DNA of 39,795 nucleotides from a virus. Both the position numbers and the translations under genes were made by a program. This document shows positions 1 to 39,795 of this stretch, piece after piece. How positions within the stretch are numbered: position 1 is the stretch's first letter; every line of letters begins with the position of its first letter. Under the pieces are notes generated by a model that was not told where the DNA came from, did not search any database, and was given only the letters and a program-made list of their open reading frames with translations. Location of the stretch: positions 1 through 39,795 of the IMG/VR virus record IMGVR_UViG_3300035698_009730; one strand, 5' to 3'.

Positions 1-1
1 T

Positions 2-115
2 AAATTTGTGGCGCGTGAATACTTATGTGAATATTGTTTATCTGAATATAGAGTAAGCATGGGTAGAGGTTTGAGAAATATAGAAAGTGAAATTTTAGTG
101 GAGAGGGGGATATAA
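2..115 (+). CDS. 3' end of a hypothetical protein (partial)
   Basis: An open frame enters from the left edge and ends at a TAA (113-115), giving 37 visible residues. It is rich in charged residues and has a close Cys pair (CEYC) near the start of the visible part, which could be half of a zinc site. Its stop overlaps the next ATG (TAATG), so the two genes are translationally coupled in the same early operon. Too little is visible to assign a function. Confidence 0.5.
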   Translation, partial: KFVAREYLCEYCLSEYRVSMGRGLRNIESEILVERGI

Positions 116-282
116 TGAAAGCTGAAACATTCAAGAGTCTTGGAACAACTAAGCAACTCGCTTACATCAACAGGCTAGAAAATATAAACAAACAGAAGCA
201 GGGTTTAATAGAAGGGTTGCAAGAGGTAGAAGGTTTATACAAAAAAAGAATAAAACTTTTAGAGAATAAAATAAAGGAGTAG
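115..282 (+). CDS. small coiled-coil protein, 55 aa, unknown function
   Basis: The start ATG overlaps the preceding stop (TAATG) and has a purine-rich SD (GAGAGGGGG) just upstream. The 55-residue product is almost entirely charged and polar (Lys, Glu, Gln, Asn) with Leu/Ile spacing typical of a long amphipathic helix or coiled coil from about residue 12 onward. There is no signal peptide or membrane segment. It lies in a run of tightly packed small early phage genes. Function not recognised. Confidence 0.55.
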   Translation: MKAETFKSLGTTKQLAYINRLENINKQKQGLIEGLQEVEGLYKKRIKLLENKIKE

Positions 283-287
283 ATAAT

Positions 288-695
288 ATGAAACATAAAG
301 CAAGTTTAACAATATCAAGACCATTTTATGGAGACGATAGAAAAAAGATATCAATAAAGGTCCGTGACAAAAAGGCCCGGATAATGTTTTTAGAATTACA
401 GATTGACCTAGATAAGTTTACTCAATGTTTAACAGGGTTGTCTGAAGTTGATTGTGATATGGACGTATATAATTTAGAAAATGTCGGCAAGGTGGAAGAG
501 TCAATGGATCTCATTTTTGAAGTAGGTGCTATCGGTTATGGTTCCGATAGAAAAAATCTTGCGTATAAATTAGCTAAAAAAATAGCGCCTAAAGGGTGGA
601 TTGTCTCTGATTATTTTGGTTCGCAAAATTCTTTTTTTAATAAAGACGGAAAACAAATGGCTCGTACAACTGCATCAAGATGGGTTGATAAATAA
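288..695 (+). CDS. hypothetical phage protein, 135 aa
   Basis: Start chosen because AAAGGAG lies 9 bases upstream of the ATG. The protein is soluble and looks like a mixed alpha/beta fold: a basic N-terminal strand region (residues 1-35), an acidic centre (about 50-80) and a basic C-terminus ending near a TTASRW segment. No catalytic motif was recognised. It sits in the early operon with 5 bases to the gene before and 10 to the gene after. Probably an accessory or host-interaction protein, but that is inference from position only. Confidence 0.65.
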   Translation: MKHKASLTISRPFYGDDRKKISIKVRDKKARIMFLELQIDLDKFTQCLTGLSEVDCDMDVYNLENVGKVEESMDLIFEVGAIGYGSDRKNLAYKLAKKIAPKGWIVSDYFGSQNSFFNKDGKQMARTTASRWVDK

Positions 696-705
696 AGGAG
701 GAGCT

Positions 706-978
706 ATGGACTCACAAGAAAAAGACGATATAATTATGCTATTAACCACAGATGCAGAAATAAAAGAATCATTAATAGTAGGATATATACAGGCTATTGA
801 TGCCAGAGATAATAAAATAGTTGAGTTAAAAAAAGAACTATATAAACTAAAAATGGAATACAGAAACATAAAATCTGAAAACAAAGAAGCAGACAAAATA
901 ATCCTTGCCGGGATAGACAGAATAAGTGCGTTAGAAAAAGCTTCAAGGGAGAAGTTAAAACCATGGCTGAAACAATAA
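706..978 (+). CDS. coiled-coil hypothetical protein, 90 aa
   Basis: The frame is open from 601, but the ATG at 706 is preceded by a near-perfect SD (AAAGGAGGAG) and is the natural start. The earlier start would overlap the previous gene by about 95 bases. Residues 25-75 are a strongly heptad-like Lys/Glu-rich helix, so the product is probably an elongated oligomeric coiled coil. Its last 16 bases overlap the start of the next gene. No family recognised. Confidence 0.65.
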   Translation: MDSQEKDDIIMLLTTDAEIKESLIVGYIQAIDARDNKIVELKKELYKLKMEYRNIKSENKEADKIILAGIDRISALEKASREKLKPWLKQ

Positions 979-1115
979 TAAAAGAACTAAAAGAAACTTT
1001 GGAGAAAGTAAAAGCCCTGGAGGTTGAAGATAGTATCAGCAAAAACGACAAGGGCGAGATTATGTTTAATATTGACCATGCAATTACTTTGCTAGAATGT
1101 GGGTGTTTAAATTAA
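963..1115 (+). CDS. hypothetical protein, 50 aa
   Basis: This small gene starts 16 bases inside the end of the preceding gene, with AAGGGAGAAG as SD. It encodes 50 residues: a charged amphipathic helix (residues 1-25), a loop, and a second helix ending in a CGC tripeptide near the C-terminus. The overlap suggests translational coupling. No known family was recognised. Confidence 0.5.
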   Translation: MAETIIKELKETLEKVKALEVEDSISKNDKGEIMFNIDHAITLLECGCLN

Positions 1116-1169
1116 ATTTAGGCAGTTTTCTAACTGTCTATCTACTTATTATTTTTACGGGAGGCAATT

Positions 1170-1406
1170 ATGATCACAGATAAAGACATCAAGAAAGGTC
1201 TTGACGAGGCGTACCATAAAGCCGGACAGAACGCATATTTTGGCAATGGCTTTAAAGCTGGCGTTAAGTTTGCTGTAGAATTTGAACAAAAAAATAATAA
1301 ACAAATACAGACAGATACCCTATGGGTTGACCCACACCAATGCACAGGTTTTTGTGAAGATTGTGCAATTAAAGAAATATGTCGTCCATACAACGGGCAC
1401 TGCTGA
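1170..1406 (+). CDS. small Cys-rich protein, 78 aa, possible zinc or Fe-S site
   Basis: An excellent SD (GGGAGG) lies 6 bases before the ATG. Residues 1-45 resemble a helical phage protein. The C-terminal third carries four closely spaced cysteines in the pattern C-x3-C-x2-C-x5-C with a further C-terminal Cys. Such clusters usually bind zinc or an Fe-S cluster, but the pattern alone does not decide which. It is separated from upstream genes by 54 bases with only a weak 5-bp hairpin, so it is probably co-transcribed. Confidence 0.6.
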   Translation: MITDKDIKKGLDEAYHKAGQNAYFGNGFKAGVKFAVEFEQKNNKQIQTDTLWVDPHQCTGFCEDCAIKEICRPYNGHC

Positions 1407-1430
1407 TTAATATATTAGGAGCCAAAAAAA

Positions 1431-1613
1431 ATGAAATCAGAACTAATACAAATTTATAACGCTTGTCAACGTGCCAAAGCAGAGATTGACAAGATACCGA
1501 AGTTTAAAATTCCCGGGAAAGAGGAATGTATAGACAAAAAGGCTGTAATGAAAAGTTTGTTTAAGATATTCGATGTCGTGGGTAAAGAAGTTAAAAATGA
1601 ATTGAAGGATTAA
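1431..1613 (+). CDS. hypothetical protein, 60 aa
   Basis: The ATG follows TTAGGAG at 8 bases. The 60-residue basic protein consists of two predicted helices separated by a Pro/Lys-rich linker (IPKFKIPGKE, residues 20-29). It has no membrane segment and no recognised motif. It is the last gene before a 103-base gap that contains a short GC-rich hairpin (AGGGG/CCCCT arms, 1616-1635) without a U-tract. Confidence 0.55.
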   Translation: MKSELIQIYNACQRAKAEIDKIPKFKIPGKEECIDKKAVMKSLFKIFDVVGKEVKNELKD

Positions 1614-1716
1614 GGGGCGTTTCAAACTCCCCTAAAAGGAGAAAGATAAATAAAGTAATTTGGATAAAGTGAATTAAAGTCTTGCATTGTGTGTCAACCT
1701 ATGATAAGGTAAAAGA

Positions 1717-1884
1717 ATGAAAAATATAAAAAGATTTACAATGAGGTTGTCTGAAAAGCAACTAGAAACTCTAAAAGAGACGGCTATAAAAGAGAAAAGA
1801 ACTCTTGCTGCTGTTATTAGGAATTTTATAGATGAAATTAAAGAAACCGAAGTTCGCAAAACTGACTCTGAAAATGGTCTGTAG
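1717..1884 (+). CDS. ribbon-helix-helix (Arc/CopG-like) DNA-binding protein, 55 aa
   Basis: The 55-residue protein has the layout of ribbon-helix-helix repressors: a short beta strand (RFTMRLS, residues 6-12), helix A (EKQLETLKETAIKEK), a turn with a conserved-type Leu, and helix B (LAAVIRNFIDE). Proteins of this family bind operators as dimers through the strand. Its 3' end overlaps the winged-helix gene by 53 bases in another frame. A palindrome-rich stretch (2240-2431) lies just downstream of that gene and could hold its operators. This is inference. Confidence 0.65.
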   Translation: MKNIKRFTMRLSEKQLETLKETAIKEKRTLAAVIRNFIDEIKETEVRKTDSENGL

Positions 1885-2239
1885 TAAAGCATACCAAGAT
1901 TTAAATGCGCCGTCATTAAAAGTATTATCTTATTTTTTACTTCAACAATGGTGGGTTAATACATCAAAGGACAGGAACAAGCCTAACTGGATTATTACCA
2001 ATAAAGACGAAATATTTTTGCCGTATTCTGTTTTTGTACAAGCTCCATTTAATATGGGTTTACAGACTGTTACTCGCGCTTTAACTTCACTCTTAGCCCA
2101 TGGGTTTTTTAAGGTTGTTAAACAAGGAGGTCTTGCTAAGGGGCACAAAACTCAGTACGGTGTTTCTGACAAATGGAAGATCTGGTCGAAAGGTGAGGTT
2201 ATTTTCACACGTAAGCCATTCTTCAAGGAGAGATTTTAG
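1832..2239 (+). CDS. winged-helix DNA-binding protein, possible replication initiator
   Basis: 135 residues with the pattern of phage and plasmid winged-helix initiators: a helix with SLKVLSYFLL (28-37), then the recognition-helix segment TVTRALTSLLAHGF (about 79-92), followed by the wing (VVKQGG). This arrangement (Tv.rAl..L...GF) is typical of replication-type proteins. The start at 1832 has an AGGAA SD and lies inside the preceding gene. The next ATG (1874) has no SD. The origin-like region immediately downstream supports a role in replication or its control, but no enzymatic domain is present, so a regulator is equally possible. Confidence 0.55.
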   Translation: MKLKKPKFAKLTLKMVCSKAYQDLNAPSLKVLSYFLLQQWWVNTSKDRNKPNWIITNKDEIFLPYSVFVQAPFNMGLQTVTRALTSLLAHGFFKVVKQGGLAKGHKTQYGVSDKWKIWSKGEVIFTRKPFFKERF

Positions 2240-2266
2240 GTAATAACTGGTATACTTATATAATGA

Positions 2267-2404
2267 CATACAACATGTATAATGAGGGATTGCGATTTAA
2301 TTATACGCACTGAATACCAAAGAATCTGAAAGGGGCTTTAAATGGGTGATAGTTAAAATTGTTTGTTATACACAGTGGGAGTACTTCATTATACGTGTTG
2401 TATA
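2267..2404. repeat. 18-bp inverted repeat with 102-bp spacer
   Basis: The left arm (2267-2284) and the reverse complement of the right arm (2387-2404) match at 16 of 18 positions. Each arm is itself a short palindrome of the form ATAC-N5-GTAT, as expected of a binding site for a dimeric protein. Candidates are the ribbon-helix-helix or winged-helix protein encoded just upstream. Confidence 0.55.
2366..2374 (+). promoter_or_regulatory. DnaA-box match (TTATACACA)
   Basis: An exact match to the consensus TTATNCACA. A one-mismatch copy in the same orientation lies 65 bases upstream (2301-2309). Supports, but does not prove, an origin in 2240-2431. Confidence 0.4.
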
Positions 2405-2431
2405 AAGAGAAAATACTAATGGAGGATAATA

Positions 2432-2503
2432 ATGCTTGAGGTAAACAAGATATACAATGAAAACTGCCTTGATACCATGTCAAGAATAGGGATGAGAAAA
2501 TGA
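2432..2503 (+). pseudogene. remnant of an adenine/N4-cytosine DNA methyltransferase (first 19 codons)
   Basis: A strong SD (GGAGG) and ATG open a frame whose first 19 residues (…NKIYNENCLDTMSRI) look like the N-terminus of phage DNA-adenine or N4-cytosine methyltransferases, which usually begin with NxIYNxDCLxxM and then carry the DPPY catalytic motif. Here the frame stops after 23 residues and no DPPY or FxGxG motif follows. The remainder seems deleted, so the piece cannot be an enzyme. It directly precedes another damaged methyltransferase gene. Confidence 0.5.
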
Positions 2504-2623
2504 AGATTATATTTAAAAGATTACTATTCTAAAAATAAGGAGTCTATTTTGGAACAACAAAAATTAAAAAGAGAGGAGGTTGCCAGTGACTAATTTAAAA
2601 ATATTAAATTTGTTCGCTGGCAT

Positions 2624-3259
2624 TTGACCGGTGGAAATCGCAAACTATGGAGTGATGAACACGAAATAACAGCCGTTGAACTCAACCCTGATATTGCAAA
2701 AGTTTATCAAAAGTTTTATCCTGATGATACTGTAATTGTTGGAGATGCTCACCAGTATTTACTTGAACGTCACAAGGAGTTTGATTTTATATGGGCGAGT
2801 CCTCCGTGTCAAAGTCATTCAGGTTGTAACCATTTTTTAAAAGGTCAAGGAATTTATAGGTATCCAGATATGAAATTATGGCAAGAGATATTATTTTTAA
2901 AACATTTCTGTGATAGTAAATATGTAGTTGAAAATGTAAAAAGTTATTATGATCCAATAATTGAACCTCAAACAATCGGAAGGCATTATTTTTGGTCTAA
3001 TTTTTTAATATTGCCAAAACAAATAAATTATTCCCAAATAGGTACAATGAATAGAAGTGCATCAAAAGAGAGCCAACGAAAAGCAATAATTAGAGAGGCG
3101 CAAATACCTGGGTTTTTAAACTTGCATGGCCTTAAAGATTTTAAACTTAAAAATAAAAGGCAGGTATTAAGAAATTGTGTCTACCCTCAGCTTGGCAAAC
3201 ATATCCTAGATTGTGCTATGGGAGCAGAGATAAAAACAGAAGAACTCGAACTATTTTAA
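2624..3259 (+). CDS. C5-cytosine DNA methyltransferase, frameshifted in motif I
   Basis: The long frame (residues from GGNRKLW on) carries the catalytic motif IV (SPPCQSHS, Cys nucleophile) and a motif VI-like VVENV, typical of small phage C5-cytosine methyltransferases that transfer a methyl group from SAM to cytosine C5. The true 5' end lies upstream in another frame: a GTG at 2586 with a GAGGAGG SD encodes the start of motif I (NLFAGI) and then hits TGA at 2625-2627. Removing five bases (TGACC) joins the two halves into the normal FAGIGG SAM-binding loop. The intact-frame ORF begins only at a TTG (2624). Probably a recent pseudogene. A programmed shift or sequence error is possible. Residues after about 150 appear normal. 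Confidence 0.7.
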   Translation: MTGGNRKLWSDEHEITAVELNPDIAKVYQKFYPDDTVIVGDAHQYLLERHKEFDFIWASPPCQSHSGCNHFLKGQGIYRYPDMKLWQEILFLKHFCDSKYVVENVKSYYDPIIEPQTIGRHYFWSNFLILPKQINYSQIGTMNRSASKESQRKAIIREAQIPGFLNLHGLKDFKLKNKRQVLRNCVYPQLGKHILDCAMGAEIKTEELELF

Positions 3260-3278
3260 CAAAAGGAAAGGAGAAGGA

Positions 3279-3827
3279 ATGATACAAATAAAAATACAAG
3301 ACTTTCAATCCAACGAAGAGTATGAATTTTATCATTGGCTCCTGGAGGCAGAATTACATGGTATTGTATCAGAGATAGAATACCAACCTTGTACTTTTGT
3401 TTTAGCAGATCCAGTTTTGTATTTAAAAAAGATTCAGTTAAAGACAAAAATCAAGCATGTTCCAACTAATTTATTATCAAAGGCAACGTACTCTCCAGAT
3501 TTCAGGTTCTTGGTGCATAATAGCTCGATACAGAGCGTTATAAAAAATAGGCATACTATCGCCTACAATAAAACCCTAGTGGACGTAAAAGGAACGTTCG
3601 CAGGGAAAAACAATTCGTCTGCTGCAACATTCCCAATAAAGCGTAAGTGGTTATATCAAAAAGAGGGAATTTTTGTTGAAAAGGTTGTGCCTGAAAAGCT
3701 GTTCAAATTAACCTGGGTTCCTGAAGTGGCCAGGCTAACACCAAAAAAGAGGCAACCAGTAAAAAAATATATTGGTTATAAAACGATTAAAGAATTTATA
3801 AAGGAGGAAGAAAGTGGGAAAGATTAG
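3279..3827 (+). CDS. PD-(D/E)XK-type phage endonuclease
   Basis: 182 residues. The pattern YSPDF (71-75) followed about 27 residues later by VDVKG (101-105), preceded by an acidic helix (NEEYEFYHWLLEAEL), is the signature of PD-(D/E)XK nucleases. In these enzymes D74, D102 and K104 would bind metal and catalyse DNA cleavage. It recalls phage DUF1064-like and other recombination nucleases, but the exact family was not resolved. An SD (GGAGAAGG) precedes the ATG. The gene sits between the methyltransferase and an SSB-like gene and overlaps the latter by 14 bases, which fits a role in phage DNA recombination or processing. Confidence 0.6.
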   Translation: MIQIKIQDFQSNEEYEFYHWLLEAELHGIVSEIEYQPCTFVLADPVLYLKKIQLKTKIKHVPTNLLSKATYSPDFRFLVHNSSIQSVIKNRHTIAYNKTLVDVKGTFAGKNNSSAATFPIKRKWLYQKEGIFVEKVVPEKLFKLTWVPEVARLTPKKRQPVKKYIGYKTIKEFIKEEESGKD

Positions 3828-4128
3828 GGTATCAATACGGATTAATGTTAAAAAGATTCTTAAAGACAGGTTATACGCAGGTGCTAAGGGAACGTATCTT
3901 GATTTATCAACACTAATAGATTTAGACAACAAAGACCAATATGATAATAACGGTTTCATATCTCAATCAGTGACAAAAGAAGAAAGAGAACAGGGCGTAC
4001 AGACTCCTATCCTTGGTAATTGTAAAGTAGTTTGGAAAGAAGAACAACAACAAGATACGCCAGGCTTTACTCCACGGCCAGAAAGTGGGCAGGGTGGGCA
4101 AGAGCCAGAGCCAGACATACCATTTTGA
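3814..4128 (+). CDS. SSB-like protein with acidic DIPF tail
   Basis: 104 residues starting at a GTG with an SD (GGAGG) inside the nuclease gene. Residues 1-70 look like a compact beta-rich domain. After a Gln/Gly/Pro-rich linker (about 78-97) the protein ends in EPEPDIPF, the same kind of acidic amphipathic tip (D-D-I-P-F) that bacterial and phage single-stranded DNA-binding proteins use to recruit partners. The size is smaller than a full OB-fold SSB, so this is a probable SSB analogue. Position after a nuclease supports a replication or recombination role. Confidence 0.55.
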   Translation: MGKIRVSIRINVKKILKDRLYAGAKGTYLDLSTLIDLDNKDQYDNNGFISQSVTKEEREQGVQTPILGNCKVVWKEEQQQDTPGFTPRPESGQGGQEPEPDIPF

Positions 4129-4175
4129 TATGTTCAATAAATTCAGGTAGTTATAAAAATTAACAGGAGCTATCA

Positions 4176-4352
4176 ATGAAGCAAAAATGGGTCAACGAAT
4201 CAGACTTGGATTGTTGCGAATCTAAAAGAGATGGTTGTTATTTGTCTGAGAGCGAACTTAAGTTACTTCTCAAGCTGACGAATAAATTGTCAATGTCGTT
4301 TCTTGCAGGCAAAGGGTTCACTGCTCCTGAATCCGAAACAATAACAGGCTAA
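4176..4352 (+). CDS. small hypothetical protein, 58 aa
   Basis: SD CAGGAG lies 8 bases before the ATG. The product has three cysteines in its first 21 residues (CC then C) and a Leu-rich helix (KLLLKLTNKLSM). There is no membrane segment and no recognised family. It is the last gene before the hairpin terminator at 4385-4422. Confidence 0.5.
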   Translation: MKQKWVNESDLDCCESKRDGCYLSESELKLLLKLTNKLSMSFLAGKGFTAPESETITG

Positions 4353-4384
4353 TCAATTAAATAATCGTCTAACATAACTTTTGT

Positions 4385-4422
4385 GGTGTTAGCCGGAACT
4401 GGATAACACCTTATTATTTTTT
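4385..4422 (+). terminator. rho-independent terminator
   Basis: A perfect 7-bp stem (GGTGTTA/TAACACC) with a 12-base loop is followed by TTATTATTTTTT. It would end transcripts of the SSB-like and 58-aa genes, with partial readthrough to the three small genes downstream. Confidence 0.7.
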
Positions 4423-4439
4423 AATGCAAGGAGGCACGA

Positions 4440-4502
4440 ATGTTAACAATAATTTCAGCTCAAATTTGGTTATTAACTTTAATAATTATATGGAAAAAAT
4501 AA
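4440..4502 (+). CDS. possible 20-aa membrane peptide
   Basis: A consensus SD (AAGGAGGC) precedes an ATG that opens a 20-residue, strongly hydrophobic peptide ending in Trp-Lys-Lys. It could insert in the membrane as a single short helix. The stop overlaps the start region of the next small frame. The strong SD favours translation, but a peptide this short cannot be verified from sequence alone. Confidence 0.35.
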   Translation: MLTIISAQIWLLTLIIIWKK

Positions 4503-4582
4503 TAAAAACTTACAACAAACTTCGCAAGCTCGTTGATGAAGTTTGTCATTACATCAACAGGGGAGGATATAAAAATGAATAA
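4490..4582 (+). CDS. possible 30-aa small protein
   Basis: The ATG lies 13 bases before the end of the preceding peptide and has no SD of its own, so it would depend on coupling. It encodes 30 basic residues forming one amphipathic helix (YNKLRKLVDEVCHYI). The end overlaps the following ATG by 8 bases. Unknown and tentative. Confidence 0.35.
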   Translation: MEKIIKTYNKLRKLVDEVCHYINRGGYKNE

Positions 4583-4799
4583 CAAATACGCTACAAAGAG
4601 AGCCAAGAAACAACACAAAGAGACTGCCGTAACACAGAAGACTTGTGCAGATTGCCACTGGCTGAGATCAACGAAATGTATTGACGTTTTTGAGTGCTTG
4701 AATAACAAAAACGGGGATTTGAGGCTTGTTCCGAGATATTTTAAGCAGAAAGAATCTGGCAGGGTTAGAAGAAAAAGCAAATGGGAATGGAATAAATAG
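4575..4799 (+). CDS. basic Cys-rich protein, 74 aa, possible zinc finger
   Basis: The frame is open further left, but the ATG at 4575 has a strong SD (GGGGAGGA) and is preferred. The protein is highly basic at both ends (NKYATKRAKKQHK; RRKSKWEWNK) and has four cysteines in the centre arranged C-x2-C-x8-C-x5-C (about 24-42), a plausible zinc ribbon. This suggests nucleic-acid binding. It is the last plus-strand gene before the terminator region. Confidence 0.55.
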   Translation: MNNKYATKRAKKQHKETAVTQKTCADCHWLRSTKCIDVFECLNNKNGDLRLVPRYFKQKESGRVRRKSKWEWNK

Positions 4800-4828
4800 T
4801 TGACAGAATAAAAGCTTTGTGTTATTTA
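4800..4828 (+). promoter_or_regulatory. candidate sigma70 promoter
   Basis: A perfect -35 (TTGACA, 4800-4805), a 17-base spacer and a weak -10 (TATTTA, 4823-4828) follow immediately after the stop of the preceding gene. The only thing downstream before the terminator is about 75 non-coding bases, so it would drive a short RNA. Confidence 0.35.
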
Positions 4829-4834
4829 TTGAAG

Positions 4835-4941
4835 TAATGAGAATCTCCGACAAGGGATTCCGCAAGTGGTTTTTCTTACGTTTTGTTCATTTTTTTCTCC
4901 AAGCCCCTACAGTTTGGCCACTGTAGGGGCTACCTTTTTTT
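4835..4941 (+). ncRNA. candidate small RNA of about 105 nt
   Basis: The stretch lies between a TTGACA-type promoter and a strong intrinsic terminator and has no ORF. It includes a small hairpin (GAATC/GATTC arms near 4851-4870) and a U-rich segment before the terminator stem. Expression and function are inference. Confidence 0.25.
4902..4941 (+). terminator. strong rho-independent terminator between convergent genes
   Basis: A perfect 11-bp stem (AGCCCCTACAG/CTGTAGGGGCT) with an 8-base loop is followed by ACC and seven Ts. The U-tract is on the plus-strand side only, so it stops plus-strand transcripts. The hairpin also sits directly behind the stop codon of the minus-strand operon and may protect that mRNA end. 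Confidence 0.85.
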
Positions 4942-5674
4942 ACGCTGTTGGTTTATACTTGCCGCGATCACATAAACCCCATTTTATAACTTCCCTTATC
5001 CCCTTTGCTCCCATGTGTCTATTTTTTCTAAACATATATCTATCTTTTCCAGTTTTACACATTACAGCAAGTTCTTTTTCAAGAGAGTCTACCTCGTTAA
5101 TCCTATCTGGATAATTAGCTAAGAGTCTAAAATCTGATCTGTTAGAATTAACACAGGGAAAGCACTCCATTGATCCATGTAATAAAATATCAATTCCTGA
5201 TCTTTCTTGTAATAAGTCTCTATCCATATCTGAGTATTCAACTAAAGGGTATTCCATCGCCCGGTTATATTTATCATCAAAAATAACTGAACGTGGATGA
5301 TTAGCCCTTTTTTGACTTTCACATCTCCTAATGCCAATATAAATAATTGCATCACAACATTTATCATTTTCGTCAAGCCATTTTTTAGTTGGCTCAGTTT
5401 TTAAAATTCCAGAACAAAAAGACATTTTGCTTGCAGCCATTGGGAAGCCTTTTTTATTTCGTACCATGTCTTTAAACCCTATGCTTTTCGTTTCAGCATA
5501 ATTAAATTTGTATCTGGCACAAAGGTTTTTAATTTCAGCCATTCTTTTATGCCACCATGTGATAGACCATCTAGTGTCATTAAATAATATGGTTACATTT
5601 TTAAGCTTATTTTCATAAGCCCATTGTATCAATGCAACTGAATCATTACCACCCGAACAACATATTATATTCAT
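4940..5674 (-). CDS. phosphoadenosine phosphosulfate reductase family (PP-loop) protein
   Basis: 244 residues. The N-terminus has the PP-loop SGGNDS (7-12) that grips the pyrophosphate of ATP or of an adenylyl sulfate. A YIGIRRCESQKR segment (about 112-123) and a C-terminal CFPC motif with a downstream NSNRSD follow, as in phage proteins annotated as PAPS-reductase family. These are related to DndC-type sulfur-transfer enzymes and ATP pyrophosphatases. The real substrate is not known. Sulfur chemistry on nucleic acid, cysteine metabolism or ATP-dependent modification are all possible. It is the last gene of the minus operon and ends inside the U-tract of the convergent terminator. Confidence 0.8.
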   Translation of the reverse strand: MNIICCSGGNDSVALIQWAYENKLKNVTILFNDTRWSITWWHKRMAEIKNLCARYKFNYAETKSIGFKDMVRNKKGFPMAASKMSFCSGILKTEPTKKWLDENDKCCDAIIYIGIRRCESQKRANHPRSVIFDDKYNRAMEYPLVEYSDMDRDLLQERSGIDILLHGSMECFPCVNSNRSDFRLLANYPDRINEVDSLEKELAVMCKTGKDRYMFRKNRHMGAKGIREVIKWGLCDRGKYKPTA

Positions 5675-5685
5675 AAGTGCCTTTT

Positions 5686-5883
5686 TTATCTAAACGTAGG
5701 ATAACATACAAACTCACGCTTCTCGGCTAAGTCGATTCTCGGAATTATAACAGGTGGGTGGTGGATAGTGCCACCGCTTGCGAGAAAATCGTTAACGCTT
5801 TGACAGTTGCAAGGCAAGACACCTTTCTTTCTAAGTTTTTCCCTTCTTTCCAGTTCGCTTCTTTTAATGTTAATAATTTCCAT
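5686..5883 (-). CDS. hypothetical protein, 65 aa
   Basis: The start at 5883 was chosen because TAGGAGA lies 7 bases upstream. A longer frame starting at 5907 would place this SD inside the gene. The product begins with a charged helix (about residues 5-22), carries a Cys pair (CNC) and ends in a Pro/Arg-rich tail. No family recognised. It lies 11 bases upstream of the PP-loop gene and is co-transcribed with it. Confidence 0.55.
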   Translation of the reverse strand: MEIINIKRSELERREKLRKKGVLPCNCQSVNDFLASGGTIHHPPVIIPRIDLAEKREFVCYPTFR

Positions 5884-5893
5884 GTCAGTTCTC

Positions 5894-6079
5894 CTATTTA
5901 AGTTCATTCGTTTTTAAAAGAATACCACCGACAAACGCAAGGGACAGTCCAAAAATGCTTATCAAGACACACCACAGCTCTCCGAGGGCTTCTTGTTCAG
6001 ACGATCCTACTCCAATATAGACTAAACTCAGTCCAGCAAATATTATAACAACTGCAAGCCAACTAAAGATATCTTTCAT
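5894..6079 (-). CDS. small membrane protein with two transmembrane helices, 61 aa
   Basis: Two hydrophobic segments (about residues 7-25 and 36-55), separated by a short acidic loop, make an integral membrane protein with both ends probably on the same side. Size and topology resemble small holins, but no lysis gene lies nearby and the neighbours are metabolic or unknown, so a holin role is not supported. The start overlaps the previous stop (ATGA). Confidence 0.6.
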   Translation of the reverse strand: MKDIFSWLAVVIIFAGLSLVYIGVGSSEQEALGELWCVLISIFGLSLAFVGGILLKTNELK

Positions 6080-6258
6080 TTTCTTTTCTCCCTGTATTCT
6101 AAAACAGCCGTTTCAACTATTTTTGTTTGATTCTTGCCAAGCCTACCCTGTTGCCTGAGCCAAGCCTTTATTTTTGGATCAATTTTAAAAGACATAGGCT
6201 CTTTATTGTCAAGCCCTTCTTTGCGCCCAGAACCTTCTCTTTTGCCACCTCTTGCCAT
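6076..6258 (-). CDS. small basic DNA-binding-like protein (GGKREGSGRK motif), 60 aa
   Basis: The frame extends to 6339, but the ATG at 6258 has an AAAGGAGC SD and overlaps the upstream stop (TAATG), so it is taken as the start. The N-terminus ARGGKREGSGRKEG is the AT-hook-like basic arm common in small phage proteins. It is followed by SFKIDPKIKAWLRQQG and a final helix like that of ribbon-helix-helix proteins. It may regulate this operon or the divergent one, which is inference. Confidence 0.6.
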   Translation of the reverse strand: MARGGKREGSGRKEGLDNKEPMSFKIDPKIKAWLRQQGRLGKNQTKIVETAVLEYREKRK

Positions 6259-6548
6259 TATTCTTGCTCCTTTAGCTCTAAGCCTTTTTTTAGTGTTTGC
6301 ATAGCCCTCTTGTACAGAAAAGCACCACCAGCAGGACATTTTCTTTTTTCAAGAGCTTCGATGTGTTCTTTTTTGAATCCACCCAGGCAACTGACTGCTA
6401 TGTCTTTGTATGAGTATAAGTATCCACGCCCTCCGTCTATTTTGTGAACTTTGTAATCGCCGCTCTGGTAGACCAAAGACCCTCTTTCGTAGTATTTTTT
6501 TTCAGATTCAGTGCTTCTCCAGGTGTTAAGTATTTTTATTTGCGCCAT
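6258..6548 (-). CDS. hypothetical protein, 96 aa
   Basis: AAGGAG lies 7 bases before the ATG. A mixed alpha/beta soluble protein: N-terminal half with aromatic-rich strands (YYERGSLVYQSGDYK), a DGGRGYLYSY turn, then helices ending in a Lys/Glu tail. No known motif. The leader shares a repeated sequence (AAACTTAAACAAAGGAGA) with two other genes of this operon. Confidence 0.6.
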   Translation of the reverse strand: MAQIKILNTWRSTESEKKYYERGSLVYQSGDYKVHKIDGGRGYLYSYKDIAVSCLGGFKKEHIEALEKRKCPAGGAFLYKRAMQTLKKGLELKEQE

Positions 6549-6586
6549 GGTTTTCTCCTTTGTTTAAGTTTAACCGCTTTCGGATA

Positions 6587-6607
6587 CCCCTGCTTTTCAA
6601 ACAGGGG
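6587..6607 (-). other. intergenic hairpin without U-tract
   Basis: A 6-bp GC stem (CCCCTG/CAGGGG) with a 9-base loop sits between two minus-strand genes. It could be an mRNA processing or stability element. It lacks the T-run of a terminator. Confidence 0.35.
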
Positions 6608-6620
6608 CTACAGGAAAAGG

Positions 6621-7085
6621 TTAAGCCGTGACTGTCAATTTCGCTTGATAGTTAGCACAAAAATTTAAAAACTCTTCAATTTCTTTGTCTTTTTTTTGTG
6701 ATTCATCGTTATATTTTGAAATAACATCTTCTAATGCTTTAATTGCACCAGCAAAACATATTTGAGTAAATTCAGTTATATAAGGTTTTGGATTTTTAAA
6801 ATCAGGTGTGTAATATTCCATTCCATCGCGTGAATCAATAGAAACTATCGCAAGCTCACCGTCTTCAATTTCCCAGCATGCTTTTGTGTTAATCCAGGAA
6901 AAATAATTAAAATCATTCTGGAATAGGTTATTATCAAAATTCTGTCTGGCGTTGAAAGTTGGTGAAGTCAATACGTTGATGTCATCTTCTTTAATAGACT
7001 CATTAATTTTTTCTATTAAAGTCTCAAGTTCTTTTAATCCTTTTTGTGTTGTGTTTTTTCTTTCTTCAATTTTTAATTTTGTCAT
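6621..7085 (-). CDS. hypothetical protein, 154 aa
   Basis: SD AAAGGAGAG precedes the ATG. An N-terminal coiled helix (residues 5-35) leads into an aromatic and Asp-rich central part (FNYFSWINTKACWEIEDGE, about 60-80) and a C-terminal helical pair ending FCANYQAKLTV. No signal peptide and no catalytic motif recognised. Second gene from the operon promoter, separated from its neighbours by hairpins. Confidence 0.6.
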   Translation of the reverse strand: MTKLKIEERKNTTQKGLKELETLIEKINESIKEDDINVLTSPTFNARQNFDNNLFQNDFNYFSWINTKACWEIEDGELAIVSIDSRDGMEYYTPDFKNPKPYITEFTQICFAGAIKALEDVISKYNDESQKKDKEIEEFLNFCANYQAKLTVTA

Positions 7086-7140
7086 TTTCTCTCTCCTTTA
7101 TTAAAGTTTAACTACTATGTCTATCTTTAACCGCTTATTA

Positions 7141-7168
7141 TTGCTCTTGACTTGATTATCAAGAGCAA
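7141..7168 (-). other. perfect 10-bp intergenic hairpin
   Basis: TTGCTCTTGA and TCAAGAGCAA form a perfect stem with an 8-base loop just after the first gene of the minus operon. No U-tract follows on either strand, so partial termination, RNA processing or mRNA protection are more likely than full termination. Confidence 0.5.
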
Positions 7169-7177
7169 AGTAAAAGG

Positions 7178-7366
7178 TCAAGACCAGTCTGTAATAAAAA
7201 AGGGTTCGCTATCGCCCTTAATCTCTTTTATAATTGCTGATCCATCTTCATTCTCTTCTATTTCACAGGAATCAAATATATATTGAACTGTTGTGATAGG
7301 AGTCATTGGTCCCTCAAAATGTGCTGCTAAGATCCTGCTGTATTCTTTTATTGTTAGTTTTTCCAT
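7178..7366 (-). CDS. hypothetical acidic protein, 62 aa, first gene of minus operon
   Basis: AAAGGAGAG lies before the ATG, and a strong promoter (7409-7436) is about 45 bases upstream, so this is the promoter-proximal and probably best expressed gene of the operon. The 62 residues include an N-terminal helix, a central EENEDGS acidic turn and a hydrophobic end (FFITDWS). No family recognised. Small acidic early phage proteins are often host or defence inhibitors, but nothing in the sequence proves this here. Confidence 0.6.
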   Translation of the reverse strand: MEKLTIKEYSRILAAHFEGPMTPITTVQYIFDSCEIEENEDGSAIIKEIKGDSEPFFITDWS

Positions 7367-7408
7367 TTCTCTCTCCTTTGTTTAAGTTTTTGTTTTGCTC
7401 ATAGTTTG

Positions 7409-7436
7409 AATATACGCTTCTTTAGATTAATGTCAA
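7409..7436 (-). promoter_or_regulatory. strong sigma70 promoter of the minus-strand operon
   Basis: On the minus strand: TTGACA (7436-7431), a 16-base spacer, TATATT (7414-7409). The match is close to consensus in both boxes, and the first gene starts 43 bases downstream of the -10. Confidence 0.75.
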
Positions 7437-7465
7437 GTCTTTTTTCAAAGAAAAGTGAAATAAAA

Positions 7466-7479
7466 TTCAATGTATTGAA
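7466..7479. promoter_or_regulatory. candidate operator palindrome
   Basis: TTCAAT-GT-ATTGAA, two 6-base arms, lies midway between the divergent promoters at 7409-7436 and 7498-7526. A repressor bound here could control both directions. Confidence 0.4.
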
Positions 7480-7497
7480 ATAATAGGGTTTTTAATG

Positions 7498-7526
7498 TTG
7501 ACATAGAGATCAGTTTACTATATGTT
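7498..7526 (+). promoter_or_regulatory. sigma70 promoter of the rightward operon
   Basis: TTGACA (7498-7503), a 17-base spacer, TATGTT (7521-7526). The first rightward gene starts at 7563 behind a good SD. Divergent from the minus-operon promoter. Confidence 0.65.
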
Positions 7527-7562
7527 AGACATAGTTTAGTAGCTTAACGGAGGTTTTTTAGT

Positions 7563-7712
7563 ATGTTTAGACTTAGACAGAAAGACGCAGACCTTGTAGG
7601 CATGGTATTCACCACGCTTGTTGTGTTACTTGCTACATTTCTGTTTAAAATATATAAAAAACTAAAATCCGTCAAGAATCGCATTAGGAAGTGCTGTATA
7701 GGTACTATCTGA
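7563..7712 (+). CDS. small single-pass membrane protein, 49 aa
   Basis: The ATG follows ACGGAGG. Residues 11-29 form one hydrophobic helix (LVGMVFTTLVVLLATFLF), flanked by a charged N-terminus and a very basic C-terminal tail, so the N-terminus probably faces out and the tail in. The stop overlaps the next start (TGATG). It is too short for the usual track of genes but has an SD and promoter, so it is probably real. Confidence 0.55.
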   Translation: MFRLRQKDADLVGMVFTTLVVLLATFLFKIYKKLKSVKNRIRKCCIGTI

Positions 7713-7927
7713 TGGAGTGCCCTTATTGTAATAGTTGTACAGACATGAGGGTGTATGAAGCTCATCAAATAAAAAACTCAGCTTGGCAACAAGGAGCATC
7801 GAGCATTTATTATTGCCAGGATTGTGGGAGCCAGTTTAGAGCGCCGAGGGTAGAATATTATAATGACTTAATGCCAGTGGATACTTATTTTGATGCGCAT
7901 ACTAATAGAAAAGAGGTGTTGTATTGA
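7712..7927 (+). CDS. zinc-ribbon protein, 71 aa
   Basis: The start overlaps the preceding stop (TGATG). A first knuckle CPYC (residues 3-6, with a further Cys) and a second CQDCG about 30 residues later make a C2-C2 zinc ribbon like those in small transcription or nucleic-acid-binding proteins. The frame is open 21 bases upstream, but the overlap start puts the first knuckle at the N-terminus, as is usual. Role unknown, possibly host transcription interaction. Confidence 0.6.
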   Translation: MECPYCNSCTDMRVYEAHQIKNSAWQQGASSIYYCQDCGSQFRAPRVEYYNDLMPVDTYFDAHTNRKEVLY

Positions 7928-7937
7928 GATTAACTGC

Positions 7938-7981
7938 GCCCAATCCTCTGATATTGATTTATTTCAATATTACGTTTGGGC
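7938..7981 (+). terminator. possible weak terminator (two-part hairpin)
   Basis: An outer stem GCCCAA/TTGGGC and an inner stem ATATTG/CAATAT stack with an internal loop, followed by the U-rich CTTCTTGTT. It has the same architecture as the much stronger element at 15350-15404. The poor U-tract suggests partial termination. Confidence 0.4.
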
Positions 7982-8002
7982 CTTCTTGTTAAGATATAAA
8001 GA

Positions 8003-8170
8003 ATGTCAACTATAAGAACAGCAGAAGGCAAACGAATCAGACAAACAGACGGATCAAGGCGTTCAGTTAACCCTTTGAAATCAAGAAGAAACAGATTCAG
8101 AGCAAATCTAAATAAGGATAAGAATTACAGGGATAAATTTTCTGATATAAAGTGGAATATCCAAAAATGA
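8003..8170 (+). CDS. basic hypothetical protein, 55 aa
   Basis: A highly basic protein (many Arg and Lys, few acidic residues) without hydrophobic segments. The start ATG has only a weak SD (AAAG). The composition suggests nucleic-acid binding. The end overlaps the next ATG (ATGA). No family recognised. Confidence 0.5.
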   Translation: MSTIRTAEGKRIRQTDGSRRSVNPLKSRRNRFRANLNKDKNYRDKFSDIKWNIQK

Positions 8171-8349
8171 AAGATAGATTCAGCGAAGAGATTTGGCAGA
8201 ATAGTCCTAAAAAGGTGCAAGCCGTAACACCCGGAAAGTCTGAACATGGCTTAAAAGTGGTAAATAACGAGCCTAATTTCAGTGAGTGCCTTAAGTTTTA
8301 CGCAAAAAGGCGCAAAAAGTTGAAAAACAGTAATTTTAAGTGGTATTAG
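8167..8349 (+). CDS. basic hypothetical protein, 60 aa
   Basis: The ATG overlaps the previous stop (ATGA), giving coupled translation. A GTG 15 bases earlier is possible. A charged helix is followed by a Lys-rich tail (YAKRRKKLKNSNFKWY). The similarity in basic character to the preceding gene suggests they act together. Function unknown. Confidence 0.5.
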   Translation: MKDRFSEEIWQNSPKKVQAVTPGKSEHGLKVVNNEPNFSECLKFYAKRRKKLKNSNFKWY

Positions 8350-8385
8350 TAACCTGTTGAATTTGTTAGATATATATAATGGCAA

Positions 8386-8411
8386 GTCTCATATTCGCAT
8401 AGGCACGAGAC
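8386..8411 (+). repeat. 26-nt hairpin element, copy 1
   Basis: A 5-bp stem GTCTC/GAGAC encloses ATATTCGCATAGGCAC. It matches the element at 10835-10860 in 20 of 26 positions, and both sit 23 bases upstream of a start codon. A TATAAT (8375-8380) lies just before it, so it could form the 5' end of an mRNA. Confidence 0.5.
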
Positions 8412-8434
8412 AAAAATAAAAAGGTAGGATAAAT

Positions 8435-8617
8435 ATGGAAACAAAAGTTGCAGTCAAGCCGGCACAACCCTGGTGGAGCAGATGGTTTAATAAAAAGAAA
8501 AAAAAAGCTAAAACAAATAGCCCGGGGAATAAAAATTGGGGCTACATGCAAAATAAAAAAACAGTTACAAACAGGCTGGATGGTGCGTTTGCTTATCAAG
8601 ATAAAAAGAAAAAGTAA
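8435..8617 (+). CDS. basic hypothetical protein, 60 aa, upstream of the packaging genes
   Basis: SD GGTAGGA precedes the ATG, which lies just after the repeated hairpin element. The protein has a WWSRWF patch (about residues 14-19) followed by long Lys runs (NKKKKKAK) and a polar C-terminus. This is typical of small, disordered phage head or packaging accessory proteins, but no family was recognised. An overlapping ORF (8448-8636) in another frame is judged a shadow. Confidence 0.5.
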   Translation: METKVAVKPAQPWWSRWFNKKKKKAKTNSPGNKNWGYMQNKKTVTNRLDGAFAYQDKKKK

Positions 8618-8635
8618 TGGAAGGGTATTTTTCTA

Positions 8636-8824
8636 ATGGTCGGAGTAATAACAACAAGCAAGATACCACCAGAAATTTTAGGATGGACAAACTTGCGGTT
8701 ACTTTATGAAGATCATAACATTGAGTATAAACCATTATTTAATATAGAAGTACCAGGGGAAGAAGTCTTTAGCGTTCCAGAACAGAAGAGAATTATTCAG
8801 GATGGTGTGAGGGAAATATTTTAA
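8636..8824 (+). CDS. hypothetical protein, 62 aa
   Basis: The ATG has a moderately placed GGAAGGG SD. The 62-residue acidic protein contains a PPEILGWTNLRLLYEDH core and a Pro/Glu-rich C-terminal half. It lies 11 bases before the small terminase gene and is probably part of the packaging operon. No motif recognised. Confidence 0.55.
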   Translation: MVGVITTSKIPPEILGWTNLRLLYEDHNIEYKPLFNIEVPGEEVFSVPEQKRIIQDGVREIF

Positions 8825-8835
8825 GGAGATAATTA

Positions 8836-9240
8836 ATGACTGTTAAGAAAAAACCAATTAAGAAAGAGGTTAAGCAAAGAAAGGAGCCGTTCGGGAGACC
8901 GACTAAATATAACGATAAAATATTAGTCGACACAAAGATATATATAGACGGAGCTTATGAAATATCGGGCGAGGTAATCCCTACAATAGCAGGGCTTTCA
9001 TTGTTTTTAGAGTTATGTGAAGATACTTTGCATGTATGGAAGAAGGAGGAAGGCAAAGAAAACTTTTCCTTGTTAATTAAGGAACTAAAAGCAAAACAGA
9101 AGTCAATACTCATATCCAAAGGGCTTCTTGGTGATTTTAATAGCACTATTGCAAAATTGATATTACATAAGCACGGTTACTCAGATAAAAAAGATGTGAC
9201 TGTTTCAGTCCACGAACAAGATCTTGAGGAACTTGCCTAA
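8836..9240 (+). CDS. terminase small subunit (P22 gp3-like)
   Basis: 134 residues behind TTAAGGAG. A basic N-terminus leads to GRPTKYN (about 21-27), then a helix-turn-helix-like part with IPTIAGLSLFLEL and TLHVWKKEE, and a C-terminal helix region with GLLGDFNSTIAKLIL and HGYSDK. This order is typical of P22-like small terminases, which recognise the packaging site on phage DNA and hand it to the large subunit. The next gene, the large terminase, starts directly at the base after its stop. Confidence 0.85.
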   Translation: MTVKKKPIKKEVKQRKEPFGRPTKYNDKILVDTKIYIDGAYEISGEVIPTIAGLSLFLELCEDTLHVWKKEEGKENFSLLIKELKAKQKSILISKGLLGDFNSTIAKLILHKHGYSDKKDVTVSVHEQDLEELA

Positions 9241-10791
9241 ATGCTGTCAACTAGAGAAAGGGAAATCAAACAAAGGCTTAAAGACGACTACCGTCATTAT
9301 GCTTTAAAATGTTTAAAGATCCGTTCTAAAAAGGCATTGGTTATTGAGGGCAGACCAGAAAAAATAATTCCATTTAAATTCAATAAAGCTCAAAATTATA
9401 TTCATAACACATTAGAAGCACAGAAAGATAAACTCGGCTATGTACGGGCTTTGTTATTAAAAGGAAGGCAGCAGGGATGTTCAACTTATTGTGGTGGGCG
9501 CTTCTATCATCAAACCACACATAGAAAAGGTGTTAAGACCTTCATACTTGCGCACATGGAAGATGCAACAAATAATTTATTTAAAATGGTGCAAAGATTT
9601 CACGAGCATTGTCCAGAAAGATTAAAACCTTCAACTTCGTTCTCAAACAGGAAAGAACTTGTATTCGATAAGCTTGATAGTGCGTATGGACTTGGAACAG
9701 CAGGTAGTGGAGATGTTGGAAGATCAGATACTATTGATTTCTTACATGGTTCAGAGTGTGCCTTTTGGAGTAATACTGACTCTATAAAAACAGGGGTTTT
9801 ACAAGCGGCTGAACAAGCTGAAGAGATTATCCTTGAATCAACAGCAAACGGCATGGGGAATATGTTTCACCAAATGTGGCAAGATGCACAAGCCTCTAAA
9901 GGAAAATATATTGCAATATTTGTCCCGTGGTATTGGCAAGATGAATATAGAGAAGAATTGTTGGAAAATTTTGTACTTGACCAGGAAGAACAGAAATATT
10001 TTGATGCTTATAAAAATAACGGGCTTGAAGATCTTGAGCAAATGGCTTGGCGTAGGAATAAGATCATAGAATTGAAAGATCCCAAGCTTTTTATGCAAGA
10101 ATATCCTGCCACGGCGTCCGAGGCTTTCCAGATAACAGGGCATAATGCTTTAATTCAACCCGAAGACGTTCTCACGAGCAGAAAAGCCAAAGATGTTGAA
10201 AGTTATGGTGCTTATGTAGTTGGATGTGATCCAGCCAGAGAAGGCGATGACATGACTGATTTTATTAGAAGACAAGGAAGAAAAGCCTGGGGGCTTGAAA
10301 CTCATGCTCATTTAGATGATATGGAAAAAGCCGGGCTTGCAAGACATATTCTTGACACAGAGCCAGTTGATCGGATATTTATTGATAGAGGCGGTGGGTC
10401 CGGGATGTATGACAGACTTGTCGAGATGGGGTATGGAGATAGGGTAAGTCTAATCAATTTTGGCAGCAACGCCCTTGATAACAAAAAATATAAAAACAGA
10501 CGGGCTGAGATGTGGTGTGAAATGAACGATTGGTTAAAATCTGAAGAGGAAACACAAATACCAGATGATGATTATTTGCAATCAGATTTGGTTGCCCCTG
10601 GGCTTAAATATACGTCTCTCACTCAAATAATATTAGAGAAAAAAGAAGATATAAAAAGGCGCACAGGGAAAAGCCCAGATGCAGGTGATGCCCTTGCGCT
10701 TACGTTTGCTGAACCTGTCAGAATTATAGAAGACCAGTATGAAGATTATACATTGCCAACAGATATACATGACGGAGTAACAGGATATTAA
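9241..10791 (+). CDS. terminase large subunit (packaging ATPase-nuclease)
   Basis: 516 residues. The N-terminal ATPase has a Walker-A-like GRQQGCST (75-82), a Walker-B-like IDFLHGSE (165-172) and a coupling motif ESTANG (199-204). The C-terminal RNase H-like nuclease shows GCDPAREGDD (around 330), FIDRGGG (380-386) and SPDAGDALAL (478-487), whose Asp residues would bind metal. The length is normal for the family. It pumps DNA into the procapsid through the portal and cuts the concatemer. It is adjacent to the small subunit and portal, as in P22-like phages. Confidence 0.95.
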   Translation: MLSTREREIKQRLKDDYRHYALKCLKIRSKKALVIEGRPEKIIPFKFNKAQNYIHNTLEAQKDKLGYVRALLLKGRQQGCSTYCGGRFYHQTTHRKGVKTFILAHMEDATNNLFKMVQRFHEHCPERLKPSTSFSNRKELVFDKLDSAYGLGTAGSGDVGRSDTIDFLHGSECAFWSNTDSIKTGVLQAAEQAEEIILESTANGMGNMFHQMWQDAQASKGKYIAIFVPWYWQDEYREELLENFVLDQEEQKYFDAYKNNGLEDLEQMAWRRNKIIELKDPKLFMQEYPATASEAFQITGHNALIQPEDVLTSRKAKDVESYGAYVVGCDPAREGDDMTDFIRRQGRKAWGLETHAHLDDMEKAGLARHILDTEPVDRIFIDRGGGSGMYDRLVEMGYGDRVSLINFGSNALDNKKYKNRRAEMWCEMNDWLKSEEETQIPDDDYLQSDLVAPGLKYTSLTQIILEKKEDIKRRTGKSPDAGDALALTFAEPVRIIEDQYEDYTLPTDIHDGVTGY

Positions 10792-10834
10792 AGGAGTGAG
10801 CACTTTTTCAAGAGTCAAGCCAGTCCTACTCGGA

Positions 10835-10860
10835 GTCTCATATCTGCATAGGGCTAAGAC
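10835..10860 (+). repeat. 26-nt hairpin element, copy 2
   Basis: The copy upstream of the portal gene. The stem is AGTCT/AGACT (from the base before the element) with several changed loop bases, so pairing is kept although the sequence differs from copy 1. It is followed by TTTTTATTTA, so it may act as a weak terminator or a leader hairpin. Confidence 0.5.
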
Positions 10861-10883
10861 TTTTTATTTAGAGAGGATATAAT

Positions 10884-12983
10884 GTGGAACAGTTAACAGA
10901 ACAACAAGACTTTGAAACAGAAGAAGAGCAAGAAGAACGAGCTATCATCTCAATAATAGATCAACTAGAATCTAGATTCGCAATGACAAATATAGCTGAA
11001 AGTCTTGAGCCTGATGTTATAGTCAAAATTGCATCACTCGTAATAGAAGATTATCAAACAGATAAAGATTCGAGGGACGCATGGGAAAAGCAAAACAATG
11101 ATATCATGGATCTTGCTAGACTGATAGCAAAGACCAAAACCTACGCAGGCGAACCAGTCGCAAATGTTAAATATCCATTAGTTATAAACGCAGCAATTCA
11201 GTTTGCAGCAAGAGCATATCCAGAGATCGTCAAGGGTGCTGATGTTGTAAAAGCTAAAATTATAGGTGCTGATCCTGACGGAAGCAAAAAGGCAAGAGGT
11301 GACAGAGTAGCTAACCATATGTCATATCAACTGCTTAATGAAATGCCAGAATGGGAAGAAGGCGTGGATCAAATGCTTTTTACGCTGCCAGTGCTGGGTT
11401 GTGCTTTTAAAAAAACATATAGATCTGTTGTTGAAAATCAAAATATATCAGAGATGGTCTTCCCCGAAGATTTAGTAGTCCATTACAAAGCAGTTTCTTT
11501 AGAAAAAGCATCAAGAGCGACACATATAATTGAATTAACTCAGAATGAAATAGTTGAGCGAATCAGGTCAGGCGTGTTCCTTGATTTCGATGTTGAAGAA
11601 TTAGGGCTTGCAGTTTCAACAAAAACAGACCATGTTGACGCAGACACACCCCATCGATTTTTAGAACAACACAGATGGTATGATTTAGATGAAGATGGAT
11701 ATCAAGAGCCATATATTGTAACAGTACACGAAGATAGTCAAAAACTTGTTCGCATTGCTGCAAGGTATGAGCTTTCAGGTGTAAAGAAAAACGAAGCTGG
11801 CGACATAATCAAAATTAAACCTGTTGAATATTTCACAAGATATCTGTTTATGCCTTCCCCAGACGGGAGTTTTTACGGCATGGGATTTGGTCAACTTCTT
11901 TTTTCAATCAACTCTTCAGTCAATACGGTTTTAAATCAACTCCTCGATTCCGGCACAATTAATAATAGGCAATCTGGATTTTTAGGACGTGGGTTGCGGT
12001 TAGGAAAGGGACAAAGCATACGGCTGAAATCAGGAGAGTGGCTACCTGTCCAAGCAACTGGAGACGATTTACGGAAAAATATTGTCCCAATGGTGACAAA
12101 TCAACCGTCAAGCGTTCTTTTTCAGCTCTTAGGTTTGCTGATAGACACCGGGAAAGAGTTATCGGGCATCACAGAAGTTCTAAGCGGGCAATCTCCAGGT
12201 TCAAACGTCCCTGCCGAGACAACTTTGGCACTAATTGAGCAAGGGCTTCAAGTTTATTCAGCAATTCACAAGAGAATTCACAGATCTTTATATCTTGAAT
12301 TTAAGAAAATATACAGACTGAATGTTTTATATGTGACAAATGAAGAGTATCTTAATATTATTGATGACCAATCAGGTGATAAAGATGCAGATTACAATAG
12401 TTCAGACCATGATATCATTCCTGTATCAGATCCTAACGCTACTACAAATATGCAAAGGATTATGAAAGCCAAGGCTCTTATTGAAATGAGAGGGCAGGGG
12501 CTAAATGATAAGGAAATATTGAAACGATACCTCGAAGCATTGCAGATTGAGAATATTGAAGGGTTGATACCAGACGAAGAAGAACAACAACCAGATCCGT
12601 TGCAGGAATTAGAATTGATTGACAAGCAAGCTGAAATAGAATTAAAAGTAGCTGAGCAGGGCAAGGTTGCTGCTGATACTGAGTTGACTATTGAAAAAAT
12701 AAATACTGAAAAGGTTAATCAAGAGGTTAAGATCAGGGGTACTGAATTTGATGCGAAGAAACTTCAAATAGAAGAAGGTCAAACGATTAACAATATAAAG
12801 CTGACTGGTGAGGACAGCAAGAGAAAAACGGCTGAGCTTCTTAATAAGATTAAAGGTACGGGTGAAAAGGCCGTTAAAGATACTGCAGCGAATGATTCAA
12901 AGTTTGAGGGTAAAACGGCTGAGACGAATACTCAAGGGGCATATCGAGAATCTGGGCTTAAAAGTAATAACAAGGAAGTTTAA
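10884..12983 (+). CDS. portal protein (P22 gp1-like)
   Basis: 699 residues starting at a GTG behind GAGAGGA. An ATG two bases earlier is in a frame that stops after four codons. The N-terminal two thirds show portal features (ARAYPEIVKG, GDRVANHMSYQLL, VLGCAFKKTYRS, EQHRWYDLDEDG). From about residue 570 the protein is a long Lys/Glu/Gln-rich coiled-coil tail, as in the helical barrel of P22-type portals. The length matches P22 gp1. It forms the dodecameric DNA channel at the capsid vertex and the docking site for terminase and tail adaptors. Confidence 0.9.
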   Translation: MEQLTEQQDFETEEEQEERAIISIIDQLESRFAMTNIAESLEPDVIVKIASLVIEDYQTDKDSRDAWEKQNNDIMDLARLIAKTKTYAGEPVANVKYPLVINAAIQFAARAYPEIVKGADVVKAKIIGADPDGSKKARGDRVANHMSYQLLNEMPEWEEGVDQMLFTLPVLGCAFKKTYRSVVENQNISEMVFPEDLVVHYKAVSLEKASRATHIIELTQNEIVERIRSGVFLDFDVEELGLAVSTKTDHVDADTPHRFLEQHRWYDLDEDGYQEPYIVTVHEDSQKLVRIAARYELSGVKKNEAGDIIKIKPVEYFTRYLFMPSPDGSFYGMGFGQLLFSINSSVNTVLNQLLDSGTINNRQSGFLGRGLRLGKGQSIRLKSGEWLPVQATGDDLRKNIVPMVTNQPSSVLFQLLGLLIDTGKELSGITEVLSGQSPGSNVPAETTLALIEQGLQVYSAIHKRIHRSLYLEFKKIYRLNVLYVTNEEYLNIIDDQSGDKDADYNSSDHDIIPVSDPNATTNMQRIMKAKALIEMRGQGLNDKEILKRYLEALQIENIEGLIPDEEEQQPDPLQELELIDKQAEIELKVAEQGKVAADTELTIEKINTEKVNQEVKIRGTEFDAKKLQIEEGQTINNIKLTGEDSKRKTAELLNKIKGTGEKAVKDTAANDSKFEGKTAETNTQGAYRESGLKSNNKEV

Positions 12984-12984
12984 T

Positions 12985-13179
12985 ATGGATAAGATTCTCA
13001 AAATAGGTGACAAAGAATATAATATTCACCCGGATGTAGCAGATATATTGCAATCGGTTAGTGAAGAAAGAGACAGCTTAATTGAAGAATTGTTTTTAAT
13101 AAAGTTTAATTCAAGTCTTAAGCCTTCTCATGCTATGTATTCAAAAGTGATTGATGATAATTTTTGGGATCTTTCTTAA
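12985..13179 (+). CDS. hypothetical protein, 64 aa
   Basis: The start (ATG at 12985, SD AAGGAAG) lies one base after the portal stop. The open frame extends far to the left only by overlapping the portal and is not credible there. Acidic soluble protein with two helices (about 15-40 and 45-60). It is translationally linked to the portal and may be a head-assembly accessory. No family recognised. Confidence 0.55.
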   Translation: MDKILKIGDKEYNIHPDVADILQSVSEERDSLIEELFLIKFNSSLKPSHAMYSKVIDDNFWDLS

Positions 13180-13201
13180 ATAATAACGAACAGGAGGCAA
13201 C

Positions 13202-13435
13202 ATGGATAAAGAACAGTTTGAAGGGTGGAAAGGTCATCCGGTAACAATGGAAGTGATGGCAGAACTTACAAAGCTTAGATTCAGTTTAAGCGATGGGTTA
13301 AGCAGGGGTAATACGTTGAGTTCCAAAGTAGACGAAACGGCATTACTTACAGCTAGAATCGTTGGAAAGATTGAAGGGATTGAGCAGATCCTAGGTCTTG
13401 ATTATGAGGAAGGAGACGAGGATGGCAAGAAATGA
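13202..13435 (+). CDS. hypothetical head-region protein, 77 aa
   Basis: CAGGAGG lies just before the ATG. Helical acidic protein with a central HPVTMEVMAELTKLRF helix, an SLSDGLSRGNTLSS linker and an acidic C-terminal tail. Proteins of this pattern commonly occur between portal and scaffold in short-tailed phages, usually without a function assigned. It overlaps the next gene by four bases (ATGA). Confidence 0.6.
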   Translation: MDKEQFEGWKGHPVTMEVMAELTKLRFSLSDGLSRGNTLSSKVDETALLTARIVGKIEGIEQILGLDYEEGDEDGKK

Positions 13436-13656
13436 ACTTCGGGTTAGCTAAAGTAAAGAAAGAAGGCTGGGGGTATAGTTTTGATTATCCAAGCTTGTCG
13501 TGGAACGGATTAAGGAAAGAATTTGAGGCGTATTTTAATAATAAATATTCTTCTAAATGGTATTTAAAACCTTTTCTACAAATAATAAGAAAAATTTGTG
13601 TGTCTGCTTGGGATAGAGCACTACGTGAATCTGCAAAAAAGGAAGCGGATAAATAA
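13432..13656 (+). CDS. hypothetical protein, 74 aa
   Basis: The start overlaps the preceding stop. The SD AAGGAG lies further upstream. Aromatic-rich N-terminus (EGWGYSFDYPSLSWNGL) followed by helices and a basic/acidic tail. No membrane segment. Its stop overlaps the next start (TAATG). Not recognised. Confidence 0.55.
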   Translation: MNFGLAKVKKEGWGYSFDYPSLSWNGLRKEFEAYFNNKYSSKWYLKPFLQIIRKICVSAWDRALRESAKKEADK

Positions 13657-13797
13657 TGGGAATACACCCAATAAATACAATAACTATCAAGGCGTATTAT
13701 AGCCTGGGAACTATCAAAAGGGCAAATGTTAATCTTAGCTCTCAAAAAAATGTTTGGGGCGGATTTAAATAACTATATTGATAAGATTCTTAAATAA
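13656..13797 (+). pseudogene. possible frameshifted small gene
   Basis: An ATG overlapping the preceding stop opens a 38-codon frame (13656-13772) whose second half has odd composition. The +1 frame over the same stretch (open from after 13674 to TAA at 13797) reads like a natural protein end (…MLILALKKMFGADL…YIDKILK). The simplest reading is one small gene with a one-base frameshift near 13683. The in-frame ATG at 13726 gives a 23-codon product. Neither version can be confirmed. Confidence 0.3.
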
Positions 13798-13823
13798 GTA
13801 AGCAAGCTTAATAAAGGAGAGTT

Positions 13824-14168
13824 ATGAGTTATACAGCGCATAAAGGAGCACAACTAATGAAAAACGAATCAGGGATTAACCCCAGGGGCCATTATATTTT
13901 AATCCTTCCAAAAGAAGTTGAAAAGAAAACATCAGGAGGACTTATACTTATAGACGAAACAATCGAAAATGCAGAGCGTGACACTACGCAAGGAACGCTT
14001 GTCGCAATTGGTCCTATAGGGTGGAAAGAGTTTGGGAATGGTGAGCCATGGGCTGGGGTTGGTGATACTGTTACATACGGAAAATATGCAGGTCGTGATA
14101 TGACCGGAAAAGATGGGAAGAAATATATCCTGGCAAATTGTGAGGATATACTGGCGGTGTTACGGTGA
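13824..14168 (+). CDS. phage GroES-like co-chaperonin
   Basis: 114 residues (103 from the second start). The core INPRGHYILILPKEVEKK, the mobile-loop-like TSGGLIL (36-42), QGTLVAIGPIG and the C-terminal KYILANCEDILAVL match the Cpn10/GroES fold that caps GroEL. Phage members adapt host GroEL to fold large capsid proteins, as T4 gp31 does. There are two starts, each with a full SD: ATG 13824 (AAAGGAGAG) and ATG 13857 (AAAGGAG). The second gives the usual family length, the first adds 11 residues. It is placed among head genes before scaffold and capsid. Overlaps the next GTG start. Confidence 0.85.
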   Translation: MSYTAHKGAQLMKNESGINPRGHYILILPKEVEKKTSGGLILIDETIENAERDTTQGTLVAIGPIGWKEFGNGEPWAGVGDTVTYGKYAGRDMTGKDGKKYILANCEDILAVLR

Positions 14169-14488
14169 CTCCTGATGAAATTAAATCGGTAGTTTCACAC
14201 TATGGGGCTATTTGTTATTTGGCGGGTGCTTGTGGCTCTAAAAAAACAGGAAAACACCAAATAGCCCATAGTAAGCACGTATATAAAATGGGGCTTCTAT
14301 TAAGGTATATTCACAGGCTTGTGTTAGATAAAGACTTTATGGAGGATGCGAGTTTAACGGCGTTGCAGCAATACCAACTTGACTTAAATGAAGGCTTCAA
14401 TGATTCCGAGAGTGCTGAGACCCCGGTGGAAGTGTTGGAAGGTATTGTCTCATTATGCAATGAAGAGAAATTGGCGGTGCTGAATTGA
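14165..14488 (+). CDS. hypothetical protein, 107 aa
   Basis: The GTG start overlaps the GroES stop (GTGA). Helical soluble protein: an N-terminal helix, then a His/Lys-rich part (SKKTGKHQIAHSKHVYK), a Leu-rich helix and an acidic C-terminal half. No motif known. Position in the head-gene operon is the only hint to its role. Confidence 0.55.
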   Translation: MTPDEIKSVVSHYGAICYLAGACGSKKTGKHQIAHSKHVYKMGLLLRYIHRLVLDKDFMEDASLTALQQYQLDLNEGFNDSESAETPVEVLEGIVSLCNEEKLAVLN

Positions 14489-14664
14489 CTTGGGTCCCAT
14501 GCGATAAAACAAAGCCATTTAAGAACGGAGAATACAAAATTAAGTATAAAGGCGGACACCAAAGACAGGCTTATTATAAAAACGGACAGTGGCTTGGAGA
14601 TTGGGACGAAGGTCATAATCAGCATCATATTATTTTCCCTGAAATGTGGGAATATATATCATAG
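14485..14664 (+). CDS. hypothetical protein, 59 aa, TTG start
   Basis: A TTG overlapping the previous stop opens a 59-residue frame of convincing protein composition: TWVPCDKTKPFKNGEY, then AYYKNGQWLGDW and a His-rich turn. The layout (W-x-P…Y-x-x-G-x-W) loosely resembles small phage DUF551-like domains, but this is weak. It has no ATG start, which is why it is easily missed. Confidence 0.45.
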   Translation: MTWVPCDKTKPFKNGEYKIKYKGGHQRQAYYKNGQWLGDWDEGHNQHHIIFPEMWEYIS

Positions 14665-14677
14665 GGGATTGTGATTT

Positions 14678-14875
14678 ATGGGAATAGTAATTACATATTT
14701 ATTTTCAGGTACTTTTTTGGCGACCATGTTATTGCTTTTAGTTTTATGGGTTTTAGTTTTATTAATTTTTGCATTAATCTCGGCAAGTGTAGCATCAATA
14801 ACTGGCATAATAACTATATGGAGTTTTTTAAAGGATGACCGAAACCGAAACACGGCTTACAATGATAAAGTTTGA
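14678..14875 (+). CDS. small membrane protein, 65 aa
   Basis: SD GGGGATTG precedes the ATG. Residues 4-55 are almost continuously hydrophobic and can form two transmembrane helices, followed by a charged C-terminal tail (KDDRNRNTAYNDKV). The tail is encoded where the next gene already begins in another frame (41-base overlap). A holin-like role is possible from size and topology, but no endolysin lies nearby. Confidence 0.5.
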   Translation: MGIVITYLFSGTFLATMLLLLVLWVLVLLIFALISASVASITGIITIWSFLKDDRNRNTAYNDKV

Positions 14876-15056
14876 AAATGTAGAAGAATTAAGCTGGGAA
14901 GGTGGTAAGGATAATATTATTGAGATTCAAAAAAGTAAGAACAGCGATCAGAGAATGGCTTTATATCATAAAGAGGGGCGGACATATACAATGCCAATAG
15001 ATATAGCTGATTACATTCTTGTTTTGCAGGATGCGTACACTAAAAGTAGAGGTTAA
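14835..15056 (+). CDS. hypothetical protein, 73 aa
   Basis: It starts inside the membrane-protein gene. The ATG at 14835 has GGAG about 11 bases upstream. The alternative ATG at 14862 lacks an SD. Soluble alpha/beta protein with a FENVEELSWEGGKDNIIEIQ N-terminal part and a C-terminal helix (IADYILVLQDAYTKS). Not recognised. Confidence 0.5.
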   Translation: MTETETRLTMIKFENVEELSWEGGKDNIIEIQKSKNSDQRMALYHKEGRTYTMPIDIADYILVLQDAYTKSRG

Positions 15057-15062
15057 GATATA

Positions 15063-15164
15063 ATGGAAACTAAAACCGAGGCACAATTAATTAAAGCCCT
15101 TATCCGTGGATTTAGTTTCATTGTATCTCTGCTTAAAAAGGTACAAAAAGGCGAAGAGGTATAA
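15063..15164 (+). CDS. very small protein, 33 aa
   Basis: The ATG lies 6 bases after the preceding stop, with a weak GAGG SD. It encodes one amphipathic helix (AQLIKALIRGFSFIVSLLKKV) flanked by charged residues. It may bind membranes or a partner. It ends just before the regulatory region 15165-15436. Short, so only moderately certain. Confidence 0.45.
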   Translation: METKTEAQLIKALIRGFSFIVSLLKKVQKGEEV

Positions 15165-15168
15165 AAGC

Positions 15169-15197
15169 TTGACTAACTATATCATATAGTGTATCGT
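15169..15197 (+). promoter_or_regulatory. promoter with operator palindrome in its spacer
   Basis: TTGACT (15169-15174), a 17-base spacer and TATCGT (15192-15197). The spacer contains a perfect palindrome ACTATAT-C-ATATAGT (15176-15190), a classical place for a repressor to block RNA polymerase. Confidence 0.5.
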
Positions 15198-15230
15198 GTA
15201 TAGTATATTGTGATATGATGTTAAGATATT

Positions 15231-15259
15231 TTGACAAAATTGTTGCTAAAGTTTATAAA
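15231..15259 (+). promoter_or_regulatory. strong sigma70 promoter for scaffold and capsid genes
   Basis: TTGACA (15231-15236), a 17-base spacer and TATAAA (15254-15259), close to consensus. It directs transcription into a structured leader and then the scaffold, capsid and fibre genes. Confidence 0.7.
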
Positions 15260-15305
15260 ATTAGTAAGGACAAAAAGGAATAATATAAAATAATAACATA
15301 ACAAT

Positions 15306-15330
15306 CTTACTCCTCTTTTAAGCGAGTAAG
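15306..15330 (+). other. leader hairpin upstream of terminator
   Basis: CTTACTC and GAGTAAG form a perfect 7-bp stem with an 11-base loop. It is about 40 bases into the transcript of the 15231 promoter and 20 bases before the terminator stem, as in attenuator leaders. Confidence 0.45.
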
Positions 15331-15349
15331 GATAAGCCAGAAACGCGAA

Positions 15350-15404
15350 AGCCTCTTTGGTGAACAGAAAGAAAACTGTTCATCATTGAGGCTTTTTTTA
15401 TTTT
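15350..15404 (+). terminator. rho-independent terminator or attenuator before scaffold gene
   Basis: An outer stem AGCCTC/GAGGCT and an inner stem TGAACAG/CTGTTCA are separated by a symmetric 5-base internal loop, followed by TTTTTTATTTT. It separates the packaging genes from the capsid genes. Because a promoter lies upstream of it, transcripts started there must read through to reach the scaffold gene. Confidence 0.75.
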
Positions 15405-15436
15405 AAGACAGGGCGAAGAGCCTAAGGAGGTAGCAA

Positions 15437-16219
15437 ATGAGTGATATTTTAGAAAAGACGGAGATCGAAGAAGAAACTCATCTTGATGATGAAACAACAT
15501 CTCAGGAAGAAAGCGAGTTAGATGAGGTTGAAGGATTAGCGTCTGAAATAGGCTGGAGAGAAGGTGGCGAGCTTAGTGCTAAGGATTATATCTTAAAAAG
15601 TAGGGATATCCAAGACACTATGAGAGACCACATTAAAACCCAAAAAACACAAATAACTGATTTGGGTTCCAGCGTAGAAGCCTTAAAGATCCATAATGAT
15701 CGTGTTTACAGGGCGGAAATTAAACAAAAAGATGCTGAGATTAAATCTCTCAAAGCAGACAGGAAAGAAGCCATTGAAGATGGTGACGTTGACAAAGTAG
15801 ATGAGATTGACGAACGAATTTATGGCTTAAAAGAAGAAATGGTTGAACCACCAGTCGAGGTTCCGATTAGTGAAGAGTTTGGAGATTGGGAAAAAAACAA
15901 TAAATGGTATAAGGAAAATCAAGAAATGCACGACTATGCAGATTCTATTGCAGACAAAAATCAAGGAGCACCTTTTAAAAGAGTTGCTGCGTTGGTTGAA
16001 TCTAAAGTCAAAGAAATGTTCCCTGATAAATTCCAAACAAAATCAACTCTGGCCCCATCTCCGGTTGAAGGTTCCGGGAAAAGGATCGCATCTGCAAAAT
16101 TCACAAGATCTGATCTTACAGAAAGCCAGGTACAAATAATGAAGCAATTTTCTAAACAGGGAATTATGACAGAGAAGCAGTACATCGCAGACATAGGAAA
16201 AACACAGGGGGCAATATGA
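15437..16219 (+). CDS. scaffolding protein
   Basis: 260 residues after TAAGGAGG. The sequence is acidic at the N-terminus, then long charged helices with coiled-coil character (about 55-140), a Pro/Glu linker (about 135-145), and a basic C-terminal region with a final helix-turn-helix-like segment. The last is the part that binds coat protein in P22-type scaffolds. No enzymatic motif. Placed directly between portal-region genes and capsid, it should guide procapsid assembly and leave before DNA packaging. It overlaps the next gene by ATGA. Confidence 0.8.
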   Translation: MSDILEKTEIEEETHLDDETTSQEESELDEVEGLASEIGWREGGELSAKDYILKSRDIQDTMRDHIKTQKTQITDLGSSVEALKIHNDRVYRAEIKQKDAEIKSLKADRKEAIEDGDVDKVDEIDERIYGLKEEMVEPPVEVPISEEFGDWEKNNKWYKENQEMHDYADSIADKNQGAPFKRVAALVESKVKEMFPDKFQTKSTLAPSPVEGSGKRIASAKFTRSDLTESQVQIMKQFSKQGIMTEKQYIADIGKTQGAI

Positions 16220-16617
16220 ATCAAGGAAACGTGAAGTTAGGACCAGGAGGCAGACCAGTTAGAATACCATTGGGAACACGAAACGTACTTACAGCACCGA
16301 AGAAAAAGGGATTTGTAAGGAGATTTGTAAATGATGACAAGGACAGGATTCAGCAGTTTGAAGCGGCTGGATATAAAGTTGTCCGTGATGATATAGCCAT
16401 CGGTGATCCCAAAGCAGGTAAAGAAACTCAAGTAGGGAGTGTTGCAGGTAAGGCAGTTGGTGGAGGTATGCGAACTGTTTTAATGGAAATAAAGGAAAGT
16501 TGGTACAAGGAAGATCAAGAAAAAAAGCAAGAGAATATATTGGTTGGTGAAAAGGACATGAAACGACAATTAAACTCAAAAAAAGATGGTCAATATGGTG
16601 AAGTTACAATCAAATGA
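16216..16617 (+). CDS. capsid-associated protein, 133 aa
   Basis: Translationally coupled to the scaffold gene. The N-terminus (GGRPVRIPLGTRNVLTAPKKKGF) and the part FEAAGYKVVRDD with VGGGMRTVLMEI are of a kind found next to major capsid genes in many short-tailed phages, generally annotated only as virion or hypothetical proteins. Basic, soluble, no membrane segment. The abundance and role in the head are inferred from position. Confidence 0.6.
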   Translation: MNQGNVKLGPGGRPVRIPLGTRNVLTAPKKKGFVRRFVNDDKDRIQQFEAAGYKVVRDDIAIGDPKAGKETQVGSVAGKAVGGGMRTVLMEIKESWYKEDQEKKQENILVGEKDMKRQLNSKKDGQYGEVTIK

Positions 16618-16639
16618 CCTCTTTTTGAATATGAGAGGT
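16617..16639 (+). promoter_or_regulatory. SD-sequestering hairpin
   Basis: ACCTCT (16617-16622) pairs perfectly with AGAGGT (16634-16639), which contains the SD of the next gene. Ribosomes ending the upstream gene would open it, so it couples the two genes or tunes expression. Confidence 0.45.
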
Positions 16640-16643
16640 AAGT

Positions 16644-17234
16644 ATGGCGAATATAGATAGAATCTCAGGCTTTAAGCCTGTTAGACATTTAAACGGCAAC
16701 CCTTGGAACGGCAAAACAAGAACGTATTATGTACGGTCTGACTATGCAGTTGCATTGTTTATTGGGGATGCTGTTCTTTCTGGTGGTAGTGCAGACACCA
16801 GTGGCAAATACGCAACAGTTCAGCAAGCGACAGCAGGTTCAAATATCCGCGGGGTTATTACTGGGTTTTCCGATCAACCTTATGTTGCAGTTGATACAAG
16901 TGATCTTTACAGGACTTATAAACCTACTTCTACAGCAATGTATGTGCAGGTTTGCGATGATCCTGATGTAATTTTTGAAATACAAGAGGATAACGCTGAT
17001 AATGACATGGATGCTGATATGGTAGGATTGTCCACTAATATCGCGGTTGGGTCAGGTGATACATCATCTGGTATGTCTGGAATGGAGTTGGATTCAAGTG
17101 CGACTGCTGCTGCTTCTAGTCAGTGCAGGATTCTTGGAGTATCGAACAAAGAGGATAATGACATTGGAACATATTGCAAGTGGGATGTTCTAATTAACTT
17201 ACACGAACTTCGTCAAACAGACGGCGACGCATAA
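16644..17234 (+). CDS. capsid decoration or head-fibre-like protein, 196 aa
   Basis: Beta-rich protein with a Thr/Gly/Ser/Asp composition, repeated short strands and a C-terminal CKWDVLINLHEL part. It sits directly before the major capsid gene, the usual place for a capsid decoration or stabilising protein in such phages. Residues 140-165 are very Ser/Ala/Gly-rich (SSGMSGMELDSSATAAASS) and probably a flexible surface loop. No catalytic motif. Confidence 0.6.
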   Translation: MANIDRISGFKPVRHLNGNPWNGKTRTYYVRSDYAVALFIGDAVLSGGSADTSGKYATVQQATAGSNIRGVITGFSDQPYVAVDTSDLYRTYKPTSTAMYVQVCDDPDVIFEIQEDNADNDMDADMVGLSTNIAVGSGDTSSGMSGMELDSSATAAASSQCRILGVSNKEDNDIGTYCKWDVLINLHELRQTDGDA

Positions 17235-17245
17235 GGAGGTAAATC

Positions 17246-18169
17246 ATGACTGGCGTAATAACAACTGGTAATTTTGCCAAAGATTTAGTTCCCGGCGTTA
17301 AAACGTGGTATGCAACTAAATATAAAGAATATCCAATCGAGTATCTTGAAATCTTCGAGAAAATGAACTCGACACGAGCGTTTGAGGAAGAGGTAGGCGT
17401 AACTGGATTTGGTCTTGCGGCTGTAGTCCCTGAAGGTGATGGCATCACATACGATGACCAGAGTCAGGGATATGTTAACAGATATACACATATCGAATAT
17501 GGGCTTGGCTTTATTATAACCAGGAACATGCACGATGATGGTATTTCTGTAACCGTGGCTTTAAGGCGCGCAGGTGCTTTGGCTTTTTCAATCAGACAGA
17601 CAAAAGAGATTGTAGGAGCAAATATTTTAAACAGGGCTTTTAATTCTTCTTATACTATGGGTACGAACTCAGATGGGAAAGAATTATGTGCGACCGACCA
17701 TCCTAACAAATCTGGTGGTACTTGGAGAAACGAGCTTTCAACTGCTGCGGATCTAAGTGAAGAAGCATTAGAACAAGCATGTATTGATATCGCTGCTTTT
17801 AAAACTGACAGAGGTAGAACAATTGCAGTTAGACCAATGAAATTGATAATTGCTCCTTCTGAAGAGTTTAACGCTTATCGTATTCTGAAATCAATTGGGC
17901 GTGTTGATACTGCGAACAATGATATTAATGCTATTCGTGCAAGTGGGAAAATACCACAGGGCGTTTGCGTTAATCATTATCTTACTGATGCGGATGCGTG
18001 GTTCCTTAAAACTGATTGCCCTGATGGGTTGAAGTATATGGAACGTAGAGCGGATTCGTTTGATAGTGAGAATGATTTTGATACTTCTAATGCTAAGTTT
18101 AAGGCTGACTTTCGAGGCAGCTTTGGATGGAGTGATCCGCGTGGTATGTTTGGATCGCCCGGGGGATAG
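17246..18169 (+). CDS. major capsid protein (HK97 fold, Mu gpT-like)
   Basis: 307 residues behind TAAGGAGGT, the best SD of the window. The N-terminus (FAKDLVPGVKTWYATKYKEYP) and the ITRNMHDDGI region, a LCATDHPNKSGGTWRN segment in the centre and ADFRGSFGWSDPRGMFG at the C-terminus are of the type seen in Mu-like and podoviral capsid proteins. It is about 300 residues long, as expected for the shell subunit without a protease domain. Preceded by scaffold and decoration genes. High expression is expected. Confidence 0.85.
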   Translation: MTGVITTGNFAKDLVPGVKTWYATKYKEYPIEYLEIFEKMNSTRAFEEEVGVTGFGLAAVVPEGDGITYDDQSQGYVNRYTHIEYGLGFIITRNMHDDGISVTVALRRAGALAFSIRQTKEIVGANILNRAFNSSYTMGTNSDGKELCATDHPNKSGGTWRNELSTAADLSEEALEQACIDIAAFKTDRGRTIAVRPMKLIIAPSEEFNAYRILKSIGRVDTANNDINAIRASGKIPQGVCVNHYLTDADAWFLKTDCPDGLKYMERRADSFDSENDFDTSNAKFKADFRGSFGWSDPRGMFGSPGG

Positions 18170-18191
18170 TTTGTAGTTATAATTTAAATTA

Positions 18192-18226
18192 AGCCAGTGG
18201 TTGGGTGAAGAGCTTAATCACTGGTT
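18192..18226 (+). other. hairpin in the 135-base gap after the capsid gene
   Basis: AGCCAGTG and CACTGGTT form an 8-bp stem with one G-U pair and a 19-base loop. No U-tract follows. It could protect the 3' end of the capsid mRNA. The rest of the gap (18170-18304) shows no ORF or promoter. Confidence 0.35.
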
Positions 18227-18304
18227 CAAGTGTAAGCGGTGGTTTAATTCCTCCGGGCAGTTATTTGAGATAATAATAATTGTCACTGAATAAGGAGTAT
18301 AAGA

Positions 18305-19270
18305 ATGACTTTAACAAATTTTCCAAATGGTATTACAAGTTTTGGTATACCAATCATGGGCGGAGTTCCAGTTTCAGGCGGAACATATTATTTTGTAAAT
18401 TATGGAACTGGCAGTGATGGCAATAAAGGTACGGACATGTCCAAGCCCTTTAAAACCATAAGCAAAGCATATGCTTCAGTTACAACCAACAAAGATGATG
18501 TTATTTGCTTGATGGGCAATTCCTCTCATGTATTAACCGAAATGTTGACTGTTGCTAAAAACAGAGTTCATTTTATTGGGCTCGATGCAAGCATAAGATC
18601 TTACGGTCAGAATGCAAGAGTATCTCTTGGAGTAACAGGCGTTGCAACAGATATTGCTACAATATTGAATACTGGTACCAGGAATACTTTTACAAACATC
18701 AAATTTTCGAATGGTGGCACGGAGGCTGAATCACTATTTTGCTTCGCAGAGGGTGGTGAATATACGGTGATAGACTCTTGTGAAATTTATAAATCCAGTG
18801 AGCTTGATTCTTCGTTGGCTGCAGAATTGCTAATGAACGGTGATAGTGCTCAAATCCGTAATTGCACGATAGGCTCTAACGTTGGTATTATAGATGGTGC
18901 TATTATAAGACCTTGTGTAATGCTTACCAGAGAGACGATTACGGGCAAAGTGGCAAGAGATGTTACGTTTTCAAATTGTAATTTCTGGAGAAACTGTGGG
19001 AATACAGCTAATGCCTTTGTATGGTCTACTCTTGCAACCGATGTAGAACGGTTTATGGAGTTTAGAGATTGCGGTTTTAATGTAACTAAAGATTCTACGG
19101 CTGATCCTGCTGTTGCTATTGGTGGCGCGGCTGCATTTACAAAGGGCGAGATTCATGTGACTGGCTCTTCTTACGCACATAATTGTTCTGCTGTTGGTAC
19201 ATTAGTTGGTGTATTTAGTTCGATACCTACATACGCGGCTAAGGGCGGTTACGCTATACAGGCTACTTAA
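18305..19270 (+). CDS. right-handed beta-helix virion protein
   Basis: 321 residues. The N-terminus ends in YYFVNYGTGSDGNKGTDMSKPFKTISKAY, the start motif of pectate-lyase-type parallel beta-helices in phage proteins. The rest shows regular rungs of short strands with N and C ladders (CEIYKSS, CTIGSN, CNFWRNC, CGFNV). No catalytic residues recognised, so it may bind or just coat. Placed next to the capsid gene, it could be a head decoration or spike protein. Confidence 0.65.
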   Translation: MTLTNFPNGITSFGIPIMGGVPVSGGTYYFVNYGTGSDGNKGTDMSKPFKTISKAYASVTTNKDDVICLMGNSSHVLTEMLTVAKNRVHFIGLDASIRSYGQNARVSLGVTGVATDIATILNTGTRNTFTNIKFSNGGTEAESLFCFAEGGEYTVIDSCEIYKSSELDSSLAAELLMNGDSAQIRNCTIGSNVGIIDGAIIRPCVMLTRETITGKVARDVTFSNCNFWRNCGNTANAFVWSTLATDVERFMEFRDCGFNVTKDSTADPAVAIGGAAAFTKGEIHVTGSSYAHNCSAVGTLVGVFSSIPTYAAKGGYAIQAT

Positions 19271-19278
19271 ATTTTATA

Positions 19279-19308
19279 CAAGCACTCTCTTAGGAGGGTG
19301 CTTGTTTT
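19279..19308 (+). terminator. rho-independent terminator after beta-helix gene
   Basis: An 11-bp stem (CAAGCACTCTC/GAGGGTGCTTG, one T-G pair) with a 4-base loop and TTTTAAT behind. The U-tract is short, so some readthrough into the next genes is likely. Confidence 0.65.
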
Positions 19309-19322
19309 AATAAGGATAAACA

Positions 19323-19568
19323 ATGAAAACAAAAACTTTTAAACATGGCTTTAGCGAGGGCGAGGTAAGTGTAATGGATGTCACAGACTTAGACATTACA
19401 CAAATCAAAGTCAATCGTAATTCAGGGGATATTCAGCTTGTTTATAATACGTTCGATGTCGATGAACTTGAAAATATGTCTTACTTAAAGATAATCGAGT
19501 TAGTTGAAGAGAACGGCGGAGAATATAAAAACAAAAAACAGGGGATTGAATTTTTAACAAATTTATAA
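19323..19568 (+). CDS. hypothetical protein, 81 aa
   Basis: SD AAGGAT precedes the ATG. Acidic soluble protein: strand-rich first half (VMDVTDLDITQIKVN), then a helix SYLKIIELVEENGG and a short C-terminal part. Isolated between two hairpins, so it has its own level of expression. No family recognised. Confidence 0.55.
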   Translation: MKTKTFKHGFSEGEVSVMDVTDLDITQIKVNRNSGDIQLVYNTFDVDELENMSYLKIIELVEENGGEYKNKKQGIEFLTNL

Positions 19569-19574
19569 CCTAAA

Positions 19575-19609
19575 AAAGCGTCCTTCGGGACGTTCATAAT
19601 GAACGCTTT
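19575..19609 (+). terminator. UUCG-capped hairpin in a three-way junction, possible terminator
   Basis: CGTCC-TTCG-GGACG forms a very stable tetraloop hairpin. Around it, AAAGCG/CGCTTT and GTTCA-TAA-TGAAC can fold into a three-way junction just before the next SD. There is only a weak T-run, so it may regulate translation rather than stop transcription. Confidence 0.4.
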
Positions 19610-19624
19610 ATTAGGAGATATGCA

Positions 19625-20332
19625 ATGAGTTCACCAAAAAGATATTCAAGCGGAATAACAAATGTAGCCGCATCAAATCCATTAGGACAACTTACCACTT
19701 TAGACCCAACCCAACTAACAGTTTTTTTCGATGACTTCCTTAGATATTCAGCTACAGACTGGACAATAACTACTGTAGAAACAGGAACAGCCACAGAAGC
19801 CGTAGGAGATGAATCAGGTGGTGTTTTGGTCGTAACAAATGGTACATCAGACAATGACAGTGATATGTTTCAGCTATCAGCAGATGGTGGAAGTTCGGTA
19901 GCAGAGACTTTTAAACTCGCATCCGGCAAAAAAGCCTGGATAAAAACAAGATGTAAAACTTCTGACAAAACAGACTCAGAGTTTATAGTCGGTCTTGTCG
20001 ATTCAGACACAACTCCGCTCGATGCAAGTGATGGAATGTTTTTTATCAAAGCAGATGATGTTGCAACCCTTGATTTTAAACTATCAAAGAGCAGTGTATC
20101 AAGTACAGCAAGTTCAATCGCTACTTTGGTTGATGATACTTATGTTGAATTGGCTTGTTATTATGACGGTGTTGATACAATTACATATTATGTTGATGGA
20201 CTTCCAAAAGGTACGTTGACTGACGACACATTACCTACCACTGAATTGTCTGTGACTTTTGGCGTAAAAAATGGAGCTGCCGCAGCAAAAGTGTTTTCTA
20301 TTGATTACCTTTACATTGCAGTTGAGAAATAA
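19625..20332 (+). CDS. lectin-like (concanavalin-fold) virion protein, 235 aa
   Basis: Beta-rich protein with an N-terminal phage part (SSPKRYSSGITN) and a jelly-roll-like domain: FFDDFLRY…, AETFKLASGKKAWIKTRCK, FIVGLVDSDTT, and YVELACYYDGVDTITYYVDG. This layout is common in phage head or fibre proteins with a LamG or concanavalin-like fold. It may bind cell-surface sugars. Its last 22 bases overlap the end of the minus-strand HNH gene. Confidence 0.6.
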   Translation: MSSPKRYSSGITNVAASNPLGQLTTLDPTQLTVFFDDFLRYSATDWTITTVETGTATEAVGDESGGVLVVTNGTSDNDSDMFQLSADGGSSVAETFKLASGKKAWIKTRCKTSDKTDSEFIVGLVDSDTTPLDASDGMFFIKADDVATLDFKLSKSSVSSTASSIATLVDDTYVELACYYDGVDTITYYVDGLPKGTLTDDTLPTTELSVTFGVKNGAAAAKVFSIDYLYIAVEK

Positions 20333-20967
20333 GGCTTATGTTTTCTAACTGGTTTAAAAATAGCCTTGGCAGGTGGCCAGCCACTATTTATTCTTTTACG
20401 GAGAGTAGCAGGCTTTATATTGGTGAATATAGCCCATTGGGACATATTAAGCGACCACCCGTGGAGTGTTATTATAATATTACGAGTCGTATTGCTGGCC
20501 TGCTCAGAGCTTGTGCTCCACTTAACATTGCCAATTTCATAGTTTCTATCATTATTTATTCTGTCGATACTATGATTTTTAGAAGGTCTTACGCCGATAT
20601 GATTATAAAATGCAAGGAAATCGTGTCTCCATTCGTCGCAAATAGTTATCCCTCTGCCACCATAATGTTTAAACGCATGGTTGTTTTTATTATAACATCT
20701 ATGAAGTATGCCTTTCCATATTCTGTATTCAGAGCATTTGCTCATGCCATGTGTAGTAACACGGTCAATAATTTTTTCTTTTCTAATGCAACCGCAGCTT
20801 TTTGTTCTACCATCAATAAGTGGGGAAGAACTTGCTACAGTTATATTGCCACAAGCGCAAAGACACTCCCACCTTGCTTTGTTTCTTTTATCATTAAGAG
20901 AACGGCTGATAACCGTAAGTCTACCAAATTTTTTACCGATAAGATTTTTGAAATTAGGTGGTGGCAT
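20311..20967 (-). CDS. HNH homing endonuclease (free-standing)
   Basis: 218 residues on the strand opposite to all surrounding virion genes. An N-terminal Cys cluster (C35, C37, C39 and C58, C60) forms a zinc-finger-like part with GRLTV. The HNH core has YGGRGITICDEW (102-113) and a DRINNDRNYEIGN block (135-147). The C-terminal WAIFTNIKPATLRKRI is a NUMOD-like DNA-binding module. Such enzymes cut phage DNA lacking the gene and so spread it. SD AGGAG precedes the ATG (20967). The gene sits neatly between two virion genes without breaking either. Confidence 0.85.
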   Translation of the reverse strand: MPPPNFKNLIGKKFGRLTVISRSLNDKRNKARWECLCACGNITVASSSPLIDGRTKSCGCIRKEKIIDRVTTHGMSKCSEYRIWKGILHRCYNKNNHAFKHYGGRGITICDEWRHDFLAFYNHIGVRPSKNHSIDRINNDRNYEIGNVKWSTSSEQASNTTRNIIITLHGWSLNMSQWAIFTNIKPATLRKRINSGWPPAKAIFKPVRKHKPYFSTAM

Positions 20968-20989
20968 AAGATAATCTCCTGGTTAAGAT

Positions 20990-21062
20990 CACTGGTAATC
21001 AATGTTAGACGGAAAGCCAAGTACCAGTGGCAGGGCTTTATCGGGAGCGACCCTATCCGTCT
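20990..21062 (-). ncRNA. structured RNA with pseudoknot in the leader of the HNH gene
   Basis: Four sets of complementary segments fold together: outer stem AGACGG/CCGTCT (21007-21012 with 21057-21062), stem AAAGCC/GGCTTT (21013-21018 with 21034-21039), a small GGG/CCC hairpin (21043-21053), and an 8-bp pairing of the second stem's loop with a distant segment (CACTGGTA 20990-20997 with TACCAGTG 21022-21029). In the minus-strand mRNA the last segment lies 9 bases before the SD of the HNH gene. It may control its translation or be a ribozyme-like element. Pairing is seen, function is inference. Confidence 0.5.
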
Positions 21063-21115
21063 TCAATATATATATAATATTTTAATGCAAAAAACAATAG
21101 CAAAAGGATTTAATT

Positions 21116-21550
21116 ATGGCTTTAATAGCTACTAAGACATGGATTCATCCTCAAAATTGGGATGGAAATGTACCTGACACAGGACCGGGCTGGAAAAAAG
21201 TAATCCTTCTCTTGACAGGGATTTGTGATGAAACCGGAGTCAATGAGAACGAAACAGATGTTATAAAGTTGAATATATCAGAATTGCTTAATGTTAACCG
21301 TGAAATTCCAACAAGGACATCAATTGAAAAAATAAAATGGTCCGTTAGTGGATTTTACAATGTTAAGCTTTCCTGGGATAGAGCACCAGAAAATACTATC
21401 GCAATCCTTCCAGAAGGGGCTGGCAAGATCAAGAGACAGATTCTTGACACTGGAGAAGACGGGGATAGGACAGGCGATATTATGCTAACTACTGTTAACG
21501 CAGAGCTTGGTGCAAGTTATTCTATTGAGTTGCATGTGAGATTAAAATAA
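21116..21550 (+). CDS. virion structural protein, 144 aa
   Basis: SD AAAGGAT precedes the ATG. Beta-rich protein with WKKVILLLTGICDETG near the start and a conserved-looking WSVSGFYNVKLSWDRAPE part (about 80-97), ending GASYSIELHVRLK. Short-tailed and other phages have such a gene near the head-tail joining genes. The function is not known. The GDRTGDIMLTT segment suggests an exposed loop. Confidence 0.6.
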   Translation: MALIATKTWIHPQNWDGNVPDTGPGWKKVILLLTGICDETGVNENETDVIKLNISELLNVNREIPTRTSIEKIKWSVSGFYNVKLSWDRAPENTIAILPEGAGKIKRQILDTGEDGDRTGDIMLTTVNAELGASYSIELHVRLK

Positions 21551-21562
21551 CAAGGGGGTTTC

Positions 21563-21799
21563 GTGTTTAAATCAGGTGACCATTATGTAATTTGTGATCG
21601 CTGTGGCTTTAAGCGGTATGCAAGCGACTGTAGGATGCAATGGAATAATTTGTTTGTGTGTGCTGATACATGTTGGGAACCTAAGCACCCTCAGTACCAA
21701 CCACCCAAGCCTTTACACGAAAAACAAAGAGTTGAAATAAACCGTCCTGAAAAAACAGATGTTTTTATAATTACAGAAATAACAGCAGACGACTTGTAA
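21563..21799 (+). CDS. zinc-finger-like phage protein, 78 aa
   Basis: GTG start behind AAGGGGG. FKSGDHYVICDRCGFKRYASDCR with a later VCADTC gives two Cys pairs (C-x2-C and C-x3-C) that could bind zinc. The C-terminal half is Pro/Lys/Gln-rich. Small proteins of this layout are common between the head and tail genes of phages. They may join the head-tail interface or bind DNA, but the role is not established. Confidence 0.6.
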   Translation: MFKSGDHYVICDRCGFKRYASDCRMQWNNLFVCADTCWEPKHPQYQPPKPLHEKQRVEINRPEKTDVFIITEITADDL

Positions 21800-21808
21800 G
21801 GGAGAAAC

Positions 21809-22459
21809 ATGGCAACCTTAACACAACTTCAAACGATTGTCACAAGCATAGTCCAAGACACTGAGTTTACAAATACAATCATAATGGGGTACTTGAATCG
21901 AGGGGTTCAGGAAATAGCAGCAGGTATACCCTCGGCTTTTGGTGACTTTCTGACACCTCCTCTTCCTAATTTGTTTAGTATAGACACCGTAGACACTTCA
22001 ACAGCATTGGCTTATGTATCAATGCCTACAACTTATCAGAGAGGCTTGAGGTTAGCAGTCAATGAAGCTGGCGTGGAAATTGATATTTCAAATTCTTGGA
22101 TTAATTTTTCTGAAACATACCCTCTACTTAACAATTCCGGGAATATATACGAAGTTGCCGAGCAAGGTGGTAAATTATATTATCAAGGTATCCCAACCAC
22201 ATCAGAAGAAATAAGCATACATTTTTATAGACTCCCTGTAGATATGACTGCTTCAAGTGATACTCCAGACGGAATCCCAAGTCATTTACAAGTTCCATTG
22301 TTAACTAATTATGCCTGTAAAGAAATTTACAATCTTATTGAAGATGGGCTTGAGGGGCAGCAAGTTAATACTGCAAAACATAACGCTTTATTTTATGCAG
22401 CATTGAAAACTCTTGAGCTGTCAGTACCATTTGATACAAGGCCATTGGAGTTAATATGA
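21809..22459 (+). CDS. head-to-tail adaptor-like protein, 216 aa
   Basis: SD AAGGGAG precedes the ATG. The N-terminus is a helix pair (TLTQLQTIVTSIVQDTEFTNTIIMGYLNRGVQEIAAGI) like those of phage adaptor (tail accessory) proteins that stack under the portal. The middle is beta-rich, with YYQGIPTTSEEISIHFYRLP, and the C-terminal helices carry HLQVPLLTNYACKEIYNLIEDG. These features fit the gp4 or gp6-like adaptor class. The exact family is uncertain. It overlaps the next gene (ATGA). Confidence 0.6.
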   Translation: MATLTQLQTIVTSIVQDTEFTNTIIMGYLNRGVQEIAAGIPSAFGDFLTPPLPNLFSIDTVDTSTALAYVSMPTTYQRGLRLAVNEAGVEIDISNSWINFSETYPLLNNSGNIYEVAEQGGKLYYQGIPTTSEEISIHFYRLPVDMTASSDTPDGIPSHLQVPLLTNYACKEIYNLIEDGLEGQQVNTAKHNALFYAALKTLELSVPFDTRPLELI

Positions 22460-23358
22460 ACCCAATTCTTATATATTCCGGCTCGTCTGGTTTAAATACC
22501 GTAGCTGATCCTGTAAGGATAGGATTCCAGAAAGGTGGCATAACTGATTTACAAGTTGCGGTAAATATTTCTATTGACCAGTCTTTAAGGATTAATCGTA
22601 GATCTGGGGTTAAAAGGGTTTTAACTGGTTCGTATCATAGCCTATTTTGTGACGGTGGAGACTGTTTTGTTGTAAAAGACGGGGCTTTGTATCAGGTTAA
22701 CTCGGGCAACACCCTAACAGGCATAAGAAGTGGCTTAACTGTAGGTGCAAAGATGGCGTTTGTTCAGGCTGGAGATAGAACTTATTATACAAATGGATAT
22801 GAAAAGGGATATATTTACGATTCGGTTTCATACTCATGGAGCCTTGGAACTTATACGGGACCATCAACGAACAGAAACTTTGAAGCACCACCGATAGGTA
22901 CGCACATGGCGACTTTTAATGGGCGTATGTTTATTGCAGAAGATAAAATCTTATGGTGGAGTGAGCCTTTCAATTTTGATATTTACAATAAATCAGAATC
23001 TTTTGTTCAATTCTATGATGATATTGTTATGGTGCAGGCTGTAGTTGGTGGTCTTTTTGTATCAACAAATAAAAAAATCTATTTCCTTGGTGGTTCAAAC
23101 CCATTGACGTTTACTTTTAATGAAGTGGCTCAATTCCCTGCGGTTGAATGGTCGAACACAGTTGAAAGGGTTGACGCTACAGATATAGAGATTGATGGTG
23201 GATTATGCGCTATGTGGGCAAGCCGTGAGGGAGCTATACTCGGATTGCCTTCTGGGCAAATATTTAATTTAAATAAAAATAAAGTTGTATATCCTGACGA
23301 TGCTACAACAGGCTTTGGTTGTCTTAGGGGTTACAATTTTATACATGGAGTTGAATAA
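22456..23358 (+). CDS. tail or DNA-stabilisation protein with beta-propeller-like repeats, 300 aa
   Basis: The start overlaps the previous stop. The N-terminus (SSGLNTVADPVRIGF) and repeated strand motifs such as HSLFCDGGDCFVV, RTYYTNGYEKGYI, FNGRMFIAEDKILWWSEP and KKIYFLGG give the repeating pattern of a beta-propeller, as in phage tail hub or P22 gp10-like proteins. The last part (GFGCLRGYNFIHGVE) is short. Relatives could be longer, but that cannot be checked here. It presumably closes the tail channel below the adaptor. Confidence 0.6.
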   Translation: MNPILIYSGSSGLNTVADPVRIGFQKGGITDLQVAVNISIDQSLRINRRSGVKRVLTGSYHSLFCDGGDCFVVKDGALYQVNSGNTLTGIRSGLTVGAKMAFVQAGDRTYYTNGYEKGYIYDSVSYSWSLGTYTGPSTNRNFEAPPIGTHMATFNGRMFIAEDKILWWSEPFNFDIYNKSESFVQFYDDIVMVQAVVGGLFVSTNKKIYFLGGSNPLTFTFNEVAQFPAVEWSNTVERVDATDIEIDGGLCAMWASREGAILGLPSGQIFNLNKNKVVYPDDATTGFGCLRGYNFIHGVE

Positions 23359-23359
23359 A

Positions 23360-23536
23360 ATGACTTTACAAATGAGCACAGGATTAAAAGAAGCACTCCT
23401 TGCCAAAGAAGAAGAAAGAAAAAAACGTCAGGAAGTTTTGAAGGCTTCGTCTATGACACTTACAACAGGTTCTATTTTTGAAGAAAATACAAATCTCGGA
23501 CCAGATAGAGAATTTATACAAACAAACAATAACTAA
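23360..23536 (+). CDS. small protein sharing its N-terminus with the next gene, 58 aa
   Basis: The ATG at 23360 is one base after the previous stop and starts MTLQMSTGLKEALL. An earlier start would overlap the previous gene by 70 bases. The first residues match the next gene product (MTLRLSTGLRNGVL) in pattern, suggesting two relatives of one tail-protein N-terminus, this one with a much shorter body (Lys/Glu-rich helix, then a Thr/Asn-rich end). It may be a shortened relative or an adaptor peptide. Confidence 0.5.
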   Translation: MTLQMSTGLKEALLAKEEERKKRQEVLKASSMTLTTGSIFEENTNLGPDREFIQTNNN

Positions 23537-23553
23537 ATATGGAGTAATTTAAA

Positions 23554-24288
23554 ATGACATTAAGATTAAGTACGGGATTGAGAAATGGAGTCCTTGACAC
23601 AAAGGCAGAGGCGGAGAATCTTCAAACAAGCACAACAGCTTTTTCATTTACAGCAGCAGGTGGCTCGACTACAAGTGGTAGTACGTTAGTTGCGTCAGGT
23701 TCTACTTTATCGGCTTTTTGTGTTAGTGATAATCTTACAATAGCTGGCTCAGCCAATAGTGGTACTAACAATTCGTTTGAAATGCTTTCTGTTACGTCCG
23801 GGATAGTTGAGGTAGCAAGTGGATCATTCACTACAGAAGCAGCAAGCCCACAGATTATTATTGCAACCGCCAGGGGTGGATCTTATGTGGATCTTTTTAG
23901 AAATTGTGTAATTGATATCTATTCAGGCTCACAGCCTGCCACTGCTAATGCAGATGAAACAGGCACAAAACTTGTTCATATCACATTAGCCTCTGGAACA
24001 TTTGTAGCAGGTGCAGCAGCAAACGGTTTAAATTTTGGTGCAGTTTCGTCCGGTGTTCTTGCAAAAGAAACAGGAGAAGTATGGTCTGGTGTAGGGCTTG
24101 CAGATGGTACAGCAGGGTGGTTTAGAATTTATGCAAATGCTTACACTACAGGAACAAGCACAACGGCTGTCAGAATAGATGGATCAGTTGCAACAAGCGG
24201 AAGTCAGTTTAATATGTCAAGCACAACGGTTGTAACAGATGCAACAACTACAGTGGATACAGTTGCATTAACTCAACCAGCAGCATAG
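23554..24288 (+). CDS. fibre-like virion protein, 244 aa
   Basis: SD TGGAGTAA precedes the ATG. The N-terminus MTLRLSTGLRNGVL is followed by a Ser/Thr/Gly/Ala-rich beta domain (SFTAAGGSTTSGS…), a RGGSYVDLFRNCVIDIYSG part, and a C-terminal domain (LNFGAVSSGVLAKETGEV… TQPAA, about residues 159-244). Only this C-terminal domain is duplicated in the chimeric gene at 25461-25772. The composition is typical for phage fibres and other exposed virion proteins. Confidence 0.6.
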   Translation: MTLRLSTGLRNGVLDTKAEAENLQTSTTAFSFTAAGGSTTSGSTLVASGSTLSAFCVSDNLTIAGSANSGTNNSFEMLSVTSGIVEVASGSFTTEAASPQIIIATARGGSYVDLFRNCVIDIYSGSQPATANADETGTKLVHITLASGTFVAGAAANGLNFGAVSSGVLAKETGEVWSGVGLADGTAGWFRIYANAYTTGTSTTAVRIDGSVATSGSQFNMSSTTVVTDATTTVDTVALTQPAA

Positions 24289-25510
24289 GAATAGACAATG
24301 TCTTATTCTAATGTAAAAAGTATTATCCTTGATATTGCCGATAGCTATGTTGCTTCACCGACTACAATGGCAATAAGGTCAGTTGACTTTTATTTGTCTG
24401 AAGCTTTAATACCAATCATATCCGATGATATAACTTGTTATTCCACAACTGGTTCAAATGCTGAGGATGCGTTTATAACTGCCCTCTCTAAAACAGGCGG
24501 ATCTTTTGGGAATGAATACTATTCTACTACCGATGAATTAGGGAGAGTTATCTGTGTTTTCGATTCAGCAATAGAATTTGATACGATTATTTTTAACAAT
24601 AGCCACGAATCTGGTGGCTCTACGACCAGGGGAATCAAAAACACAAAGATATATTCATCCACAGACGCAATAACAAGCACAGTCTATAATGAGGCTATTG
24701 CAAATAGCACATTATTATATGATGATACTATTGCAGAACATAGTGGGGCTGATGAAGTTGACAATCAAACACTGGTAACTGATGTCCCAGTTGAAGGCTT
24801 AGACATGACATTGCCAGCGTTAACATTAGAAATAGCGGCAACTGTTGAACAAGAAACAACGGCTGACATAGAGGCGTCTATACCTAGCATGACTATTGTA
24901 ATTAGTGGTCTTTCTGCGTTCCCAGGTCACATGGTGGCCACTATTCCACTCTTATCATTAACCGCCTCTACGTCAGCATCGGATACATTCGATGATTTCG
25001 ATATGGAGATACCGAGCCTTGAACTTGAGGCTTATAATTCTCCAAGCATTAATGCTGAATTGCCAAGCTTAACGATGGAGATGGTGGGTAGAGTAGGGAG
25101 GATTGCAGATATAAAAGCAACTCTTCCAAGTTTAACTATGTCTGCGAAAACTGGTTCAAATATAACCCTTGAGGTTCCGTTTTTATCTTTATCCTCAGAG
25201 GTTTCTACGGCAGAGGTAGAGATAGAATTAACAGCAGATATTGAGGGATTAATACCTGCCTTACGAATGAGAGTGATAAGCAAGCCTCCTGATAATATTT
25301 CTATTTCATTACCAATGCTAACCATGGCAATGGCAGCACAACAATCAGGCGTGAATGATTTCGCTCTTATGCTGCCAGCTTTAATGGCGAGTATTAATTC
25401 AACCGGGGATTCGGGTGATATTACAGATGATGCTTTGAGATATATAAGGGGGTTGATTCGATGATTGTTCTTGACACAAATTTAAAAGCCAAGAGTGCGA
25501 CTACCCAGTA
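24027..25510 (+). repeat. tandem duplication, unit A (1,484 bp)
   Basis: It begins inside the 23554 gene (TTTAAATTTTGGTG) and ends after the codons of DTNLKAKSATTQY. It matches unit B (25511-27027) over its whole length with about three quarters or more identity by eye, and with a 66-base identical patch (24958-25023). Confidence 0.75.
24298..25464 (+). CDS. discoidin-like plus LPxL-repeat fibre protein, copy A, 388 aa
   Basis: The N-terminal domain (about residues 1-160) starts SYSNVKSIILDIADSY, has the AEDAFITALSKTGGS and GRVICVFDSAIEFDTIIFNNSH parts, and looks like a discoidin or F5/8-type beta sandwich. Residues 165-370 hold about nine repeats of 20-30 residues, each with a core like LPSLTM or IPSLEL followed by alternating hydrophobic residues. 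This would make a long beta-structured stalk. The C-terminus DALRYIRGLIR is shared with copy B. Probably a tail fibre or receptor-binding part. It overlaps the next gene (ATGA). Confidence 0.6.
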   Translation: MSYSNVKSIILDIADSYVASPTTMAIRSVDFYLSEALIPIISDDITCYSTTGSNAEDAFITALSKTGGSFGNEYYSTTDELGRVICVFDSAIEFDTIIFNNSHESGGSTTRGIKNTKIYSSTDAITSTVYNEAIANSTLLYDDTIAEHSGADEVDNQTLVTDVPVEGLDMTLPALTLEIAATVEQETTADIEASIPSMTIVISGLSAFPGHMVATIPLLSLTASTSASDTFDDFDMEIPSLELEAYNSPSINAELPSLTMEMVGRVGRIADIKATLPSLTMSAKTGSNITLEVPFLSLSSEVSTAEVEIELTADIEGLIPALRMRVISKPPDNISISLPMLTMAMAAQQSGVNDFALMLPALMASINSTGDSGDITDDALRYIRGLIR

Positions 25511-25772
25511 TTTAAATTTTGGTGCGGTGTCTTCTGGTGTCCTTGCAAAAGAGACAGGCGAGGTATGGTCCGGTGTTGGATTAGCCGACGGGACTGCAGG
25601 GTGGTTTAGGATATATGACAATTCATATACAACACGCGCTAGTTCTTCAGCCGTTAGACTTGATGGATCAGTTGCTACCTCTGGCTCTCAATTTAATATG
25701 TCAAGCACTACTGTCGTTACAGCAGCAACAACTACAGTGGATTCCGTGGCGCTAACTCAACCAGCAGCATAG
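25461..25772 (+). CDS. chimeric gene created by the tandem duplication, 103 aa
   Basis: Residues 1-17 (MIVLDTNLKAKSATTQY) match the start of the gene at 26978, and residues 18-103 (LNFGAVSSGVLAKETGEV… TQPAA) match the C-terminal domain of the gene at 23554. The join falls exactly at the duplication boundary (25510/25511). The frame stayed open through the join and all residues look maintained, so the chimera may be expressed from the coupled ATGA start. Confidence 0.65.
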   Translation: MIVLDTNLKAKSATTQYLNFGAVSSGVLAKETGEVWSGVGLADGTAGWFRIYDNSYTTRASSSAVRLDGSVATSGSQFNMSSTTVVTAATTTVDSVALTQPAA

Positions 25773-27027
25773 GGGGAATAAATGTCTTTTGCTTCTGCTA
25801 AAAGTGTAATCCTCGATTTTGCTGATAATTGGGGTAGCTTTGATGACATGAAAATCAGATCAGTCGATTTTTATATGTCTTCCTCAAAAATATCTGTAGC
25901 TACAGCCGATATCACTTGTTATTCGACAACTAGCGAATCAGCTTCCTACGCGGCCGATAATGTATTTGACACTTCATTATCGAAAACAGGGGCGAGTGGT
26001 GATGCTGAATGGGGTAGTGACGGTTATGGCGACACCCCGACTGTAAATAAAAGAATAATTTGTGTTTTTGATACAGCGATTGAGTTTGATGAAATGCGCG
26101 TAAATAACTCTCATGGGCAAACAGGTTTTGTATATCCGACTCATGGAGTTAAAAATACTGAAATTTATTTTTCCACAGATACGATCACAAGCACTGTCTA
26201 TGGTGAAGCAATCTCGAATAGCACTTTAATTTATGATGATGAAATAGATGAGCATTCGAATGTAAACGAAGAAGACGAACAAATATTAACCTTGGTCACG
26301 GGTGATGAGACTACGATAATTATGACATTGCCCTCATTAACAGCGTCAATAGCTGCAACAATTGTAAACGACACAACGGCTGATATTGAGGCTTCGATTC
26401 CATCTTTAGAAATGACAAATACTGGACATCCATCTTTTCCTGGTCATATAGTCGCTACTATTCCACCTTTATTTTTAACCGCCTCTACGTCAGCATCGGA
26501 TACATTCGATGATTTCGATATGGAGATACCGAGCCTTGAATTTGAGGCTTACAATTCTCCAAGTATTGACATTGAATTACCGAGCTTATCAATGGAGATG
26601 GAAGGCAAGACAGGAAAACTTGCAGATATTAAAGCGACTCTTCCAAGTTTAACCATGTTAGCCAAGGGTGGCTCTAATGTAACCCTTGAGGTTCCGTTTT
26701 TATCCATGACAGCAGATGTGTCAATAGTTGAAGCAGAGGTAGAATTAACAGCAGATGTTGAAGGGTCTATTCCAGTTCTACGCATGAGAGTCATAAGCAA
26801 ACCACCTGATAATATTGCGACTTCTCTTCCATTCTTAACAATGGCTATGGTCGCACAACAAAGTGGTGATAATGATTTTTCTCTTATGATACCAGCTTTA
26901 ATGGCAAGTATTAACTCAGCAGGTGATTCTGGAGATATCGAAGATGATGCTCTCAGATATATAAGGGGACTAGTCCGATGATTGTGTTTGATACGAATTT
27001 AAAAGCCAAAAGTGCCACAACTCAGTA
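25511..27027 (+). repeat. tandem duplication, unit B (1,517 bp)
   Basis: The second unit. It is 33 bases longer than unit A, the difference being 11 extra codons in the repeat-protein gene. Its 3' boundary (CTCAGTATTCTAATTTTGA) and the junction between units (CCCAGTATTTAAATTTTGG) share short homology, which could have mediated the exchange. Confidence 0.75.
25782..26981 (+). CDS. discoidin-like plus LPxL-repeat fibre protein, copy B, 399 aa
   Basis: Paralogue of the gene at 24298, with the same order: an N-terminal beta-sandwich domain (SFASAKSVILDFADNW…, FDTALSKTG-type segment longer by a GDAEWGSDGYGD insert) and about nine LPSL-type repeats, ending DALRYIRGLVR. The N-terminal domains differ most, while the repeat cores and one 66-base patch are the same, so they could bind different surface targets on the same stalk. 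It overlaps the next gene by four bases. Confidence 0.6.
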   Translation: MSFASAKSVILDFADNWGSFDDMKIRSVDFYMSSSKISVATADITCYSTTSESASYAADNVFDTSLSKTGASGDAEWGSDGYGDTPTVNKRIICVFDTAIEFDEMRVNNSHGQTGFVYPTHGVKNTEIYFSTDTITSTVYGEAISNSTLIYDDEIDEHSNVNEEDEQILTLVTGDETTIIMTLPSLTASIAATIVNDTTADIEASIPSLEMTNTGHPSFPGHIVATIPPLFLTASTSASDTFDDFDMEIPSLEFEAYNSPSIDIELPSLSMEMEGKTGKLADIKATLPSLTMLAKGGSNVTLEVPFLSMTADVSIVEAEVELTADVEGSIPVLRMRVISKPPDNIATSLPFLTMAMVAQQSGDNDFSLMIPALMASINSAGDSGDIEDDALRYIRGLVR

Positions 27028-27442
27028 TTCTAATTTTGATTATAATTCAATGGTTAGATTCGGGGACAGATTTCTTTGTGCCTCAGACGATGGCATTTTT
27101 GAAATAAGTGGAGATTCAGATAACGGAGAAGCTATTACCAGTTATTTTGAGCCTCTTACAACTGACTTTGGTATCAGCAATGAGAAGAGATTAAGGTGTG
27201 TGTATATAAGTTATGAATCAAGCGGAAACTTAACTTTGACAGTCAGTACAGAGCTTGGCTTTTCAGGATCGGTTACTATCCCGGCTTCTACTTCCGGGCA
27301 AAAAGCAAGAAAGGTTCCAATGAGCAGATCTGTAAGGGGCAGATACTTTACGTTTCAGATTAAAGGCGTGGGTGTTGATTTCTCAATAGATGAACTTAAA
27401 GTTTTACCAATTATTATAGGGCATGGGCGTGATAGGAATTAA
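26978..27442 (+). CDS. virion protein, 154 aa, probable tail component
   Basis: It starts with the MIVFDTNLKAKSATTQY segment also found in the chimeric gene, then continues into a unique beta-rich body: SMVRFGDRFLCASDDGIFEISGD, a TSYFEPLTTDFGISNEKRLRCVYISYE part and RGRYFTFQIKGVGVDFSIDELKV at the end. This is the complete form of the gene whose first 50 bases were copied upstream. Similar proteins lie beside tail hub genes. Overlaps the next gene by 20 bases. Confidence 0.6.
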   Translation: MIVFDTNLKAKSATTQYSNFDYNSMVRFGDRFLCASDDGIFEISGDSDNGEAITSYFEPLTTDFGISNEKRLRCVYISYESSGNLTLTVSTELGFSGSVTIPASTSGQKARKVPMSRSVRGRYFTFQIKGVGVDFSIDELKVLPIIIGHGRDRN

Positions 27443-28865
27443 CAAAATACTTTTCGGTGGTGATAAAATCACAGCAAAAGAGTTCATAGGGCAAGCAAAT
27501 AGCCAGATGGAAATTCTTTTACAAGAAATGTCATTTCAAAATCTTAAGCAGGGTTTTAGGAAAGTACAGCTTTATAAAAATGTCTGGATTGAATGTAGGA
27601 AAGTATTTGATTACCAGGAATGTAAGATTTATGTCGAGCCTGGGACTGTTACTCCAGAACCATTGTTAGAACCAGAGCAAACAATAATAGAACCAGTTGT
27701 TTTGCTTTTGGTCGAACTCCGAGGTCTTTGTTTTGTTGGGAATTTAGGGTCAGGTAATTATGCTAAAAAGGTCGTTGATGGTGATGGGAACCCTGTCACT
27801 GGAAATGGATCAACAGTTGCTATAGAAAACTGGATAGCTAGTAAATCTAGATTAGTACATGCTAACGCTTTCAGCGAAGTAAATGCTAATTATGCGCGAC
27901 CAGTAGTAACAGGGACTCAAACAGAAATTTCTGACGCAGATTGTACTAAAAACACAGTAATTGGCACGGAGAATAAAGAAATAGAGGGTTATGATAATAC
28001 AGGAGCATACGGGATTACTGCAACGGCTACGTTAGACAGCTACGGCAGTAATCCCGTTCTGTTTCGAGGAGATTTTGGATTTCGTAAAACCAAGACCATA
28101 TCAATGCCAATAAGTGGATTCGCGGGTGGACATTGTGACAGAACCGAATACACTTCGCTTACAAATATAACAGGGACAAAGGCCTTTACTTCTGGTGTTT
28201 ATGCTATCTCATACGAAGAATATCAAATAGATCGACTATATGAGACATCTTGTCCAGTCGTGTTGCCATCAGGGACGTTTGGCAGGGTGCAAAACAATTC
28301 TAGTGAAATAGAGATAGAAATTAAAAGCCCGTTTGCAGGCGGATCTTATGAATATGATTACGAAACATATAATCATTGGTCTACGACAGACTCTTCAGCG
28401 TCCGCAAACAACATGGTAATCAACAGTTATAATCCCAAAAGTATTGGTAGCGTAATGGGGGATGACTCTGCGCCATATATAGTTGTTTATCAAGTAGTGC
28501 AAGCTTATTATGAAATAACAGAGCATGAAACTTGTGGAGTGGTTGATTACCCTTACCCAGCTTGGGATGTCCATTCTGTTGGTGTATTAACAAAGCCAGT
28601 CATAGGCGAACTTAGGTTAAGATATAGTCCGTGTGGCAGTTTCCCTGTAACGACTTATGAAAGCATAAAAGACTACACAATAAATGTTTATTCAAAAAAG
28701 GCATCAACTGGCGACGTGATGGATTTAGACCCATTTTTATTAGATAGCAATGATAGTTTGAGAACTGCAATGGTAAGTCTTAAAGATTATTATGAATCTA
28801 TATCTGGTGTTCCAGTGTTACCGAATGTTTCAGTAATGGATTTTACATTATCTCTTTTAGTGTAA
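27423..28865 (+). CDS. virion structural protein, 480 aa
   Basis: It starts within the preceding gene. Residues 1-60 are helical, with a FQNLKQGFRKVQLYKNVWIECRK segment. A Pro/Glu-rich linker (GTVTPEPLLEPEQT, about 74-87) leads to a large beta-rich body with many Tyr, Ser, Thr and a few Cys. It is typical of tail, spike or fibre proteins. No hydrolase motif was recognised. The function is inferred from its position between tail genes only. Confidence 0.55.
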   Translation: MGVIGINKILFGGDKITAKEFIGQANSQMEILLQEMSFQNLKQGFRKVQLYKNVWIECRKVFDYQECKIYVEPGTVTPEPLLEPEQTIIEPVVLLLVELRGLCFVGNLGSGNYAKKVVDGDGNPVTGNGSTVAIENWIASKSRLVHANAFSEVNANYARPVVTGTQTEISDADCTKNTVIGTENKEIEGYDNTGAYGITATATLDSYGSNPVLFRGDFGFRKTKTISMPISGFAGGHCDRTEYTSLTNITGTKAFTSGVYAISYEEYQIDRLYETSCPVVLPSGTFGRVQNNSSEIEIEIKSPFAGGSYEYDYETYNHWSTTDSSASANNMVINSYNPKSIGSVMGDDSAPYIVVYQVVQAYYEITEHETCGVVDYPYPAWDVHSVGVLTKPVIGELRLRYSPCGSFPVTTYESIKDYTINVYSKKASTGDVMDLDPFLLDSNDSLRTAMVSLKDYYESISGVPVLPNVSVMDFTLSLLV

Positions 28866-28892
28866 TTTAAATAAATAAGGAAGGAATAACTA

Positions 28893-29678
28893 ATGGGTTA
28901 TACATTTGATTTAGTTGATGCCAGATTTGGATCAACAGAAGCCATAGCGAATAATGCAATTGACGCTGCAAACGATACGATTGCTACTCTTCAAGCATTT
29001 TTAGATGGGCTGATTGTACCAGAAACAGACGACATAGAAGAGGTTGACTTTCCCGAAGTATTACCAATTGATTATACCAGCAGACCATCATTTACGGCAA
29101 ACTTAGAAAGTTTCCCTACCTTTACAGATGGGCTTCCGCCAGATCCTCTTTTAAAAGACGTACCTGATTCCACTCTGTCTACGCCAAGTATTGTAGAAGT
29201 AACAGATCCGGGGGCAATGTCACATCTTGATGAAGCTTATAATTCAGAAATACGAGTAGCCCTTTTCGCAAAAATATTAAATGATATCCAAAATGGTGGA
29301 ACCGGGCTTGATCCTACTATAGAAGCTGATATATACGATAGAGGCAAGGCAAGATTATTAGACGAGAACGAATCCTTATATAGGGAAGCAGAGGCTAGAT
29401 TTACAGCAACAGGCTTTGATTTGCCACAAGGTGCATTAGTATCAACATTACAGGCTGTCAGTAATGAAATATCAAGGAAAAACGATCAGTTAAATTACGA
29501 GATTACAATTAACCAGGCTGACCTTGAACAAAAGAATATCCAGTTCTCGGTTGCTCAGGCTACTCAAATTGAAGGCATCTTAACTGATTTTTACAATAAG
29601 CAAGAAAATAGATCGTTTGAAGTATCAAAGGCGGTCGCTAAAAGTACGATAGATATTTATAATTCAAATCACAGCTAA
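28893..29678 (+). CDS. coiled-coil virion protein, 5' part of a frameshifted gene
   Basis: 261 residues behind AAGGAAGGAA. The N-terminus is helical with an Ala/Asn-rich part, the middle is Pro-rich (ESFPTFTDGLPPDPLL), and from residue 110 it is a long coiled coil (ENESLYREAEARF, NYEITINQADLEQKN…), as in internal or tail proteins of short-tailed phages. The frame ends at TAA (29676-29678), but the +1 frame opens at 29653 and continues the same coiled coil to 30210. The gene thus seems to be one protein of about 440 residues broken by a single indel. Confidence 0.65.
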   Translation: MGYTFDLVDARFGSTEAIANNAIDAANDTIATLQAFLDGLIVPETDDIEEVDFPEVLPIDYTSRPSFTANLESFPTFTDGLPPDPLLKDVPDSTLSTPSIVEVTDPGAMSHLDEAYNSEIRVALFAKILNDIQNGGTGLDPTIEADIYDRGKARLLDENESLYREAEARFTATGFDLPQGALVSTLQAVSNEISRKNDQLNYEITINQADLEQKNIQFSVAQATQIEGILTDFYNKQENRSFEVSKAVAKSTIDIYNSNHS

Positions 29679-29808
29679 TCAAAGTCTTAAAGTTGAAAGA
29701 TATAAAACCGATGCAGAGGTTTTTAAAATACGTGTAGAAAGTGCCGTACGCAAGAACGAATTAATAATTAACCAATATGATATTAGAATCAAAGCTTTTA
29801 TTTCAGAG

Positions 29809-30210
29809 ATGGAGCTTGAAGTAAAAAATGCACGGTTACAGGTAGAAGCTTTTAAGACTGAAGCAATGGCTTTTGAAGCTGAAACTAATGCAACTGGTAA
29901 ATATTGGGATACTCTTGTTAAAGAAAATTCACTAAAAGTACAAGCCTTTGTTGCTAAGTTGCAAAAACAAATCGCAGTTATTGAAGCTACCAAGAGTGGC
30001 TACGTTGCATTAAAAACCTTGCAGGAAAAAGGTATTGAAGGTATAATGAATGTTAATGCTCAACTTGCTGCGTCTGCTTTAAATGCTGTTAATGCTTCTG
30101 CTAGTTCGGGAGATAATTATTCTCATTCGTATGATATGACAAAAGGGACTACAACAAACAGTAATAGTACTAGCACAAGTACAAATACAAACTATAATCA
30201 CGATTCTTGA
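29809..30210 (+). CDS. 3' part of the frameshifted coiled-coil protein
   Basis: The frame is open from 29653, where it reads on naturally from the upstream gene (QITANQSLKVERYKTDAEVF…). The first ATG is at 29809 and gives 133 residues. Helical coiled coil followed by a Ser/Thr/Asn-rich flexible tail (NSNSTSTSTNTNYNHDS). There is no good SD at 29809 (only GGAG directly around it), so it is more likely the C-terminal half of the upstream gene than a gene of its own. Confidence 0.55.
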   Translation: MELEVKNARLQVEAFKTEAMAFEAETNATGKYWDTLVKENSLKVQAFVAKLQKQIAVIEATKSGYVALKTLQEKGIEGIMNVNAQLAASALNAVNASASSGDNYSHSYDMTKGTTTNSNSTSTSTNTNYNHDS

Positions 30211-30226
30211 TAAATAGGGGGCATAC

Positions 30227-31180
30227 ATGAGCCAGATGCAAGACGATTGGGACAAAAGAGAGCAGAGACGAATAAACAACGATAATAATAGTAATTTTAT
30301 ATCTAATAGAGAAACTGCCAGGGATAATCAACAGACTAGAGGACTAGAAGAGCTTGCAGTAAAAGGTGAGCAAGATAGATTAAACCAAGACAATGCTGCC
30401 GACATAGCTCAGCGTAAAAAAAATCAGCTTGACGTGGATGCTATTAACGCAGAACAAGCTGGACCTTCCATGGCAGATAGAAGAAAAGACTTCATGGCTT
30501 CGTATGAGTCTCTTAGTAAATCTCATCTAGATAAAGATGGTAATCAGATGTTTGATGACCAAGATAACCCTATGAAACCGTTGACTCAATCTCAAATAGT
30601 CCAATCTATACAAAGTAGAGAAAACGCTTTTAACCAACACCAAAATGGTGGAATGTCACAAGGTAACAAAGTCCCAGGTCAAGCTGTTGTCACCGGAGAA
30701 AACGGCGACACAACATACTATGGTGACGGGGGCATGAAAACAATAACGTCAGTTGATAAAGCTAATAATACGGCAAATAAAAACTGGACAGGTAAAAATG
30801 AACAAATTAGACTTGATAACAAATCACTAGAACCAATCACAATGGAGAATTACAATAACCAGACTTCTAGCTATGCTCCACAAGAATCAAGTTATGAAAC
30901 TCCACCGGCTAACTATGCACCGTCTGGACCGAGACCAAGAAGTAAAAGATTACTTCCTTCTAATAATTATGGTAAAACTGATATCGGTAATAGATTATTT
31001 AGTCAAGAAACAGGGTATACGCCACCACAAGGGAATAAAAAAGGAAACAGTGCTGGTGAGAGACTAACATCCCTTATGGCAAGTTTAAGCAATGCAGGCT
31101 TAGATAATAGGTACGAAGATTCTCGTGTATTTGGTAGGAATAAACAAACAGCAAGCAGATTTGGTAACAAAAGATTTTAA
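30227..31180 (+). CDS. low-complexity hydrophilic virion-region protein, 317 aa
   Basis: SD AGGGGG precedes the ATG. Almost no hydrophobic stretches. Very rich in Asn, Gln, Asp, Lys and Ser, with a central DGNQMFDDQDNPMKPLTQSQ part and a Pro/Tyr/Arg-rich C-terminal half, so mainly disordered. It lies between the coiled-coil gene and the giant polyvalent gene. It could be an ejection or packaging partner. No family recognised. Confidence 0.55.
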   Translation: MSQMQDDWDKREQRRINNDNNSNFISNRETARDNQQTRGLEELAVKGEQDRLNQDNAADIAQRKKNQLDVDAINAEQAGPSMADRRKDFMASYESLSKSHLDKDGNQMFDDQDNPMKPLTQSQIVQSIQSRENAFNQHQNGGMSQGNKVPGQAVVTGENGDTTYYGDGGMKTITSVDKANNTANKNWTGKNEQIRLDNKSLEPITMENYNNQTSSYAPQESSYETPPANYAPSGPRPRSKRLLPSNNYGKTDIGNRLFSQETGYTPPQGNKKGNSAGERLTSLMASLSNAGLDNRYEDSRVFGRNKQTASRFGNKRF

Positions 31181-31221
31181 TAAAGTGGCACTCTTTTCCG
31201 AATTTACATAAGGAGCAATAA

Positions 31222-34200
31222 ATGTCAGACGCAGAACAAGCCTTCCAAGAGTATTTAAAAAGTGAAGAAAACAATAATCTACAAAAGACATCAAATTGGT
31301 ATGCTCCTACCCAAACTAAAAATCTTTCTAGCAATGTTGACCAAGGACAAGACGCGGAGAGAGCTTTCCAAGAGTATTTAAAAAAAGATAGTGACACACA
31401 GCAGATGTATGGATGGTCTAGTCAGACACAACCTCAAGCTGGCATGGTAGGTGCTGGAGCTAAGCTAGATCCTATTCAAAATAGGGGCATGAGAGGATAC
31501 CAAAAAGAACGAGGGATATCCGGTGATGTAGGTGCAAGCGTAGGAAGAGGCGTGGCAGACCTTGCAAGCTTAACAGGGCATGCATTAAAAACAGTAGATC
31601 CAGATGGTGGAATAAATGTAGTGGATTCAGCAGGACAATGGTTAATAGATAAGGCTGACAAGGCACAAAAATCAGATATATTAAGACCAGACGAATCAGA
31701 AGCCAATGGAGAAGGATTCGTCAAAAGAGGTATTATGGGTGGAATCCAAAGTATGGTTCCCTCTGTAGCGCCAGTATTGGCTGGAGCAGGAACGGGTGGT
31801 CTTGTTGGATCTGTTGTCCCTGGAGTCGGGACAGCGGTTGGAGCATTTGTAGGCGGTACGGCTGCAACACTAGGTCTTTTCGGGATAGGAACATACGGAC
31901 AAAAGAAAGAAGAATATCTTAAGTCTGGAATTGATGAAAAAACGGCTCACTCGTCAGCATTAAAACAGGCAGTTGTGGAGGGTGGTATAGAAGAACTTTC
32001 TAACCTTCTTGGTTTCTTTACATTTGGAGGTAGTAAATTAGTAACTCAACCATTAAAGGCGACAGCTAAAGAGCTTTTAAAAACACCGATAAAAACATTT
32101 GCAAAAAATTTAACAAAAAATGCTCTCCTGAATGAAGTGCCAACAGAAATGATACAGGGCGCTTTAGGGGCAAAAATAGATCAGAATTTAGGCTTACTTC
32201 CAGATGGCGCGTGGCAAGAAGCAGCCGTAGAATCAATTATCCCGGCTGTAACGATGAGTGTGTTTTTTGGACTTGGAGCCCAAGGGTTAACCTCTACACG
32301 CAGGAGTATGCTTAAAAAGCAGCTCAACAGTGAAGACAATGGTAAGAGAGTAGATGCTGTAACCGAAATAGCAAAGGAAATTAAAGATAAAGAATTAAAG
32401 CAAGCATGGTTTAATATGACCATGCCACTTATTAAAAATAGTGAACCGATTGATGTGAATCTTGACTTCTCACAAGTAGGCAAATCTACAACTCCACCAA
32501 CAGATACAGAAATAATTGGTACTTTAAAATCATCTCTTGATTCTGGTGAAATGACTCCAGAACAAATAATAGAATTAAAAAAATATCCTGCAAACGAAAG
32601 ATTCATTCCCGCCCTGGATAAACTTGTTGCTGACTATGACGATATAACATATAAAAACGATACTCCAGACGGAAAATTGTTCAATGCTGCTAGAAATTCA
32701 AGGCTTATGGAGCGTTCTGCGAGAGGTGAAGACATTACCCTTGATACTTCTACTCCTACTCCGGAAGAATTGCAATGGGAAGCTGATATCAAAGCACAGA
32801 GGGCAGGAATACCAAAACAAAAAGCCAAGCTTGAACAACAGGCTAATGAATTAAAAGCACAGTTAGCAGATAAGAAGGCTTCTGATGAATTAAAAGCAGA
32901 TATCCAAAATAATTTAATTGATAACCAGAAAAAGATTGATGATTTATCACGATTTGAAAGACAGCAAGAACAGATAGACATGACTGATATGAGTGAATTA
33001 GAACGAGTTGAAAGTCAGAGAAGGTCAGTTGAGGCACTTGAGAAGAGACAGGCTGAGATATTAGATTCTGAAATGTTTACTGAGAGTTCACAAGATACGT
33101 TAGATCCTAATCAAGTTAATTTTAGAGAAGATAGTGTGGCAAGAAGGCAAAGACAAATAGATAGGGAGAAGGAATCTACTTGGGAAGCTGATATCAAGTC
33201 CCAGAATAATAAAAAAATTGACCCTACTGAATTGGCAAGGGTCAGAAATCAACAAAAAATAAAAAACATTGAACTAAACGAAGCCGTACCAGAAACTAAA
33301 AAATACCCGATAGAACCAAACCTTTATAATAAAATTGATTTGATGCAAGAAGAGGTCAATAATTCTGAGGTAGGTGGTTTTAATCAGGATTCAGGGATTA
33401 GGTTCAAAGCTACTTCTCCGATGTGGATGCGTAATGTTCAGAAATCTTTAAGTGCTGCCGGGCTAAAGGCAATGAACAGAGTGGCTTTTAATGCTATATT
33501 TAATAAGCTAAAAAATCGCAAAACACTTACACCTATCCAAGCAGAACAATACAGCCACATAAAACCAGAGCTTGAAAGCTATGTTGGTGAAAGCGGAGAA
33601 CTCCAAGACTTTGCAGAGGAAGAAGCTTACGCAGTAGAAGAAGCAAACATAATCCAAGACATAGATAATAATAAGTTTGTTCCAGCAGAATTATTAAGAA
33701 AGCATCCAGACCTGATTTCTCCTGATAATATTATGGAAGATTCTAAAGGCATGGATACTATCCTCAAGAATGATGTAAAAAAACAAGATTGGGAAAAACC
33801 ATCTATAGTAGAGGAAACCACACCTCTCAGAAAAAATATAAATAAATTATGGAAAAAATATTTTATAGGCATGTTTAATAGCTTGAAGAAAATGAGAGGG
33901 GAGGCCAATGCTAAGGCAACAATCGGTCTTGCTACCAATTCAGATGTTATTATACGGAAATTAACACAATTAGAGTCAGCGATAGAAAATAATGATATTA
34001 ATGGAATAAACAAGGCCTTGGGTGGGTTAGGCCAATACTTACCAACCGACCCAAATAATAAAGACGCTGGGATAGAAAGAGATAAAGTATTAACAGATGC
34101 TCAAAAAGAAGCCTTTAAGAATCTTTCAGATGAAATAATATTAGATTATTTAAAAATAGAACAACAAAAAAAGAATGATAATTATGGCGATTCAAGATAT

Positions 34201-37200
34201 GAAGTTTCAAAAGCAATTGATGAGGACACTCTTTTTGTTGGTGGTAATGCAAACTATATTTTATCTGAGGCATTTTCCAGGGGACTGGTTGATAAAAACG
34301 GAGATTCTAAAGGGGAGGATTCCCCCCTTAAGAATGAGATAGGATATTCTAAAGGCGACATAGGGAACTTTAAAGGCAACAAAGGTATTTATACTGGAGT
34401 TGTTAAAAAAGAACCAGGCGGTAATCTTTATGAAATAGAAATGCAAGAAGGTTCTGAAAAGGGAACTAAAAGGTTTATTCAAAAAGCTCGTAAAGATATG
34501 ACAGATCAAGAAAGGCAAGCATGGGCAGATCATCTACGCAAAACGAACAATAATATTAGAAAAACTTTAAGCAAAGAGGCTGTTCCTTCTTTATATAAAA
34601 AATCTACATACAAAGGTAAAGAATCTATTTCGGGAGTTATTATCCATAAAAGCACAAAATTTCCTGGTAAATGGCAAGCTTCAGCATGGGATGAAAGAGG
34701 TTTTATAGGTGATACAACTCATAACACTAAAAAAGAAGCCATTAACGATGCCATAGCAGGCGGTAATGATTTAATAGGCAGAACTGAATTTGATAAGATT
34801 TCTAAAACAGATGAGTTCTTACAAGGCATAAAAGATACTGAGGAAACTCAGAGATGGAATAAAGAACAATATGAAAAGAGTAAGTTAAAAGACCAAACTC
34901 CAATTACCCCCACAGAGGGTAATAAGAAATCTAAAGAGGATTTAAATCCTGTTAAGGATACAACCCAACCAACAACCAAGCAAGCCAAAGAACCACAGTC
35001 AAAAATAGAAGAACCACAATCTTCTTTCAAAAAAGATATTGCAAAAGATAATAAAAGGGATTATGTTGAATCAAAGGAGAACAAAAGTGAAACAAAACAA
35101 CTTGATCTTTTTGAATACAAGCCAGAAAAAGCTGAAAAGGATAGCATCCAGGAAAGCTTACGAACTAAACAAGAGGTATCAACCGCTCCAATCTCCGGAG
35201 TGGACGTTTCCAATAGTGAATATGTCGTACAAACAGACGAAGACGCCGCAGCCTTAATATCCCACCTCGTAGGAACACCGGAAGAACGAGCCTATTTTCT
35301 AATCTTAGATAAAGACGGGAAAGTCCTTGAAGTATTACAACATTCAGCAGGTGGTAAGGGTTCAAGCTCCATAGACCCCTCAGTAGCAATAGGTAGAGTT
35401 TTCAATAAAAAAAATGCTACCAAAGTTATATTTGCTCATAATCATCCATCGGGTACTGTAGAGCCATCAAGGCCAAAATACGAAGGCGACCAGGCCAATG
35501 ACGTAACTGCTATTGGTAAAATTAAAGACACCGCAGCCTTGAGAGATATCAAAGTAACTGCCATGATAGTAGGAGCAGATTCTTTTTCGGTCTTTGATGA
35601 AAATGGAATAATATCAGAGGCTAAAATAGGCAAGACTATCAAAAAAGCCGACATTCAGATTAAAGAAAGAGCCTTTACTAAAAAACGTACAGATCGACTA
35701 GAAAAGTTTGGTCCAGCCAATATAGGGGAAAGACTTTATAAAGAACAAGACGGTTTTTTACTTTTGGATGGAAGGAACAGAGAGGTCGGATTTCTACCAT
35801 TCCCATCAGGATTATCTCAAAAAGAAATTTCAGCCCGATTAATTGCAGCCACGGAAAAAACAAATGCTCAGAGTATGGTAATAAACAGTAAGCCTAAAAA
35901 GAACCTAGCTGATAGGATTTCGTTCCTTGAAAAATTACCAGATGGCTTAAAAGATATAGGAGTTGGTGTGGTTGATATTATTCGTTATGATATGAACGGC
36001 AACCCCACACATTCAGCTCCAAGTTCTGGGACTGGATATACTGTTAAAGATTTGAAATCAGATAAGGTGCTGTATCAAACCACAGAAGACTTAATTTCCG
36101 TTAAAGGCATGCAAGCAAAATGGGAAAAAGAAGGTATCAACCTATCTTTATTTGAAGATAAAAAAGAAATAAGAATAAATAATATTATAGTTCCAAAAGG
36201 CAAACAAAAAACAGGTATAGGCTCTAAGATAATTCAAGAAGTCGTAGAATATGCTGACAATGTAGGGAAGAGAATTGTTCTGACACCGGGGCTAAAAGAT
36301 GATTCACACGGCACTACCTCTCGAAGTAGACTTGTTAAGTTCTACAAGCGATTTGGTTTTGTTGAAAGTAAAGGAAGAAATTTAGATTATGAGATAGGCG
36401 CAGGGAAAATGTATCGAGATTCTAAGCCTAAGTTTTCGACAAAAGAAGATTCAGGAAACATAACGACCAAAAAAGATAAGAACTTTAAAAAATGGTCTAA
36501 AGGCTATCTAGTTTTAGAAGATTATGAGATAGCAGATGCAAAAGCTGATGCTGGTGTAGTTGTAAAAGTATCTCATGGCACAACAGATGAATTTGATATT
36601 TTTGATCCAACCAAGAAAGGTAATAAAGAAGGTCAGTTCGGTGCGGTAAATTATTTTACTTCTGACAAGGGCGATGCTGACATTAATTACGCTGGTGAAG
36701 GTCCTGATTTAACAAATCGCATAGAGCAGAGAGCAGAACAGATTGCCTATGAGATTGGCGATTCATACAATGAAGAAGAAATAAAAGAGTTATCAGATGA
36801 ATATGATTTAGAGTTTGATCCAGAAACAGAATCATACCCAGAAGATTTACCGACAGAGATGGCAAGGAAAGAATTATCAGGTGGGAAACCTAATAGATTA
36901 GATTTATATGTGCGCCTTGATAAGCCCGCATATATTGGTGGCAATACAACTACATGGGTTGATAATTTTGATTCGGAAGCGATAAGTGAAGATGCCACAG
37001 AACAAATATTAGAAGAGAATGATGCTACTAAGGTAGACATAGAAGAATATGAAGATGAGATACAAGATAGAATATATGAGATAGAGATGGATACTGAGTC
37101 TGAAATTTTAAATGCTATCCAACAAGCTTTATATGAAGTAAACTCAGACGTATACGCTATAGATGTATACCAAAGTCTTGAATTGGATGATGGCGAAATA

Positions 37201-39795
37201 ACTGCTACCGAATTAGAAGAAAGGCTTCGCTCATCTGAGGCGTTGTTATATGCGGAAGATAAAGAGAATGGCGAACTTATAAATAGCCATATCATAGGAC
37301 TTGTGTTTAAAAATCTAGGATATGATGGCATAGTTCTTCAAAATGCGAATGAAAGATTTGAAAATATGGATATGGGATACGCGACTTCTCATGTTCATGT
37401 ATTTGAAGATACTCCTTCACAAATTAAAAGCAGAAAAGATAATATAAATTATAGTGAGAATGAAGATAGTATTTATTTATCTACATTGGAAGACGTAGAA
37501 AACGATTTCAACAAACCAACCACAGAAAAACCCCTAACCGGAAAGGAGAAAATAAATGCCCTGCTTCAAGCTAAAAAACGGAATAAGGATACACTTAAAC
37601 GACAAAGCTTTCACAGACAAAGACTCATTAAAGCATTTAAAGGAAAAGGGGATACCTCAACTATTAAAATCCTTCCCTCAAAAACAAGACAGCAAAGAGC
37701 GTTTAACAAAATAGGCAATCTTTTTGGTGTAAATGTAATCCTATTTAAATCAACAGATCCGAATATAAATAATTTCAATGGGTTTACCTACCCAGATTCA
37801 AACGATATTTTTGTAAATGCTGCAAACGATAATAATATAATGGCTATAATCGGGCATGAAACTATGCACCAGTTTGAAGTCCAGCACCCAGAAGAATACA
37901 AAGAATTAGTAAAAGCCCTTAAATCAAACGTAAAGAACTATAAGACATACTCAGACAAGCTTAAAAGGGTAAGGGGCGTATTGGGCGCAGAAGAGCTAAC
38001 AGACACAGAAGTATTTGACGAGTTCGTGGCTGATTTTTCAGGCGATCAATTCCAGAATGGTGAGTTCTTAGAGAAACTTAGCCAAGAAAATCCTAACCTA
38101 TTCAACAAACTTGTTAAGATTTTAGCCGATATAGTCAGAAAATTAAAGAGTATTACCAATCGGGCAGAGAAGCATATCATAGATGTTGAAAAGGCACAGG
38201 CTGACTTGTTAAGTGCTTTTGGTAAGGCATTGAGAGTTTCGCGTTTTGAAAACGCAAAAGGTAAGGGTAAATTACAATCTATAGAATTGGCAAACCCATT
38301 TTATTCTCAACTACTAAAATCGGTTGAAGCTATAAAACAAAAAGTTATGCCAGCCAAAGCTTGGAAACAGGTAATAGCAAGTAAGAATTTTAACGCAAAA
38401 CAGGAAGAAATTGAGTGGTCGGGGGTTAATGAGTGGTTGGATTCCAGGAAAGGGAAGGTTACCAAGGCAGAGGTTGTTACTTATCTGAATGAAAATCAGG
38501 TTGTGCTTGAGGAGGTTGTGAAGGGTGGAGAATTAACCCATAATAGATTAGGTTGGATGAAGCGTGGAAATATCTATAAACCATCTTCGGAGTTTAATTT
38601 AGGGCATATCGAATATTTGCCATCTAACGGTAAGTATATCTATAATTCTCTTGGTGGTGTCCGTAATGGTTTTGACACACTTGAGGATGCAAAAGATGAT
38701 GCTTTAATGGTTGCGGAGAATATCGGATTGGATGAAACCAAATTCTCCCAATACCAACTCACCGGAGGTGAGAATTACAAAGAATTGTTCTTGACACTTC
38801 CAAACACTGAAGATTATTCATGGAAAGACGGACATGACTCATACAGCGATGTAAAAAATCCTTTAGTTAGAGTCAGGACAAACGAGAGAATCGTAGACGG
38901 GAAGAAAGTTCTTGTAATTGAAGAGGTACAGGGTCCATTAAAGGAAGAAGAAAAGAATATGCCAGCATGGGCGCAACAAGGGAAAAATCAGTATCTTATT
39001 GCCCTAAAGAAAATGGTGCGTTATGCAGCAGAAAATGGATTTGATGTGCTGAGCTGGACTGAAGGACAGGTTCAGGTTGATAGGTACTCTTTAGAAAAAC
39101 AGATCGATTCTATATCATATAGGAAAAATAAAAATGGTACTTATCAGGTAGCTGCGTATGATTTAACAAGTCAGAAAAAAGTAATCCTTGCTGAGTCTGA
39201 AGCTACTGCCAAAAGGGTCGAGGCTTTATTCGGAAAAGATATTTTGGAGAAAATTGAAGGTGGAAAAGGCGTGGTCGATGGTGACACTACATTTCTAAGA
39301 GAGCAGGACCTCAAAGTCGGAGGCGAGAAACTAAAAGCGTTATACGACCGCATGCTCCCTGATATTGCAAACAAATTCTTCAACAAAAAAGCATGGGGTA
39401 AGGCAAGGGTTGGGGAGATTGAGATAGAAGGAACATCTAAAGCCTACGTTGATTTAGTTTACTATGAAGATACGCAAAAAGATGAATGGTCAGTTTTGGA
39501 GCCTTCCGGAGAGATGGAAACCAAAGATATCAAAAGGGGGCTCGCTTCCGAGAGGGATGCAGATGCTTATTTGAATGAGTACCTTGCTGACAAAGGCATC
39601 GCAGTTAAACTCCACGCCCTACCAATAACACCCACCATGAAATCCAAAGCCCTTAAAGAAGGCATGCCACTTTTCAAGACAGATGACAAAGCCTGGATGG
39701 AAGAAGGCAAAGGGTATTTTAACACAGCCCCTGTCGGCGATGTAGACCTAAATATAAACAGGGATTTTGAAGAGGCAGGATTGAATCTCCCCAAA
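31222..39795 (+). CDS. giant polyvalent protein (RadC/JAB, GNAT, ADP-ribosyltransferase, metallopeptidase domains), 3' partial
   Basis: SD AAGGAG and a TAA just before the ATG fix the start. No stop occurs to the window end (2,858 codons). Domains in order: two DAExAFQEYL peptides (3-12, 44-53); glycine-rich hydrophobic segments (174-226, 334-350); coiled coils (about 514-690); QLDLF (1293-1297); RadC/JAB domain (about 1334-1465) with HNHPSG (1406-1411); GNAT-like domain (about 1630-1735) with KGKQKTGIGSK; ADP-ribosyltransferase-like domain (about 1780-2065) with SHGT and FGAVNYFTSD; zincin metallopeptidase with HETMH (2212-2216) and DEFVAD; then polyvalent-associated domains from about 2393. 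Such proteins are thought to enter the cell with phage DNA and act on host proteins. Each activity is inferred from motifs. The real C-terminus lies outside the window. Confidence 0.85.
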   Translation, partial: MSDAEQAFQEYLKSEENNNLQKTSNWYAPTQTKNLSSNVDQGQDAERAFQEYLKKDSDTQQMYGWSSQTQPQAGMVGAGAKLDPIQNRGMRGYQKERGISGDVGASVGRGVADLASLTGHALKTVDPDGGINVVDSAGQWLIDKADKAQKSDILRPDESEANGEGFVKRGIMGGIQSMVPSVAPVLAGAGTGGLVGSVVPGVGTAVGAFVGGTAATLGLFGIGTYGQKKEEYLKSGIDEKTAHSSALKQAVVEGGIEELSNLLGFFTFGGSKLVTQPLKATAKELLKTPIKTFAKNLTKNALLNEVPTEMIQGALGAKIDQNLGLLPDGAWQEAAVESIIPAVTMSVFFGLGAQGLTSTRRSMLKKQLNSEDNGKRVDAVTEIAKEIKDKELKQAWFNMTMPLIKNSEPIDVNLDFSQVGKSTTPPTDTEIIGTLKSSLDSGEMTPEQIIELKKYPANERFIPALDKLVADYDDITYKNDTPDGKLFNAARNSRLMERSARGEDITLDTSTPTPEELQWEADIKAQRAGIPKQKAKLEQQANELKAQLADKKASDELKADIQNNLIDNQKKIDDLSRFERQQEQIDMTDMSELERVESQRRSVEALEKRQAEILDSEMFTESSQDTLDPNQVNFREDSVARRQRQIDREKESTWEADIKSQNNKKIDPTELARVRNQQKIKNIELNEAVPETKKYPIEPNLYNKIDLMQEEVNNSEVGGFNQDSGIRFKATSPMWMRNVQKSLSAAGLKAMNRVAFNAIFNKLKNRKTLTPIQAEQYSHIKPELESYVGESGELQDFAEEEAYAVEEANIIQDIDNNKFVPAELLRKHPDLISPDNIMEDSKGMDTILKNDVKKQDWEKPSIVEETTPLRKNINKLWKKYFIGMFNSLKKMRGEANAKATIGLATNSDVIIRKLTQLESAIENNDINGINKALGGLGQYLPTDPNNKDAGIERDKVLTDAQKEAFKNLSDEIILDYLKIEQQKKNDNYGDSRYEVSKAIDEDTLFVGGNANYILSEAFSRGLVDKNGDSKGEDSPLKNEIGYSKGDIGNFKGNKGIYTGVVKKEPGGNLYEIEMQEGSEKGTKRFIQKARKDMTDQERQAWADHLRKTNNNIRKTLSKEAVPSLYKKSTYKGKESISGVIIHKSTKFPGKWQASAWDERGFIGDTTHNTKKEAINDAIAGGNDLIGRTEFDKISKTDEFLQGIKDTEETQRWNKEQYEKSKLKDQTPITPTEGNKKSKEDLNPVKDTTQPTTKQAKEPQSKIEEPQSSFKKDIAKDNKRDYVESKENKSETKQLDLFEYKPEKAEKDSIQESLRTKQEVSTAPISGVDVSNSEYVVQTDEDAAALISHLVGTPEERAYFLILDKDGKVLEVLQHSAGGKGSSSIDPSVAIGRVFNKKNATKVIFAHNHPSGTVEPSRPKYEGDQANDVTAIGKIKDTAALRDIKVTAMIVGADSFSVFDENGIISEAKIGKTIKKADIQIKERAFTKKRTDRLEKFGPANIGERLYKEQDGFLLLDGRNREVGFLPFPSGLSQKEISARLIAATEKTNAQSMVINSKPKKNLADRISFLEKLPDGLKDIGVGVVDIIRYDMNGNPTHSAPSSGTGYTVKDLKSDKVLYQTTEDLISVKGMQAKWEKEGINLSLFEDKKEIRINNIIVPKGKQKTGIGSKIIQEVVEYADNVGKRIVLTPGLKDDSHGTTSRSRLVKFYKRFGFVESKGRNLDYEIGAGKMYRDSKPKFSTKEDSGNITTKKDKNFKKWSKGYLVLEDYEIADAKADAGVVVKVSHGTTDEFDIFDPTKKGNKEGQFGAVNYFTSDKGDADINYAGEGPDLTNRIEQRAEQIAYEIGDSYNEEEIKELSDEYDLEFDPETESYPEDLPTEMARKELSGGKPNRLDLYVRLDKPAYIGGNTTTWVDNFDSEAISEDATEQILEENDATKVDIEEYEDEIQDRIYEIEMDTESEILNAIQQALYEVNSDVYAIDVYQSLELDDGEITATELEERLRSSEALLYAEDKENGELINSHIIGLVFKNLGYDGIVLQNANERFENMDMGYATSHVHVFEDTPSQIKSRKDNINYSENEDSIYLSTLEDVENDFNKPTTEKPLTGKEKINALLQAKKRNKDTLKRQSFHRQRLIKAFKGKGDTSTIKILPSKTRQQRAFNKIGNLFGVNVILFKSTDPNINNFNGFTYPDSNDIFVNAANDNNIMAIIGHETMHQFEVQHPEEYKELVKALKSNVKNYKTYSDKLKRVRGVLGAEELTDTEVFDEFVADFSGDQFQNGEFLEKLSQENPNLFNKLVKILADIVRKLKSITNRAEKHIIDVEKAQADLLSAFGKALRVSRFENAKGKGKLQSIELANPFYSQLLKSVEAIKQKVMPAKAWKQVIASKNFNAKQEEIEWSGVNEWLDSRKGKVTKAEVVTYLNENQVVLEEVVKGGELTHNRLGWMKRGNIYKPSSEFNLGHIEYLPSNGKYIYNSLGGVRNGFDTLEDAKDDALMVAENIGLDETKFSQYQLTGGENYKELFLTLPNTEDYSWKDGHDSYSDVKNPLVRVRTNERIVDGKKVLVIEEVQGPLKEEEKNMPAWAQQGKNQYLIALKKMVRYAAENGFDVLSWTEGQVQVDRYSLEKQIDSISYRKNKNGTYQVAAYDLTSQKKVILAESEATAKRVEALFGKDILEKIEGGKGVVDGDTTFLREQDLKVGGEKLKALYDRMLPDIANKFFNKKAWGKARVGEIEIEGTSKAYVDLVYYEDTQKDEWSVLEPSGEMETKDIKRGLASERDADAYLNEYLADKGIAVKLHALPITPTMKSKALKEGMPLFKTDDKAWMEEGKGYFNTAPVGDVDLNINRDFEEAGLNLPK

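Follow-up and report, generated by a model that had tools for sequence, protein, structure and literature searches.

The window, by which we mean the whole stretch of DNA that was analyzed, is an entire virus record of 39,795 bases. Its last part is taken up by one open frame that begins with an ATG at 31222, preceded by a ribosome binding site judged good (AAGGAGCAATAAATG), and stays open to the last base at 39795. This bears out the original prediction of a single frame of at least 2,858 codons; given the composition of the window, 2,858 open codons would arise by chance with a probability of about 6e-87. Since the frame reaches the contig end, the true C terminus of the giant protein is missing. 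A circular contig was considered and no end-to-end repeat was seen. The giant gene occupies a late position, after the virion genes of a podovirus-like phage, and its relatives are placed likewise. Among terminases, that of the window comes closest to the enzymes of Vibrio and Pseudoalteromonas phages of podovirus-like type (44%). Viral status in IMG/VR is a prediction, and the alignments used in this analysis are shallow. The locus contains the following features.

8836–31180, plus strand: virion gene block upstream of the giant gene (small and large terminase, portal, major head protein, head closure and further virion proteins)
31222–39795, plus strand: gene of the giant polyvalent protein (2,858 residues), truncated at its 3′ end by the contig border
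31501–33639, plus strand: N-terminal part, residues 94–806, with 27% identity to the corresponding part of the giant from contig L116
31729–31941, plus strand: glycine-rich hydrophobic segment, residues 170–240, resembling a tape-measure profile
35098–35112, plus strand: QLDLF, residues 1293–1297, about 40 residues ahead of RadC, identical to the consensus motif for binding the bacterial sliding clamp
35227–35607, plus strand: RadC-type JAB domain, residues 1336–1462, with E1355, H1406, H1408, S1416 and D1427 at the conserved metal-site positions
35470–35493, plus strand: 8-residue insertion, residues 1417–1424, between the S and D of the RadC site, found in the window protein only among the aligned giants
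35644–35991, plus strand: probable second RadC-fold domain lacking the HxH site, residues 1475–1590, from model and profile comparison
36073–36441, plus strand: GNAT acetyltransferase domain, residues ~1618–1740, from a Pfam match below cut-off (E 2e-4) and relatives
36478–37491, plus strand: ART-PolyVal ADP-ribosyltransferase domain, residues 1753–2090, with H1785, Y1811 and a long acidic insertion
37669–38211, plus strand: zincin-like metallopeptidase domain, residues 2150–2330, with HETMH (2212–2216) and E2267
38284–39681, plus strand: C-terminal module of ~470 residues (2355–2820), recurrent in phage giants, predicted fold weakly GNAT-like

Elsewhere in the window there are a C5-methylase-like gene (2624–3259), a PAPS reductase-family gene on the minus strand (4940–5674, PF01507 E 1.3e-10) and, between the portal and head genes, a gene for a Cpn10/GroES-like co-chaperonin (13824–14168, PF00166 E 1.2e-13). 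Two virion genes are duplicated in tandem at 23554–26981; the repeats, D1 and D2, are 76–81% identical, and L116 has single genes that match both copies. Within the giant protein, the N-terminal part is presumed to be the virion/ejection part, and residues 170–240 form a possible membrane-inserting segment. A short motif, DAExAFQEYLK, occurs twice near the N terminus (31228–31260 and 31351–31383), and L116 has a comparable pair.

The domain content places the protein in a known class. Polyvalent proteins have been known since 2017, which means that the architecture as a whole is not novel, and the prepacked entry kit that the original prediction suggested is the role proposed for them (PMC5512222). 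In this class GNAT and ART domains are usual neighbors, zincin peptidases probably process the chains, and the genes lie near late genes (PMC5512222). The giant gene is near late/virion genes and its product combines several disparate catalytic domains in one chain; judged by sequence, it is a phage-type polyvalent protein. The presence of several enzyme-like domains in the chain was confirmed, with RadC, GNAT and ART-PolyVal supported directly or through relatives and the zincin domain through its HExxH motif and downstream glutamate.

The identity of the GNAT and ART domains follows from relatives that carry the recognized domains. The GNAT domain is 34–48% identical to those of giants from Ruegeria phage 45A6, Parlo, ZX1, Skulduggery, two Vibrio phages and the viral contig L017, and that of 45A6 exceeds the Pfam cut-off. 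The acetyl-CoA loop, Q/R-x-x-G-x-G/A, is present as QKTGIG (residues 1662–1667). Against PF18760 the ART domain scores 17.6 bits (cut-off 31.2, E 0.007), and relatives in L109, L115, L116 and L181 score above the ART-PolyVal cut-off. For the H-Y-D site, H1785 and Y1811 align, and the third residue is E2062 or D2063, an uncertain assignment. The SHGT region singled out in the original prediction holds for the copy at 1784–1787, which lies inside the ART domain; SHGT occurs a second time at 1695, inside the GNAT domain, to which that copy belongs.

The peptidase gave zero matches in a Pfam search of the window protein. The HETMH region predicted to mark it nevertheless stands without a profile match, as an HExxH motif with a downstream glutamate, both conserved in relatives (L181 and L182). 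The polyvalent-associated domains expected after the peptidase were found in part: no Pfam LPD model matched in the window protein, but a phage module present in many giants does occupy this position. This C-terminal module corresponds to no Pfam family. The structural model of the peptidase and C-terminal module is fair (pLDDT 68, pTM 0.48), and the best solved matches in a fold search with the module were GNAT-superfamily folds with E 0.017 or worse. Because these matches are weak, no function is claimed. Viral fold matches of the module include 'Gene product 88' proteins.

The RadC domain matches PF04002 over residues 1339–1462 with E 6.5e-13 and 49 bits, well above the curated cut-off of 22.1, and the E, HxH, S and D residues of the metal site all align. 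The predicted order, with a RadC/JAB domain ahead of GNAT and ART, is real and unusual. Owing to the 8-residue insertion in the site, the activity of the window RadC is less certain than that of its relatives, and the domain may be impaired. An AlphaFold2 model of the RadC pair (pLDDT 78, pTM 0.79) gives both domains the same order of elements, helix-strand-strand-helix-strand-helix-strand-strand. Among solved structures, RadC 2qlc fits the first domain best (E 5.7e-6, TM 0.79 by target). The second domain matches the RadC profile weakly (E 0.0018, HH probability 15%); one of 50 shuffles came near this value, and other domains gave E ≥0.12. By Pfam alone a RadC match appeared in one of 10 segments, with E 0.08. 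As Pfam is too weak here, the assignment of a RadC fold rests on the order of secondary structure elements and the weak profile match, which make a degenerate RadC fold probable. An alignment of 23 giants shows no variation in the E, HxH and D and almost none in the S. A second domain without HxH follows RadC in most giants, and both domains occur together in at least 15.

The distribution of this cassette was examined in viral contigs. In the published comparison of element types, RadC occurs in polyvalent proteins of conjugative elements only, whereas the section on RadC in the same paper also names prophages (PMC5512222). Scanning viral contigs with the window sequence as sole query, whether at full length or one domain at a time, gave no matches. 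An initial RadC scan of viral contigs returned mostly solo genes, together with L017, which encodes a 4,186-residue protein with GNAT, ART and RadC. When the RadC regions of three such proteins served as queries, the scan yielded about 19 nonredundant viral giants besides the window protein. The limitation of RadC to polyvalent proteins of conjugative elements therefore does not hold, and the open-access literature yielded no subsequent description of RadC in polyvalent proteins of phages. Among 15 giants analyzed with Pfam, all 15 have RadC, eight LPD38, four ART-PolyVal, three InPase and three ddrB-ParB; PBECR and MuF_C also occur. LPD38, ddrB-ParB and InPase are reported from phage-type polyvalent proteins only (PMC5512222). 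RadC giants were also found in bacterial genomes (Endozoicomonas, Opitutae). One conjugative plasmid, of Pseudomonas sp. KHPS1, encodes the RadC tandem and a zincin domain in a 1,810-residue frame at its tra locus (L337:9731–15160); the annotated plasmid gene begins about 1 kb downstream of the start of this frame and omits the RadC part. Among 50,697 records of named phages, zero matches spanned most of the RadC tandem.

The nearest backbone relative, L116, has six neighboring virion genes in common with the window. Its giant protein matches the N-terminal part, GNAT-ART and the C-terminal module in the same order but lacks RadC, which indicates that the cassette is gained and lost on a common backbone. 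Among other giants the position of the cassette varies. About 0.7 kb of unrelated sequence in L116 (12586–13298) splits the C-terminal module of its giant between two frames; no known RNA was found in it with Rfam, and it is possibly an inserted element.

The QLDLF upstream of RadC fits Q-phi-x-[LM]-[FL] and is the sole such pentamer in the window protein. This consensus was found in 2001, and among pentamers for the bacterial sliding clamp it is reported to be the strongest (PMC11139829). It was first spotted by eye in the alignment, and its enrichment was tested afterwards. Within 110 residues upstream of RadC, Q..[LM]F is present in 14 of the 23 giants against 0.27 expected, with at most three in 2,000 shuffles; with the published definition the count is eight of 23 against about 0.5 expected. 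That definition requires an aliphatic second residue, which is missing in some of the enriched forms (QGDLF, QRDLF). Seven instances of the strict motif lie in RadC giants, against zero in 60 giants that lack RadC. Linkers ahead of GNAT domains, 50 in all, gave no instance of the motif, and solo RadC proteins show no enrichment (3/184). An extra cassette scan of viral contigs gave only known loci, and bacterial genomes were therefore used for a hold-out of eight later sequences, seven from such genomes and one from a plasmid. Two of the eight have the loose pentamer (P ~0.001) and two, different proteins, fit the published definition (P ~0.003), where one motif-positive member, L364, appears close to Endozoicomonas proteins of the initial set. 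Pairwise identity between the RadC regions of the giants is mostly <45%, so that recent shared descent does not explain the recurrence of the motif, though it somewhat inflates the counts. As the pentamer is unrecognizable in nine of the 23 giants and in half of the hold-out, the motif is not obligatory.

Comparison with known systems shows what is shared and what is added. Like phage polyvalent proteins in general, the window protein has unrelated enzymatic domains in one chain, a late gene, GNAT beside ART and a zincin peptidase; it differs by RadC, the probable second RadC-like domain and the clamp motif (PMC5512222). In the DarB-like/PLxRFG giants of Serratia phage Parlo, Klebsiella phage ZX1, Pseudomonas phage Skulduggery, Ruegeria phage 45A6 and Vibrio phage 1.232.O, the GNAT domain is 34–45% identical to that of the window. 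The giant gene of Parlo, ZX1 and Skulduggery is located late in the virion block, ahead of the lysis genes. Those scanned (45A6, Parlo and 1.232.O) possess a helicase, a methylase and LPD38 or LPD39 and, unlike the window protein, no RadC; conversely, no DarB-like helicase-methylase was detected in the window protein. The 4,186-residue protein of L181/L017 (IMG/VR 3300014312_000014) is alike in GNAT, ART, RadC, second RadC-like domain, C-terminal module and an upstream QLALF, but its order is GNAT-ART-RadC and the peptidase is in a separate gene. In L017, clustered cysteines without a Pfam match lie between RadC and the C-terminal module (6800–8700). With the RadC family (2qlc, PF04002) the window RadC shares the fold and the conserved E, HxHPSG, S and D; it deviates in forming part of a giant chain, in the degenerate partner that comes after it and in the site insertion. 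The virion RNA polymerase of phage N4, a giant that is packaged and ejected with the DNA, serves as a model for the class (PMC5512222; PMC12633501); an RNA polymerase domain was not found in the window protein.

In view of the above, a function in early infection can be considered. The N-terminal half would probably serve packaging and ejection, and the C-terminal half would supply effectors active as the DNA enters. GNAT and ART could modify host proteins, while the zincin domain could free pieces of the chain or cut a target. The RadC cassette, comprising QLDLF, a RadC with a complete site and the degenerate partner, would dock on the host sliding clamp DnaN and act there on DNA or nucleotides at replication sites. 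Possible purposes are protection of the incoming DNA, disturbance of the host fork or countering of a DNA-targeting defense. The analysis demonstrates the frame, the domains, the conserved metal-site residues, the recurrent cassette and the enrichment of the motif; for the giant protein we infer packaging in the virion, binding to the clamp, enzymatic activity and the substrates. We assign a probability of roughly 55% to this account as a whole, that is, an injected polyvalent protein with GNAT, ART and zincin effectors and a clamp-docked RadC cassette acting on DNA or nucleotides. The more pointed proposal, that phages inject a RadC/pseudo-RadC enzyme which QLDLF tethers to the host replication clamp and which acts at the fork on DNA or nucleotides from the onset of infection, is tentative.

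The cassette could also be read in other ways. RadC and its degenerate partner might be noncatalytic protein or DNA scaffolds, with the QLDLF-like motifs reflecting linker composition or a processing site. The enzymatic activity of RadC is not established and its repair role is disputed (PMC5512222), and the motifs do sit in variable linkers. However, the metal-site residues are conserved, composition-preserving shuffles fail to yield the motif and the control linkers before GNAT lack it, and we regard a scaffold as unlikely. Alternatively, the motif by itself would recruit or block the host clamp, in competition with host ligands, and RadC would be a passive or structural neighbor. QLDLF peptides are strong clamp ligands (PMC11139829) and the insertion in the window RadC site would agree with such a role. 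Yet all the giants retain the E, HxH and D, and nearly all the S, with cassettes that are 20–27% identical to that of the window, a constancy that argues for catalysis, and the motif accompanies RadC rather than other domains; clamp recruitment without catalysis thus appears distinctly improbable.

The original prediction had proposed that the JAB domain counters ubiquitin-like conjugates of bacterial defense. RadC does form one clade of the JAB superfamily and the window domain has the site residues, but by sequence and fold this domain is of RadC type: its closest fold is RadC 2qlc (E 5.7e-6), whereas the JAMM deubiquitinases reach E ~0.1 (PfJAMM1 0.11, BRCC36 0.08). RadC has moreover been argued to lack the groove for a ubiquitin tail (PMC5512222), and the clamp motif points to DNA instead. 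The proposal was not borne out, and removal of such conjugates is very improbable. An assembly artefact or gene decay as the source of the domain combination is hardly credible: the evidence comes from a single metagenomic contig that is cut at its end, but the frame has 2,858 open codons, the neighboring genes are common to L116, and L181 and L197, two contigs, hold the same domains, bar the peptidase, in a different order.

What is new in the favored account is the presence of RadC in phage polyvalent proteins, its cassette with a probable second domain and the upstream clamp motif; this corrects the claimed restriction of RadC to polyvalent proteins of conjugative elements. The role of RadC being disputed, a cassette with a clamp motif far above chance suggests a concrete place of action. 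Both the recurrent second domain and the C-terminal module are without a Pfam family. If true, the proposal of a tethered enzyme would describe a virion-delivered, clamp-guided effector and would give the RadC domains of mobile elements a biochemical setting. Outside the giants, two solo viral RadC genes have a clamp-like motif near the N terminus, QLTLF (L238:1–477) and QLTMF (L226:9827–10318).
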